Of a stretch of 64,000 nucleotides of DNA, positions 1-64,000 are shown in pieces. The DNA is from Halorubrum sp. 48-1-W. GTDB taxonomy: Archaea > Halobacteriota > Halobacteria > Halobacteriales > Haloferacaceae. The position numbers were made by a program, and so were the translations under genes. The stretch is taken from positions 62,001 to 126,000 of the forward strand of contig NZ_QMIM01000012.1 of the NCBI RefSeq assembly GCF_003287355.1, in the 5' to 3' direction. How positions within the stretch are numbered: position 1 is the stretch's first letter; each line of letters opens with the position of its first letter. The notes under the pieces were generated by a model. It was not told the origin of the DNA. It ran no database searches and was given only the letters and a program-made list of their open reading frames with translations.

Positions 1-8435: not shown

Positions 8436-10322
8436 TCAGTGCTCGTCGGGCTCCCCGGAGTAGACGTCCTCCTCCGCGAGTTCACGGAGATCGAGCCGGT
8501 CGAGGAGGTCGTCGGTCGGTCGCCCAGTCTCGTCCCACTCCCGAACCGCGTAGTACTCGTCGAGGAGGGCCTCGAACACGTCGGGATCGATCGGGTCCGC
8601 GGAGCCCGATCCATCGTCGTCGCTGGGGTTCGCCCCGGCGATCGCTGTCGGCAGCGCGTCGTCGTCGCGGTCGAACCCCTCCCGGACGTTGTACAGCCGG
8701 GTGAGCGTCCACACCCGCTCACCGAGGGTGGCGAGGTCCGCGGGGTCGTGGTCGTACCCGCGGGCAGCGAGCCACTCGGCGACGACCGCGGGGTCGAACA
8801 CGTCCTCGAGGAAGTCGTCGGCGACGAGACACCACAGCCCGGCCCGGCGGTCCTGCTCGGCTGTGACCGCCGCTACGACGTCGCCGGGGTCGCGTGTACG
8901 GGGGGCCATCGCGTCCACCTCGACCGGCCGGGCCCGACGATGGCACGCGCCGCGGTCGCTGGTGGCGTACGCCAGGGCCATCGAGGTCGCGCCGCGCGGG
9001 TCGTACGAGGAGAGCTCCATGCCCTTCACCGTGGGGATCAGGTCGTCGCCGCCGAGACCCGTCGCGGCGGCTGTAACGCCGTCGGCGAGGGCGTCGCCCA
9101 GTCGGCCCTCCCGCCGTGCGATCTCCTCGATCAGCGATCGCGCGGCCGCTTCGTCGCCGAAGGCGACCTCGCGATCGATCAGTCCCTCCTCGCCGGCGCG
9201 GACCGCCCAGGCGACCGCGTTGCCCGCGGAGATGACGTCCATGCCGAGCCGGTCACAGACGCCGCCGAGCGCGGCGACCGCGTCGAAGTCGTCGATCCCG
9301 AGGCCAGCGCCGAGGACGATGGGGGTCGCGCCCCGCGGGACGCTGTCGGCGGGAGCGGCGACGTCCTCGCCGTCGTCGGTCCGCGCGTCCCCGTCGTCCG
9401 TCCGCGAGTCCCCGTCGTCCGTCCGCGCGTCCGTCTCACCGGCGTGCTCGGTGTCGGCGGGGATCCGGAACCCACCGGGAACCGAGTCATCCTCGCGTTC
9501 GCGGCCCGTCGCGCGCTCCCTCGCGCGTTCGATCCCGATCGCGTCCGCGCCCTCGAACCGTCGCTCCTGCCAGCCGCGGGTCGGGAGCACGCCCGCCTCG
9601 TTCGCGAAGTCGACCGTCTCGAGGGTGTCGCTCGCTGCCAGCCAGCGCCCCGCGTCGCTGTCGGCGAACGCCGCCCCGTCGCGCTCCCTGAGGGCTGCGA
9701 GCCGTCCGGAGGGCTCCGGCGGTGGGTCGCGTGCGACCACCGCCTTCAGGCGTTTCGACCCCATCACCGCGCCCGCACCGCCCCGTCCGGCGTGGTGGTC
9801 GCCGCCGTCGGAGGCGATCGTCGCGTACCGGACCGCGTTCTCGCCCGCCGGACCGATACAGGCGATAGCCGCGTCCGGGAACCGGTCGTCAGTCGACGCC
9901 GTGTCGAGTCCCCACAGATCGCCCGCGGGCTCGATCGTCGCCTCACCGCCCGAAAGCGAGAGGACGACCGGCTCGTCGGCCGTGCCGGTGACGAGCACGC
10001 CGAGGTGTGGCCCGAGGGAGACTGCGAGCCGTCCCGGAAACGTCCCGCCGCCGTAGGAGTCGAGGAACGCGCCCGTGAGCGGCGACTTCGTGATCGCCGC
10101 GTAGCGCTGCTCGCCGGGGGTGTAGCCGGTTAGCGGTCCGGTCATTAACGCGAGGGGGTTCGCGGGCGACTCCGGGTCGATCCCGCTACCGGCCGCGTAG
10201 AGGTAGCGGGCGCCGAGTCCCTTCCCCCCGACGTACCGCTCGAGCCACCCCTCGGGGACCGGGTCGCTGTCGATCCGACGGGCCGAAAGGTCGACGCGGA
10301 GGATCCGGTCCGGTGGGTCCAT
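8436..10322 (-). CDS. aor: Aldehyde:ferredoxin oxidoreductase-like tungstoprotein lacking the cysteine triad
   Basis: 628 residues from ATG 10322. N-terminal tungstopterin-binding features of the AOR family are present: YVGGKGLGARYL (31-42), TGPLTG (61-66), GSYGGGTFPGRLA-like DSYGGGTFPGRLA (88-100) and HHAGRGGAGAVMGSK (176-190). The C-terminal DPRGATSMALAYATSDRG (441-458) and Cys498 (GLWCLVADDF) are also kept. However, the CxxCxxxC triad that holds the [4Fe-4S] cluster with the late Cys is absent; the region instead carries an acidic heptad repeat (TDDGDAR, residues 297-318). It may still oxidise aldehydes, but electron exit would differ. It is divergent from yqeC. Confidence 0.8.
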   Translation of the reverse strand: MDPPDRILRVDLSARRIDSDPVPEGWLERYVGGKGLGARYLYAAGSGIDPESPANPLALMTGPLTGYTPGEQRYAAITKSPLTGAFLDSYGGGTFPGRLAVSLGPHLGVLVTGTADEPVVLSLSGGEATIEPAGDLWGLDTASTDDRFPDAAIACIGPAGENAVRYATIASDGGDHHAGRGGAGAVMGSKRLKAVVARDPPPEPSGRLAALRERDGAAFADSDAGRWLAASDTLETVDFANEAGVLPTRGWQERRFEGADAIGIERARERATGREREDDSVPGGFRIPADTEHAGETDARTDDGDSRTDDGDARTDDGEDVAAPADSVPRGATPIVLGAGLGIDDFDAVAALGGVCDRLGMDVISAGNAVAWAVRAGEEGLIDREVAFGDEAAARSLIEEIARREGRLGDALADGVTAAATGLGGDDLIPTVKGMELSSYDPRGATSMALAYATSDRGACHRRARPVEVDAMAPRTRDPGDVVAAVTAEQDRRAGLWCLVADDFLEDVFDPAVVAEWLAARGYDHDPADLATLGERVWTLTRLYNVREGFDRDDDALPTAIAGANPSDDDGSGSADPIDPDVFEALLDEYYAVREWDETGRPTDDLLDRLDLRELAEEDVYSGEPDEH

Positions 10323-10471
10323 CACCCCCGTTAGCCGCCGAAACGGGATTAAACCCCACGGTGCCGACGGCGGGCCGAGCGACGGGGTGAGACGGCTCCG
10401 CGGTGTCGGAGCCCTCCTGCCGGGACCGACGTGTTTTCGACGTGGGAGCGTAAAACGGGAGGAACGTCATC

Positions 10472-11224
10472 ATGAACGTCGTCGACGCGCTCGATGCGAG
10501 CGAGGGAACCACCTGCCTCGTCGGTGCCGGCGGGAAGAAGACGACGCTGTACGCGCTCGCCTCGCGCCTCGATCGGGCCATACTCACCGCAACGGTCCGG
10601 ATCCCGATCTTCGACCGGCAGGTCGCGACGGTGCGGACGGCGGCGGATCCCGTCACAGCACTCGCCACGGTCCGCGAGGAGTACCACGATCGCGACGGGG
10701 AACCCGCGTTCCCGCTGGGGCTCGTCCCCGAACGGGAGCGCGACGACCGATACCGAGGATACGACCCGGAGACGGTCGACCGCCTCTCGGGGGCCCACGA
10801 CGGCCCCGTATTGGTGAAAGCCGACGGCGCGCGGACGCGGCTCTTCAAGGCACCGAACGACCGCGAACCGCGGATCCCCGCCGGAGCCGACACCGTCGTT
10901 CCGGTGGCGAGCGTCCAGGCCGTCGGCGAGCCGCTCTCGGAGGCGGTCGTCCACCGCCCAGAGCGCGTCGCGGCGATCGCCGACGCGACCGTCGGCGACG
11001 AGATCACGCCGGAGCTGGTCGGGCGGGTCGTCGCCGACGAGGCGGGTGGGCTGAAGGGCGTCCCCCCGGACGCGACCGCGATCCCACTGGTAAACATGGT
11101 CGACGACGACGCGGACGAGGCGGTCGCCAGGGAGATAGCAACAGCGATCCACGAGCACGCGGACGTGCCGCGCGTCGTCCTCGCGCGGATGCACGGGCCG
11201 GCGATCGTCGCGGTCGTGACGTGA
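10472..11224 (+). CDS. yqeC: YqeC-like putative selenium/molybdenum hydroxylase accessory protein
   Basis: 250 residues. A P-loop-like LVGAGGKKTTL (16-26) opens the protein and VLVKADGARTRLFKAP (about 112-127) is the second signature of the YqeC family. YqeC is linked by gene context in bacteria to labile-selenium molybdenum hydroxylases; its reaction is not proven. Here it lies 149 bp from the divergent AOR-like gene, which suggests a role in maturing a pterin-metal cofactor in this organism, but that is an inference from position. Confidence 0.8.
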   Translation: MNVVDALDASEGTTCLVGAGGKKTTLYALASRLDRAILTATVRIPIFDRQVATVRTAADPVTALATVREEYHDRDGEPAFPLGLVPERERDDRYRGYDPETVDRLSGAHDGPVLVKADGARTRLFKAPNDREPRIPAGADTVVPVASVQAVGEPLSEAVVHRPERVAAIADATVGDEITPELVGRVVADEAGGLKGVPPDATAIPLVNMVDDDADEAVAREIATAIHEHADVPRVVLARMHGPAIVAVVT

Positions 11225-11237
11225 TCGGGTACCGCCG

Positions 11238-11305
11238 GAGTCAGGTGCTCAACCGAGTCAGCTACCCAGCCGAGTCAGGTAATCAACCGTGTCAGTTTCC
11301 CGGCG
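11238..11305. repeat. Degenerate 17-bp tandem repeat, about four copies
   Basis: Units of the form gagtcaggtnntcaacc start at 11238, 11255, 11272 and (decayed) 11289. They fill the gap between the convergent yqeC and membrane-protein genes and enter the last codons of the latter (stop at 11292). Confidence 0.7.
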
Positions 11306-12725
11306 GTCCGTGGACCGACGAGTCCGCCTCGGTTCCGTTCGTCTCGGTTCCGTTCGTCTCGGTCGTCTCGATCGCGTCGCCAGTCGCGGTCACGGCGACT
11401 GAGTCGGTCATCCAGCAGCCGTCGTACCCCGTGGAGGAACCGTCCGAGGCGTTCATCTTTCGCAGTCGGAACTCGTAGCGGCCGGTCGCGGAGCTGTCCT
11501 CGTACGTGACGACTCGCACCGTGGCACGGTCGCCATCGATGCCGAGCGGGGTGTACCGCACGGAGTCGTGGCTGAGCATGGGCGCGTAGCTCGTCCCGTC
11601 GAAGATCTCGACGAACCCCTCGAAGGTGCTCACAGCCTGGCGGTTTCGCGGCGACGCGAACCGTCTCGTCGTCCGGATCCCGTCGTTGGTCGCCGGGTCG
11701 TTGTACCGGAGCGCGTTCATCTGGATCTGGACGACGTGGAGCGGCCCGCGCTCGCAGGTCGGTTCGAGGGCGGTCGCGCGTTCGGCCGCCGACCCGTTCC
11801 GGTCGGTCTCCCCCGAATCGGCGAACGGTCCGCCCGAGTCCGTTACGCCGGTGTCGGTCCCGGAATCTCCCACGTCGACCGACCCGGTCGAGTCGGTCGA
11901 AGACGAGTCGCTCGACTCCCCCACCCCTTCACTCCCGTCGACCGTGTCCCCCCCGCTCGCCGGCATCGGCTCGCCGTCCGGGTCGAGTCGGTCGCCGACC
12001 CCGTCGGAGAGCGACTGATCGGTCAGCGACGCGGCACCCGCGATCGTCGCGAACAGGAGGACGACGACCACGGCGACCGCGAGTCGACCACGGCGGGCGT
12101 CGCCGTCGCGCTGGCGGGGTCGACTCGCGGCGATGTCGGGCCTCGGATCGGACGACGACACCGTCGATTCCTGCGCGGTCGAGACGGAACCGGTTCCCCG
12201 GTCCGCGGTCAGCCGATCGTCGGCAGTCCGACCCTCCGCGACTCGGTTCCCGGCCGCTCCCGCGGTCCCGTCGGTCTCCCCGGTCGATCCCCGACCGACC
12301 GGCCGCCGATCGTACGATCCCGACCGGGCCGGTACCCCGAGGAACCGCTCACACACCGACTCGGCGTCGGCCATCGGCAGGGCGTACAGGAGCCGCTCCC
12401 TGAGGTCGTCCGAGGAGACGGTCTCGGGACCGGCGTCGGGGGGGACGGAGCCCTCGTCTGGGAGCACGACCGTCTCGGGGGAGGCACCGGGGCCTCCCTC
12501 GTCGGCGGGACGGCTCGCGTCGATCGCGGCGTCCGACGCTGCGGGCGCGACGACGAGGTCGGTTCGACTGCCGTCGCTCCGTACCGTGACGATCGGCGGA
12601 TCGACGTCGACGTCGTTGCCGGTCGCCGCCCACAACTCGCCGACGAACGCCACGAGGTCGTCCGGGTCGAGGGAGTCGAGCGCGGCTGTGAACTCGGCGG
12701 GCGGGATCGGCGCGGGATCGGTCAC
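11292..12725 (-). CDS. Single-pass membrane protein with large extracellular domain, function unknown
   Basis: 477 residues from GTG 12725, preceded by a GGAGG sequence 8-12 nt upstream on the minus strand, which decides the start over ATG 12767. A small N-terminal acidic globular domain (about 1-65) and a Ser/Thr/Asp-rich linker precede one transmembrane helix (about 214-234, LAVAVVVVLLFATIAGAASL). Beyond it come low-complexity DSGTDTG-type sequence and a C-terminal beta-rich domain (about 320-450). I do not recognise the domains; it could be a surface or signalling protein. Confidence 0.6.
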   Translation of the reverse strand: MTDPAPIPPAEFTAALDSLDPDDLVAFVGELWAATGNDVDVDPPIVTVRSDGSRTDLVVAPAASDAAIDASRPADEGGPGASPETVVLPDEGSVPPDAGPETVSSDDLRERLLYALPMADAESVCERFLGVPARSGSYDRRPVGRGSTGETDGTAGAAGNRVAEGRTADDRLTADRGTGSVSTAQESTVSSSDPRPDIAASRPRQRDGDARRGRLAVAVVVVLLFATIAGAASLTDQSLSDGVGDRLDPDGEPMPASGGDTVDGSEGVGESSDSSSTDSTGSVDVGDSGTDTGVTDSGGPFADSGETDRNGSAAERATALEPTCERGPLHVVQIQMNALRYNDPATNDGIRTTRRFASPRNRQAVSTFEGFVEIFDGTSYAPMLSHDSVRYTPLGIDGDRATVRVVTYEDSSATGRYEFRLRKMNASDGSSTGYDGCWMTDSVAVTATGDAIETTETNGTETNGTEADSSVHGPPGN

Positions 12726-12756
12726 TGACGGGCCTCCATGCGTACTGATCGTACGG

Positions 12757-12824
12757 GTCGTGTTCACTTCCCGCTTGCGCCGCTCGTAGTGTCGTGTTCA
12801 CTTCCCGCTTTCGCCGCTCATGGT
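12757..12824. repeat. 34-bp direct tandem duplication
   Basis: Two copies beginning gtcgtgttcacttcccgctt occupy 12757-12790 and 12791-12824, differing at a few positions. They lie just upstream of the membrane-protein start at 12725, in the 153-bp gap before the sarcosine oxidase-like gene. Confidence 0.85.
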
Positions 12825-12878
12825 GGGTTCACGGCGGGCCGTAACGGCGTCGTGCGCGCGACGGTGAGCCGGTCCCGG

Positions 12879-14024
12879 TCAGAGTCGGTCGATCGAGTGT
12901 GCCGAGACGTCGAGGTCAGTCCGGCCCTCGGTCGCGAAGTCCGCGAGGACCTCGCCGGTGGCGCTCGCGAACTTGAACCCGTGACCGGTGAAGCCGGTGC
13001 CGACGGTGACCGAGTCGTACCCCGGCACCCGCCCGAGCACGAAGTCCTCGTCCGCGGAGTACGACTGGAGGCAGGTCCGCAACGCCAGGGTGGGCCCCGC
13101 GCCGGCCGGGAAGAACTCCTCGGCGAAACGGCGGTGGAGCTCCTCCTCGGCCGCGGTCGGCTCCCGGTCCATCCGGTCCGGGTCGACGACCTCCCGCTGG
13201 TCGCCGGAGTAGCCGAACTTGAACCCCGGCACGTCGTGGACCGGGAAGCCGTAACCGCCGCCGTCCTCGCCGCGGAGCACGAAGACGGGGAACCGGTCCG
13301 GCGAGAACAGCTCTGGCTCCGTCGGCTGGAGCCAGGCCATGAGCGCGCGGACGGGGACCGCGTCGTCGGCGACGGAGGGGAGCAGTTCGGCGGTCCACGG
13401 CCCCGCCGTCACGACGAGCTCGTCCGCCTCGTAACGGCCCTTGTCCGTGCGGACCCGAACGCCCTCGCCGGTCTCCGACCAGTCGATGGCGCGCTCGCGG
13501 GCGCGGACCGTCGCCCCCTCGGCGTGGGCCGCCTCGACGTGGGCGCTCACGCAGCGCTCACAGTCGAGATAACCGCCGTCGGGCTGGAACACCGCCTCGA
13601 AGTCGGCCGGGAGGTCGTAGCCGGGGAATCGCTCGTTGACCTCGCCAGCGGAGAGGTCCTCGTAGTCGATGTCGTGGGTCTCACACGCCTCGCGGGCGTT
13701 CGCGACCACGTCCGTGCCCGGCGCGCCCGCGTGGACGGAGCCGGTGACGGTGAGGAGGTCTCGCTCCGTCCGCGCCTCCAACTCGCGCCAGCGCTCGTAG
13801 GCACGCTCGACGAGCGGCACGTACTCCGGCCCCTCCTGTTGGGCCTTCCGGATGATCCGGGTGCTGCCGTGGGAAGAGCCCATCGCGTGGGGCACGTCGT
13901 ACCGCTCGATCCCGAGCACGTCGAGGCCGCGCCGTGCCAACTCGTAGGTCGTCGCGCTGCCGACGCCGCCGACGCCGACGACGATCGCGTCGTACCGGTC
14001 GTTGCCGTCTCCCGTCCTGCTCAT
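12879..14024 (-). CDS. solA: Monomeric sarcosine oxidase / N-methyltryptophan oxidase-like flavoprotein
   Basis: 381 residues from ATG 14024. An N-terminal FAD-binding dinucleotide motif (AIVVGVGGVGSATTYELARRG, about 13-33) is followed by MGSSHGSTRIIR, typical of the MSOX group. Cys318 in RTCLQSYSADEDF aligns with the Cys that carries covalent 8a-S-cysteinyl FAD in monomeric sarcosine oxidase, and GTGFTGHGFKFA closes the FAD site. It should oxidatively demethylate N-methyl amino acids, giving H2O2. A minus-strand TATA-like gattttgc at 14048-14055 supports the start. Confidence 0.87.
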   Translation of the reverse strand: MSRTGDGNDRYDAIVVGVGGVGSATTYELARRGLDVLGIERYDVPHAMGSSHGSTRIIRKAQQEGPEYVPLVERAYERWRELEARTERDLLTVTGSVHAGAPGTDVVANAREACETHDIDYEDLSAGEVNERFPGYDLPADFEAVFQPDGGYLDCERCVSAHVEAAHAEGATVRARERAIDWSETGEGVRVRTDKGRYEADELVVTAGPWTAELLPSVADDAVPVRALMAWLQPTEPELFSPDRFPVFVLRGEDGGGYGFPVHDVPGFKFGYSGDQREVVDPDRMDREPTAAEEELHRRFAEEFFPAGAGPTLALRTCLQSYSADEDFVLGRVPGYDSVTVGTGFTGHGFKFASATGEVLADFATEGRTDLDVSAHSIDRL

Positions 14025-14078
14025 GGTTCCAACAGATGGAGGAGGAGCAAAATCCCCCGAGATCCGGCGGTTCCATCC

Positions 14079-14151
14079 GGGAACCACGGGCGAACTCGGC
14101 GGGAACCACGGGCGAACTCGGCGGGAACCACGGGCGAACTCGGCGGGAACC
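14079..14151. repeat. 22-bp tandem repeat, three exact copies plus a partial
   Basis: Exact 22-bp units starting gggaaccacgggcgaactcg lie at 14079-14100, 14101-14122 and 14123-14144, followed by gggaacc to 14151. They occupy the space between the core promoters of solA (minus, TATA about 14051) and ptsH (plus, TATA about 14190). Unlike the 7035-7122 array, the unit has no clear palindrome. Confidence 0.93.
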
Positions 14152-14185
14152 GACGGACGACGACCCCGGACGCGCTCGGACGAGA

Positions 14186-14193
14186 GTATATTA
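14186..14193 (+). promoter_or_regulatory. TATA box of ptsH-ptsI
   Basis: gtatatta is centred 26 nt before the ptsH ATG (14216), the distance expected for a leaderless mRNA. Confidence 0.65.
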
Positions 14194-14215
14194 CCCGTCG
14201 TGCCGGAACGGGGGT

Positions 14216-14536
14216 ATGGAACGGATCGTCGAGGTGGTGCCGGCAGCGGGGTTACACGCGAGACCGGCCTCGAAACTCGTCAAGACGGTCAACCGGTTCG
14301 ACGCGGACGTCTCGGTCGGTCGCGCCGACGACGGCGAGGAGGGCGCCGTACGTGCCGACAGCATGCTCGCGGTGACCGGGCTCAACGTCCGGCACGGCGA
14401 GTCGGTCAGGGTCGTCGCCGACGGGCCGGACGCCGAGACGGCGCTCGACGCGATCGAGGACCTGCTGACGAGTCCGGTCGAGGGCGAAGGCGAGGGCGAA
14501 CATATCGCGGACGACGCGGGAGACGACCCGACGTGA
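14216..14536 (+). CDS. ptsH: Phosphocarrier protein HPr
   Basis: 106 residues. The active-site motif AAGLHARPAS puts the phosphorylated His at residue 14; Ser49 in RADSMLAV is at the position of the regulatory Ser of bacterial HPr, though no HPr kinase is seen here. The body is normal HPr length, with an extra acidic C-terminal tail (GEGEGEH...DDAGDDPT). HPr accepts phosphate from enzyme I (next gene) and passes it to DhaM. The ptsI start GTG overlaps its stop codon (GTGA), so translation is coupled. Confidence 0.93.
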   Translation: MERIVEVVPAAGLHARPASKLVKTVNRFDADVSVGRADDGEEGAVRADSMLAVTGLNVRHGESVRVVADGPDAETALDAIEDLLTSPVEGEGEGEHIADDAGDDPT

Positions 14537-16287
14537 CGGGGTCGACGACGCTGACCGGGAGCGGGAGCACCCCCCGCGCCGGGGTCGGGACCGCGCGGTG
14601 GTACCGTCCGGGGACGGACCTGACGCTGCCGGACCGGCCGGATCCCTCGACGGTCGATCCCGCGACCGAGCGCGAGCGGTTCGAGACCGCCAGAGGGGAG
14701 GCCCGCGAGGGGATCCGACGGGCACGCGAGCGGGCCGAAGCGCGCGTCGGCGATGAGGAGGCAGCCGTCTTCGACGCTCACGAAGCGTTCCTCGACGACC
14801 CGGGGATCGTCGACGACGTCGAGGCGGCCGTCGCGGACGGGGCTCCCGCCGAACACGCGGTTCACGACCGTTTCGAGTCGGCGATCGAGGGGTTCGAGGG
14901 CATGGACGGGCGGATGGCCGAGCGCGCCGACGACCTCCGAGACGTGCGCGATCGGCTGTTGCGCGCGCTGCTCGACGCCCCGGCATCCACCGACCTCTCG
15001 ACGCTCCCGGCGGGCACGGTCCTGCTGGCCGAGCGGCTGACCCCCAGCGACACGGCCGAGTTGGACCCGGCGGCGGTCGCGGGGATCGCGACCGTCGCCG
15101 GCGGCCGCACCTCCCACGCCGCGATCATCGCGCGCTCGCTTTCGATCCCGGCGGTCGTCGGCGTCGGCGACGCGCTCGCGGAGGTGCCGGACGGAACCGT
15201 GGTCCTCGTCGACGGCGAGACGGGCGAGGTCGTCGTCGACCCCGACGATCGGCGACGGGCGACGGCGCTCCGTGGAGACGACGTGCCGGTGGTCCCCGAG
15301 CCGGTGTCGACCGCCGACGGCCGCGCGATCGAGGTCGCGGCGAACGTCGGGAGCGAGCCGGAGGTGTCGCCCGCGAGCGACCGCGGCGCGGACGGGATCG
15401 GGCTGTTCCGGACCGAGTTCCTCTTCCTCGACCGGGAGTCGCCGCCCGACGAGGCGGAGCAGTACGGGGCGGTCGTCGCCGCGCTCGAGGCGTTCCCCGA
15501 CGCCCGCGTCGTCGTGCGAACCCTCGACGTGGGCGGGGACAAGCGGGTCCCCTACCTCGATCTGCCCGAGGAGGCCAACCCGTTCCTGGGCCGGCGGGGG
15601 ATCCGGCTCTCGCTCGGGGACCACGCCGACCTCTTCGAGACCCAGCTCCGGGCGCTGTTGCGGGCGGCCGCACACGGGAGCGACGGCGACGGTGCTGGCG
15701 ACGGCGACGGTGCTGGCGACGGCGACCGCGGCGACCTCGCAGTCATGTTCCCGATGGTCTCGCGAGTCGAGGAGGTCGAGGCCGCGCTCGACCGGGTCGA
15801 GTCGGTGGCCGACGACCTCACGGCCGAGGGGATACCCCACGCGGTCCCGGAGCTGGGCGCGATGGTCGAGACGCCGGCCGCGTCGTACCTCGCGGACGTG
15901 CTCGCCTCCCGGCTCGACTTCCTGAGCGTCGGGACGAACGACCTCGCCGGCTACGTGATGGCCGCCGACCGCGAGAACGACGCCGTCGCCGACTACCACG
16001 ACCCGCTCCACCCGGCGGTGTTGCGGGCGATCGACCGGACGACGGCGGGCGCGGAGGGAACCGACGCCTGGGTCGGCATGTGCGGCGAGATGGCCGGCGA
16101 CCCCGACCTGACCGAGCTACTGGTCGGCCTCGGGCTCGACGAACTCAGCATGAGCGCGGTGACCGTCCCGGCCGTGAAAGAGCGCGTTCGCGAGGTCGAC
16201 TCGGCGGAGGCACGCGAACTGGCCGAGGCGGTACTCGCCCGCGAGACGCGCGCCAACGTCCGGGACACGCTGGGCCTCGACGGCTGA
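14533..16287 (+). CDS. ptsI: PTS enzyme I (phosphoenolpyruvate-protein phosphotransferase)
   Basis: 584 residues from GTG 14533, overlapping the ptsH stop. The phosphohistidine motif GGRTSHAAIIAR puts the active His at 195; the C-terminal PEP-binding barrel has FRTEFLF, TLDVGGDK, FLSVGTNDLAGY and the catalytic Cys in GMCGEMAGDP. A GDGAGDGDGAGDGD low-complexity insert (nucleotides 15678-15725, an 18-bp repeat) sits in a loop of the barrel. It takes phosphate from PEP to HPr. No sugar-specific EII is in the window; the likely acceptor is the DHA kinase system encoded convergently. Confidence 0.93.
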   Translation: MTGSTTLTGSGSTPRAGVGTARWYRPGTDLTLPDRPDPSTVDPATERERFETARGEAREGIRRARERAEARVGDEEAAVFDAHEAFLDDPGIVDDVEAAVADGAPAEHAVHDRFESAIEGFEGMDGRMAERADDLRDVRDRLLRALLDAPASTDLSTLPAGTVLLAERLTPSDTAELDPAAVAGIATVAGGRTSHAAIIARSLSIPAVVGVGDALAEVPDGTVVLVDGETGEVVVDPDDRRRATALRGDDVPVVPEPVSTADGRAIEVAANVGSEPEVSPASDRGADGIGLFRTEFLFLDRESPPDEAEQYGAVVAALEAFPDARVVVRTLDVGGDKRVPYLDLPEEANPFLGRRGIRLSLGDHADLFETQLRALLRAAAHGSDGDGAGDGDGAGDGDRGDLAVMFPMVSRVEEVEAALDRVESVADDLTAEGIPHAVPELGAMVETPAASYLADVLASRLDFLSVGTNDLAGYVMAADRENDAVADYHDPLHPAVLRAIDRTTAGAEGTDAWVGMCGEMAGDPDLTELLVGLGLDELSMSAVTVPAVKERVREVDSAEARELAEAVLARETRANVRDTLGLDG

Positions 16288-16360
16288 CGCGTCCGGTCCG
16301 GTCACCGTCCAGCCCAACCCCCATCTGACCCGATCCCCATCCGGTCAGGTCCCGGGGATC

Positions 16361-16771
16361 TCAGACCTTCGATATCTCGCCCGCGGCCTCGGCCTGCTCG
16401 CGGACCGATTCGAGCGTGGCGTTCGGGTCGGTGGCGGCGACCGCGGCGTTGACTGCGCCCTCGAGCACGGGCGCGTCCGCGATGACCGCGTCGACGTCCG
16501 CGAGTTCGATGGCGACCTCGGCGTTCATCACCGCGCTCCCGAGGTCGACGAGGACGACGACACCCTCCCCGTCGTCGTCGCCCTCGTCTCCCGCGTCGCC
16601 GGCGGCGGTCACGAGGGCGTCCTCGATGTCGTCGGGGACGGTCCCGATCCCGCCTCGGCCGTCGCCGCCGACCGCCTCGATACGGGTCTCTCCCGCCATC
16701 TCCGCGGCGATCTCGACGATCCCCTCCGCAGCCCGCGCGCTGTGTGAGACCACCACGAGTCCGACGCTCAC
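16361..16771 (-). CDS. dhaM: PTS-dependent dihydroxyacetone kinase, phosphoryl donor DhaM
   Basis: 136 residues with the EIIA-man-type fold; His10 in VVVSHSARAAEG is the phosphorylated residue, and VVVLVDLGSAVMNAEVA is the core strand-helix. Only the EIIA domain is present: no fused HPr or EI modules as in some bacteria, matching the separate ptsH and ptsI nearby. It passes phosphate to ADP bound in DhaL. Its ATG overlaps the dhaL stop by 4 nt (ATGA). An acidic insert DAGDEGDDDGEG lies around residues 60-71. Confidence 0.92.
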   Translation of the reverse strand: MSVGLVVVSHSARAAEGIVEIAAEMAGETRIEAVGGDGRGGIGTVPDDIEDALVTAAGDAGDEGDDDGEGVVVLVDLGSAVMNAEVAIELADVDAVIADAPVLEGAVNAAVAATDPNATLESVREQAEAAGEISKV

Positions 16772-17520
16772 TCCGAACCCTCCGGGGCTGGACCGTCCGA
16801 TCCCGCTCCGTCCGCCTCAACGTCTTCCACCTCCGCGTCGTCAGGGATCGTCGGCGAGGTCGCGTCCGTCTCGGGTACCTCGCCGTCGAGCCGGTCGGCC
16901 GCGACCTCGAGAACTTCCTCGAGGATGAACAGCGTGCTCGTCGCGCCGGGGTCCTGGTGGCCGACCGACCGCCAGCCGAGGTACGAGGCGCGGCCCTTCC
17001 GGGCCCGGATCGGGACCGTGAACGCGACGCCACGCTCGGCCGCGTCGACCGCCTTCGCGAGCGCCGAAAGCGGATCGAGGTCGTCGACCTCGATCGACTT
17101 CTTGAACGTGTGGACCGCCGGCGTCAGAGCGTCGACCATCGTCCCGTCGCCGAGTCGGGCGTCGCCACGGTCCTCGACCTTCGCGAGGTACGTCTCCGCG
17201 AACGCGACCACGGTCTCGGGGGTGACCCCGTCCGCGAGTTCCGCGCCCGCGAACACGAGCGAGCCGCCGAACAGCGGCCCTGACGCGCCGCCGACCTCGG
17301 ACATGAGCGTCTTGCCGACGGTCTTCGCGACCGTCTCCGGGTCCGGGTCCTCGATGTCGCGCGCGGCGTCCACAGCCTTCGCCCACCCGCGGGCCATGTT
17401 GCCGCCGTGGTCCGCGTCGCCGATCGCCGAGTCGAGGTCGGTCAGGTGGTCGCGCTCCGACTCGATCCGCTCGGCGACGGCCTCGACGGCCGCGACGACC
17501 GCCTCGCCCTCCCCGCTCAT
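16768..17520 (-). CDS. dhaL: Dihydroxyacetone kinase, ADP-binding subunit DhaL
   Basis: 250 residues. The Mg-ADP-binding Asp cluster is D30, D35 and D37 in DLDSAIGDADHGGN; MSEVGGASGPLFGG and DGTMVDAL complete the nucleotide pocket. DhaL holds ADP as a cofactor that is rephosphorylated by DhaM and transfers phosphate to DHA on DhaK. The C-terminal 45 residues are an acidic tail. It overlaps dhaK and dhaM by ATGA at each junction, so all three are translationally coupled. Confidence 0.92.
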   Translation of the reverse strand: MSGEGEAVVAAVEAVAERIESERDHLTDLDSAIGDADHGGNMARGWAKAVDAARDIEDPDPETVAKTVGKTLMSEVGGASGPLFGGSLVFAGAELADGVTPETVVAFAETYLAKVEDRGDARLGDGTMVDALTPAVHTFKKSIEVDDLDPLSALAKAVDAAERGVAFTVPIRARKGRASYLGWRSVGHQDPGATSTLFILEEVLEVAADRLDGEVPETDATSPTIPDDAEVEDVEADGAGSDGPAPEGSE

Positions 17521-18515
17521 TGGACGCCGAGCGCGGGGGTGTCGGCCGTCGCGTCGAACAGCTCCTTCAGCTCGTCGTCGACGGCGCAGACGGTGATCGA
17601 GACGCCGGCCATGTCCAGCGAGGTCATGTAGTCGCCGACCCAGGCGTCGTGGACCGCGAGTTCGTGGTCGCCGAGCAGTTCCTGGAGCTTGCGGTTGACC
17701 ACGAACAGCTCCATCTGTGGCGTCCCGCCCATGCCGTTGACTATCGTGACGACCTCCTGGCCCGCGTCGATGTCGAGGTCCGCGAGGACCGACTCGGTCA
17801 GCTCCGCGGTCACGTCGTCGGCCGACATCACGTCGGTCCGCTCGGTCCCCGGCTCGCCGTGGATCCCGATCCCGAGTTCGATCTCGTCGTCGCCGAGGTC
17901 GAAGGTTGGCTCGCCCTTCTCGGGGGTGACACACGAGGTGAGCGCCATCCCCATCGTGGCGACGTTGTCGACCGTCTTCTCCGCGACCCGCTTGACCTCC
18001 GAGAGGTCGGCGCCCGTTGCCGCCTTCGCGCCGGCGGCCTTGTGGACGAGGATCGTGCCGCAGACGCCGCGGCGGCCGGAGGTGTAAAGCGAGTCCTCGA
18101 CGGCCACGTCGTCGTCGACGACGACGCTCTCGACGGTCGCGCCCTCCATCTCGGCGAGTTCGATCGCCGTCTCGAAGTTCATCACGTCGCCCTCGTAGTT
18201 CTTGATGACACAGAGGACGCCCTCGCCCCCGTCACAGGCGGCGATCAGTTCCTCGAACTCGTCGGCGGTCGGCGAGGAGAAGACGCCGCCCGCGGCGGCC
18301 CCGTCGAGCATGCCGTCGCCGATGTAGCCCGCGTGGGTGGGCTCGTGTCCGCTCCCGCCGCCGGTGACGATCGCGACCTTCCCGTCGACCGGCGCGTCCT
18401 CGCGGACGAGCACCTGCGTGTCCGGGAGCCGGCGGAGCCTGTCGGGGTGTGCTGTGGTCATTCCGTCGAGCATCTCGTCGACCACGTCGTCGGGATCGTT
18501 GATGAGCTTCTTCAT
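17517..18515 (-). CDS. dhaK: Dihydroxyacetone kinase, DHA-binding subunit DhaK
   Basis: 332 residues. His219 in GIGIHGEPG is the residue that binds DHA covalently as a hemiaminal; TGGGSGHEPTHAGYIGDGML (51-70) and KNYEGDVMNF are further family signatures. First gene of dhaK-dhaL-dhaM, which turns DHA (for example from glycerol overflow) into DHAP using PEP. A minus-strand TATA element (ctttaattga, 18541-18550) lies about 31 nt upstream of the ATG. Confidence 0.94.
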   Translation of the reverse strand: MKKLINDPDDVVDEMLDGMTTAHPDRLRRLPDTQVLVREDAPVDGKVAIVTGGGSGHEPTHAGYIGDGMLDGAAAGGVFSSPTADEFEELIAACDGGEGVLCVIKNYEGDVMNFETAIELAEMEGATVESVVVDDDVAVEDSLYTSGRRGVCGTILVHKAAGAKAATGADLSEVKRVAEKTVDNVATMGMALTSCVTPEKGEPTFDLGDDEIELGIGIHGEPGTERTDVMSADDVTAELTESVLADLDIDAGQEVVTIVNGMGGTPQMELFVVNRKLQELLGDHELAVHDAWVGDYMTSLDMAGVSITVCAVDDELKELFDATADTPALGVQ

Positions 18516-18540
18516 GATCGAATAGTACCTTACTCCGTGT

Positions 18541-18550
18541 TCAATTAAAG
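18541..18550 (-). promoter_or_regulatory. TATA box of dhaKLM
   Basis: On the minus strand this reads ctttaattga, about 31 nt before the dhaK ATG; the operon should start close to the start codon. Confidence 0.6.
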
Positions 18551-18649
18551 ATAGTGGCGAGAACGCGGTTCACCGGCGTATGCGGGCGGTTTCTCCTGGG
18601 ATGCGCCGACCCCTCGACCGAGTCCGTGTCCCTCCCCGGGATCACGGGG

Positions 18650-18660
18650 AGATATATATC
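18650..18660 (+). promoter_or_regulatory. TATA box of uspA
   Basis: gagatatatatc is centred about 37 nt before the uspA ATG, predicting a leader of about 10 nt. Confidence 0.6.
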
Positions 18661-18691
18661 CCCCGGACGCGTGGGTCATGATAACATTACT

Positions 18692-19159
18692 ATGTACGAC
18701 CGGATCCTGGTTCCGACCGACGGCTCCCCGAAGGGAAAACGCGCCGTCGAACACGCGCTCGCGCTCGCGGCGATCCACGACGCGGAGGTCCACGCGCTGT
18801 ACGTGATCGACACGGCGAGTTACGCCGGGACCGGCATGGAGGCCACCTGGGCGGGGATCGACGACCTGCTTCGGGAGGAGGCCGAGGAGGCGGTCGACCA
18901 GGTCGCGGCGTTGGCCGAGGGGACCGACGTCGTCATCGAGACGAGCGTCGTCGAGGGGGCGCCGGGCCGGGAGATCGTCCGACACGCGACCGACCTCGGC
19001 TGTGACCTGATCGTCATGGGGACCCACGGCCGCGGCGGGATCGACCGGCTGTTGCTCGGGAGCGTCGCCGAGCGCGTCGTGCGCCGCTCGCCGGTCCCGG
19101 TGTTGACGGTCCGGCTGGCCGAGGGGGCGGAAGCGTCGGGGACGGTCGAGGACGGCTGA
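18692..19159 (+). CDS. Universal stress protein UspA family
   Basis: 155 residues. N-terminal ILVPTDGSPKGKRAV (about 5-19) and the C-terminal ATP-binding motif G-2x-G-9x-G-S (GTHGRGGIDRLLLGS) mark an ATP-binding Usp; the fold is the HUP alpha/beta type. Role in stress is unspecified. Divergent from dhaKLM with 176 bp between. The start at 18692 is chosen because the family begins MYDRILVPTDG. Confidence 0.9.
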   Translation: MYDRILVPTDGSPKGKRAVEHALALAAIHDAEVHALYVIDTASYAGTGMEATWAGIDDLLREEAEEAVDQVAALAEGTDVVIETSVVEGAPGREIVRHATDLGCDLIVMGTHGRGGIDRLLLGSVAERVVRRSPVPVLTVRLAEGAEASGTVEDG

Positions 19160-19183
19160 GCGAGTCGACGAAAGGCGATCCGT

Positions 19184-20182
19184 CTACCGAACGTCCGCGT
19201 CCCGCAGGTGCTCGCAGTCACCGGCGTGGACCCGCGTTCGTCCCTCGCCGGTGTCGACGACGAGCGTGCCGGGCTGTTCGACGTCGACCGCAGTCCCGAC
19301 GACCGTTCCGCCCGGCGTCTCGACGCGCACCCGCCGTCCGAGCGTGCTCGTCCGCTCCCGCCATGCGGGGAGGACCGCATCGGGGTCGGCGGCCAGTTCG
19401 GCGTACGCTTCGAGGAGTCGAGCGAGGAACCGACGGCGGTCGACGTCCTCGCCGCGTTCGGCCCGTAGCGAGGTCGCGCCGGCCGGGAGCGTCTCCGGGT
19501 CGAGGTTCGCGTTGACCCCGATCCCGACGACGAGCCAGGAGACGCGGTCCGCCTCCCCCTCCATCTCGGTGAGGATCCCGGCGAGCTTGCGTCCGCCCCG
19601 GGCGGGACGGTCCACGAAACCGGGACGATCGCCGCTTTCGTCGCCGTCTCCCCCGTCGGATCGCTCCACGAGCACGTCGTTCGGCCACTTGATCGTCGCG
19701 TCGACACCGACCTCCCGGCAAGCGTCGGCGACGGCGACCGCGGCCGTGAGGGTGAAAAGCGGCGCGCGGGCCGGGGCCACGGAGGGTCTGGTCAGGACCG
19801 AGACCCAGACGCCGCCGCTCGGCGCGACCCACTCGCGATCCGACCGCCCGCGCCCGCCGGTCTGTGCGTCCGCCACGACGGCGACGTCGGCGTCGTCGTC
19901 CGCCGCCAGCGCCCGCGCCCGGTCGTTCGTCGAGGGGAGGCTCCCGTGGTACTCGACGGTGTACGGCGCGTCAAGTCCGAACTCGATGCCGGCCGCACGG
20001 TACGCGGGGTCGCCCGGCGCGACGTACCCGTCGTCCGTGGCCCTGATCGCGAACCCCTCGTCGCGGAGCCCCTCGACCGCCCTCCGGACGGCTGTGCGGG
20101 ACACCCCGATCTCGTCCGCGAGTGCCGGCCCCGACACCGGTCCCGACTCGAGGGCAGTGAGAAGCGCGCGACGCGTGTCCAT
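19184..20182 (-). CDS. birA: Biotin-[acetyl-CoA-carboxylase] ligase with N-terminal HTH (BirA type)
   Basis: 332 residues. A winged HTH occupies about 1-55 (LADEIGVSRTAVRRAVEGLR). The ligase domain has STNDRARA (84-91), the biotinyl-AMP loop GGRGRSDREW (109-118), KWPNDVLVE (165-173) and KLAGILTEME (199-208), then a C-terminal SH3-like domain. It attaches biotin to carboxylases and, given the HTH, may repress biotin genes. A 20-residue acidic insert (about 176-194) follows KWPNDVL. Divergent from cbiA. Confidence 0.92.
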   Translation of the reverse strand: MDTRRALLTALESGPVSGPALADEIGVSRTAVRRAVEGLRDEGFAIRATDDGYVAPGDPAYRAAGIEFGLDAPYTVEYHGSLPSTNDRARALAADDDADVAVVADAQTGGRGRSDREWVAPSGGVWVSVLTRPSVAPARAPLFTLTAAVAVADACREVGVDATIKWPNDVLVERSDGGDGDESGDRPGFVDRPARGGRKLAGILTEMEGEADRVSWLVVGIGVNANLDPETLPAGATSLRAERGEDVDRRRFLARLLEAYAELAADPDAVLPAWRERTSTLGRRVRVETPGGTVVGTAVDVEQPGTLVVDTGEGRTRVHAGDCEHLRDADVR

Positions 20183-20276
20183 ACCCGCCGAGTGCTGCCG
20201 ACCCGGCAAAGCCGTTTCGGGTGGACCGCGTCGGCCGGACGGATCGCTTTTCTCCGGTGGGTCGCTACCTGCTCAC

Positions 20277-21749
20277 ATGCACGGACTCGTCCTCGGCGGG
20301 ACCGCCTCGGGCGTCGGGAAGACCGTCGCGGCGCTCGCCGTCTCTCATGCGCTCTCGGACGCCGGCTACGACCCGGTTCCGGCGAAGGCGGGCCCCGACT
20401 ACATCGACCCGAGCCACCACGCCGCCGCGCTCGGCCGTCCCTCCCGAACGCTCGACACCTGGATGCAGGGCGTCGAGGGCGTCCGGCGGAACCTCCACCG
20501 AGCAGTCGAGGACGGGAACGGTGGGTCGCCCGGACCCGTCTCCGCTCCCGACGACGATCCCGATCACGTCGCAGTCGTCGAGGGGATGATGGGGCTGTAC
20601 GACGGCTCGGCCACGTCGACGGCGGCGACCGCGGCGGCGCTCGACGTCCCGGTCGTCCTCGTCGTCGACGCGGGCGCGGGGATGCAGAGCGTCGGCGCGA
20701 CCGCCCTCGGGTTCCGGGAGTACGCGGCCCACGCGGATCTCCCGACACACGTACGGGAGGATGTCGACGATCCCCGTATCGACGTGGTCGGCGTGATCGC
20801 CCAGAAGGCACACAAGGGCCGCCACGCCGACGGGATCCGCGAAGCGCTCCCCGACGGGATCGCCTGGCTGGGCCACGTCCCGCCAGCCGAGGGGTTGACC
20901 GTCCCCGACCGGCACCTCGGGCTCCACATGGGCGACGAGACGCCGCTCCCCGAGCCCGCGATCGCGGAGGCCGCGGAGACGATCGACGGCGATGCGGTCG
21001 CGCGGGTCGCCGAGGCGGTCGCACGCCCGGAGCGTCCGGGCGGACCCGACCGGTCGATCCCCGGAACCGGCGGGATCGTCAGCGACGACCGACCGACCGT
21101 CGCGGTCGCCGTCGACGACGCGTTCCGGTTCGTCTACCCCGCGACGTGGGATCTGCTCCGCGAGCTGGCGACCGTCGAGCCGTTCGCCCCGGTCGCCGGC
21201 GACGATCTCCCCGACTGTGACGCCGTCTACCTCCCCGGGGGGTATCCGGAGAACCACGCCGCTGTGCTCTCGTCGTCGCCGGCGCTGTCGACGCTCGCCG
21301 ACCGGGCTGTGGACGGGCTCCCGGTGCTCGGCGAGTGCGGCGGGTTGATGGCGCTGTCGGCGTCGTTGACCACCGTCGACGGCGAGACACACCGGATGGC
21401 AGGGGTCCTTCCCGGCAGCGTCCGGATGCACGACCGGTACCGCGCGCTCGACCACGTCGAGTTGCGCGCGACCGCCGACGGCGTCACCGCCGCGGCCGGC
21501 GAGCGCCACCGCGGCCACGAGTTCCACTACTCGAGTCACGCGCTCGGGGAGGACGGACGCGACCCCGAGACGACGCCCGACGCCGACGCCCGGTTCGCCT
21601 TCGAGGTCGCCCGAGGCGAGGGGATCGACGGCGACCACGACGGGCTCATCGCCCACCGAACCGTCGGGACCTACGCCCATCGTCACCCGGCGAGCAGTGC
21701 GTTCGACCGACTCGTGGCGGCGGCGGCGGCGTACGCCAGGGGACCATAG
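20277..21749 (+). CDS. cbiA: Cobyrinate a,c-diamide synthase
   Basis: 490 residues. The P-loop GGTASGVGKT (7-16) belongs to the CobQ/CbiA type; AGPDYIDPSHH (about 38-48) and VVEGMMGLYDG are CbiA signatures, and the C-terminal glutamine amidotransferase-like domain has GGYPE and the nucleophile Cys354 in GECGGLM. It amidates the a and c side chains of cobyrinate using Gln and ATP in cobalamin synthesis. Nothing else of the cobalamin pathway is close except possibly the ferredoxin that follows by 3 bp. A longer frame upstream is antisense to birA and is rejected. Confidence 0.9.
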   Translation: MHGLVLGGTASGVGKTVAALAVSHALSDAGYDPVPAKAGPDYIDPSHHAAALGRPSRTLDTWMQGVEGVRRNLHRAVEDGNGGSPGPVSAPDDDPDHVAVVEGMMGLYDGSATSTAATAAALDVPVVLVVDAGAGMQSVGATALGFREYAAHADLPTHVREDVDDPRIDVVGVIAQKAHKGRHADGIREALPDGIAWLGHVPPAEGLTVPDRHLGLHMGDETPLPEPAIAEAAETIDGDAVARVAEAVARPERPGGPDRSIPGTGGIVSDDRPTVAVAVDDAFRFVYPATWDLLRELATVEPFAPVAGDDLPDCDAVYLPGGYPENHAAVLSSSPALSTLADRAVDGLPVLGECGGLMALSASLTTVDGETHRMAGVLPGSVRMHDRYRALDHVELRATADGVTAAAGERHRGHEFHYSSHALGEDGRDPETTPDADARFAFEVARGEGIDGDHDGLIAHRTVGTYAHRHPASSAFDRLVAAAAAYARGP

Positions 21750-21752
21750 GGC

Positions 21753-22166
21753 ATGACGGGTGGCGACGGCCCGAACGGTGGCAACGCGGTCGATCCCACC
21801 GGCGACGACGCCGACCCCACCGGCGACACCGACGGTGTCGGGAGCGTTCCTGTCGTCGTGATCGACGACGACGGCAAGCGCCACGAGCTTCCTGTCGAGC
21901 AGGGTCGAACCCTCAGGAACGTCCTCCTCGAGGCGCATCACTCGCCGTACACGGCGGCGACAGAGCGTCTCAACTGCGGCGGCCGCGGGCTCTGTGCGAC
22001 CTGCGGCGTTCGGGTACGGGAGGGCCCCGCGCCGGACCACTGGCACGACCGACTCGCCGAGCGGTTCGGCTATCCCCGACTCTCCTGTCAGGTGGTCGTC
22101 GACCGACCGATGACCGTCGAACTCCTCGACAAGCGGGTCTGGGGTGGTCGCGAACGCGAGCGATAA
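21753..22166 (+). CDS. [2Fe-2S] ferredoxin
   Basis: 137 residues. After a 30-residue Gly/Asp-rich leader comes a ferredoxin fold with ligands C75, C81, C84 (NCGGRGLCATCGV) and C112 (LSCQVVV), the plant/adrenodoxin-type spacing. It begins 3 bp after cbiA and is probably co-transcribed; a role as electron donor for cobalt reduction in the cobalamin pathway is possible but only inferred. It differs from the abundant haloarchaeal [2Fe-2S] ferredoxin in lacking that protein's long N-terminal domain. Confidence 0.87.
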   Translation: MTGGDGPNGGNAVDPTGDDADPTGDTDGVGSVPVVVIDDDGKRHELPVEQGRTLRNVLLEAHHSPYTAATERLNCGGRGLCATCGVRVREGPAPDHWHDRLAERFGYPRLSCQVVVDRPMTVELLDKRVWGGRERER

Positions 22167-22378
22167 CTGTCGGGTGACCCTCCTGCCTCGATCCGGCACC
22201 CTCCCGATCGACACCGGGTTTCCGGTGAACCCACGGACGCCGAAGGCCCCAACACCGCTCGTCGTCCGGTGACTGAATCCGCCATGAGGCGACCGATTTC
22301 GGGCGACCCACATGCCGTTAGGCCATCCAACGCGCCGGTCGGCACAAGACACAAGTCCTCACGGCCGGGATCTGGAGT

Positions 22379-22975
22379 ATGCAACCCTCCAAGGAGCGAG
22401 AGGCCGGGGAGACCGGAGATACCGGGGACGGCGACCCGCTCGACGACCTCGACGACCTCCTCGACGACGATCTGGCGGGCAGCGGGGAGTCCGACGTCGG
22501 CGCCGACGCCAACCCGGAGGCGTCCGCCGGCCCGACGGCGACACCCCGATCCTCGGCCGGTTCGGGAGGGAGTACCGGCCGGATCGGCGTCGACGGTCGC
22601 TGGTTCTCGCTCAAGAGCTTCGCGGTCACCGTACTCGCCGTCGCCGTCTCGAGCGTCCTCGTCGGATTGGTCCCGCTCGTCGGCGGGACGGTCGGTGCCG
22701 TGGCCGGCGTGCTGCTCGGGGCGTTCCTCGTCGGGCTGGTCTTCGCGTCGCCGAACTACGCCGAGGCGGGGCTCGCCGGGACGCTCGCGGGCGCCGGCAC
22801 CGCCGTCTCGAGCGTGCTCGGCGTCGGGTTCCTCCCGATCGGGATCGACTACCTCGGCCAGTGGGGACTCCCGCTCCTCGCGGTCGGCGGCGGGGTGGGG
22901 CTCCTCTGCGGGCTCGTCGGCCACTACTTCGGTCGCGACCTGCGTGCGGGCGTCACCGGTGACCTCCCCGAGTGA
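22379..22975 (+). CDS. Multi-pass membrane protein (possibly DUF456-like)
   Basis: 198 residues. An acidic, probably cytoplasmic N-terminal region (1-70, DDLDDLLDDDLAG) is followed by four hydrophobic segments rich in Gly/Ala/Val (about 80-98, 100-122, 130-150 and 160-185). Gly-rich helix pairs of this kind recall DUF456, but I cannot confirm it. The 212-bp gap upstream has no clear TATA box and no other gene. Confidence 0.6.
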   Translation: MQPSKEREAGETGDTGDGDPLDDLDDLLDDDLAGSGESDVGADANPEASAGPTATPRSSAGSGGSTGRIGVDGRWFSLKSFAVTVLAVAVSSVLVGLVPLVGGTVGAVAGVLLGAFLVGLVFASPNYAEAGLAGTLAGAGTAVSSVLGVGFLPIGIDYLGQWGLPLLAVGGGVGLLCGLVGHYFGRDLRAGVTGDLPE

Positions 22976-22997
22976 TCGGGCAACTCGGGGGAGGACG

Positions 22998-23237
22998 TCA
23001 GCCCTGAACGGAGACGGCACCTTTCGTTCCGACCGCCTCGTGGGACGTACAGACGTAGGGGTGGACGCCCGACGCCTCGAAGGTGTACTCGAACGTGCGT
23101 CCGGATTCGCCGACGGCCCCGACCTCGACGGCCACCTCGTCGACGTCGGTCCGGTCCAGGGTTCCCTCGTAGTCGCTCACGTCGTCGAACCAACCGTCGT
23201 AGTCCGGCTCCTCGGAGAGGTACTCGGCGTCGTCCTT
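22998..23237 (-). pseudogene. Halocyanin remnant: no signal peptide, internal deletion of the copper-site core
   Basis: About 79 codons read as halocyanin: DYDGWFDDVSDYEGTLDRT, then the normal domain start DEVAVEVGA. The frame then jumps straight to RTFEYTFEASG, skipping about 35-40 residues that carry the first copper His (the GGxHNV segment in the intact copy). YVCTSHEAVGT keeps Cys and the second His but replaces the axial Met by Thr. No start codon, twin-Arg signal or lipobox exists upstream; the frame there is basic non-coding-like sequence. This is a decaying paralogue of the genes at 5158 and 23890. Confidence 0.75.
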
Positions 23238-23367
23238 CGTACGACGTCGCGTAGGTGTCGGGGGATGATACCCGTGAGGATTCCCGGAGGACGAGGTGGT
23301 CGATCGACCTGTTCGGGTCGGGATACGAAAGGGCGTTTCCGGTCGGCCGGGCCCGCCGGCCGGCCGA

Positions 23368-23811
23368 TCACTCCCCGTCGAACTCCATCGCGACGGAGTT
23401 GATACAGAAGCGCTTGCCTGTGGGCTCCGGCCCGTCGTCGAAGACGTGCCCGAGGTGTGAGTCACAGGACGCACACCGGACCTCGGTGCGGCGCATGCCG
23501 TGGCTGGTGTCGAGCGTCGTCGTCACCGCGTCCTCCTCGGCAGCGTAGAAGGCCGGCCAGCCGCAGCCGGACTCGTACTTCGTCTCAGCGTCGAACAGGA
23601 GTTCCCCGCAGGCCCTACAGCGGTACTCGCCGTCCTCGGGCAGGTGGTCGACGTACTCCCCCGAGAACCGCGCTTCGGTGCCGCTCTCCCGGAGCACGCG
23701 ATACTCCTCCGCGGAGAGTCGCTCGCGCCACTCCGCGTCGGTCAGCTCGGCGGGGTCGTCCGCGTCGGGCGAGGTCGGGTCGGTGTCGCTCGTGGAGTCG
23801 GTGTCGCTCAT
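23368..23811 (-). CDS. msrB: Peptide-methionine (R)-S-oxide reductase
   Basis: 147 residues from ATG 23811. Structural zinc ligands are C65/C68 (CRACGE) and C113/C116 (CASCDS); the catalytic Cys136 is in KRFCINSVAMEF, with His122 in HLGHVFDDG. It reduces methionine-R-sulfoxide in oxidised proteins. The first 20 residues form a disordered Ser/Thr/Asp tail. It lies between two damaged halocyanin genes on the same strand. Confidence 0.93.
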   Translation of the reverse strand: MSDTDSTSDTDPTSPDADDPAELTDAEWRERLSAEEYRVLRESGTEARFSGEYVDHLPEDGEYRCRACGELLFDAETKYESGCGWPAFYAAEEDAVTTTLDTSHGMRRTEVRCASCDSHLGHVFDDGPEPTGKRFCINSVAMEFDGE

Positions 23812-23889
23812 GGACCGCCCTACGGGCCGAGTCGGTAAGGCGGTTGTGGCGGCGTCCACGGCGAGCGAGGGGAGGGGACGGACCGCTCG

Positions 23890-24789
23890 CTACTCGACGA
23901 TGACCGCACCCCGCATTCCGATCGCCTCGTGCGGCAGGCTGGAGTAGCGGTACGTCCCTGGCTCCTCGAAGGCGTGTTCGAACGTCGTCTCCGGGTCGGC
24001 GGTTGGATCGCCGGACCGGACGTCGAGGTCCTCGAACGCCACGTTCGTCGATCCGCCCTCACCGGTCCACTCCCAGACGACCGTCGTCCCGGGCGACACC
24101 TTGAGAACCGGCGGGTCGAACGCGAGGTGACCGCCGTTCCCCTCGGCACCGACGGCCACCGACGCGGCGTCGTCGTCGGTTTCGTCCGCGATGCTCCCGT
24201 CGAAGTTGTCGCTGTGGACGACCCACTCGTCGACGGCCTCGTACCCGGTTGAAGGGGGCTCTTTCACGACGACCGCGCCCTTCATGCCGTCTTCGCGGTC
24301 GGGCTCGGAGACGAACGGATACGTTCCGGGCTCCTCGAACACGTAGTGGTAGCTCGTCCCCGACTGCGCGTTCGGGCGACCGCTGTCGAACGTTCCGTCG
24401 AGCGCGGCGACGTTGTGTGCGCCACCGTGGCCGGTCCAGTTCCATCGAACGTTCGTCATCGGCGGTACCTCGATGACGACCGGACTGAACCCGAGGCCGT
24501 CGTCGTACTCGCGACCGAGTCGGAGTTCCGCACGCCCGTTCGTCCCGGTCCGTTTTCGTTCGCCCTCGTATCCGTTCGCGTCCGAAAGCCAGTCCTCGAG
24601 CGAGTCCGGGGGTGAGAGTTCACTCACCGGCGTGTACGTCGGCTCGCCGTCAGCAGTGGATTCGCCACTGCCGGATCCGTCGTCCGCCGTCGAGTCGACG
24701 CCGGTGACGGAGCTACAGCCGGCGAGCGTGGCGACTCCGGTGACGCTCATCGCGTGGAGGACGTCGCGTCGCGCGGGGGTGTGTCCCAT
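23890..24789 (-). CDS. Didomain halocyanin-like lipoprotein with degenerate copper sites
   Basis: 299 residues from ATG 24789. A twin-Arg-like start (PARRDVLHAM) and lipobox LAGC (Cys25) direct it outside. Two cupredoxin domains (about 75-176 and 190-299) each keep the fold hallmarks (WNWTGHGGAHNV; VVWEWTGEGGSTNV). Domain 1 keeps His125 and Met169 but has Ser161 for Cys and Asp164 for His. Domain 2 keeps His287 and Met292 but has Thr248 for His and Ser284 for Cys. Neither can form a normal type-1 site, so electron transfer is unlikely; a structural or scaffolding role is possible. The reading frame is otherwise intact. Confidence 0.85.
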   Translation of the reverse strand: MGHTPARRDVLHAMSVTGVATLAGCSSVTGVDSTADDGSGSGESTADGEPTYTPVSELSPPDSLEDWLSDANGYEGERKRTGTNGRAELRLGREYDDGLGFSPVVIEVPPMTNVRWNWTGHGGAHNVAALDGTFDSGRPNAQSGTSYHYVFEEPGTYPFVSEPDREDGMKGAVVVKEPPSTGYEAVDEWVVHSDNFDGSIADETDDDAASVAVGAEGNGGHLAFDPPVLKVSPGTTVVWEWTGEGGSTNVAFEDLDVRSGDPTADPETTFEHAFEEPGTYRYSSLPHEAIGMRGAVIVE

Positions 24790-25051
24790 ACGCCCGCTTC
24801 CGTCGAGACGGAAATAACGGTGGTGTCGATGCCGACCTGGCAAAAAATGCCAGTAAATATAAGTATATTCCTCAGAAACGATTCGGATTCGGGTTCGAGA
24901 TCGGTTCTGTCGCTACCCTCGCGCGTGAAGCCACTACCGGCGCCGTTTCGGATCTCGAAAGGCCCTCCATCCCCTCGATCCACGGCCGTGGATATCGTCT
25001 CTCCTCCGCGACCCGAGGGATTCAAGAGACTGCCGGACGCCTACTCCGACG

Positions 25052-25993
25052 ATGCGTCAGGACCACCTCATCACCGCGACCCAGCTCTCGCGGGATGACA
25101 TCGAGGCGGTGCTCGACCGGGCCCGCGAGGTCGCCGCCGACCCCGGAGCGTACGCGGGCCGACACGCGGGGACGATGCTCGCCCTCTGTTTCTTCGAACC
25201 GAGCACACGCACGCGGATGAGCTTCGACGCCGCCGCACAACGGCTCGGGATCGACACGATCGACATGGGCGACGTCGACTCCTCGTCGGTCTCGAAGGGC
25301 GAATCGCTCGCGGACACCGTCCGCGTCATCGAGGGATACGCCGACTCGATCGTTCTGCGACACCCCAGCGAGGGCGCGGCGACGCTGGCTGCGGAGTTCG
25401 TCGACGTCCCCGTGATAAACGCCGGCGACGGGGCGGGTCAACACCCTTCCCAGACCCTCCTCGACCTCCACACGATCCGGGAGAACCACGGCCTCGACGA
25501 CCTCACCGTCGGGATCATGGGTGACCTGAAGTACGGCCGGACGGTCCACTCGCTCGCGACCGCGCTGACCAACTTCGACGCCCGCCAGCACTTCATCAGC
25601 CCCGAGTCGCTTCGGCTCCCGCGGTCGGTCCGGTTCGATCTCCACGAGACGGGCGCCCAGGTTCGCGAACACGACGACCTGGAGGCGGTCCTCCCCGAAC
25701 TGGACGTCCTCTACGTCACCCGGATCCAGAAGGAGCGGTTCCCCGACGAGAACGAGTACCACCGCGTCGCGGGCCAGTACCGTATCGACGCCGACACGCT
25801 CGAGGCCGCCCCCGACGACCTCACCGTGATGCACCCGCTTCCCCGCGTCGACGAGATCGCCCCCGACGTCGACGACACCGACCACGCCCGCTACTTCGAA
25901 CAGGCACACAACGGGATCCCCGTCCGGATGGCGCTCCTCGACACGCTCCTCGAGAACGCTGAGGCGGCCGAGGGGTTGGAGGTGGACCGATGA
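25052..25993 (+). CDS. pyrB: Aspartate carbamoyltransferase, catalytic subunit
   Basis: 313 residues. The carbamoyl-phosphate loop [12 protein letters not shown] (47-58), SVSKGES (about 79-85) with the active Lys from the neighbouring chain, [14 protein letters not shown] and [10 protein letters not shown] are all present. It makes N-carbamoyl-aspartate in pyrimidine synthesis. It overlaps pyrI by ATGA (25990-25993), as is usual for archaeal pyrBI, forming a regulated dodecamer. Confidence 0.96.
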
Positions 25994-26448
25994 GCGAGCA
26001 CGAACTCCGCGTCTCGAAGATCCGCGACGGGACCGTGATCGACCACGTCGAGGGTGGACAGGCGCTCAACGTGCTCGCGATCCTCGGGATCGACGGCTCG
26101 GAGGGACTCGGCGTCTCCGTCGGAATGAACGTCCCGTCCGACCGGCTCGGCCGGAAGGACCTCGTGAAGGTGGAAGGCCGGGAGCTCTCACAGTCGGAGG
26201 TGGACGTCCTCTCGCTTATCGCGCCGGAGGCGACTATCAACATCGTCCGGGAGTTCGAGGTGGTCGAGAAGAACCGCGTGACGCGACCCGACAGCGTCGT
26301 CGGGGTGCTCTCGTGTCCGAACCGGAACTGTATCACCAACGCCGAGGAACCGGTCGAGACGCGGTTCGAGGTGATCGCCGACGGCGTCCGCTGTGACTAC
26401 TGCTCGACGGTCCTCCGGTCGGACATCGCCGAACACATCGACGTGTGA
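25990..26448 (+). CDS. pyrI: Aspartate carbamoyltransferase, regulatory subunit
   Basis: 152 residues. The N-terminal nucleotide-binding domain starts [18 protein letters not shown]; the C-terminal zinc domain has C109 and C114 (CPNRNC) and C135/C138 (CDYC). It binds the effectors ATP and CTP and holds PyrB trimers together. Its last four codons and stop are the first unit of a six-copy 15-bp tandem repeat. Confidence 0.96.
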
Positions 26449-26523
26449 CACATCGACGTGTGGCACATCGACGTGTGACACATCGACGTGTGGCACATCG
26501 GCGTGTGACACATCAACGTGTGA
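26434..26523. repeat. 15-bp tandem repeat, six copies, starting inside the pyrI stop region
   Basis: Six units of cacatcgacgtgtga or cacatcgacgtgtgg follow without gap at 26434, 26449, 26464, 26479, 26494 and 26509. The pyrI stop codon is the last three bases of unit 1. TGA and TGG alternate, so a 30-bp higher-order unit seems to have been copied. The period is a multiple of 3, so each TGA unit gives a fresh in-frame stop. The unit is an imperfect dyad. Confidence 0.92.
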
Positions 26524-26554
26524 TCGACCGTCCACGTGCGGGCGAACGTCGGTA

Positions 26555-26564
26555 GTTTTTAGCG
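26555..26564 (+). promoter_or_regulatory. TATA box of the 31-residue membrane peptide gene
   Basis: gtttttagcg is centred about 28 nt before ATG 26587, as for a leaderless transcript, which supports an independent small gene here. Confidence 0.55.
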
Positions 26565-26586
26565 GTCGCCGGTCGACAGTACGTCC

Positions 26587-26682
26587 ATGGGAACGAAAGC
26601 GAAACTCGTCGTCGTACTGTCGCTCGTGGTCCTCGCGTACTTCCTCCTCGCCGGCGACAAACAGCCGGTCGAAGTGGAGTGA
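26587..26682 (+). CDS. 31-residue single-pass membrane peptide
   Basis: ATG 26587 to TGA 26682 encodes a basic start (MGTKAK), a hydrophobic helix of about 16 residues (LVVVLSLVVLAYFLLA) and a short charged tail (GDKQPVEVE). A good TATA box at the leaderless distance and the tidy N-in/C-out topology support it as a real gene, but there is no homology evidence. It lies alone between pyrI and the TIM-barrel-like gene. Confidence 0.55.
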   Translation: MGTKAKLVVVLSLVVLAYFLLAGDKQPVEVE

Positions 26683-26753
26683 CGCACGTCGGGGAACCGA
26701 CCGCCGAGGGAGCGTAGCCGTTCGACCGGGGCTGCCCGGGCACCAAGCCCGCG

Positions 26754-26763
26754 GTTTTTATCC
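26754..26763 (+). promoter_or_regulatory. TATA box of the TIM-barrel-like gene
   Basis: gtttttatcc is centred about 27 nt before ATG 26785, predicting a leaderless mRNA. Confidence 0.6.
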
Positions 26764-26784
26764 GTCACCCGCGTAGCGGTTCGC

Positions 26785-27645
26785 ATGTACGGGGTCGTCA
26801 CGCGGAACGCCGACGAGGTCGACATGGAGCCGTTCGACCTGGGCTGTTACGAGGTCAAGGACGTCACCGGACGGGCAGCCGCGCCCCTCCCGAACGCCGT
26901 GAACATGGTGTCGTGTTTCGGCGACAACGCGGCCGCGAGCGAGAACCCGGAGCTCGTTCCGGTCGACGATCGCGGGGAGCCGGCGACCCGCGACCGCGAG
27001 TACTTCGACTGGGCGTACGTCTGTCCGACCCACCCGGACTACCGCGAGGGACTCCTCGAGATCATCGAAGACTGCGCCGTCGAGAACGACGACGTTCGCC
27101 TCGACGACGTGGGGTTCCCGCGTGAGGGGTTCTGTCGGTGTGACCGCTGTGAGCGGCTGTTCGCCGGGAGCGACCACGACGAGTGGGCCGACTGGCGCGC
27201 CGACGTGATCACGGGGTTCGTCGCCGAGGCGGCCGAACGCGTCCCCGGCCGGACCCTCCTCACCCTCTACCCCGACCCGTATCCGGGGCATCTCCACGCG
27301 CGCTCCGGGCTCGACCTCGACCGGCTCACGGACCACGTCGACGAGTTCGTCGTCCCGCTGTACGACACCGAGTACGCGACCACCTACTGGCTGGAGGCGA
27401 TCCTCCGCGGTTTCCGCTCGCGACTCGGCGGCGACTACGACGTTCACGGCGCGCCGCCGGAGACGCCCTTCTCGGCCGAACTCTACGCCGTCGACGTCGA
27501 CGTCGACGACCTGATCCACGCCACGGAGGTCGCGGAGGCGTACGCCAAGGACGTGTTTTTCGGGTACGACGCCAACAACGCGGCGGCGGCGCTCCGTCGA
27601 AAGGACGCCGACGCACGGGAGGGAAAGGTCCACCGACCGGAGTGA
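26785..27645 (+). CDS. Putative TIM-barrel glycosidase-like protein, haloarchaeal, uncharacterised
   Basis: 286 residues, cytoplasmic, no signal peptide. The pattern (CPTHPDYREGLLEII, then LDDVGFPREGFCRCDRC, then TLYPDPYPGHL and VVPLYDTEYATTYW) recalls barrel strands of putative glycoside hydrolases in which a short F-C-x-C-x-x-C segment follows a catalytic Asp; here D111-D112 precede C119-x-C121-x-x-C124. A metal or disulfide role for the Cys group is possible. The C-terminus reads DVFFGYDANNAAAALRRKD. The activity is unknown; no carbohydrate genes are near. Confidence 0.55.
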   Translation: MYGVVTRNADEVDMEPFDLGCYEVKDVTGRAAAPLPNAVNMVSCFGDNAAASENPELVPVDDRGEPATRDREYFDWAYVCPTHPDYREGLLEIIEDCAVENDDVRLDDVGFPREGFCRCDRCERLFAGSDHDEWADWRADVITGFVAEAAERVPGRTLLTLYPDPYPGHLHARSGLDLDRLTDHVDEFVVPLYDTEYATTYWLEAILRGFRSRLGGDYDVHGAPPETPFSAELYAVDVDVDDLIHATEVAEAYAKDVFFGYDANNAAAALRRKDADAREGKVHRPE

Positions 27646-27667
27646 GCCGCCGTGCGGCGGCTACCGG

Positions 27668-28879
27668 TCACCCGCCCCGTGGAGGAAGCAACGACTCGAG
27701 CCGGTCCGATAGCTCCGCCCTGTGGACCGTTTCGGTCGTGACGTCCGTCCCGCCGGTCCCCAACTCCTTGAAGCCTGTCCCGGTCGGAACGAGAACGACC
27801 GACTCCTCGGGGGAGACGTCACCCTGCTCCGCGAGCCGTGAGACACCCGCCAGCGGCGTCGCGGACGCCGGCTCGACACAGAAACCGCCCTCGACGGCGA
27901 ACTGACGCTGTGCGGCGCGTATCTCGTCGTCGGTGACCGAGACGACGGCGCCGTCGGTGTCGCGAACCGCGGCGAGCGCACGGCCGCCGCTCGGGGGGTC
28001 CGGGTTCCCGATCGAGTGGGCGATCGTCTCGCCAGCCTCCTCGGGTGGGACGGGCGTCGGGTCAGTCGACCCGTCCTCGAACGCCCGCGTTATCGGGTCG
28101 GCGGCGGCGGTCTGGACGAGACACAGGCGCGGCGGTTCGTCGATCACCCCCGCACGCTCGAGCTCCCGAACGCCGAGCCAGACGCCCGATGCGAAGCCGC
28201 CGGAGCTCGCCGGGAGCGCGATCACGTCGGGCGTATCGGGGGCGAACGACTCGTAGATCTCGAACAGCGCCGTCTTGTACCCGCTGATACGGGTCGGCGC
28301 GTCGCTCACGAGGACGCTGATCGGCAGTCGCTCGGACAGCTCGAGCGCGTCCTCGTACAGCGCACCGTACTCGCCGCGGACCTGGACGATGGTCGGCTCG
28401 TACTGTGCGATGAGTTCCAGCCGGACCGACGAGATCTCTTCCGGGACGAACACGATACACTCCCGGTCGAGACTCGCCGCGTGGGCGGCGGTGCTGATCG
28501 CCATGTTCCCGTACGAGACCGTGCCGACGACGTCGTCGCCGGCCGCGACCGCGTGGGGAACCGCCACGGCACTCCCGCGGTCCTTGTAGGAACCGGTGGG
28601 GTTCTCGCCCTCGTCCTTGACGAACACCCGGCCGCCGGCGGCGTCGTCGAGGCCGGGGCTTCTGACGAGCGGCGTGCCCCCCGCCGCCCGCGCGACTCCG
28701 TCCGGTCGGTCGGTCGGTAACAGCGTCTCGTACCGCCACATCCCGGACGCGTCTCGACGCTCGTCCCACGCGAACGTCGTCGGGTCCGCGTCGATCCAGA
28801 GCGGTTCCCCACAGTCACACCGGACACGGATATCGTCGTATCGTCTTTCACAACGGTGACAGCTCAAGGCGACGGCCAT
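27668..28879 (-). CDS. thrC: Threonine synthase-like PLP enzyme
   Basis: 403 residues from ATG 28879. An N-terminal zinc ribbon (C7, C10, C21, C23) is typical of archaeal threonine synthases. The PLP lysine is Lys99 in GENPTGSYKDRG, and the phosphate-binding segment is ALPASSGGFASG. It converts O-phosphohomoserine to threonine. Haloarchaea often have several such paralogues, so a different beta-replacement role is possible. Confidence 0.85.
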   Translation of the reverse strand: MAVALSCHRCERRYDDIRVRCDCGEPLWIDADPTTFAWDERRDASGMWRYETLLPTDRPDGVARAAGGTPLVRSPGLDDAAGGRVFVKDEGENPTGSYKDRGSAVAVPHAVAAGDDVVGTVSYGNMAISTAAHAASLDRECIVFVPEEISSVRLELIAQYEPTIVQVRGEYGALYEDALELSERLPISVLVSDAPTRISGYKTALFEIYESFAPDTPDVIALPASSGGFASGVWLGVRELERAGVIDEPPRLCLVQTAAADPITRAFEDGSTDPTPVPPEEAGETIAHSIGNPDPPSGGRALAAVRDTDGAVVSVTDDEIRAAQRQFAVEGGFCVEPASATPLAGVSRLAEQGDVSPEESVVLVPTGTGFKELGTGGTDVTTETVHRAELSDRLESLLPPRGG

Positions 28880-29208
28880 GGCGGCTCTGTGACTGCGAGG
28901 TAGGTATTCGTTTTCGTTTCGACACCGAAGCCTTCCCGCCCCGAAGCGTTTCGACACCGAAGCCTTCCCACCTCGAAGCGTTTCGACAGCCAGCGACGGG
29001 TCTCCGCCGGCGTGAACGAGGGTTTATCCGTGAGGGCGGACGAGTCTCACGTGACCGGCCGCCGGTGTGTGACGTCGCTGGTCGTCCTGCGTTCGCGTGG
29101 GGCGGTCACCTTTCACGGTCCGCACCGTAGCGGCGGTCGCCCTACAGCCGCCAGCCGACGGCTCGTTCGGGATCGGGGGCGTTCGACGACCTCCCCGAGG
29201 AGGGCGGC
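28880..29208. other. 329-bp intergenic region holding a 32-bp tandem repeat
   Basis: Between the thrC start and the nuoCD stop (both on the minus strand). From 28916 two 32-bp units beginning gtttcgacaccgaagccttc (28916-28947, 28948-28979) and a partial third occur, immediately upstream of the putative thrC core promoter (minus-strand TATA-like element about 28905). From about 29000 to 29208 I see no gene, RNA or further repeat; open frames there have arginine-rich, non-haloarchaeal composition. Confidence 0.75.
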
Positions 29209-30861
29209 TCAGCGGTCCACTTCCCCCATGATCGTGTCCAGGCTTCCGAGCGAGGCGACGAGGTCCGGGATCGACTCCCCGTTGGCCATCTCGGGTAGCG
29301 TCTGGAGGTTCGAGAACGACGGACCACGGATCTTGAAGCGGGCGGGTTTGTCGGTGCCGTCCGCGCGGATGTAGATGCCGAGTTCGCCCTTGGCCGCCTC
29401 GACGGCGCGGTAGATCTCGGTGTCGTCGTCCGGCCGCAGCGTCCGCGGGACGTTCGCCTGGATGGTTCGCTCGTCTTCGGGCCAATCTTCGAGCAGGTCG
29501 ACGCACTGCTCGATGATCTTCGCGGACTCCTCGACCTCGCGCATCCGGACCAGCAACCGCGAGTAGTTGTCACAGCCGCCCTCGGTGACGACGTCCCAGT
29601 CCAGCTCGTCGTAGTAGCCGTACGGGTCATCGCGACGCAGGTCGTAGTCGACCCCCGACCCCCGGAGCACCGGTCCGGTCGCGCCGTACTCCTTCGCCAC
29701 CTCCGGCGGCAGGGTCCCCGTGTCGATCGTCCGCATCTGGAGGATCTCGTTTCGAGTCAGGAGGTCGTGGTACTCCTCGAGACGACGCGGGAGGCCGTCG
29801 AGGTACGCACGGACCGCCGAGAAGAACTCCTCGCGGGGCTCGGGGAGGTCCCAGACGACGCCGCCGAGTCGGAAGTAGTTGAACATCAGCCGCTGGCCCG
29901 TCAGGTCCTCGAGGAGCTCTTGAACGCGCTCCCGCTCCTGGATGGCGTACATGAACGTCGCGGTGAAGTCGCCGATCACGTCGAGGGCGTACGCCCCCAT
30001 CGCCAGCATGTGCGAGAGGATCCGGCACATCTCCGCGCCCATCGTCCGGATGGCCTGCGCGTACTCGGGGACCTCGATGTCGGCGAGGTCCTCGGCTGCC
30101 CGCGCGTACGCCCACTCGTTGAGCAGGCCCCCACCGCCCCAGTCCCAGCGGTCGGGGTACGGCATGATCTGGTGGCGGTAGGTGCCCGACTGGGCCATCT
30201 GCTCCTCACAACGGTGGATGTAGCCGATGTCCGGCTCCACGTCGATCACGTCCTCGCCGTCGAGGGTGACTTGCAGGTGGAGGACGCCGTGGGTCGCCGG
30301 ATGGTGCGGCCCGATGTTGAGCAACATCGTGTCGCTGCCGGTCGCCGTCGACGAGCCCGGTTCGACGGGCTCGTTTTCCGAGAGCGCGACGATCTGCGGG
30401 CGGTCCTCGTCGTAGTCCATCGACAGTGGGTGACCCTGCCAGGTCTCGGGGAGGAGGATCCGCCGGAGGTCGGGGTGGTCGTCGTACTCGATCCCGATCA
30501 GGTCGTACGCCTCCCGCTCGTGCCAGTCGGCCGTGCGGAACACCGCCTCGCCCGACTCCGAAACTGGGTCGTCCTTGTCCGCGGGGACGACGACGCTGAC
30601 CTCCCGGGTCGGGTCGTCGAACTTCTTCAGGTGGTAGATCGACTCGTAGCGGTTCTCGTACTCCTGGGCGGTCACGCAGGCCAAGTGGTCGTATCCCGCC
30701 TCCGATTTCAGCGTCGAGAGTGCTTCTTGTACCGTATCCGGGCGGATCCGAGCTGCGGGGGCGTTCAGGTGCGTCTCCCGTGCCGTGACCAACTCCCGGA
30801 TCGACGAGAACGGGTCCTCCGCGTCGGCTCGTTCCCGTTCGATCGGTGCGTCCATCGACAT
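29209..30861 (-). CDS. nuoCD: Stand-alone NuoCD-like subunit of a complex I-type oxidoreductase
   Basis: 550 residues. Residues 1-165 are the NuoC (30-kDa) domain with HEREAYDLIGIEYDDHPDLRR; 178-550 are the NuoD (49-kDa) domain with LLNIGPHHPATHGVLHL (180-196), LTGQRLMFNYFRLGG and the conserved end DLVASLGSLDTIMGEVDR. His191 matches the quinone-site His (T. thermophilus Nqo4 H38), but the quinone-binding Tyr (Y87) is replaced by Trp241 (PDRWDWGGGG). Haloarchaeal nuo genes normally form one long operon; here no nuoA, B, H-N is adjacent. Divergent from an HTH-10 regulator gene across an 83-bp gap. Confidence 0.85.
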   Translation of the reverse strand: MSMDAPIERERADAEDPFSSIRELVTARETHLNAPAARIRPDTVQEALSTLKSEAGYDHLACVTAQEYENRYESIYHLKKFDDPTREVSVVVPADKDDPVSESGEAVFRTADWHEREAYDLIGIEYDDHPDLRRILLPETWQGHPLSMDYDEDRPQIVALSENEPVEPGSSTATGSDTMLLNIGPHHPATHGVLHLQVTLDGEDVIDVEPDIGYIHRCEEQMAQSGTYRHQIMPYPDRWDWGGGGLLNEWAYARAAEDLADIEVPEYAQAIRTMGAEMCRILSHMLAMGAYALDVIGDFTATFMYAIQERERVQELLEDLTGQRLMFNYFRLGGVVWDLPEPREEFFSAVRAYLDGLPRRLEEYHDLLTRNEILQMRTIDTGTLPPEVAKEYGATGPVLRGSGVDYDLRRDDPYGYYDELDWDVVTEGGCDNYSRLLVRMREVEESAKIIEQCVDLLEDWPEDERTIQANVPRTLRPDDDTEIYRAVEAAKGELGIYIRADGTDKPARFKIRGPSFSNLQTLPEMANGESIPDLVASLGSLDTIMGEVDR

Positions 30862-30913
30862 ACTCGGACGAACGTGACCGGACGACCCGACGCTTCTGCC
30901 GTATGGGGACGGG

Positions 30914-30923
30914 TTTTTATAAA
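30914..30923 (+). promoter_or_regulatory. Symmetric TATA box between nuoCD and the HTH-10 regulator
   Basis: tttttataaa lies 26 nt (centre) before the GTG at 30945. The same near-palindrome also reads as a TATA box toward nuoCD, about 55 nt from its ATG. It decides the regulator start: with a leaderless transcript the GTG is the first codon. Confidence 0.7.
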
Positions 30924-30944
30924 GTACCCGCAGAACTGACCGAC

Positions 30945-31613
30945 GTGAAATACCTCCGGATAGAGCTTCGGTACCCGCCGGACCTCAGGCATCCGATCCA
31001 TCGGCTCGTCGACGGGTCGGACGCGGTGGATCGGGACGTGCTCCTCCACGGAACGGTCCTCGGCGAACCGGACGACACGTTCCTGTTCTACGTCGAAGGC
31101 GACATCGACGTGTACACCGAGGCGCTCCGATCGGTCGACCGGATCCGGGAGTTCGAGGTCACCCGGATCGACGAGACGGGACACTACGTCCTTCTCACAC
31201 AGCGGCGGAACACGGTCGACGACGCGATGTTCGCTCCCCTCCAGCGAACCGGGGTCGTCGTCGTCCCGCCGATCGACTTCCGTCCGAACGGGATCGCCCG
31301 CCTGACGGTCATCGGAACCGTCGAGCCGCTACGTGACGCGCTCGCGGGATTTCCGGAGCGGATCGAGACCACGGTCCTCCGGATCGGCGAGTACGACTGG
31401 CGACAGGACCTCTTCGACCCGGGACTGACCGATCGACAGTTCGACGCGCTCGCGGCCGCCGTCGAGGAGGGATACTACGAATCCCCCCGGGAGACCACCG
31501 TCGAGGCGGTCGCCGAACGGATCGACGCCGCACCGAGCACCGCCTCGGAACACCTCCGGAAGGCCGAGTCGGCCGTGATGGCCGCGTTCATCGGGTTGCG
31601 CGAGGTGTCGTGA
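30945..31613 (+). CDS. HTH-10 (Bat-type) transcriptional regulator
   Basis: 222 residues from GTG 30945. The N-terminal sensor-like domain (KYLRIELRYPPDLRHPIHRL...) is typical of short haloarchaeal Bat-like proteins; the C-terminal HTH_10 reads LTDRQFDALAAAVEEGYYES, then TTVEAVAERIDAAPSTASEHLRKAE with the recognition helix. It probably controls the divergent nuoCD gene, a common arrangement in this family, but this is inferred. An alternative ATG at 30903 lies upstream of the TATA box and is unlikely. Confidence 0.85.
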   Translation: MKYLRIELRYPPDLRHPIHRLVDGSDAVDRDVLLHGTVLGEPDDTFLFYVEGDIDVYTEALRSVDRIREFEVTRIDETGHYVLLTQRRNTVDDAMFAPLQRTGVVVVPPIDFRPNGIARLTVIGTVEPLRDALAGFPERIETTVLRIGEYDWRQDLFDPGLTDRQFDALAAAVEEGYYESPRETTVEAVAERIDAAPSTASEHLRKAESAVMAAFIGLREVS

Positions 31614-31671
31614 GCGACCCCGGGACGTCGTACGGACCCGGATCGGCGGCGGGCCCTCGAGTACGCCGTCG

Positions 31672-32415
31672 TTAGTGGACCGTTCGATCGTCGCTCGTGT
31701 CGATGTCCTCGATGGGGTCGGCGTTGCCGAACTCGGGCGTCGGTCCGTCGCCCGGCGTTGCCCACTCGACAGCGTTCCGGAGCACCTGCCGGACGTCGTC
31801 GTCGTAGTAGATCGGATAGGTCTCGTGACCCGGCCGGAAGTAGAACACCCGGCCGTTCCCCCGCCGGTAACAGCATCCGGAGCGGAAGACCTCGCCGCCC
31901 GCGAACCAGGAGGTGAACACGAGCGAGTCCGGCCGGGGGACGTCGAACCGCTCGCCGTACATCTCCGTCTCCTCGAGTTCGATATACTCGCCGACCCCGT
32001 CCGCGATCGGGTGGCCGGGCTCGACCGTCCACAGGCGCTCGGTCTCGGCGGCCTCGCGCCACTTGAGCGAGCAACTGGTGCCCATGAGCCGTTTGAACAC
32101 CTTCGAGTAGTGCGCCGAGTGGAGAACGAGGAGCCCCATCCCGTCGAGAACACGCTCGCAAACGCGCGCTACGACCTCGTCTCCGACCTCGTCGTGGGCG
32201 GCGTGACCCCACCACGTGAGCACGTCGGTGTCCTCGAGGACCGCCGCCGAGAGGCCGTGCTCCGGACCCTCGTCGAGGGTGGCGGTTCGTACCTCGTGAC
32301 CGGCAGCCTCGAACACGTCGGCGAGGACCGCGTGGATCCCGTCGGGGTAGACCTCCGCGACGTCGTCGCTCTCGCGTTCGTGCCGGTACTCGTTCCAGAC
32401 CGTGACGTGTGCCAT
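31672..32415 (-). CDS. ThuA-like (trehalose utilisation) domain protein
   Basis: 247 residues. The class I glutamine amidotransferase-like ThuA fold shows as [10 protein letters not shown] (4-13), [43 protein letters not shown] and the C-terminal [18 protein letters not shown]. ThuA proteins are linked to disaccharide or polyol metabolism. A class-I amidotransferase Cys triad is not retained, as usual for ThuA. It follows the globin gene on the same strand after a 123-bp gap filled partly by 29-bp repeats. Confidence 0.85.
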
Positions 32416-32483
32416 GCGGACCCTCCCGTCCGGACGGCCTTGTAGGCTCGTGTCCCGAGACGGCGCTCTCGCCGTGTCGCCGG

Positions 32484-32570
32484 GTCCGAACCCTCGTTCT
32501 CTCCGTCACCTAGTCCGAACCCTCGTTCTCTCCGTCACCTAGTCCGAACCCTCGTTCTCTCCGTCGCCCG
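32484..32570. repeat. 29-bp tandem repeat, three copies, covering the globin gene's stop codon
   Basis: Units starting gtccgaaccctcgttctctc lie at 32484-32512, 32513-32541 and 32542-32570. The copy at 32542 is coding (the GDGENEGSD tail of the globin) and the stop codon lies at the end of copy 2; copies 1 and 2 duplicate the tail and its stop downstream. It resembles the pyrI case in repeating a gene's last codons and stop. Confidence 0.9.
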
Positions 32571-32931
32571 GTCCCGCCAAGAGGTCGTCTTCGTACGCGG
32601 CGATCGCCCGAACGACGGCGTCCGCGTCCTCCTCGGGCACGTCGAAGGCATCCAAACTCTCGTACAGCAGTTCGACGGCTCGCTCGATGCGGTCGGGGGT
32701 GAACGGGACGTGGAGGTGGGCTTCCCGGACCGGTGCCGCGTCGTAGGTTTCCGGACCACCTGCCGCTTCGCACAGGAAATCAGTCTGTGTTCGTCGGAGT
32801 TTCTCCATGTCTGCTCCCTCGAAAAAGGGGCCCAATTCGTCGTCCGCGAGCAACCTATCGTAGAAGTCGTCGACGACCGCTCGAATCCCCTCGTTCCCGC
32901 CGAGACGATCGTACAGCGTCTCCTCAGTCAT
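32539..32931 (-). CDS. Group 1 truncated haemoglobin
   Basis: 130 residues. TLYDRLGGNEGIRAVVDDFYDRLLAD is the start expected of group I truncated globins; the proximal haem His is in REAHLHVPFT, and FDRLL/PFFEG and DFLCEAAGGPETY are conserved. It likely binds O2, NO or CO. The extra C-terminal acidic tail ([11 protein letters not shown]) comes from the 29-bp repeat. Confidence 0.92.
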   Translation of the reverse strand: MTEETLYDRLGGNEGIRAVVDDFYDRLLADDELGPFFEGADMEKLRRTQTDFLCEAAGGPETYDAAPVREAHLHVPFTPDRIERAVELLYESLDAFDVPEEDADAVVRAIAAYEDDLLAGPGDGENEGSD

Positions 32932-33060
32932 CGTTCGAATATCTACTGTCCCGGAGAAATGCGTTCCGCATCGACACAGCTCCCGGTCCGTTCCACACGA
33001 CTACTCACGACTTCACACGACTTCCCGATCCCACCGCTCCCGAGGTTTCGACGGACTCGG

Positions 33061-33543
33061 CTACGACGGTCCGGGCGTGAGCCGATCGACGGCCGTCCCA
33101 CAGGCTGAACACGAGAGGACGTAGTCGTCGCCGTCGACCGCGTACGTCCGATCGCTCTCCGCGCCGCAGGCCGGGCACGGCTCCTCGATTATCGCGCCGT
33201 CGCTGTCCTTGGGAGCGCCCACGGCGATGACGCGGGCGGGCCCCTCGCCGGTCGCCCGCGCCAAGTTCGTCGTGTCGGGCGGGACGAAGGCCGCCTCGCC
33301 GGCCGACACGGGGAGCACCCCGGCGGACGTCTCGACCTCGATCGTCCCGTCGAGGACGTAGAACAACTCCTCGTGGTCCGGGTGACGGTGGCCCCCCCAC
33401 GGGAGCCGTTCGCCGGGGTCGGCGACGTAGTAGTTGAATCCGAACTCGGTCGCCCCGACCGCCTCGTCGACCTCCTTCTTGTGACGCGTCGGGTTCGGGG
33501 CGTCCGGCAGGTCCTCGACGGCGACCTTGGTGATGTCGGTCAT
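33061..33543 (-). CDS. Cupin-domain protein with C-terminal zinc ribbon
   Basis: 160 residues from ATG 33543. The cupin motif 1 GGHRHPDHEELFYVLDGTIEVE (about 49-70) gives the metal His/His/Glu set; motif 2 reads PDTTNLARATGEG and lacks the usual His. The C-terminal ribbon has CPAC (about C123/C126) and CSAC (about C144/C147). Function unknown; a metal-dependent small-molecule binding role is likely. A minus-strand TATA-like gattaacc at 33567-33574 sits about 28 nt upstream. Confidence 0.82.
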   Translation of the reverse strand: MTDITKVAVEDLPDAPNPTRHKKEVDEAVGATEFGFNYYVADPGERLPWGGHRHPDHEELFYVLDGTIEVETSAGVLPVSAGEAAFVPPDTTNLARATGEGPARVIAVGAPKDSDGAIIEEPCPACGAESDRTYAVDGDDYVLSCSACGTAVDRLTPGPS

Positions 33544-33629
33544 GGTAGTCGGGTCGGCGTCCGACCGGTTAATCGGGTCGATCGGTCGGGGTGACAAGAA
33601 TGAAGTAGGTCCTCGACCAGCGATCGGCA

Positions 33630-34325
33630 ATGTATCGGGCGAAGATCCACCTCCGTCTCGACGCCGACTGCGTGTTGAGCCGAGTGACCGACGAGTGGAG
33701 CGTCTCCTTCCCGGTTAGCACCGAGGAAGTCATCGGCGACGACAGGGTACGGTTCGTGCTCGATGCGGGCGACCGCCTCGAGGAGATCTCGACCGCTTTC
33801 GAGGCGTCCGACGAGGTGACCGACCTAGACCGTGTCGAGGCGAACCGGCTGGTCGTCACCAAACACGCCTGTGGCGCGCTCCCGATCATCCGCGAGAACC
33901 ACGGCATGTTACAGGGTCGCGACCGCGTCAGCGGCGACCAACGGGTGTTCGACGTGGTGGTGTTCCGGCGTGCGGACCTCCGGAACATGATCGAGGAACT
34001 CGCGGCGATCAGCACGGTACGACTGGACCGACTCACGCCGTACCTGGAGCCCGAGAGCATGCTCTCCGAACGCCAATCGGAGGTGATCACGGCGGCCCTG
34101 CGAGGTGGCTACTACGAGTGGCCGCGCGACGTCGACGCGGAGACGCTGGCCGCCGACCTCGGTATCGCCCACTCGACGTTCCTCGAACACCTTCGAAAGG
34201 CCGAACGGGCGTTACTCGAGGACGCGCTCAGTCGCGGGGACCGGAGCGCGAACCCCAGTCCGGACGAGGCCGCGTTCATGGACGACGCCGGTCCCGAACG
34301 ACAGCCGAGGGAAGAGAGTATATAA
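33630..34325 (+). CDS. HTH-10 (Bat-type) regulator, probable controller of the downstream importer operon
   Basis: 231 residues. N-terminal sensing domain (YRAKIHLRLDADCVLSRVT ...) and a C-terminal HTH_10: LSERQSEVITAALRGGYYEWP, then DVDAETLAADLGIAHSTFLEHLRKAERALL. It lies directly upstream of the solute-binding protein gene on the same strand, and its TAA stop overlaps that gene's TATA box (34318-34329), so transcription through the regulator and initiation at the importer promoter may interfere. Confidence 0.87.
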   Translation: MYRAKIHLRLDADCVLSRVTDEWSVSFPVSTEEVIGDDRVRFVLDAGDRLEEISTAFEASDEVTDLDRVEANRLVVTKHACGALPIIRENHGMLQGRDRVSGDQRVFDVVVFRRADLRNMIEELAAISTVRLDRLTPYLEPESMLSERQSEVITAALRGGYYEWPRDVDAETLAADLGIAHSTFLEHLRKAERALLEDALSRGDRSANPSPDEAAFMDDAGPERQPREESI

Positions 34326-34329
34326 AAAG
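34318..34329 (+). promoter_or_regulatory. Strong TATA box of the ABC importer operon, overlapping the regulator's stop codon
   Basis: gtatataaaaag is the most AT-rich core promoter element in the window; the TAA at 34323-34325 ends the preceding regulator. A start about 25 nt downstream gives a leader of about 20 nt before ATG 34370. Confidence 0.7.
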
Positions 34330-34369
34330 CCTACAAGTGTGGGCGAGAGAACGAACCACCGGAACGATA

Positions 34370-35683
34370 ATGATGTACAGGATGGCATACAACCGGTTCA
34401 CACGCCGGCAGTTCCTCGGCACCGCGGGCGCGACGACGACCCTCGGAGTCGCGGGCTGTCTGGGTGGCAGTGGAGGCGATAACGGCGAGACGATCAGGTA
34501 CCTCTCGGACCGCGGGGACTCGAGCGACGTCGTCGACGACATCATCGCCGAGTTCGAAGAGGAGTACGACTACACGGTCGAGGTCACCTACACCTCACGG
34601 GGGACGTCGACCGACGAGGAGTTGTCACAGATGCTCGCAGCCGGCGACCCGCCGGACCTGGTGTTCGACACGTCGGCAGACGCCTACCGCTACCAGCGTG
34701 ACGGCGACCTCGCTCCCGTCACCGAGGCGGTACAGGACGTCGGCCTCCCGGACCCGGTCAACGTCGACGGAGACTCCTACTTCGCCCCGACGATGGTCGA
34801 ACCGCTGATGGGCTGGTACCGCAGCGACCTCTACGAGGAGAACCCGACCACGTTCGAGACGTGGCAGAGCGAGGCACAACGCCTCTCCGAGGAGGAGGAC
34901 ATCGACGGGTTCGTCGTCCCGACCGGCGGGACCAACCACGCCGACACGTTCACGACACAACACCTCTGGCAGAACGACGTCGAGATCTACGGGGGCCCCT
35001 CCGACGACATCGAGGTGACCATCGACCAGGGGGACAACCGCGAGCGCGCGGAGGAGGCGTACGCGTGGCTCCAGTCGATGAACGAGTACGCGCCGAACGG
35101 CTCCGGGTGGGAGTGGGGCGACGGCACGCAGGCGCTCCAACAGGAGAACGCCGCGGCGCTGATGTCGGTGGGGGGCCTCCCGATCCTGACGATACGAGAG
35201 AACCGTCCCGACCTCGTGGAGAACCTCGCACCGACCGCGTATCCGATCCCGGACGGGAACGGTCAGGACGAGTGGTGGGCGTACATGGAGGGACACGTGG
35301 TCCGAAACGACGGCGAGGCCACGGAGGGCGCACAGGAGTTCGCGCGCTTTTTCAGCGAATCCGACCGGTTCTTCGACTTCGTGCTCTCGGCGCCGCTGTT
35401 CCAGTGGCCCCCGACCGAGGAGCTGATGAACGACGACCGGATGAGCGAAAACGAGATCCTCGCCGAGCACCAGGACGCCGTGGACCTCGTGCGAGACAAC
35501 TGGGACGCGTTCACCACGGTTCTCGCGACGGGCGACGAGGGTGCCCCGAACATCGTCGCTGCCGACGCCTACAGCAACCAGCTGCTCGGCCAGTCCGCCG
35601 AACAGATGATCGTCGGGGGACAGTCGCCCGCGGAGACCGTCGACTGGATCGCCGAGGAGCTCCGCGGACTACAGGAGGAGTAG
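34370..35683 (+). CDS. ABC transporter extracellular solute-binding lipoprotein (sugar type)
   Basis: 437 residues. Tat motif RRQFLGTAGATTT and lipobox VAGC, then TAT-exported, lipid-anchored. The mature protein follows the MalE/UgpB (SBP_bac_1) fold: EFEEEYDYTVEVTY, MLAAGDPPDLVFDTSADAYRY, SVGGLPILTIR. The start may be ATG 34370, 34373 or 34382; all precede the signal. First gene of an operon with two permeases, an ATPase, a CoA-transferase and a DRE-TIM enzyme. The ligand is unknown; the family binds sugars and glycerol phosphates, but the enzymes downstream suggest an organic acid or a derivative. Confidence 0.88.
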   Translation: MMYRMAYNRFTRRQFLGTAGATTTLGVAGCLGGSGGDNGETIRYLSDRGDSSDVVDDIIAEFEEEYDYTVEVTYTSRGTSTDEELSQMLAAGDPPDLVFDTSADAYRYQRDGDLAPVTEAVQDVGLPDPVNVDGDSYFAPTMVEPLMGWYRSDLYEENPTTFETWQSEAQRLSEEEDIDGFVVPTGGTNHADTFTTQHLWQNDVEIYGGPSDDIEVTIDQGDNRERAEEAYAWLQSMNEYAPNGSGWEWGDGTQALQQENAAALMSVGGLPILTIRENRPDLVENLAPTAYPIPDGNGQDEWWAYMEGHVVRNDGEATEGAQEFARFFSESDRFFDFVLSAPLFQWPPTEELMNDDRMSENEILAEHQDAVDLVRDNWDAFTTVLATGDEGAPNIVAADAYSNQLLGQSAEQMIVGGQSPAETVDWIAEELRGLQEE

Positions 35684-35692
35684 TACCGCTCG

Positions 35693-36607
35693 ATGTCCGC
35701 AGTAGGCACGCTGGAGAGCCGACTCGGCGAGTTGGACGAGAAGCGGTTGCTGTTGGTCGCGACGTTCGTCCCGTTCACGCTGTTTTTCGTACTGGTCTGG
35801 GGGTTCCCCATCGGCTACGCCTTGGGGATGAGCCTGTTCGAGGACCCCACCGGTACGGCGGCGTTCGCGGGACTCGCGAACTACGCCGACGTCGTCACCG
35901 ACGACCTGTTCGTCACGGCGCTGGTCAACAGCGTCGTCTACGCGCTCTCCTCGACGCTTCTGAGCCTCGTTTTAGGACTCGGGTTGGCGCTCGTCGTCAA
36001 CCGTGAGATCCGCGGGGGCCACGCGCTCCGGACGATGATGATCTTTCCGTACCTGCTGCCGACGCTCGTGGTCATCTTCATGTGGACGTTCCTGCTCGAC
36101 CCCAACGTCGGCGCGGTGAACGAGTTCCTGCTCGATAACGGGGTGATCGACGAACCGTTCGCGTTCTTCTCGTCGACGACGTGGGCGATGCCCGCCGTCG
36201 TCGTCGCGAGCGTCTGGAAATACGGCTCCTTCGCCTTCTTCATTCTGCTGGCTCGCCTCCAGGCGATCGATCCGAACCTCTACGAGCGCGCTCGCGTCGA
36301 GGGTGCCTCGACCTGGCAGGCGTTCCGTGACATCACCGTTCCCCAGCTCCGGGGGGCGATCCTGATCATCATCCTCGTGAGGGGGATCTGGATGTTCAAC
36401 AAGTTCGACATCATCTACCTCGCGACGGGCGGCGGACCGTTGGATGTCACGACGACGCTACCGATCATGGTGTACGAGATGGCGTTCCAAGGGACGCCCG
36501 ACTTCGGTGGCGCGACGGCGCTCGCGGGCATCATGTTCCTGCTTCTCGCCGTGGTGGCGGTGGTGTACTTCGTGGCGTTCAAGCCCGAGCGGGAGGTGGC
36601 GACGTGA
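35693..36607 (+). CDS. ABC transporter permease (MalF/UgpA type)
   Basis: 304 residues, six predicted helices. The EAA loop that contacts the ATPase is LYERARVEGASTWQAFRDIT. Starts 9 bp after the binding-protein gene and overlaps the next permease by 4 nt (ATGA at 36604). Confidence 0.9.
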   Translation: MSAVGTLESRLGELDEKRLLLVATFVPFTLFFVLVWGFPIGYALGMSLFEDPTGTAAFAGLANYADVVTDDLFVTALVNSVVYALSSTLLSLVLGLGLALVVNREIRGGHALRTMMIFPYLLPTLVVIFMWTFLLDPNVGAVNEFLLDNGVIDEPFAFFSSTTWAMPAVVVASVWKYGSFAFFILLARLQAIDPNLYERARVEGASTWQAFRDITVPQLRGAILIIILVRGIWMFNKFDIIYLATGGGPLDVTTTLPIMVYEMAFQGTPDFGGATALAGIMFLLLAVVAVVYFVAFKPEREVAT

Positions 36608-37479
36608 TCGATCTCGGAGGTGGTGCTGCGGGCAAGTACGTCAGTCAGCACACCCAGGAACGGATACGCCGAACGGCGGTGGTCCTCACGGCGCTACTCG
36701 TCGCGATCTTCGTCAGCATCCCGGTGTACGTGATGATCGCCATCGCGTTCCAGCCGTCGACGACGACGTTCCGCGGCGGGACGGTGAGCCTGCTGTTCGA
36801 CTCGTTCACGCTCGACAACTTCGTACTGCTTTTCACCGACACCGGGACCCCGCGATACCTGTTCAACAGTCTGTTGGTCACGGCGTCGTCCACGTTGCTG
36901 GCGACGGCGCTCTCCGTGGCTGCGGGCTACGGGCTCACGCGGTTCGAGTTCCGCGGCAAGACCATGGCGGCGCGTGCGGTGTTGTTCGCGTACATGTTTA
37001 GCCCCATCGTACTCGCGATTCCGCTGTACGTGATCTTCTTTACGCTCGGATTACTGGACAGTTACTTCGCGCTCACGATGGCGCTGACCGGGATCTCCGC
37101 GCCCTTCGGCATCTGGCTGATGTGGCAGTACTTCCAGACGGTCCCCGAGGCGCTCGAGGAGTCGGCGTGGATCCGCGGTGCCGGTCGAGTGCGCACGCTC
37201 TGGGACGTGGTCCTCCCGGTCGCACGGCCTGGTACCATCGCCACGGCCATCTTCGCGTTCTCGGTCGCGTGGAACGACTTCACCATGGCCCGCGTCGTGA
37301 TGAGCCAGGACGAGATGTACACGATCACCGTCGGCGCCAGCCTGTTCCTCGACCGCGCCTCGATCGGCTGGTCGGAGACGATGGCGGCCGCAGTCTTGAT
37401 GTCCCTGCCGCCGTTCGCGATCGCACTGTTCCTCCAGAACTACCTATTACAGGGCTTCAACGTCGGAGGCCTCGAATAA
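36604..37479 (+). CDS. ABC transporter permease (MalG/UgpE type)
   Basis: 291 residues, six predicted helices, the first at about 22-42. The EAA loop is EALEESAWIRGAGRVRTLWD. It forms a heterodimer with the previous permease. It ends 2 bp before the ATPase gene. Confidence 0.9.
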   Translation: MIDLGGGAAGKYVSQHTQERIRRTAVVLTALLVAIFVSIPVYVMIAIAFQPSTTTFRGGTVSLLFDSFTLDNFVLLFTDTGTPRYLFNSLLVTASSTLLATALSVAAGYGLTRFEFRGKTMAARAVLFAYMFSPIVLAIPLYVIFFTLGLLDSYFALTMALTGISAPFGIWLMWQYFQTVPEALEESAWIRGAGRVRTLWDVVLPVARPGTIATAIFAFSVAWNDFTMARVVMSQDEMYTITVGASLFLDRASIGWSETMAAAVLMSLPPFAIALFLQNYLLQGFNVGGLE

Positions 37480-37481
37480 CC

Positions 37482-38612
37482 ATGGCACGATCTATACGAC
37501 TCGAAGACGTCCGAAAGGAGTATCACACAGCCGGCACGACCCACCTGGCCGTCGACGACCTCTCGCTCGAGATCCCGGAAGGGTCGTTCACGACGATCGT
37601 GGGGCCCTCGGGCTGCGGGAAGACGACCACGCTGCGGATGATCGCCGGCTTGGAGACTCCGACGTCGGGGTCGATCCACTTCGGCGACCGCGACGTGACC
37701 GACGTCCGACCGCAGGACCGCAACGCGGCGATGGTGTTCCAGTCCATCGCGCTCTACCCCCACATGACCGTGCGGGAGAACATCGCCTACGGACTGAAGG
37801 TCGCGGGGGTCCCCAAAGCCGAGCGTCGTGCCGCGGTCGACGAAGCCGCAACGACCCTCCAGATCGGCGAGCAACTGGAGAAGATGCCCGCGGAACTCTC
37901 GGGCGGCCAGCAACAGCGGGTCGCCCTGGGCAGCGCGTTCGTTCAGGACCCCGACGTGCTCCTGCTGGACGAGCCGATGTCCGACCTCGACGCCAAACTC
38001 AAAGCCGAGCTCCGCGTGGAGGTCCAGCGGCTCCACAAGGAGATGGACGCGACGATGGTGTACGTCACACACGACCAGACCGAGGCGATGACGATGAGCG
38101 ACTACGTCCTGCTCTTGGAGGGCGGTCGGCTCGCGCAGTTCGCACCGCCCGGAGACCTCTTCGACCGGCCCGTCTCGCAGTACGTGGCGGAGTTCATCGG
38201 AACCCCATCGACGAACGCGTTGCCGGCGACCGTCGAGATCGGCGAGGGGGGTCCAGTCGTGGTCGGCGAGTGGTTCGAGATCCCGGCGCCACCGGACCCG
38301 TTCGAGGACCGGATCGGCGACGCGGTCACGCTCGGCATCCGGCCGCAGTACCTCTCGCCTGACGGCGGCGACCACCGCGTTCGCGTGGTCGTGGACGTGG
38401 TCGAACAGCTCGGCACCGAGTTCGTGATACACGGAACGGGCCTGGACGGCACCCACATCAACGTCGTCGACGAGAGCGTCGGGGACGCGACGGCCAGCGA
38501 CGAACTCGACGTCGGCTTCGACGCTGCCGACGCGTTCGTGTTCGACGACGACGGTCGGACGATCTGCCACGGCGACCGTCTCGTCGCCGCCCGGTCGAGA
38601 CCCAACCAATGA
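37482..38612 (+). CDS. ABC transporter ATPase (MalK/UgpC type)
   Basis: 376 residues. Walker A GPSGCGKTTT, signature LSGGQQQRVALG, Walker B LLLDEPMSDLDAK and the switch His in THDQTEAM are all intact; the C-terminal regulatory (TOBE) domain of CUT1-type ATPases follows (IRPQYLSP...). It energises uptake. Its stop overlaps the CoA-transferase start by 4 nt (ATGA at 38609), so a metabolic enzyme is translationally coupled to a transporter ATPase. Confidence 0.93.
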   Translation: MARSIRLEDVRKEYHTAGTTHLAVDDLSLEIPEGSFTTIVGPSGCGKTTTLRMIAGLETPTSGSIHFGDRDVTDVRPQDRNAAMVFQSIALYPHMTVRENIAYGLKVAGVPKAERRAAVDEAATTLQIGEQLEKMPAELSGGQQQRVALGSAFVQDPDVLLLDEPMSDLDAKLKAELRVEVQRLHKEMDATMVYVTHDQTEAMTMSDYVLLLEGGRLAQFAPPGDLFDRPVSQYVAEFIGTPSTNALPATVEIGEGGPVVVGEWFEIPAPPDPFEDRIGDAVTLGIRPQYLSPDGGDHRVRVVVDVVEQLGTEFVIHGTGLDGTHINVVDESVGDATASDELDVGFDAADAFVFDDDGRTICHGDRLVAARSRPNQ

Positions 38613-39886
38613 CGGGGAAAGGAGAGACGACGAACGACGAGTCGAGCCGTACTGGCGGAACCGACGGCGACAGCCAGCGCATCGCCCCGAACCTGTTGCC
38701 CGGCACGGAGGGTCGGCCGCTCTCGGACGTGACCGTCCTGGAACTGGGCCACATCGTCGCCGGCCCGTTCTGCTCGATGGTGCTGGCGGACCTCGGCGCG
38801 GAGGTGATCAAGGTCGAACATCCCGAGCGTGGCGACGCGGTCCGGAACTCCTCCCCCGTGGGAAACGCCTCGTTCGACTACGTGAACCGCAACAAAATCG
38901 GGGTCTCCATCGACCTGAAGTCCGAGGAAGGAAGGGCGGTGTTCGAGGACCTCGTCGCCGAGGCCGACGTGCTCATCGAGAACTTCGCTGCGGGCACCGT
39001 CGACCGACTCGGCGTGGGGTACGACGACCTGTCGGCGCTCAACGACGAGCTGGTGTACTGCTCGATCAAGGGATTCAACGAGGGACCGTATCAGGAGTAC
39101 CCGGCGCTCGACCCCGTTGCGGAGGCGCTTTCCGGTGTGATGAGCGTCACGGGACGACCCGGTCACCCGCCGGTGCGCTGTGGAACCAGTCTCGCCGACA
39201 TGGCGGCCTCCCTGTACGGGGCCGTTTCGGTGCTCGCCGGCGTGCGACAGCGCGACGCCGACGGCGAGGGACAGCACATCACCGTTCCGCTCTACGGGAG
39301 TACCGTCTCGTTGATGGGGTACTGGCTCGCGTACACCCAGTCGTCGGGACACGTCGCCGAGCCCATCGGCGCCGGCCACCCGAACTGGGCGCCGTACGAC
39401 GTCTTCCAGACGGCGGACGACGCGTGGGTTTTCGTCGGCCCGTCCTCCCAGCAGCAGTGGGAAGCGCTGTGTACGGCACTCGAGGTCGACCTCCATCGAA
39501 CGGAGCGCTACGCCACCCTCGACGACCGACGCGCGAACCGCGAACGTCTCACCGAAGAGCTACAGACCGTCTGCGAGCGCTTCGACGCCGGGGACCTGAT
39601 CGACCGACTTCGCGACGTCGGCGTCCCGGTCGCGCCCGTCAACGACACCAAGGACGTCGTCGAGGACCGCCATCTCCGGGAGACCGACGCGCTCGGAACG
39701 ATCCGGGCGACGGAGGGCGGTGGTGGCGACATCGACGTGCCGCGGTACCCCGCACGGTCGAACGCCTTCCGACGCGTCGAGAACGCCGACCCACCGGAGC
39801 TCGGCGAGGACACGGACGCCGTGCTCGAAGCGCTGGGATACGGAGAGGAGGAACGCGAACGACTCCGGCAGCGGGGGGCGGTATGA
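38609..39886 (+). CDS. CaiB/BaiF-type (class III) CoA-transferase
   Basis: 425 residues. The family signatures are VLELGHIVAGPFCSMVLADLGAEVIKVE (start of the CaiB fold), RNKIGVSIDL and the catalytic Asp197 in GTSLADMAASLYG. It moves CoA between acyl donors, often to dicarboxylic or hydroxy acids, or to carnitine. The substrate cannot be read from sequence. It is coupled to both neighbours by ATGA overlaps, between an importer and a DRE-TIM enzyme, which suggests activation of the imported acid as a CoA thioester. Confidence 0.9.
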   Translation: MTGKGETTNDESSRTGGTDGDSQRIAPNLLPGTEGRPLSDVTVLELGHIVAGPFCSMVLADLGAEVIKVEHPERGDAVRNSSPVGNASFDYVNRNKIGVSIDLKSEEGRAVFEDLVAEADVLIENFAAGTVDRLGVGYDDLSALNDELVYCSIKGFNEGPYQEYPALDPVAEALSGVMSVTGRPGHPPVRCGTSLADMAASLYGAVSVLAGVRQRDADGEGQHITVPLYGSTVSLMGYWLAYTQSSGHVAEPIGAGHPNWAPYDVFQTADDAWVFVGPSSQQQWEALCTALEVDLHRTERYATLDDRRANRERLTEELQTVCERFDAGDLIDRLRDVGVPVAPVNDTKDVVEDRHLRETDALGTIRATEGGGGDIDVPRYPARSNAFRRVENADPPELGEDTDAVLEALGYGEEERERLRQRGAV

Positions 39887-40971
39887 AGCTGCTCGATCTC
39901 ACCCTCAGGGAGGGCGAGCAACGCCCGGGGATCGAGTACACCGTCGAGCAGAAGGTCGAGGCGGCCCGCGAACTCGACGCGCTCGGTGTCGACTACCTCC
40001 AAGTCGGGTTCCCGATCGCCGACGAGGACGTGCGAACCGTCTGTGAGCGTCTCGACGTCGACGCCGACGTCACGGGTATCGCGCGGGCCATCCCGGGCGA
40101 CGTCGAGGCTGCCCTCGATGCCGGCGTCGACGTGGTGGACCTGTTCGCCCCCACGAGCGAGGCACATCTCGAGGCGGTCCTCGGCACCACCCGCGCGTCG
40201 ATGGTCGAGTCGGTTCGGGAGGCCGCGGCGCTGGCTCGGGAGGGTGGTGTTGCGGTACAGTTCACCGCGATGGACGGCTTTCGTACCGAGCCCGCCGCCC
40301 TCGACGAACTGTTCGCAACCGTCGACGCCGACTGGTACACGATCGCGGACACCGTCGGCTCGCGGACCCCGGCCGGAGTGGAACGGTTCCTCGAGTCCCT
40401 CGAGAGCGACCTCGCCGAGGTCGGCGTCCACTTTCATGAGGACCTCGGTGTCGGCACCGCGAACGCGCTGGCAGCGGGTCGTGCGGGTGCGGGCAAGGCC
40501 GACGTCTCGGTCGGCGGTATCGGCGAGCGTGCGGGCAACACGCCCGCGGAGGCGTTCGTCGCCGCGGCGACGGTCGGCGCGGAGCCGATCGATCTCGCGG
40601 TCGACGAGCGGTCGCTGATCCCCGTCGCCGAGCGCGTGCTCGACGTCCTGGACGAGGACGTGGGGACGGCGAAGCCGCTCCTCGGAGACGAGGCGTTCGC
40701 CCACGAGTCCGGGATCCACACGGCCGCGATGCTTGACGACCCCTCGACGTTCGAACCGTTCGATCCCGCACGGTTCGGCGGGACGCGACGACTCCTGTTC
40801 GGACCGGGAACCGGCGCCGGCACAGCACGTAAACTGCTCCGCCGCGCCGGGATGGAGCCGACGGACGAGCGCGTCGCGGCGCTGCTCTCACGACTCGCGG
40901 ACGTGGACGAGGAGGTCGACGTCGAGGAAGCCGTGGCACTGGCGACGACGGTTGGAGACCGGTTCAGGTAG
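39883..40971 (+). CDS. DRE-TIM metallolyase (isopropylmalate/homocitrate/citramalate synthase-like)
   Basis: 362 residues. The N-terminal motif DLTLREGEQRPG (5-16) has the metal-binding Asp5 and the catalytic Arg9; His183 and His185 in VHFHEDLG complete the metal site. The second-subdomain motif HESGIH (274-279) is that of the LeuA/NifV synthase group rather than the HMG-CoA lyase group. There is no C-terminal LeuA regulatory domain (family synthases with it are about 500 residues), so it is not feedback-regulated leuA. It starts at ATGA on the CoA-transferase stop. Synthase or lyase direction is open. Confidence 0.82.
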   Translation: MKLLDLTLREGEQRPGIEYTVEQKVEAARELDALGVDYLQVGFPIADEDVRTVCERLDVDADVTGIARAIPGDVEAALDAGVDVVDLFAPTSEAHLEAVLGTTRASMVESVREAAALAREGGVAVQFTAMDGFRTEPAALDELFATVDADWYTIADTVGSRTPAGVERFLESLESDLAEVGVHFHEDLGVGTANALAAGRAGAGKADVSVGGIGERAGNTPAEAFVAAATVGAEPIDLAVDERSLIPVAERVLDVLDEDVGTAKPLLGDEAFAHESGIHTAAMLDDPSTFEPFDPARFGGTRRLLFGPGTGAGTARKLLRRAGMEPTDERVAALLSRLADVDEEVDVEEAVALATTVGDRFR

Positions 40972-41053
40972 CCGAAACGGTCCACGGAGACGGGTTTCAC
41001 GCGCACCCCGACCGCGTTCGAGACGGTCGATGACGCCCGACCTCGGCCACCGG

Positions 41054-41063
41054 GTTTAAAAAG
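41054..41063 (+). promoter_or_regulatory. TATA box of the 78-residue protein gene
   Basis: gtttaaaaag lies about 27 nt before ATG 41085, as for a leaderless transcript; this separates the small gene from the operon upstream. Confidence 0.65.
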
Positions 41064-41084
41064 ATCCGGCCGAAAGGATGGGCC

Positions 41085-41321
41085 ATGCCGACTTTCGAAC
41101 TGAACCTCTCGGACGACGTGTACGCCGAGTTCCAGCAGCTCGCCGACTCCGAGTTCGTCACCGAAGAGCAGGCTGTAGAGGAACTGATCGCCTCCGGGAT
41201 CGAGGCGTACAACGTCAACGTCGTCGACGACGACCCTCGCGACGAGATGCTCGACGGCGCGGAGAACAACATGTTCGACACGGCACAGGACCCGGGGAGC
41301 CTCGAGGACGACCGGCTGTAG
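41085..41321 (+). CDS. Small acidic conserved protein (ribbon-helix-helix-like, DUF7120-type)
   Basis: 78 residues. A short beta-strand (FELNLSDDVYAEFQQLA) followed by two helices (TEEQAVEELIASGIEAYNV) resembles RHH-type small haloarchaeal proteins; the rest is an acidic tail. Function unknown. An own TATA box lies at the leaderless distance. Confidence 0.65.
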   Translation: MPTFELNLSDDVYAEFQQLADSEFVTEEQAVEELIASGIEAYNVNVVDDDPRDEMLDGAENNMFDTAQDPGSLEDDRL

Positions 41322-41349
41322 TCGCCCCCGTCCTGCGGTCGATCGTTCC

Positions 41350-42534
41350 TCAGTACCCCAGTCCGAGCAGACGGTTCGTCACCAGCACGATCAACCCGAG
41401 CGCCATCACCGCCGTGAGCAGGCCGAACGCGGCGGTCCATCCCGCGACATCGGAGACCGCTCCGACGACGACGCTACCCGACGCGCCGACAACCATGTAC
41501 ACGGTGCGGACGAGTCCGAACCCCGCGCCGCGTTCGGCGTCGGAGAGCAGGTCCATGAACCGCGACTGGAGCGGCGCCCCCCACGACATCGCCAGTCCGA
41601 CGAGGAGAACGCCCACGACCGTCGTGGGGAGTCCGAGCCCCTCTTGCGCCCCGAATACCAGGGTTCCGTACCCGAGGACGCCGGCGGCCATGGTGAGGAT
41701 CACCGTCGGGTCCCGACCGATCCGGTCGGAGAGCGACCCCGTCAGCGGTTGTATCCCGCCGTGGACGAGGAAGTACAGCGAGAACAACAGCGCGGACAGC
41801 GCGGACGAGAACCCCCCGCCGACCTCGAGGAACGTCGGCAGGAAGGAGGCGGTGGCCTGCCAGGTGAACGCCCCGAGCGTCGCCAGACCGGTTGTATAGC
41901 GGATCGACGGCCGGGAGAGCAGTTCGGCGAGCGGCCCGAACGCGAACCGTTCGCGCATCGCCTGGTCCGGTCGGCGCGGCTCGGTCGGCCGGATCCGCCA
42001 CGCGAACAGCGCGAAGGCGGGAACGGCGACGACGGTTCCGAGCAGGATCCCCGCCCGCCAGCCGTAGCGCGCGCCGACGAGGGTCGCTACCGGCGGGGCG
42101 ACGAGCCCCGCGACCGGCCCGCCGGCGATGTGGACGCCGATGGCGCGCCCGATGTCGTCGAACTGCCGGGTCAGGAAGGTGGTCGCGACGGTGTAGTGGA
42201 GGCCCGCACCGGCGCCCAGAACGACGGTGAACAGCATGAACGCGAGGATGGACGGTGAGGCAGCGATGAAGAGCGTGGCGACCGCGGTCGAGCCGACGGC
42301 GACGAGTATCACCCGTCTCTCGCCGTAGCGGTCGCCGAGGATCCCGGAGGGGAACTGGGAGAACGCGTACGCGACCCACATCCCCGAGAGCGCGAGTCCG
42401 ACCGTCGCGTTCGAGACGTCGAAGGCCGCCGTGATCTCCGGGACGAGGGGGCTGATCGTCAGCCGCGCGACCATCGTCGCGGTGAACGCGAGGGTACAGA
42501 GTCCGAGCGCCGTGTGTGCGTACCGCCAGTTCAC
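41350..42534 (-). CDS. Major facilitator superfamily transporter
   Basis: 394 residues from GTG 42534, 12 predicted helices. The loop 2-3 motif reads GILGDRYGERRVIL, the MFS motif A; a second copy (GSLSDRIGRDPTVIL) is in loop 8-9. No close neighbour suggests a substrate. The N-terminus MNWRYAHTALG is typical of haloarchaeal MFS members. Convergent with the 78-residue gene. Confidence 0.87.
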   Translation of the reverse strand: MNWRYAHTALGLCTLAFTATMVARLTISPLVPEITAAFDVSNATVGLALSGMWVAYAFSQFPSGILGDRYGERRVILVAVGSTAVATLFIAASPSILAFMLFTVVLGAGAGLHYTVATTFLTRQFDDIGRAIGVHIAGGPVAGLVAPPVATLVGARYGWRAGILLGTVVAVPAFALFAWRIRPTEPRRPDQAMRERFAFGPLAELLSRPSIRYTTGLATLGAFTWQATASFLPTFLEVGGGFSSALSALLFSLYFLVHGGIQPLTGSLSDRIGRDPTVILTMAAGVLGYGTLVFGAQEGLGLPTTVVGVLLVGLAMSWGAPLQSRFMDLLSDAERGAGFGLVRTVYMVVGASGSVVVGAVSDVAGWTAAFGLLTAVMALGLIVLVTNRLLGLGY

Positions 42535-42618
42535 GCCCGGTCTATCGGAGCCGCCTCAAAGCGGGTTCCGATCCCGGCTGCCGTCGCCGCGTTCGTCGCG
42601 ACGGCGGCGACCCAGGGC

Positions 42619-43836
42619 TCAGACCACGAACTCGAGCGGGTACTCCGTGAGGTTCTCGTGGCCGTCCTCGGTGACGACGACGAGGTCCTCGAGCCTGACG
42701 CCGCCGACGGCCGGGTCGTAGAGGCCGGGTTCGACGGTGACGACGTGGCCGGGCTCCAGCTCGCCGGCACCGCTCGCGAGCCGGGGCGACTCGTGGACGT
42801 CGAGGCCGATCCCGTGGCCCGTCGAGTGGATGAACCCCGTCTCCGTCTCGGGGTCGGTCCGGAACGTCGGCTCGCCGGCCGCCTCGTACACCTCGCAGGC
42901 GGCTGTGTGGACCTCCTCGCCGGTCGCGCCCGGTGCGACCGCCTCGAGGGCGGCCTCGAGCGCCCGCTTCGTGAGGTCGTACCACTCACGGGCAGCGGGG
43001 TCGGGCTCGCCGACGCAGAACGTTCGGGTCATGTCGGCGTGGTACTTGGTCGCCTTCGACCGGGGGAAGACGTCGACGATGATCGGCTCGTTCGCCCGGA
43101 GCGGGCCCGAGCCGCGGTCGTGCGGGTCGGCCGCCTGCGCGCCGCCGGCGACGATGGTCTCGTCGAGCGCGCAACCACGGCGCAACAGCGCGACCTCGAT
43201 CTCCTCCGCGACCCGCTCGCTGGTGAGCGGCGCTCCCTCGTACAGGAGCGTGCCAGGCTCGACGTCGTGGTCGCCCATGCTGTCCCCTTCCTCCGCGACG
43301 TCGCCGGCTACCTCCCCGTCGCCCGCGACGTCGGCCTCGGCGAGCAGCGACTCCGCGGCGCGCATCGCCGCCTCGTTCGCCCGTTGAGCCTCCCGGATCG
43401 CGTCTATCTCCTCGTCCGTCTTGACCGCCCGGACCGTCCCGAGGACGTCCTCGTCGTCGACGACGACGCCGACGCCGCGATCGCGAAGCGCGTCCGCGGT
43501 CCCGACCGGCCCGCGCGGCGGCACGGAGACGGACTCCACGCCCTTCCCCCGGACGAACCGCGCGTACATGTCGTACCGGTCGTCGCGCCCGCCGTACTCG
43601 TAGTCGTAGTCGGCGTGGCGTTCGACGGTGTCGGCTGTGGCCTCGGACCGGGCGCGGCCGTACTCGAGTCCGGAGACGAGCACGTGGACCTCGCCGTCGG
43701 CATACAGCGTGAGGAAGGGGTCGGGGCCGGTGAACCCGGAGAGGTACAGCTGGTTCGCGTCCTCCTGTGAGGCGTCGAGCAGGTATCCGTCGGTGTCGAT
43801 CCCGTCGAGCAGTCGGTCGAGCCGCGTCCGGTTCAT
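42619..43836 (-). CDS. M24 family metallopeptidase (Xaa-Pro dipeptidase type)
   Basis: 405 residues from ATG 43836. The pita-bread fold has the dinuclear metal ligands Asp in IIVDVFP, Asp in YHADMTRTF, His in STGHGIGLDVHE, Glu in TVEPGLY and Glu in VRLEDLVV. The N-terminal creatinase-like domain covers about 1-150. An acidic insert (GDGEVAGDVAEEGDSMGDHD) interrupts the domain junction. It cleaves peptides ahead of proline. A minus-strand TATA-like gatttggt at about 43860-43868 lies next to a 22-bp tandem array. Confidence 0.9.
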   Translation of the reverse strand: MNRTRLDRLLDGIDTDGYLLDASQEDANQLYLSGFTGPDPFLTLYADGEVHVLVSGLEYGRARSEATADTVERHADYDYEYGGRDDRYDMYARFVRGKGVESVSVPPRGPVGTADALRDRGVGVVVDDEDVLGTVRAVKTDEEIDAIREAQRANEAAMRAAESLLAEADVAGDGEVAGDVAEEGDSMGDHDVEPGTLLYEGAPLTSERVAEEIEVALLRRGCALDETIVAGGAQAADPHDRGSGPLRANEPIIVDVFPRSKATKYHADMTRTFCVGEPDPAAREWYDLTKRALEAALEAVAPGATGEEVHTAACEVYEAAGEPTFRTDPETETGFIHSTGHGIGLDVHESPRLASGAGELEPGHVVTVEPGLYDPAVGGVRLEDLVVVTEDGHENLTEYPLEFVV

Positions 43837-43866
43837 GTCGATCCCCTGGCACGGAGCACCAAATCG

Positions 43867-43932
43867 GTTGTCCTCGGCGGACGGAGCAGTTGTCCTCGGC
43901 GGACGGAGCTGTTGTCCTCGGCGGACGGAGCG
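43867..43932. repeat. 22-bp tandem repeat, three copies
   Basis: Units starting gttgtcctcggcggacggag lie at 43867-43888, 43889-43910 and 43911-43932; only the last base differs between units. They abut the putative core promoter of the M24 peptidase gene. The period (22 bp) and place match the arrays at 7035 and 14079, but the sequence is unrelated. Confidence 0.93.
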
Positions 43933-44128
43933 GTCGGTCTCACCGAGCGGGACGAACCGACCGTGGGAGACGGAACTCGGACGAAAACAATATATATTCG
44001 ATCCCGACTTCCCGACCCGGCGATAGGTCATGAAGAACCGTGACGAAATCTCGTCGGTAGATCTCGGGCTACTAGCGACCTATACCGGATCTATCGGCGT
44101 ATTTCGAATCCTCAGATCGTCCCAAATG

Positions 44129-44135
44129 TTTAAAT
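44129..44135 (+). promoter_or_regulatory. TATA box of the TFB gene
   Basis: tttaaat predicts a start near 44158 and so a leader of about 60 nt, unlike the leaderless genes around. Confidence 0.6.
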
Positions 44136-44166
44136 GTATCGCGCCCTTACCGATAGGTGAGGAAAG

Positions 44167-44189
44167 CCGAAAGCAGACTCATCTTTCGG
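44167..44189 (+). promoter_or_regulatory. Hairpin in the TFB mRNA leader
   Basis: ccgaaag (44167-44173) and ctttcgg (44183-44189) form a perfect 7-bp stem with a 9-nt loop, inside the predicted leader about 31 nt before the ATG. It could affect translation start; there is no Shine-Dalgarno sequence. Confidence 0.5.
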
Positions 44190-44220
44190 TCCCGCGGTCG
44201 GTCCCCCCCAAACCAACACA

Positions 44221-45195
44221 ATGAGCGACAACGTTCGAACCTACACGACGGAACACGCCGACGACGAACGAGAGAGCGAGTCGGCGGCGGACGAGGAACT
44301 ACGCTGCCCCGAGTGCGACGGCCAACTCGCTACCGACACCGAACACGGCGAGACGGTGTGTGCTGACTGCGGGCTCGTCGTCGAGGAGGACGAGATCGAC
44401 CGCGGGCCGGAGTGGCGCGCGTTCGACTCCCGCGAGAAGGACCAGAAGTCCCGCGTGGGCGCGCCCACGACGAACATGATGCACGACAAGGGGCTGTCGA
44501 CCAACATCGGCTGGCAGGACAAGGACGCGTACGGCAAGTCCCTCTCGAGCCGCCAGCGCGAGAAGATGCAGCGACTCCGCACCTGGAACGAGCGGTTCCG
44601 GACGCGCGACTCGAAGGAGCGCAACCTGAAGCAGGCGCTCGGCGAGATCGATCGGATGGCCTCGGCGCTCGGACTCCCGGACAACGTCCGCGAGACCGCC
44701 TCCGTCATCTACCGCCGCGCGCTCGACGAGGACCTGCTTCCCGGCAGGTCCATCGAGGGCGTCGCGACCGCCTCGCTGTACGCCGCTGCCCGGCAGGCCG
44801 GGACTCCCCGGAGCCTCGAGGAGATCGCGGGCGTCTCTCGTGTGGAAAAAGACGAGATCGCCCGGACGTACCGCTACGTCGTCCGTGAACTCAAACTGGA
44901 GATCCGACCGGCCGACCCGGGGAGTTACGTGCCGCGGTTCGCCTCCGATCTCGGTCTCTCGGACGAGTCGGAGCGTCGTGCCCGACGGCTCCTCGACACC
45001 GCGAAATCCCAGGGGATCCACAGCGGGAAGTCGCCGGTCGGGCTCGCGGCTGCCGCCGTCTATGCCGCCGCCCTCCTCACCAACGAGAAGGTGACCCAGA
45101 GCGAGGTGAGCGAGGTCGCGAACATCTCCGAGGTCACCATCCGCAACCGCTACCACGAACTGCTCGAGGCCGAGGACAGCATCGCCGTCAACTAG
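44221..45195 (+). CDS. tfb: Transcription initiation factor IIB (TFB)
   Basis: 324 residues. Zinc ribbon C29/C32 (CPEC) and C47/C50 (CADC); B-finger/linker GPEWRAFDSREKDQKSRVGAPTT; two cyclin repeats (about 125-215 and 220-318) with SLYAAARQAGTPRSLEEIAGVSRVEKDEI and LAAAAVYAAALLTNEKVTQSEVSEVANISEVTIRNRYHEL. It bridges TBP-bound TATA DNA and RNA polymerase. Haloarchaea carry several TFBs; which one this is cannot be told. A TBP-like half protein lies 5 kb downstream. Confidence 0.96.
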   Translation: MSDNVRTYTTEHADDERESESAADEELRCPECDGQLATDTEHGETVCADCGLVVEEDEIDRGPEWRAFDSREKDQKSRVGAPTTNMMHDKGLSTNIGWQDKDAYGKSLSSRQREKMQRLRTWNERFRTRDSKERNLKQALGEIDRMASALGLPDNVRETASVIYRRALDEDLLPGRSIEGVATASLYAAARQAGTPRSLEEIAGVSRVEKDEIARTYRYVVRELKLEIRPADPGSYVPRFASDLGLSDESERRARRLLDTAKSQGIHSGKSPVGLAAAAVYAAALLTNEKVTQSEVSEVANISEVTIRNRYHELLEAEDSIAVN

Positions 45196-45314
45196 TCGGC
45201 TCGACGCCGACGAGGCCGTCATATCCGGAGGGCCGACCACGGTGGCGAACGGACTCGACGGACGCGTCGGGCGCGTCCCGAACACACAAATCGTGTCGAG
45301 CCGAGAGGGTCGGT

Positions 45315-45812
45315 ATGGAGACGACCCGTCACTTCACGGCGACCACCTACGTCGTCAACGACGGCGCGACGGCGCTTCACAAGCACGACCGGTTGGGGAT
45401 CCACCTCCCGCCGGGCGGACACGTCGAGCGCGACGAGCTGCCGCACGAGGCGGCGATACGGGAGGTTCGCGAGGAGATCGGACTCGAGGCCGAGCTCGTC
45501 GCCGACCGCGCCGACGTCGAGACGCCGAACGGTCGGCCGTTGCCGGAGCCGGCTCACCAGCTACTCTACGACATCGACGTCCATCCCGACGGGTCAGTGA
45601 GCCACCAGCACATCGATCACCTCTATTACGCGCGGGTTCCCTCCCGCCGGATCGATCCGAACGGGGACGGCGAGGCCGACGCCGAGGCGTGGTCGTGGTA
45701 CACCCCCGAAGAGCTACGGGCGGGCGGCTTCGACGCGGACGTGATCGCGCTGGGTAGTGAGGCGATAGCGACGGTGGACGACACGGCCGGATCCGGCCGA
45801 TCCGGCGTCTGA
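45315..45812 (+). CDS. NUDIX hydrolase
   Basis: 165 residues. The Nudix box G-5x-E-7x-REUxEE-2x-U occupies 34-56 (GGHVERDELPHEAAIREVREE, then IGL). It hydrolyses a nucleoside diphosphate linked to X, substrate open. The C-terminus (DDTAGSGRSGV) is disordered. Confidence 0.9.
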   Translation: METTRHFTATTYVVNDGATALHKHDRLGIHLPPGGHVERDELPHEAAIREVREEIGLEAELVADRADVETPNGRPLPEPAHQLLYDIDVHPDGSVSHQHIDHLYYARVPSRRIDPNGDGEADAEAWSWYTPEELRAGGFDADVIALGSEAIATVDDTAGSGRSGV

Positions 45813-45856
45813 CGGTCCGGAAAGTATTTGGGTCGGTGTCGGGGAATACCGGTAAG

Positions 45857-48190
45857 ATGGACGCACAGCGAAGGGAGGAGATCACCGGGTGGGACACACG
45901 GGAGTTCGAGGGGGGCTTCGACGGGCTCCGCCGGTTCGCGGACCGTGGCTTCTCGGGCGCGGCGACCGACGGTACCGGGTGGTTGTTCATGCTCGAGGGT
46001 CGCGTCGTCGGGACCGTCGACGCGACCCTCGACGCGTTCGTGGACGCCGCCGGAACGATATACCAGGCGCCCCACGAGGCGCTTCCGGTGCTTTTCGCGA
46101 TGCAGGAACGGGGAGGCGAACAGCGGGCACGGTACTACACGAAGGACACGCCGCTCTCGGAGGCCGACGACAAACTCTCACAGGGTGGGTTCACCGGCTA
46201 CGTCGAACTCGCCGAGAACGTGCTCTCCGGCGACTACTACGTCGCCTACACCGCCGGTGAGTCGATGGCGGCCGCGTTCGTCGGGAACTCGCGGCGGCTC
46301 GAGACCGGCGAGGACGCCTTCGCGCTGGCGAACGACGAGGTCGGGATCTACACCGTCTACGAGGTCGACCTCGACGTCAGGGAGATCCCGGAGGCCGCGG
46401 GCGCCGCCGGGAGTAACGCGGAGAGCGAGGTGGACCGATCCGACGACACCGGGTCCGCCGTCGGCGGCGTTGGCACGGACGGAGTCGAAGCGGAAGGGGA
46501 GACTGTAGACGGCGAGGAAGCAGTGACGGTAGACGACGAGGAAGCAGTGACGGTAGACGACGAGGAAGCAGTGACGGTAGACGACGCGAAAGCAGTGACG
46601 GTAGACGAGGAAGGAGACACTGTAGACGACGAGGAAGGGGAGACTGTAGACGAGGAAGGAGACACTGTAGACGACGAGAGCGAAGGGACGGATCGGGAGG
46701 GGCGGTCCCGCCCGGCAGTCGGATCGGACGACACCGAAACTGGGAGGAGCGACGCTGTGGCGGCGGAGCGAAACGCCGCGACAGCGGAGCGAAACGCCAC
46801 GGGACAGCCGACCGCCCAGGAGTCGGGAACGCGAACCGACAGCCGGACCGGGACGTCGGCCGGGTCGGACAGGCCGTCGGCCGGGTCGGACGGCGCCTCC
46901 GAGGACGTCTTCTCGGAGGAGGCGCAGTGGCGCGAGACGAAGTCGATCCCCGCGCTCGACCCGTCCGAGACCAGCGAGCGCGGCGAGAACCCGTCGTCGG
47001 GGCGTGCGAATCGGCGACAGGGGACCGCCACGGGACGGACCGGTAGGTCGCCCGGAGCCTCGAGCCCGTCACGAACCGACGGGGCCGTATCCGAGGGATC
47101 GACGTCCGGGGAGAGTTCCGCCGGAGGATCGTCGCCGAGCCCGCGCTCGACGGAGCGGGCCGGCTCGGGGCGGGCCGCCGTCTCGGGACGGACTCCGGAC
47201 GGGGTTCGCGAACGGATCGAGGAGCTCGAGTCGGCGCTCACGACGGCCGAGGACGCCCGCGAGGAGGTGGCGGCCGAGCGCGACAGACTCGAGGCCCAAC
47301 GCGACGAACTCCGCGAAGAACTGGACGGGGTGACGACCGAGCGTGACGAGATTGAAGCGGAGCGGGACCGCCTCGAGGGGGAACTCGAACGGCTCCGTTC
47401 GGAGGCCGATCGCCTCCGCGAACAGCTCGATCGGGCGGAGTCACGTCTCCCGGACGGCGACCGGAGCCTGCCACCTGTCGAGGCGCGCGCCGGGACCAAC
47501 CTGTTCATCAGATACGATTCGAAGGGCGGCGCGACGCTCGAGGACGCCCACGACGGGGCAGTCGACCGCGAGGAGCTCCGGCAGAACCTCCGGATCGAAC
47601 ACCACACGAGCTTCGAGACCGAGGGACTGCTCGTCGACGGCGAGCCGTTCGAGTCGTTCCTCCGGGGGACGATGGAGTACGGGTTCACCCGATGGCTCGT
47701 CGAGGAACTCCCCTTCGAGATCGGCGAGACGGGCAACGGGAGCGCGCTACGCGAACTCTACGACGCGCTTCCCGAGATCGACCGCGCCGAGATCGGCGGC
47801 AGTGTCTCCGTCGTGATCCGGGAGAACGGCGAGGAGACCCGCGAGCAGCGCGAGTTCGACCTGGTGTTGCGCGACCGGATGGGCAACCCGCTCTTCGTCG
47901 CCGAGCTCAACGACTCGCGCGCGCCGACTGCGGGCGCGACCCTGGAGTCGCTCGTCGCGAACGGCGGCGTGATCGCGGAGTCGAACGAGGGGTTCGCCGC
48001 GGCGTTCGCGGTGACGGCGAGCTTCTTCGAGCCCGACGCGTTGGAGGCCGCGAGCGACGCGGTCGGCGGGGGGCTGTTCAGCCGCTCCAAGCGGAAGAGC
48101 TTCGTGAAGCTCTCGCGCAAGCGTGGGTACCACCTGTGTCTCGTGGAGTCACGCGAGGGCGGGTTCCACCTCACGGTCCCGGACCTGTAG
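45857..48190 (+). CDS. Large acidic coiled-coil protein, haloarchaeal (DUF7527-like)
   Basis: 777 residues from ATG 45857. An N-terminal conserved domain (about 1-185: GWDTREFEGGFDGLRRFADRG ... YTKDTPLSEADDKLSQGGFTGYVELAENVLSGDYYVAYTAG) is followed by an acidic repeat (EAVTVDDE, about 215-275, from an 18-24-bp nucleotide repeat at 46500-46680), a disordered Ser/Gly linker, a long coiled coil (about 445-540, many DRLEAERDELREEL-type heptads) and a C-terminal globular domain (550-777). It is cytoplasmic with no TM segment. The role is unknown; structure suggests a scaffold. The repeat region probably varies in length among strains. Confidence 0.72.
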   Translation: MDAQRREEITGWDTREFEGGFDGLRRFADRGFSGAATDGTGWLFMLEGRVVGTVDATLDAFVDAAGTIYQAPHEALPVLFAMQERGGEQRARYYTKDTPLSEADDKLSQGGFTGYVELAENVLSGDYYVAYTAGESMAAAFVGNSRRLETGEDAFALANDEVGIYTVYEVDLDVREIPEAAGAAGSNAESEVDRSDDTGSAVGGVGTDGVEAEGETVDGEEAVTVDDEEAVTVDDEEAVTVDDAKAVTVDEEGDTVDDEEGETVDEEGDTVDDESEGTDREGRSRPAVGSDDTETGRSDAVAAERNAATAERNATGQPTAQESGTRTDSRTGTSAGSDRPSAGSDGASEDVFSEEAQWRETKSIPALDPSETSERGENPSSGRANRRQGTATGRTGRSPGASSPSRTDGAVSEGSTSGESSAGGSSPSPRSTERAGSGRAAVSGRTPDGVRERIEELESALTTAEDAREEVAAERDRLEAQRDELREELDGVTTERDEIEAERDRLEGELERLRSEADRLREQLDRAESRLPDGDRSLPPVEARAGTNLFIRYDSKGGATLEDAHDGAVDREELRQNLRIEHHTSFETEGLLVDGEPFESFLRGTMEYGFTRWLVEELPFEIGETGNGSALRELYDALPEIDRAEIGGSVSVVIRENGEETREQREFDLVLRDRMGNPLFVAELNDSRAPTAGATLESLVANGGVIAESNEGFAAAFAVTASFFEPDALEAASDAVGGGLFSRSKRKSFVKLSRKRGYHLCLVESREGGFHLTVPDL

Positions 48191-48303
48191 TAGAGACGGG
48201 TCTCGTCGGCGGGAAAACGGTCGGTCGTCGGTGAAGTCGACAGGTCGGGCGGGCGCCGCGTCGAACCGGATCCGAACTCCTCGGGCAACTCCGAGTTCCG
48301 CGA

Positions 48304-48609
48304 TCAGTTCTCGACTTCGGCGGCGTCGTCGATCCGCATCGAGCCGAGCTTCTGGACCGTGTGATCGAGCTTCTCGTCGAGTTCGTCGACGAACTCGTGG
48401 GTGCGCTCCGTCGTTATCGCGCCCTGACTGGAGGGTTCGATGAGGTTCTCCTCCTCGAGGACGCGAAGCGAATACCGAACCTTGTGGTGGGGGTAGCCCG
48501 TCTCGTTGGACATCTTCACGATCCCGATCGGTTCGTTCTCGATGACCATCCGCAACACCTGCAGGTGCCGCTCCAGCATATCTACCTCTTTCTCGAGTCG
48601 ATCTATCAT
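48304..48609 (-). CDS. Small winged-helix DNA-binding protein
   Basis: 101 residues from ATG 48609. The start MIDRLEKEVDMLERHLQVLR, then NEPIGIVKMSNETGYPHHKVRYSLRVLEEENLIEPS is a winged HTH, with the recognition helix YPHHKVRYSLRVLEEENLI. The frame extends to 48690, but a palindromic TATA box (cttttaaaag, 48635-48644) about 30 nt upstream of ATG 48609 marks this as the leaderless start. It is widely conserved in haloarchaea as a regulator of unknown target. Confidence 0.85.
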   Translation of the reverse strand: MIDRLEKEVDMLERHLQVLRMVIENEPIGIVKMSNETGYPHHKVRYSLRVLEEENLIEPSSQGAITTERTHEFVDELDEKLDHTVQKLGSMRIDDAAEVEN

Positions 48610-48634
48610 GCCATATGTTAACTCGTCATGCCCC

Positions 48635-48644
48635 CTTTTAAAAG
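48635..48644 (-). promoter_or_regulatory. TATA box of the winged-helix gene
   Basis: cttttaaaag is its own reverse complement and lies 30 nt before the ATG at 48609 on the minus strand; this decides the start codon. Confidence 0.65.
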
Positions 48645-48801
48645 TTGTTGTCGAGCTGGGGAGGGCGAATTCCGGCCTACGGTTTGACATGGGAGTAGTT
48701 AACGGTTCGGATCACGGAGGCGACAGCCGACGTCCTCACGTACGTTTTATCCGGGCGTTCGAGATCAGATCGTCACCAGCAGGGGGATCGCCGACGCCAG
48801 C

Positions 48802-49806
48802 TCACTGCCGTGACGCCCTCACCGCGTACAGGGATCCGTCTTCGCTCCCGACGTAGACTGCCCCCTCTACCACCGTCGGTGAGGACGAGATCCCGCCGTC
48901 GGTCTGGACGGTCCACCGTTCGGTACCAGCGGCCGCATCCACCGCGTACAGGTTCTCGTCGGCACTTCCGACGTATACGGTATCACGGACCACCGCAGGC
49001 GACGAGTGGATCCAACTCCCGGCTTCGAAGGTCCAGTGTACGGCACCGTCGTCGGTAGCCACCGCAGACAGGCGGCCGCCATCGTCCCCGACGTATACGG
49101 TGCCCGTTCCTATGGCTGGCGATGAATCGACCGCATCCCCGGTTTCGAAGCGCCACTGCTCGGTACCGATGGTTGCGTACACCGCGTATAGATACGACGT
49201 TCCGGTAGGTGAGTTGGTTCCGACGTAGACAGTCCCGTCAGCCACCGTCGGGGAGGCGACGTAGCCACCAGTTTCGAAGGCCCACCGCTCGTCACCAGTA
49301 GTAGCGTGTACCGCGTACAAGTTTTCGTCCCAGCTCCCGACGTAGACCGTCCCGTCCGTGACCACCGGCGAAGCTGAGATCTCTCCCCCGGTCTCGAACG
49401 TCCACGTCTCGGCCCCGGTAGCCGCATCCACTGCGTACAAATGTTCGTCCCAGCTCCCGATATAGACCGTCCCGTCTACCATCGCCGGCGAGGAATCGAT
49501 CCGGGACCCCGTCTCGAAGTTCCACCGCTCGGTGCCAGTGCTCGCGTCTACCGCATACAGGCTCGCGTCGACGCTCCCGACGTAGACCGTCCCGTCTCGC
49601 ACGGTTGGCGAACTCACCACTGGGGCGTCAGTTTCGAAACGCCACAGTGGCGCGCCGGTGGTCGTGTCTATCGCGTACAGGAATCCATCGTCACTTCCAA
49701 CGTAGACGGTCTCGTTCACCACCGTCGGCGAGGAAGCGATCGAGCTTCCGGTTTCGAAGGTCCAAAGCAGCTCCCCAGCATCCCCCTCAGATTGCTCTCG
49801 TTTCAT
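48802..49806 (-). CDS. Eight-repeat PQQ-type beta-propeller protein without a signal peptide
   Basis: 334 residues from ATG 49806. After 12 acidic residues come eight repeats of about 40 residues, each with W-x-F-E-T-G, S-S-P-x-V and T-V-Y-V-G-S-x-D-x-x-L-Y-A-V-D-A-x-T-G-x-E. This should fold as one eight-bladed propeller. There is no Tat or Sec signal, whereas most haloarchaeal PQQ-propellers are exported. No PQQ dehydrogenase residues are recognisable; it is probably a binding scaffold. The repeats are alike, as after recent duplication. Probably co-transcribed with the TBP-like gene upstream (90-bp gap). Confidence 0.85.
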   Translation of the reverse strand: MKREQSEGDAGELLWTFETGSSIASSPTVVNETVYVGSDDGFLYAIDTTTGAPLWRFETDAPVVSSPTVRDGTVYVGSVDASLYAVDASTGTERWNFETGSRIDSSPAMVDGTVYIGSWDEHLYAVDAATGAETWTFETGGEISASPVVTDGTVYVGSWDENLYAVHATTGDERWAFETGGYVASPTVADGTVYVGTNSPTGTSYLYAVYATIGTEQWRFETGDAVDSSPAIGTGTVYVGDDGGRLSAVATDDGAVHWTFEAGSWIHSSPAVVRDTVYVGSADENLYAVDAAAGTERWTVQTDGGISSSPTVVEGAVYVGSEDGSLYAVRASRQ

Positions 49807-49896
49807 GTTCCGATCACGTGGATCCAGCGGCGAGGTGAGTTGGTTTCCGACCACGTCCGCCGATGCCGGATCGGCGAGATCCGGGCGTGGCAGACG

Positions 49897-50325
49897 TCAC
49901 GAGTCATCGTCGTAGCCCAGCGTCTCTACGGACGGAGGAGTCAACGAGAACGGGACGGTTCGTACGTTCGTAGAGATCTCCGGAGTGTGAGCGTCCACGA
50001 TCAATCCGAGATCGTCTAACGTATCGATCACGTTCGAGACTGCCGACCTCGCGTGTGTTTCCTCCGTCGCGTCGATCGAAAGGACGGTCCCATCTCCGGA
50101 GACGACAACCGTCGTCGGGAGATCGTCCGGCTGATACACGACACCGGGAAACGTCGCCTCATCGTACAGACAGTCCGATTCACCCAACGCGATCGCGACG
50201 GATTCGAGTGAGAACGCCTGATCGAACCTGGCATACGCTGTGGCGTCACCCTCGTAGAGATCGACGGGGAGATCGGCCACCTGAGCGCGGATCTCTTCCG
50301 GCGGGATCGTGTTCGTCGACATCAT
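49897..50325 (-). CDS. Single-repeat TBP-like protein
   Basis: 142 residues (ATG 50325 or 50322). Residues 35-111 align with one half-repeat of archaeal TBP: FSLESVAIALGESDCLYDEA, TFPGVVYQPDD (with the FPGLVY core and its DNA-kinking Phe), VVVSGDGTVLSIDAT (where TBP has LIFxSGKxVxTGAK) and ARSAVSNVIDTLDDLGLI (final helix). The second Phe and the Lys residues of the DNA face are lost, and there is no second repeat; N- and C-terminal extensions (1-34, 112-142) look disordered. The function is unknown. A minus-strand TATA (cgtttaatct, 50345-50354) sits at the leaderless distance. Confidence 0.72.
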   Translation of the reverse strand: MMSTNTIPPEEIRAQVADLPVDLYEGDATAYARFDQAFSLESVAIALGESDCLYDEATFPGVVYQPDDLPTTVVVSGDGTVLSIDATEETHARSAVSNVIDTLDDLGLIVDAHTPEISTNVRTVPFSLTPPSVETLGYDDDS

Positions 50326-50671
50326 CCGTGTGTGCTACCGGTCCAGATTAAACGTTATGATAACCGACACAATTCGAGGTCGAACCATCGAATATGTAAG
50401 AGAAAATGGGATTTCAGGAATAACGGATATTCAGAGAACGCAAGGGAGACGGGGAAACGAAATCAGCGATACGCACGGGTACGGCACGTTTCGAGTGGCG
50501 TCCACGCGTCGATGCTCGTTTTGTTGATCGATCGGAAGACCGCTCCGCCAGTGAGATGGCACGAACGACGATATCTGCCGACAGTGCGTACGGGATCCAT
50601 ACACGTTCGTGCCGTGATCGCGACGACGGACCGTAATCGGTTTTACCCCCCGGTTGGAAGGGAGGAGCGGT
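50326..50671. other. 346-bp low-GC intergenic region with possible gene remnant
   Basis: Between the divergent TBP-like gene and purA. The first 180 bp are clearly AT-richer than the genome. A plus-strand frame 50357-50527 (56 residues, MITDTIRGRTIEYVRENGIS ...) reads like the start of a DNA-binding protein but has few acidic residues and no promoter; it may be a remnant. The TATA box at 50638-50647 is the purA promoter; between 50530 and 50630 I see nothing. Confidence 0.6.
50638..50647 (+). promoter_or_regulatory. TATA box of purA
   Basis: cggttttacc is centred about 29 nt before ATG 50672, predicting a leaderless mRNA and supporting that start over ATG 50654. Confidence 0.65.
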
Positions 50672-52033
50672 ATGACAGTCACCATCGTCGGCTCCCAACT
50701 CGGGGACGAGGGCAAGGGCGCACTCGTCGACCGGTGGGGAGGGGACGCGGACGTCGTAGTCCGTTATCAGGGCGGCGACAACGCCGGCCACACCGTCGTC
50801 GAAGGCGGCGAGGAGTACAAGCTATCGCTGGTACCGAGCGGCGCCGTTCGGGGCACGGTCGGCGTGTTGGGCAACGGTTGCGTGGTCAACCCGCGAACGC
50901 TCTTCTCGGAGATCGACGCCCTCCGCGAGCGCGGGCTCGACCCCGACGTCCGGGTCGCGCGCAGGGCGCACGTGATACTCCCGTATCACCGCGTCCTGGA
51001 CGGGATCGAGGAGGCGGGGAAGGCCGACGACGACTCCGGCGTCGAGGTCGGCACGACCGGCCGCGGGATCGGCCCCACCTACGAGGACAAGGCGGGCCGC
51101 CGGGGGATCCGGATCGGCGATTTGCTCGACGCCGACGTGCTCCGCGAGCGGCTCGAGTACGCCGTCTCGCACAACCGGGCCGTCGCCGAGGAGGTGTACG
51201 GGCTCGACGTCGCGGACTCCGAACACGCCGAGGCCTTCGACGTCGACGCGCTCTACGATGAGTTCGGCGAGGTCGGCGAGCGCCTTGCCGGCGACGGGAT
51301 GACCGTCAACTGTAGTGACTTCCTTCACCGCCGTCGGGAGGCGGGCGACAGGATCCTCTTCGAGGGCGCACAGGGGACCTCGATCGACATCGACCACGGC
51401 AACTACCCCTTCGTGACGTCCTCGAACCCGACCGCCGGCGGCGCGGTCGTCGGCTCCGGGCTCGGGGTCACGACCGTCGGCGCGGGCGAAGTCGTCGGGA
51501 TCGTGAAGGCGTACCTCTCGCGGGTCGGCGCGGGACCGCTACCGACGGAGCTGGACGGCGACGACCGCGAGGAGTCGCTCGCCGACGAGATCCGCGAGAA
51601 GGGCGGGGAGTTCGGGACTGTCACCGGACGGCCGCGCCGGATCGGCTGGCTCGACCTCCCGATGCTCCGCCACGCCTCGCGCGTCTCCGGGTTCACGGGT
51701 GTCGCGATCAACCACGTCGACGTGCTCGCCGACCTCGAGGAACTCCAGGTGTGTGTGGGTTACGAGCTCGACGGTGAGCAGTTCGACACGGTCCCGACGA
51801 CCACCCAACGGTGGGAGCGGTGTGAGCCCGTCTACCGCGAGTTCGACACCTGGTCCGCGGTCGACTGGGACGCGGTCGCCGAGGAGGGCTACGGGGCGCT
51901 CCCCGAGGAGACGCGGGCCTACGTGGAGTTCGTCGCCGACGAGATGGACGCCGCGGTGTACGCGATCGGCGTCGGCCCGGACCGCGAGGAGACGATCGAG
52001 CTTTCGAACCCGTTCGAAGCGGCCGATACGTGA
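50672..52033 (+). CDS. purA: Adenylosuccinate synthase
   Basis: 453 residues from ATG 50672. GSQLGDEGKGALVDRWG is the P-loop-like GTP site; NAGHTV, GTTGRGIGPTYEDKAGR (IMP site) and EGAQGTSIDIDHGNYPFVTSS follow. It makes adenylosuccinate from IMP, Asp and GTP in AMP synthesis. It has the usual length. Divergent from the TBP-like gene. Confidence 0.96.
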   Translation: MTVTIVGSQLGDEGKGALVDRWGGDADVVVRYQGGDNAGHTVVEGGEEYKLSLVPSGAVRGTVGVLGNGCVVNPRTLFSEIDALRERGLDPDVRVARRAHVILPYHRVLDGIEEAGKADDDSGVEVGTTGRGIGPTYEDKAGRRGIRIGDLLDADVLRERLEYAVSHNRAVAEEVYGLDVADSEHAEAFDVDALYDEFGEVGERLAGDGMTVNCSDFLHRRREAGDRILFEGAQGTSIDIDHGNYPFVTSSNPTAGGAVVGSGLGVTTVGAGEVVGIVKAYLSRVGAGPLPTELDGDDREESLADEIREKGGEFGTVTGRPRRIGWLDLPMLRHASRVSGFTGVAINHVDVLADLEELQVCVGYELDGEQFDTVPTTTQRWERCEPVYREFDTWSAVDWDAVAEEGYGALPEETRAYVEFVADEMDAAVYAIGVGPDREETIELSNPFEAADT

Positions 52034-52123
52034 ACGCGAGACGGACTCGAACGGTCGAATAAACGAAACACTCGTTTTTCGTTGTTCCACGAAGGTTTTG
52101 CCCCGGCGGGGTGGAGTCCGGGC

Positions 52124-53272
52124 ATGGACCTGCTCGACGATAGTATCGTGCCGGAGCGCGCACGGGAGATCAAACACGAGGCCCGCGAGTTCGCGGACGA
52201 ACACATCGCGCCGAACGCCGAGACCTACTACGAGTCGGGCGAGTACCCATGGGACGTCCTCGAAGCCGGGATGGACGCCGGGCTGGTCGCCCAGGACATC
52301 GGCGAGGAGTACGGCGGGAAGGGGTTCGACCTCGCGCAGGTGCTCGCGATCGCGGAAGAGTTCTACCGCGCCGACGCCGGCATCGCCCTCACGCTCCAGC
52401 TCGCCAGCTTCGGCTGTGAGATGCTCGAGCGGTACGGGACCGACGAACAGAAGGAGGAGTACCTACAGCCGGTCGCGGAGAACGACCAGATATCGGGGCT
52501 CGCGGTCTCGGAACCGGAGACCGGCTCCGACCTCGCCGGGATGACCACGGAGGCGGAGAAGGTCGAGGGGGGCTACGAGATCACCGGCGAGAAGTACTGG
52601 GTCGGCAACGCGGTGGAGGCCGACTGGCTCACCGTCTACGCGAAGACCGGCGAGAGCGACGACCGGTACTCCAACTACACCCTGTTCGTCGTCGAGACCG
52701 ACCGCGACGGCTACGAGGCCGAACACATCCCGGAGAAGATGGGCATGCGGGCGTCCAAGCAGGGCCACATCGTCCTCGAGGACTGTTTCGTTCCCGAGGA
52801 GAACGTCGTCGGCAGCGAGGGGGGCGGCTTCTACGTCCTCGCCGACTTCTTCAACCACGGCCGGGTGATCGTCGGCGGACACGGGCTCGGACTCGCCGTC
52901 GCCGCCATCGAGGAGGCCGAGGCGTTCGTCCACGACCGCAACGCCTTCGGCCGGACGGTCAACGAGTTCCAGGCGGTCCAACACACCCTCTCGGACATGC
53001 GGATCGGCTTCGAGTCCGCCCGCGCGCTCAACTGGCGCGCCTGCGAGAAGGTCACGGAGAACGAGGACGCAGGCTACTGGGCCGCCCTCACGAAGACGAA
53101 GTCCACGGAGGTCGCAGTCGACTGCGCCGAGAAGGGGATGAAGCTCCACGGCGGACGCTCGGTCCTCACGGACCGGCGGATCGCCCGAGTGTATCGCGAC
53201 GCACGGATCCCGGTGATCTACGAGGGCGCGAACGACATCCAGCGGAACCTCATCTATCGGCAGTCCAGGTGA
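52124..53272 (+). CDS. acd: Acyl-CoA dehydrogenase
   Basis: 382 residues from ATG 52124. The signatures LAVSEPETGSDLAGM (FAD/substrate site), NHGRVIVGGHGLG, and the catalytic Glu in IYEGANDIQRNLI near the C-terminus are those of short/medium-chain or glutaryl-type dehydrogenases. It oxidises acyl-CoA and passes electrons to ETF; chain-length preference is unknown. Confidence 0.92.
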   Translation: MDLLDDSIVPERAREIKHEAREFADEHIAPNAETYYESGEYPWDVLEAGMDAGLVAQDIGEEYGGKGFDLAQVLAIAEEFYRADAGIALTLQLASFGCEMLERYGTDEQKEEYLQPVAENDQISGLAVSEPETGSDLAGMTTEAEKVEGGYEITGEKYWVGNAVEADWLTVYAKTGESDDRYSNYTLFVVETDRDGYEAEHIPEKMGMRASKQGHIVLEDCFVPEENVVGSEGGGFYVLADFFNHGRVIVGGHGLGLAVAAIEEAEAFVHDRNAFGRTVNEFQAVQHTLSDMRIGFESARALNWRACEKVTENEDAGYWAALTKTKSTEVAVDCAEKGMKLHGGRSVLTDRRIARVYRDARIPVIYEGANDIQRNLIYRQSR

Positions 53273-53290
53273 GGTCGGCCTCGTCGGCGG

Positions 53291-54043
53291 TCATTCCGTC
53301 GGTTCGACGACCTCTCGGCTCGTCGGGGCGACGTCCGGATCGGCCTCGCGACCCGAATCACGTTCGAGGTCCTCCTCGAGACGGGCGATCGAGTCCGCGC
53401 CCGCGACGGCGACGATCGCGAACCCGACCTTCGAGACGAGATCGAGGTAGACGAACACCAGCATCTCCGTCGCGGGCGTGAGTAGCCCGAACCCGGTGGG
53501 TGCGAGCAACCAGGCGATCGGGTACAGCGTCCAGAGGACGACGGTGATGTTTCGAAGCGTGTAGAAGACGGCACGCACGCGGTCGACCTGCTGTGCGGCC
53601 GACCGCGGGAGGTTCACGAGCAACCCGTACACGAGGCCGAGATACGCGAAGAATGCGACGGCGAAGGCGACCCACGAGACGGTGCCGGTCGTCGTGACGG
53701 CAACGATCCCGCCCGCGATGACCACCACGTCGACGGCGATCAGCGCAGCGAGCGTCCGCCGGTCGGTCCGTGCGAGCAACGCGAGATAGGCGATCAGAAG
53801 CGGCGTCGTGAGCAACCAGTCGACGTACCGTGCGGTCGGAAGCGTCCCGCCCGGCGTGGCGACGTTTCCGACGTCGACGGCCATCAGGACGTACGCGACC
53901 GCCGCGATCCCCGTGACCCCGGCGAGCGTCGCGTAGTACGTCGCCTCCGAGGGACGTCGATACCACAGCCACAGCGAGGGAAGCGTCCCGGCGAGCATCC
54001 CGGTCGCGCCGATCCAGGCCCAGAGGGTGACGTCGACGAGCAT
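53291..54043 (-). CDS. sopII: Sensory rhodopsin II
   Basis: 250 residues, seven helices. Numbered from its own start, the key residues fall on those of Natronomonas SRII: Arg72, Asp75 (counter-ion), Tyr174, Asp201, Lys205 (retinal Schiff base), and Thr189 and Tyr199, which contact the transducer. Residue 86 is Tyr (Phe in that SRII, Asp in proton pumps) and 204 is Ser (Thr there). No proton donor is present, so it is a sensor, not a pump. It starts 1 nt after the stop of its transducer gene (TGA-G-ATG). Confidence 0.93.
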   Translation of the reverse strand: MLVDVTLWAWIGATGMLAGTLPSLWLWYRRPSEATYYATLAGVTGIAAVAYVLMAVDVGNVATPGGTLPTARYVDWLLTTPLLIAYLALLARTDRRTLAALIAVDVVVIAGGIVAVTTTGTVSWVAFAVAFFAYLGLVYGLLVNLPRSAAQQVDRVRAVFYTLRNITVVLWTLYPIAWLLAPTGFGLLTPATEMLVFVYLDLVSKVGFAIVAVAGADSIARLEEDLERDSGREADPDVAPTSREVVEPTE

Positions 54044-54044
54044 C

Positions 54045-55787
54045 TCAGTTCACCCCCTCCGGGCCGTCGCCGACGAAGTCGAAGGCGGATCCGTTCGTGG
54101 ATGGCTCCGAATCGGCTCCGTCCGACGCGAGGTCCATGCCACCGTCGGAGGTCGCCACTCCTCGAGGGGAGGTGTTCGATCGGGAACTCGGTCCCGCCGT
54201 CGAGGACCCGAACGACGGCTCGTCGAAGCCCGTTTCGAGATCCCGTCCGTCGATCGCGTCCAGCCCCTCGGCGTCGTACTCGAAGCTCCCGACGGTGCGT
54301 CGGAGCCGGGTGGCACGGTCCGAGAGCGTCTCGGCGGCGTTCTCGACGGCGCTGAGGGTCCGCTCCTGTTCGTCGACCGCACCCGTGACGTCGTCGGCGG
54401 CGCTCGCGGTTTGTGCGCTGATAGCGGCGACGTCCTCGACGTGGCCGACGACGGTGTCGACCGTGTCCGCCTGCGATTCGGTCGCGTGCGTGATCTCGGT
54501 CATGCTAGTGTCGGTCCGATCGGAGGCCTCGGCGAGCCGTTCGAGGGCGTCGATCGAGGTCTCGACCGTCTCGACGCCGGTCTCGATCCGCTCTTCAGTC
54601 TCCGCGATCGAGTCGACACCCGCCTCCGCGCGCGCCTGGACCGCGTGGATCCGGTCTTCGATCTCGGCGGCGGACTCCTGGGTCCGCTCCGCGAGGCTCT
54701 TGACCTCCTCCGCGACGACGGCGAAGCCCGCGCCGTCGGCGTCCGAGCGCGCAGCCTCGATAGAGGCGTTGAGCGCGAGCATGTTGGTCTGTTCCGCGAT
54801 CGCGGCGATCGTGTCGACCACTTCGCCGATCTCCGCTATCTCCTCGGCCAGCGCCTCGACGTCCTCGGTCGTCTCGGAGGTGACCGTTTCGACGGCGTCC
54901 ATCTCTTCGAGCGCGGCCTTCGCGGCCTCCTGTCCCTCCTCGCCGACGGCCGCGGCGTGTTCCGCCGTCTCGGCCACCTCGGTGACCGTCGCCGCGACCT
55001 CCTCCGCCGAGGAGGCGAGCGACTCGGCCTCGTCGGTCGTAGCCCGGAGATCGTCTCGCTGGGTGCGTGCGCCGTCGGCGATCTCCGAGACGGCGCCCGA
55101 GACGGTTCCGGTCGTCGACCGCAGATCGTCCGTTCGGTCGTCGACGGCTCCCGCGACGGTCGCGGTGTCCTCGGCGACCGACGCGACCGACGCGACCGTC
55201 TCCTCGAGTTCCGCCGCCATCTCGTTGAACGCGGTCCCGACCCGACGGATCGGGTCGCTCTCACAGTCGGGGTCGACCCGTCGAGTGAGGTCGCCGTCGG
55301 CGAACGCCCGCATCGCCCCCTCGTAGGCGGCCGCTTTCCGCTCTATCGTTGCTGTACGCTCGTCCGCCTCGCGCCGTGCCGTCTCGGCGTCCGCCCGCGC
55401 CTCCTCCGCCTCGCGGATCTCGCGTTTGAGCGACCCCCGCATCTCGTCGAAGGCAGTGAAGAGTCGACCGATCTCGTCGCTCCGTCCCGAGTCCAGAACG
55501 ACGTCGAGGTCGCCGTCGGCCATCCGTTCGGCCTTGCGGGTGAGCTGTCGAAGCGAGATGACCGTGTTCGACCCCACGGTTACCCCGATCAACGCGATCC
55601 CGATCACGGCGAGCAACGTCATGCCGACCAATCCGGATCTGACCTCCGTCCCCGCCCGTCCGAGACCTCCCGTACGGGTGTACACGAGTACCCCGTACGC
55701 GACCGAGACGCCCATCACTCCGACCAGCGAGGACGCGAGTTTCACGCCGTAACTGGCCCGAAATCGAGTTAGCAGTTCGAATCGCAT
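54045..55787 (-). CDS. htrII: Sensory rhodopsin transducer HtrII (methyl-accepting)
   Basis: 580 residues. Two helices (about 13-36 and 52-76) enclose a short loop, so there is no extracellular ligand domain. Asn74 in VGVTVGSN is at the place where NpHtrII Asn74 meets SRII Tyr199. HAMP (about 77-130), then methylation helices with glutamates in heptads and the signalling tip [20 protein letters not shown] (334-353). It signals to CheA to steer motility away from blue light. The C-terminal tail (about 500-580) is disordered. A minus-strand TATA at about 55816-55824 sits 33 nt upstream. Confidence 0.93.
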
Positions 55788-55850
55788 CGATTGACGGATC
55801 GGAGGGCAACTCCACAGATAAATCCGAGCGTCGGAATATCACACGTGATA

Positions 55851-57107
55851 TCAACCGGTCGTCCGGCCGTTCTCGGTCGGCGAGATCGACCGCTCGAAGC
55901 GGAGCAGTCCGACCGCGAGAACCACACAACCGCCCGCGAGCGCCGGCCACAACAGCCACTCGAACCCGTAATCGAAGAACGCGCCCCCGACCGCCGATCC
56001 GACGCCGAAGCCGATCCGCTTCGCGACCTCGAGAAGCGAGAGCTGTGAGCCGCGTTCGTTCGCGTCGCCGAGGTCCGACGCGAGCGAGGTGACGAGCGGG
56101 GCGTGGAGGATCTCGCCGAGCGTTCGCAACACGAGGAACGCGCCGACGAGCCCGATCCCGACCCGCGCCGGAGCGCCCGCGACCGCCCAGACGGCGAGCA
56201 TGGACGTCCCCCACAGCCCCGCCGACAGGACGAGCCCGCGGGTCCGTCGCCAGTCGGTGACCGCGGCCACGATCGGCAGCTGGAAGACGACGATCACGAT
56301 CGGGTTGAGCGTGTACAGGGTGCCGAGCTGTCCCGAACTCAACCCGAGCGTCTCGGTCGCGACGACCGGAACGGTCGCCTGCATCTGTGCGTACATCACG
56401 GCGAACCCCACGTTGAGTCCCGCGAGCGCGAGGATCCGCCGGTCGGTGACCGCCCGCCCCCAGTCGCCGACCGAGTCGCGGAAGGCGACGTCCCGAGTTA
56501 TCGAGCGGACTCGCGGGACGAACGCGAACAGCACGACCGCGACGATCCCGGAGGTGAGCCCGTTGCCGAGGAACACCGCCAGCTCCGCGAACTCGTAGAG
56601 GATCCCCCCGACCACGAACCCGAGGCCGAACCCGGCGTTGTTCCCGACCTTGAGGAGCGCGTATCCGCGATCCCGGGTCTCCCCGTCGGTGAGGTCGGCG
56701 ATCATCGCCTGGGCGGCGGGCACGTACAGGCCGAGGGTGATACCCGCGGCGGCCGCGACGGCGATGAACGAGACCGCCGGGGAGACGGGGGTCGCCGCCG
56801 CGAGCGCCTCGACGCCGGCGTACGCCGCGAGCGTGACCGACGAGAGCGCCATGCTCGCGACCATGACCGGCTTCCGGCCGTACCGGTCGGCGGCGTACCC
56901 GCCGGCGGTCGTGCCGAGCGCAGTGCCGACGTTGTTGGCGAGCAGTCCGATCCCGACGAGCGATAACGCGATGCCGACCGAGAGGTGGAAGTGAACCGTC
57001 GCGAACGGGTACACCAGCCCCGACCCGAACAGGTTGACGAACTGGCCCATCCCGACCACGTACACCGGGCAGGAGAACCCTCGAAGCGGAGCGAGCGGGT
57101 CGTACAC
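55851..57107 (-). CDS. MFS transporter (drug-efflux type)
   Basis: 418 residues from GTG 57107, about 12 helices. Motif A reads GGYAADRYGRKPVMV (loop 2-3), motif C-like FGLGFVVGGILYE is in helix 5, which fits drug:H+ antiporters. The alternative start is the Met at residue 20 (MGQFVNLFGSG). Located between the htrII promoter and the MutS-like gene; substrate unknown. Confidence 0.85.
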   Translation of the reverse strand: MYDPLAPLRGFSCPVYVVGMGQFVNLFGSGLVYPFATVHFHLSVGIALSLVGIGLLANNVGTALGTTAGGYAADRYGRKPVMVASMALSSVTLAAYAGVEALAAATPVSPAVSFIAVAAAAGITLGLYVPAAQAMIADLTDGETRDRGYALLKVGNNAGFGLGFVVGGILYEFAELAVFLGNGLTSGIVAVVLFAFVPRVRSITRDVAFRDSVGDWGRAVTDRRILALAGLNVGFAVMYAQMQATVPVVATETLGLSSGQLGTLYTLNPIVIVVFQLPIVAAVTDWRRTRGLVLSAGLWGTSMLAVWAVAGAPARVGIGLVGAFLVLRTLGEILHAPLVTSLASDLGDANERGSQLSLLEVAKRIGFGVGSAVGGAFFDYGFEWLLWPALAGGCVVLAVGLLRFERSISPTENGRTTG

Positions 57108-57197
57108 GCGGATCGGTTCCGCGGGGGATCCACCTGAACGGTTCGGTCGCGGTCACGTCGGCCGGGAGGGAGGTACCCTGAAGGGAGGTGACCCGAG

Positions 57198-57245
57198 GAC
57201 GAAAACGAGGTGACGGATGAAAACGAGGTGACGGACGAAAACACC
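57198..57245. repeat. 18-bp tandem repeat, 2.6 copies
   Basis: gacgaaaacgaggtgacg at 57198-57215, gatgaaaacgaggtgacg at 57216-57233, then gacgaaaacacc. It lies in the divergent gap (164 bp) between the MFS and MutS-like genes, within 30-75 nt of the latter's ATG (57272). Confidence 0.88.
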
Positions 57246-57271
57246 AAGCGCCCGCGCCGAGACGTCCACCC

Positions 57272-59068
57272 ATGCGACTCGAGGACTACTGGGGGATCGG
57301 TCCGAAGACGAGCGAGCTGTTGACCGCGGAGCTCGGGACCGACCGGGCCGTCGAGGCGATCGAGTCGGCCGACGTCCGCGCGCTCGTCGACGCCGGGCTC
57401 CACCGCGGGCGCGCCACGCGGATCCTGCGTCGTGCGAACGGGGAGGCCGGGATGGAGGTGCTGGCGACCGGCGACACGCGCGACGTGTACGACGACCTCC
57501 TCACGCTCGCCGCGGGTTACGCCCTCACCGAACACGCTGCCGACCGGATCCGCGTCCTCACGCCCTCGCTCGACCGGGAGACCGTCGAGTCCCGGCTCGA
57601 CGGGGTCGTCGCCGCCCGCGACGCCTGGGCCGGTCTCGACGACGCGGCCCGCGACCGCGTCCGCGAGGCGTTCGCCGTCTACGACGAGGCGGGCGGCACC
57701 GACCGGGCGGCCGTCGAGACCGCGATCACGCTGCGCGAGGCCGGGCTGACCGGCGAGACCTTCGACGCGCTCGCCGACCTCGACGACGACGCGCTCCGCG
57801 CCGCCGCGGACGCGCTCGGGGACGTGCGCGGCTCGCTCGACGGCGACGACGTCGAGGTGGCCCCCGGCGCGGACGACGAACTCGACCGGCTCCGCGAGCG
57901 ACTCTCGGCCGCCGAGGCGCTCGCGGACTCGGCGTTCGACGTGCTCGAGACGGTTCGCGACGGCTCCCTCCGAGACTTCGAGGCGTTGGAGGCCGCGACG
58001 GTCGACCACGTCGCGACGGAGACGGGGGTCGACCGGGCGACCGTTCGGGCTGCCGCCCCCGACGACGCGCTCGACGCGGCGGACTTCGTCTCCGCCACCC
58101 TCCGCGGGCTCGTCGACGAGCTGTCGGCCGCGGTCGACGATCGGGAGGCGGCGGTCGCGGCCGACCTCCGCGAGCGGGTCGGGGACGCGGGCGGCGACGT
58201 CGAGCGCGCGGTCGAGGTGGTCTCCGACGTCGCCGTCGACCTCTCGCTCGGCCGGTTCGCAGCCGAGTACGACATGGTCCGCCCACAGCTCGTCGAGGAC
58301 GGCCTCGCGGTCCGGAACGCCCGGAGCCCCTTCGTCTCCGACCCCGTCCAGCCGGTGTCGTACGCGATCGGGGACCACTCGCTGTCGGACGGGGCGGGCG
58401 TGTCGAACGCCGAGTCGCCGCCGTCGGGCGACCGGGTGAGCGTGCTCACGGGCGCGAACTCCGGGGGGAAGACGACGCTACTGGAGACGCTGTGTGCGGT
58501 GACGCTCCTGGCGTCGATGGGCCTCCCGGTCCCCGCCGAGGAGGCGGAGGTCGGGACGTTCGACCGGATCGTCTTCCACCGCCGACACGCCTCCTTCAAC
58601 GCTGGGGTGCTCGAGTCGACGCTACGGTCGGTCGTTCCCCCGCTGGTCGAGGAGGGTCGGACGCTGATGCTCGTCGACGAGTTCGAGGCGATCACGGAGC
58701 CCGGACGCGCCGCCGACCTCCTCAACGGGCTCGTCGACCTCACCGTCGACAGGGGCGCGCTCGGTGTGTACGTCACCCACCTCGCTGACGACCTCAGCCC
58801 GCTGCCCGAGACGGCCCGGATCGACGGGATCTTCGCGGAGGGGCTCACGAACGACCTCGAACTGCGCGTCGACTACCAGCCGCGGTTCGGCACGATCGGC
58901 AGGTCGACGCCGGAGTTCATCGTCTCGCGACTCGTCGCCAACGCGACCGACCGGGCGGTCCGCGGCGGGTTCGAACACCTCGCGAGCGCGGTCGGCGAGG
59001 CGGCCGTCCAGCGGACCCTGTCGGACGCGCGCTGGACGCCGGGGGACGACCGGTCCGACGATGACTGA
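57272..59068 (+). CDS. MutS-like ATPase of the archaeal MutS2-related group
   Basis: 598 residues. An N-terminal HhH-like segment (WGIGPKTSELLTAELG) leads to a long helical lever/clamp region (about 60-340) and the C-terminal ABC-type ATPase with Walker A GANSGGKTTLLE, Walker B TLMLVDEFEAITEPGR and a D-loop/H-loop area VTHLADDLSPL. No mismatch-recognition (MutS I) domain is present. Function in recombination control or repair is inferred. It overlaps the next gene by 8 nt. Confidence 0.87.
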   Translation: MRLEDYWGIGPKTSELLTAELGTDRAVEAIESADVRALVDAGLHRGRATRILRRANGEAGMEVLATGDTRDVYDDLLTLAAGYALTEHAADRIRVLTPSLDRETVESRLDGVVAARDAWAGLDDAARDRVREAFAVYDEAGGTDRAAVETAITLREAGLTGETFDALADLDDDALRAAADALGDVRGSLDGDDVEVAPGADDELDRLRERLSAAEALADSAFDVLETVRDGSLRDFEALEAATVDHVATETGVDRATVRAAAPDDALDAADFVSATLRGLVDELSAAVDDREAAVAADLRERVGDAGGDVERAVEVVSDVAVDLSLGRFAAEYDMVRPQLVEDGLAVRNARSPFVSDPVQPVSYAIGDHSLSDGAGVSNAESPPSGDRVSVLTGANSGGKTTLLETLCAVTLLASMGLPVPAEEAEVGTFDRIVFHRRHASFNAGVLESTLRSVVPPLVEEGRTLMLVDEFEAITEPGRAADLLNGLVDLTVDRGALGVYVTHLADDLSPLPETARIDGIFAEGLTNDLELRVDYQPRFGTIGRSTPEFIVSRLVANATDRAVRGGFEHLASAVGEAAVQRTLSDARWTPGDDRSDDD

Positions 59069-59567
59069 TCCCGAACGTTCCGGCGAGGAGGCCGACCCGA
59101 CGCGGATCCGGTCGATAGCGGTCCACCGCGAGGACGTCGCGAACGCCCTCGAGGCGACGCTGCGGACCGACCGGCGGGCCGTCCTGCGGGTGACGCCGCC
59201 GTACTCCGGCCGGATGCGCGCGCGGATCCACACGGTCGGCGAGGACGAGACGGCGCGGACGCGGGCGGGCCCTCCGTCCGCCGGGGGCGACACCGACGGG
59301 TCCGACCGGCCGATCCACCTCGACCCGGCCGACCTCGTCGCGGACCCGCCGCCGTACCCCGAAGTCGACGAGACCGCCGCAGCGTACCCGGACGCCGACG
59401 TGGAGACCCGCCGGGAGCGACACGCCGAAGCCGTCCGCTCGTGGCGGGAGGCGGTCCGCGAGGCGGTCGGCGGGACCGTCGAGGTACCGGTGGACGGGGA
59501 GCGCGGGGGCGAGGGCGACGCCGACGGGGGGCGGACCCACGAGGTCGACGTGGTCGCGCTCGGGTGA
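59061..59567 (+). CDS. Conserved haloarchaeal protein, unknown function, coupled to MutS-like gene
   Basis: 168 residues from ATG 59061, overlapping the MutS-like stop. Conserved-looking core: RSIAVHREDVANALEATLRT, VLRVTPPYSGRMRARIH, then RPIHLDPADLVADPPPYPEVDET. A helical ADVETRRERHAEAVRSWREAV segment follows. I do not recognise it; gene coupling suggests it acts with the ATPase. Confidence 0.7.
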   Translation: MTDPERSGEEADPTRIRSIAVHREDVANALEATLRTDRRAVLRVTPPYSGRMRARIHTVGEDETARTRAGPPSAGGDTDGSDRPIHLDPADLVADPPPYPEVDETAAAYPDADVETRRERHAEAVRSWREAVREAVGGTVEVPVDGERGGEGDADGGRTHEVDVVALG

Positions 59568-59617
59568 CCGGCGGGAGCCGTCAGCGGAGCGTCGGCGACG
59601 GTTCCGATACGGCGGGT

Positions 59618-60688
59618 TCAGCGACGGTTCTCGATGTGGCGGGCGATCCGCTCGAGGCCCTCCTCGAGTTCCTCGGTGTGGAGGCCGAAGCCGATCCGGA
59701 ACCGGTCGGGATAGTCGAAGACCTCCCCGGGCGCGAGGACGACGCTCTCGGCCTCGAAGAGGGTCCGACAGAACTCCTTGCCGCTCTCGAACCCGTCTGG
59801 GACGGTCACGAAGCCGTTCACGCCCGTCGGCTCGAACCACTCGAGGTCGTGGCGATCGACGAAGTCGGCGACGCGCTCCCGGTTCGCCGTCGCGTGCGCG
59901 CGGTTCGCCTCGAGGATGTCGGCCTCCTGGTCGCCCATCGCCTGCCGGGCGATGTGGGCCCCGACGAGCGGCGGCGAGATGGTCGTGTAGTCCTTCCACT
60001 TCCGCACCGCGTCCGCGGTCTCCGGGTCGGCGACGACCCATCCGAGACGCGCACCCGCGAGCCCGTAGGACTTCGAGACGCCCGCGGCGGAGATCGCCTT
60101 CGGCCCGAGCGCCGCCGCCGGCGGGTGCGGGTCGTCTGCGAGCATCCGGTACACCTCGTCGACGAGCAGGTAGGCGCCGTTGTCCGCGACGAGGTCGTAC
60201 AGCGCCCGCATCGTCTCCGGCCCGAGGTACTTCCCGGTCGGGTTGCTCGGGTTCGTGAGGACGACGAGTCGGGTGTCGGGACGCATCGCCTCCGCGACGG
60301 CGTCGACCGAGAGGTCCCACGCCGGCGGCTCCGTTCGGACCCGGGTCACCTCCCCGATCGACTCGGGCACGCTCGCGAGCGACTGATACGTCGGCGAGAC
60401 GACGACGCTGTGGTCCCCCTCGTCCAGAAGCGACATGAACGTGAGGTAGTCCGCCTCCTGCGTACCGCAGGTGAGGACGACCTCCTCCGCGTCACGGCCG
60501 TAGCGCTCGGCGATCTCCGCTCTGAACTCGGGTTTCCCGTCCGTGGGGATGACGTAGCCGAGCTCGCCCACGTCGAGGTCGAACCGGTCGGCCGGGAGGC
60601 TTCGCACGCCGCTCTCGGCGAGCATCAGGTCCGCGTCCGGCTCGTACTCGTCCAGCCACCGCTCGAGTTCGAATTGGGGGATGTCCAT
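59618..60688 (-). CDS. Class I/II PLP-dependent aminotransferase
   Basis: 356 residues from ATG 60688. Asn146 in TNPSNPTG, Asp177 and Tyr180 in LLVDEVYR, the PLP lysine Lys206 in AAGVSKSYGLAGARLGW, and the C-terminal Arg in FRIGFG are all present. It transfers an amino group; substrate not determinable. The 30 bp after the MutS-coupled gene are convergent. Confidence 0.9.
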   Translation of the reverse strand: MDIPQFELERWLDEYEPDADLMLAESGVRSLPADRFDLDVGELGYVIPTDGKPEFRAEIAERYGRDAEEVVLTCGTQEADYLTFMSLLDEGDHSVVVSPTYQSLASVPESIGEVTRVRTEPPAWDLSVDAVAEAMRPDTRLVVLTNPSNPTGKYLGPETMRALYDLVADNGAYLLVDEVYRMLADDPHPPAAALGPKAISAAGVSKSYGLAGARLGWVVADPETADAVRKWKDYTTISPPLVGAHIARQAMGDQEADILEANRAHATANRERVADFVDRHDLEWFEPTGVNGFVTVPDGFESGKEFCRTLFEAESVVLAPGEVFDYPDRFRIGFGLHTEELEEGLERIARHIENRR

Positions 60689-60740
60689 CGTTGCCACCAC
60701 CTAGACGGGGAGTCGATGATAACCGTTCGGTGTGGGCTGA

Positions 60741-63700
60741 TTACAGCCGGATCCGCTCGACGGCCGTACCCGCAGCCTCGAAGTCGTCGCCGGTGGCGGC
60801 CGCGACCACGACCGTTCTGGCGTCGTCGTCCGCGAGTCTGATCCCGAACTCGCCGTCCTCGGGGACGGCGATCGCGGAGCCGTCGGCGGTGAAGACCGCC
60901 ACGCGCGCGCCTGTCGTCTCGCCGGAGACGACCACGCCGTCGTCGTCGAGCTCGGCGGTCGCGGTCAGCTCCGGGCCGGCGGGGAGGTCGCGCTCGACGA
61001 AACGGTCGCGGACGACCGTCGGCGTCTCGACCGGCTCGCCGGCGTCGACGCCGTGGGCCAGCCGGATGAACCCCGCCATCGACCAGGCGAGCGGCGTCGC
61101 CCCCCCGGTTCCCTCGCCGAACTCCCAGCCGTACTCGGTCGGGTGCTCGCGGTCCCACACCTGCTCGGGGAGCATCCGGCCGTCGTTGCCGAACCCGGCC
61201 ATCGTCTCGAGCAGGGAGGCCGGCTCGAGCGCGTCCTCGGCGGTGCCGCCGAAGGCGTCGGGACCGTCGGCACGCGCGCGGAGCTCGTACTCGCCGCGCT
61301 CGCCCGTGAATATCGGCCAGAGCCGCCCCTTCCCGTCGCCGGTGCCCGCCCAGGGCCCGCCGGGGTCACCGTAGCCGAGTTCGCCGTAGGCGTCGCCGAT
61401 GTACCGGTACCAGGCGGGGCCATGCGGGGTGTCGACCCGGATCGAGTCGTCGACGACCGCGACGGAGTTGCGGACGACCGGGTCGTCGGCGGGCTTCACG
61501 CCGAGGCGGACGAGCTCGAGGAAGCCGCCGTCGACGATCTCGCGCTCGTCGTACGTCGGCCCGTCGTTGGCGATCGTCCGCGGACGGCCGGCGTTCGGGT
61601 CCCCGTCGGCGGTGATCCGCAGGTAGTAGGGCGTCTCCTCGTGGCGGTCGGTGCCGGTGTCGGTCGCACACCACTCCTCGACGCGGTCGGCCCAGTCGTC
61701 CGCGAGCGCGAGCCACGCGAGCGCGTCCGCACGGAGTTCCCCCGGCGTCGAGCCGGTCACCCCGTCGGACCCCTCGATCCGGTCGGCCTCGGCGAGCGCG
61801 AGCGCAGCCGCACACGTCAGCCCCGCGATCTCGGCGGCGATGCTCGACGGCGAGTAGCCCGCCTCCTCCTCCCAGCGCTCCTGGGCGGTCTGCGGACCGT
61901 TCCGCGCGACGTACGCGACCGACCGGCGGACCTGCTCGTAGTCGTAGTCGGCGTCGGCGAGCGTCACCCCGTGTTCGTACAGCTGCCACGCCATCACCGA
62001 CGGGAACGCGATGTTGTCCATCTGCTCGCCGCCCCACCGGGTCCGCCCGTCGATGTAGGTGTTCTGCGGGAGGAATCCCGACCCGTCCTGTTGGGTGTTG
62101 TAGAGATAGGCGAGCGCGTCCGCGCCGCGCTCGACCTCGCCGACCTCGACCAGCGCGGTGAACACCTGATAGAGGTCGCGCGACCAGACGAAGTTGTAGC
62201 CGTAGCCGCGGTCCTCCTCGGCGTACTCCGTCTCGCCCCACGGGACCGAGGGGCTGGCGATCCCCGCCCCGTCGTGACGCTTGTCCTCGACCGCCGCGAG
62301 CGTCATGAGCGCGAACCGGTACTGCGTCTCGAGGTCGGGGTCTCCCGTCACGACGGCCGGGTACTCCCGCCCGGCGAGCCACTCGCGCCACGTGTCGACG
62401 TACGCCGACTCGACCGCCTCGAAGCCGCGTGCGAGCGCACCCTCCGCCTCGCCGAGCGCCGTGGCGGTGTCGCCCCGCTCGGCGAACCCGAGCGCGACCG
62501 TCTCCGAGAGGGTCGTCCCGCTACCGACGAGGCCCGCGAGCACGAGGTTGCCGTCCGCCTCCACGTTCGCCTCGTCGCGTTCGCCGTGTCCGAACAGCGA
62601 GTCGAGCGCGGCGTCCTCCGCCGAGAGCGCGCCGGCCCACTCGAACCCGCCGGTGGTGGTGAGCGCGGCCGCGACGTCGAAAGGGTCGCCGTCGTCGTCG
62701 ACCAGCTTGCCCGGCGGACGGTTCCCGTGGTCGCCGTGTGCGAGCAGGTGGTACGGGCCGTCGCCGACGCGGGTCCCGCGATCGTTGGTGCCGACGTTCG
62801 CGAGTGCGGTGTCCGCGAGCGCGTACACGTCGTACGCGCGGGCACCCTCGAACTCGACGTCCGCGAGTATCGCGTTCCCCTCGGTGTCGACGGCGTACTC
62901 CACGGACAGCGTCCAACTGTGTCCGTGCCCGTCGCCGGACTCGCGGATCGTCTGTCTGTACGCGAGCGCGTCGCCGGCGCTCGGCTCCGTGGTCCGCGTG
63001 ATCGTCTCCGCCGTCGTCACGTGGCCCGTCTCGTCGAAGGTTCGGACCGTGTGGCCCGTCTCCGGGTCGGCGACGAGGAAGTCGAACGTCCGGAGGTTCA
63101 TCACGTCGATCCGGGGGAACCGCGCCTCCGTCATCGCCCCCTCGGTCAGCGTGAACCAGACGGGAACCGGGTCGTCCTCGCCGTGGTCGGCGGGCGTGCC
63201 GACGCCGAACTTCCGACCCGTCGTCCACCGTGGTGCCTCGGTGCCACTCGGGCGATCGTGCGGCACCGGCAACGTCCCGTAGCGCGCGAGCGTCGCGGTC
63301 GCGTTCAGCCGGAGCGCGTGCGCCCACGCGATCGGGGTCGCGCTGTCGAGGTCGCCGTCGTCGAAGACCTGCTCCGCGAGCAGTCCGGACTCGTTCGCGA
63401 AGGGGCCGTCGGACTCACACAGCGAGTACAGCCGACGGGCTGTAGAGAAGAGCGGTCCCGGGTCCTCCTCCCGCGACTGGAGGATCCCGCCGACGGTCCC
63501 GGCGGCGACCGCCCCCCAGAGCGTCGCGATCGACCACACCTTCGCGGCCCCCTGTTCGGCGGTCCGCCAGTCGTCGCCGACGAACCGGACGAGCCCCTCG
63601 ACGTGTGCCGTCTCCCGACCCAGCGCGTCGATCGAGGTCCGGACGTGCGTCGACACCTGCGAGACGAACGCGTCGAGGTCGACCACGGCCGGGAGCGGAT

Positions 63701-64000
63701 CGAGCGGGGAGTCGGCGTCGACCGTGGTCGGTCGCTCCCCCGCGAGCGCGTCGTACTCGGCGAGCGCGTCCGCGAGCGCGAAGGTGCTGGCGTCGGCGCG
63801 CTCGTCGCCGTCGCCGTTGCTGGCGCGCTGCGGGAACCGCTCGAGTTCGGGGATCCACCGGCCCTGGAGACCGACGACCGCGTCGTCGGCGGCGGTGACG
63901 GCCCGCGCCCGCAGGTCGTCGTCGAGCGGGGATCGTGCCACGGCCGAGAACGCGCGGAGGTACGCCGCACCCGTGTGCGTGAACCGCCCTATCGCGTTCT
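60741..64000 (-). CDS. Large GH15-type glucoamylase/glucodextranase, N-terminus beyond the right edge
   Basis: At least 1086 residues; the frame is open to the window edge (VARSPLDDDL at 63941 is internal, preceded by IGRFTHTGAAYLRAFSA). Residues before about 240 form one (alpha/alpha)-barrel-like part, followed by the beta-sandwich N domain of glucodextranase (KFGVGTPADHG, TFDFLVADPETG) and the full GH15 barrel with NFVWSRDLYQVFTALVEVG, GFLPQNTYIDGRTRWGGEQMDN and the C-terminal DGRMLPEQVWD. It should release glucose from alpha-glucans. No signal peptide can be judged because the start is missing. Confidence 0.9.
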   Translation of the reverse strand, partial: NAIGRFTHTGAAYLRAFSAVARSPLDDDLRARAVTAADDAVVGLQGRWIPELERFPQRASNGDGDERADASTFALADALAEYDALAGERPTTVDADSPLDPLPAVVDLDAFVSQVSTHVRTSIDALGRETAHVEGLVRFVGDDWRTAEQGAAKVWSIATLWGAVAAGTVGGILQSREEDPGPLFSTARRLYSLCESDGPFANESGLLAEQVFDDGDLDSATPIAWAHALRLNATATLARYGTLPVPHDRPSGTEAPRWTTGRKFGVGTPADHGEDDPVPVWFTLTEGAMTEARFPRIDVMNLRTFDFLVADPETGHTVRTFDETGHVTTAETITRTTEPSAGDALAYRQTIRESGDGHGHSWTLSVEYAVDTEGNAILADVEFEGARAYDVYALADTALANVGTNDRGTRVGDGPYHLLAHGDHGNRPPGKLVDDDGDPFDVAAALTTTGGFEWAGALSAEDAALDSLFGHGERDEANVEADGNLVLAGLVGSGTTLSETVALGFAERGDTATALGEAEGALARGFEAVESAYVDTWREWLAGREYPAVVTGDPDLETQYRFALMTLAAVEDKRHDGAGIASPSVPWGETEYAEEDRGYGYNFVWSRDLYQVFTALVEVGEVERGADALAYLYNTQQDGSGFLPQNTYIDGRTRWGGEQMDNIAFPSVMAWQLYEHGVTLADADYDYEQVRRSVAYVARNGPQTAQERWEEEAGYSPSSIAAEIAGLTCAAALALAEADRIEGSDGVTGSTPGELRADALAWLALADDWADRVEEWCATDTGTDRHEETPYYLRITADGDPNAGRPRTIANDGPTYDEREIVDGGFLELVRLGVKPADDPVVRNSVAVVDDSIRVDTPHGPAWYRYIGDAYGELGYGDPGGPWAGTGDGKGRLWPIFTGERGEYELRARADGPDAFGGTAEDALEPASLLETMAGFGNDGRMLPEQVWDREHPTEYGWEFGEGTGGATPLAWSMAGFIRLAHGVDAGEPVETPTVVRDRFVERDLPAGPELTATAELDDDGVVVSGETTGARVAVFTADGSAIAVPEDGEFGIRLADDDARTVVVAAATGDDFEAAGTAVERIRL

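Follow-up and report, generated by a model that had tools for sequence, protein, structure and literature searches.

The TATA-binding protein (TBP) is among the most conserved transcription factors and is normally a saddle of two lobes, of which the C-terminal one binds TFB. The window analyzed here, a stretch of 64,000 nucleotides from Halorubrum sp. 48-1-W, contains a gene for a 142-amino-acid protein (P0001) that comprises a single TBP lobe only. This raises the question of what half of a TBP is, where it came from, and what it could do without its other half.

A gene for a single TBP lobe

The Pfam TBP model PF00352 matched P0001 in one stretch, residues 29 to 105 (score 35.1 bits, cut-off 22.9 bits; E = 1.2e-8). 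In the NCBIfam TBP models, it was the C-terminal half (positions about 105 to 185) that matched residues 29 to 109, and comparison with PDB sequences returned archaeal TBPs, with E values down to 1.6e-9 and the best stretch in the TBP C-terminal lobe. An AlphaFold2 monomer model made with a 20-sequence alignment (mean pLDDT 84.3; pTM 0.80) has the strand and helix order of a TBP lobe, and a Foldseek search with this model gave TBPs as the best solved structures, the top one being the M. jannaschii TBP 2z8u (E = 2.9e-6). The sequence-only reading had described the protein as one TBP half-repeat and had proposed structure prediction and profile searches as checks; both give a TBP lobe. It had also noted the absence of a second repeat, and here, too, it was right: there is one Pfam stretch, and stops close the frame immediately before the first ATG and at 49897, leaving 145 amino acids, so that no second repeat is joined to the protein.

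The same genome encodes four two-lobe TBPs, and no orphan N-terminal lobe that could supply the missing half was found in it. Two very divergent two-lobe TBPs occur in this genome (G000:C49:64570-65088 and G000:C4:5038-5553; L005 to L008), with N-lobes in which the FPG motif is lost or altered and C-lobes that are near canonical.

Because the first ATG is not kept in Halorubrum rubrum, which has GTT there, the gene probably starts at the second ATG, with a predicted coding region of 49897 to 50322. The TTTAAT hexamer upstream fits a leaderless haloarchaeal promoter and may act as one. The features of the locus are collected in Table 1.

Table 1. Features of the half-TBP locus (positions in the window)
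Feature	Position	Strand	Evidence and remarks
Half-TBP gene	49897..50325	-	142 aa; PF00352, AlphaFold2, Foldseek, dN/dS 0.15 against the H. rubrum orthologue
Family-specific N-terminal extension, residues 1-27, outside the TBP lobe	50245..50325	-	Predicted helix 9-16 (AlphaFold2); conserved in the family alignment
TBP C-lobe-like domain, residues 28-108	50002..50244	-	Stirrup YDEATFPG 54-61; S for F305 at residue 76; Pfam, AlphaFold2, alignment
TATA-like hexamer TTTAAT	50347..50352	-	About 22-27 nt before the first ATG; TTTAA core conserved in H. rubrum (G127)
PQQ/BamB-like beta-propeller gene	48802..49854	-	350 aa; PF13360/PF13570; 42 nt downstream of the half-TBP gene
Insert with just the half-TBP and propeller genes	48724..50559		1.84 kb; blastn gap in L095, L096, L097
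Small winged-helix-like protein, outside the insert	48304..48690	-	Present in 49/50 genomes of the genus

The insert and its propeller gene

The HTH and purA regions on either side of this segment are separated by just about 35 to 45 bp in G116, G105, and G111, three other Halorubrum genomes, which identifies the segment as an insert. Its GC content is lower than that of its flanks, and synonymous divergence is 0.11 to 0.13 for the half-TBP and propeller genes versus 0.30 for purA and TFB. Neither a clear target duplication nor terminal inverted repeats were found at the insert edges. The small winged-helix-like protein beyond the insert seems to be an uncharacterised genus-core regulator. The nearby TFB and HTH genes gave no support for a functional link with the half-TBP, both being present in genomes without the insert; the TFB gene at 44221 to 45195, which had been taken as a hint of such a link, gives no sign of one because it is, like the other flanking genes, an ordinary conserved neighbor in Halorubrum genomes that lack a half-TBP.

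The propeller protein has no obvious signal peptide. The same arrangement of half-TBP and propeller genes, at 90% identity, is found in Halorubrum rubrum YC87 (G127), and the propeller gene is a probable operon partner of the half-TBP gene.

A haloarchaeal family probably derived from the TBP C-lobe

The protein had appeared to be an isolated oddity, and a single-protein search of genome contigs with P0001 did match the H. rubrum orthologue only (96% identical). Searches of haloarchaeal genomes, which had been suggested as a check, instead recovered 13 single-lobe TBP proteins: P0001 and those of G127, G097, G094, G108, G090, G086, G159, G358, G302, G454, G455, and G457. The searches covered 170 genomes with P0001 as the query, 391 with a family profile, 146 of a second haloarchaeal family, and 393 across the phylum, in overlapping sets. 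Among the 391 genomes, half-TBPs scored 104 to 203 bits against the family profile and ordinary TBPs scored up to 97.7 bits, so very divergent half-TBPs may be missed.

Outside the TBP lobe, the members share a helix region at the N terminus and, at the C terminus, the motif VP(V/F). No catalytic domain accompanies the TBP domain of P0001, and zinc ribbons are the only additions in some relatives, namely a double one at the C terminus in G090 and G086 and a weaker zinc-ribbon match in G159. In front of most of the genes, a TATA-like sequence lies so close to the start that a leader would have little or no space.

In a tree of 55 lobes, all 13 half-TBPs form one group (support 100/100) that excludes TBP lobes and is itself nested inside the group of haloarchaeal TBP C-lobes (97/98); the small number of columns and some long branches limit the finer branching. 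A two-residue insertion in helix H1 is common to half-TBPs and haloarchaeal C-lobes and is missing from nearly all other lobes. Because of this nesting and this insertion, the sequences indicate that the family most likely arose a single time, from a C-terminal lobe of haloarchaeal TBP, and the same two observations rule out an ancestral half-TBP. A viral origin was also rejected, P0001 being unmatched in phages, PHROGs, and viral contigs. A viral fold search gave one match below E = 0.001, to a 547-residue protein with 12% identity, and the other, weak matches included two-lobe TBPs of giant viruses. On plasmids, the single relative was a 28% match annotated as TBP.

Loss of the DNA face

In alignment with TBP, P0001 keeps the F of FPG, while the F of LLFGSGK is replaced by S, the K of SGK by T, the R of YR by Q, and the QN of strand S1 by GD. 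The protein contains four Arg and no Lys. The losses of the second DNA-kinking Phe (the F305 equivalent) and of the DNA-face Lys residues had both been recognized from the sequence, and the second proves more extensive than was claimed, since Lys is absent from the entire protein. Of the features that mark a TBP, P0001 has the Pfam similarity above the cut-off but lacks the complete intercalating Phe pair, the DNA-face Asn/Arg/Lys, the TFB-contact Glu pair, and a second lobe.

The 13 half-TBPs were compared with 21 TBP C-lobes. The strand S1 QN pair, the R after FPGLVY, and the K of GSGK are absent from every half-TBP, and the aligned core contains 1 to 4 Lys/Arg versus 2 to 11 in the C-lobes. 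In TBP, F305 (position C.L5.1) is the key DNA Phe, and E284 and E286 contact TFIIB/TFB (PMC7221094). The equivalent of F305 is kept in 8 of 13 half-TBPs and replaced by S in the four-member subclade of P0001 and by L in G086. The first intercalating Phe, equivalent to F288, is kept in all 13, which could reflect some surviving nucleic acid contact. The stirrup positions equivalent to E284 and E286 are both acidic in eight members and are Q and D in G159; in the P0001 subclade the first is D and the second A or S (Y-D-E-A/S), with D and A in P0001 itself. Within the family, the stirrup, strand S2, H1, and the S3-S4 turn are the most conserved parts, and H2 is poorly conserved; at H1 and the turn, conservation may reflect no more than what the fold requires.

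Since the DNA-face residues are lost across the family, canonical TATA binding is unlikely for any half-TBP, judging from these substitutions. Docking on TFB is plausible for most members; it is least supported for P0001 because its subclade has altered the TFB-contact loop. We lean, with considerable reservation, toward a half-TBP that is a DNA-blind protein-binding lobe and modulates transcription by docking either to the transcription machinery or to a dedicated partner. Family members retain the TBP-lobe fold together with H1 and the first intercalating Phe; such a lobe would no longer touch DNA as TBP does. Relatives with an acidic stirrup would dock on TFB, and P0001 would perhaps dock on a dedicated partner, for which the co-directional propeller is the first candidate, and the protein would act as a decoy or adaptor and not as a promoter-binding TBP.

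It is conceivable, although we consider it unlikely, that two copies instead pair through strand S1 to form a homodimeric saddle with a TBP-like groove that would bind nucleic acid or a protein mimicking DNA. TBP itself is a pseudodimer built from two lobes of this kind, strand S1 comes out intact in the structure prediction and has a conserved [ST]-[AT]-[GA]-[YF] motif, and the universal retention of F288 would suit such a groove. The loss of polar and basic DNA-face residues from all 13 proteins weighs against such a saddle, including a version that binds TATA, as do the low Lys/Arg content of the core and the loss of F305 in the subclade of P0001.

Genomic neighborhoods and selection

The relatives occupy varied neighborhoods. 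In G097 and G094 the half-TBP gene lies between aTrm56 and a divergent TFE gene. In G090 and G086 it adjoins uvrA, with sepF-like and PUA-domain genes nearby (uvrA and sepF were named from sequence). In G159 (L022/L075) its neighbors are a cassette of VWA, protein kinase, PP2C, and FHA/zinc-ribbon genes and a TbsP-like regulator; in G302 it follows a Cdc6-like ATPase gene. In G358, G108, G455, and G457 it is the last gene of an operon for Mre11, Rad50, NurA, an unknown protein, and HerA, directly downstream of HerA. In G454 it directly follows the Shango SngABC operon, after SngC, and precedes genes for HNH, Mre11, Rad50, and NurA.

The Mre11-Rad50-NurA-235aa-HerA operon of the four genomes (L070, L072, L082, and L083) is 93 to 99% identical at the DNA level in species of two families, and the slot between HerA and a PLD-domain gene in this mobile operon holds different genes in different genomes. 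The operon is likely a defense island. In G454 (L084:3587-18762), the Mre11-Rad50-NurA genes that come after Shango, the half-TBP, and the HNH endonuclease are a second set. In G436 (L119), a single 20-kb stretch contains Shango-like genes directly adjoining one HerA gene, along with a second Mre11-Rad50-NurA-HerA set.

These positions, next to HerA on its downstream side in four genomes and likewise next to SngC in a fifth, raise the prospect that half-TBPs are accessories of defense nuclease systems (Mre11-Rad50-NurA-HerA and Shango), for example as a loader, regulator, or inhibitor of HerA/NurA. The copies from the HerA and Shango contexts are only 59% identical, so the association does not stem from one recent transfer. 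Such a role nevertheless seems improbable. G484 and G201 have HerA relatives with 98% identity but no half-TBP beside them, with other genes in the slot and a short half-TBP remnant kept in G201, and two other Shango loci lack one as well; these cases rule out an obligate HerA or Shango partner. Because the slot in the nuclease island is exchangeable, the half-TBP is an accessory there. The P0001 locus, moreover, has no Mre11-Rad50-NurA-HerA or Shango neighbors, whereas five relatives lie in such operons. The half-TBP family is small and mobile and moves laterally among haloarchaea, with some members in antiviral-type gene islands.

A patchy distribution, the G201 remnant, and the loss of canonical binding residues are what would be expected of a functionless truncated TBP that rides, neutral or decaying, on mobile islands. 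This is very improbable given the signature of constraint. Between P0001 and the H. rubrum copy, dN/dS is 0.15 over 140 codons (Fisher P = 0.0004, with counts rounded from pS and pN); three other pairs give 0.22 to 0.24, and the distant pair G097-G094 gives 0.39. By this sequence comparison the gene is under purifying selection, and dN/dS together with family-wide length conservation is the ground for rejecting a pseudogene or truncated TBP. The extra N- and C-terminal motifs are also conserved across haloarchaeal families, and TATA-like sequences recur upstream.

Relation to known proteins and significance

Half-TBPs resemble the C-terminal lobe of archaeal TBP (PF00352) in fold, H1, stirrup region, FPG motif, and C-terminal LGL(I/L). 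They differ from TBP in having one lobe instead of two, in the loss of the DNA-face QN, R, and K, and in the additional N-terminal helix and C-terminal VP motif; P0001 has also lost F305 and the second TFB-contact Glu. Brindefalk et al. (2013, NAR 41:2832) reportedly described proteins with a single TBP domain in some archaea. As in these monopartite proteins, a single TBP domain makes up the whole protein; in the haloarchaeal half-TBPs this lobe is a secondary derivative of a TBP C-lobe. DNA glycosylases carry a single TBP-like lobe, and the TBP-like lobes of RNase HIII and DNA glycosylases are nucleic-acid-binding parts of enzymes. The lobe of RNase HIII is likewise single (PMC4132731). Unlike these enzymes, half-TBPs have no enzyme domain, and their phylogenetic neighbors are TBP itself. 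A literature search found no paper on single-lobe haloarchaeal TBPs; as far as could be checked, what is new is the family itself, together with its origin from the C-lobe, the disappearance of the DNA face in all of its members, and its occupation of exchangeable slots in defense islands.

A bolder version of the DNA-blind lobe, which we regard as rather unlikely, is that haloarchaea repeatedly use it as a plug-in decoy that tunes or silences accessory and defense islands, as a TBP-derived anti-initiation factor. With the TFB-side lobe kept and the DNA face dropped, half-TBPs amount to a natural separation-of-function experiment on a lone TBP lobe. They can show whether archaea regulate initiation with TBP decoys, and their place in exchangeable defense-island slots connects antiviral cargo genes with basal transcription factors.
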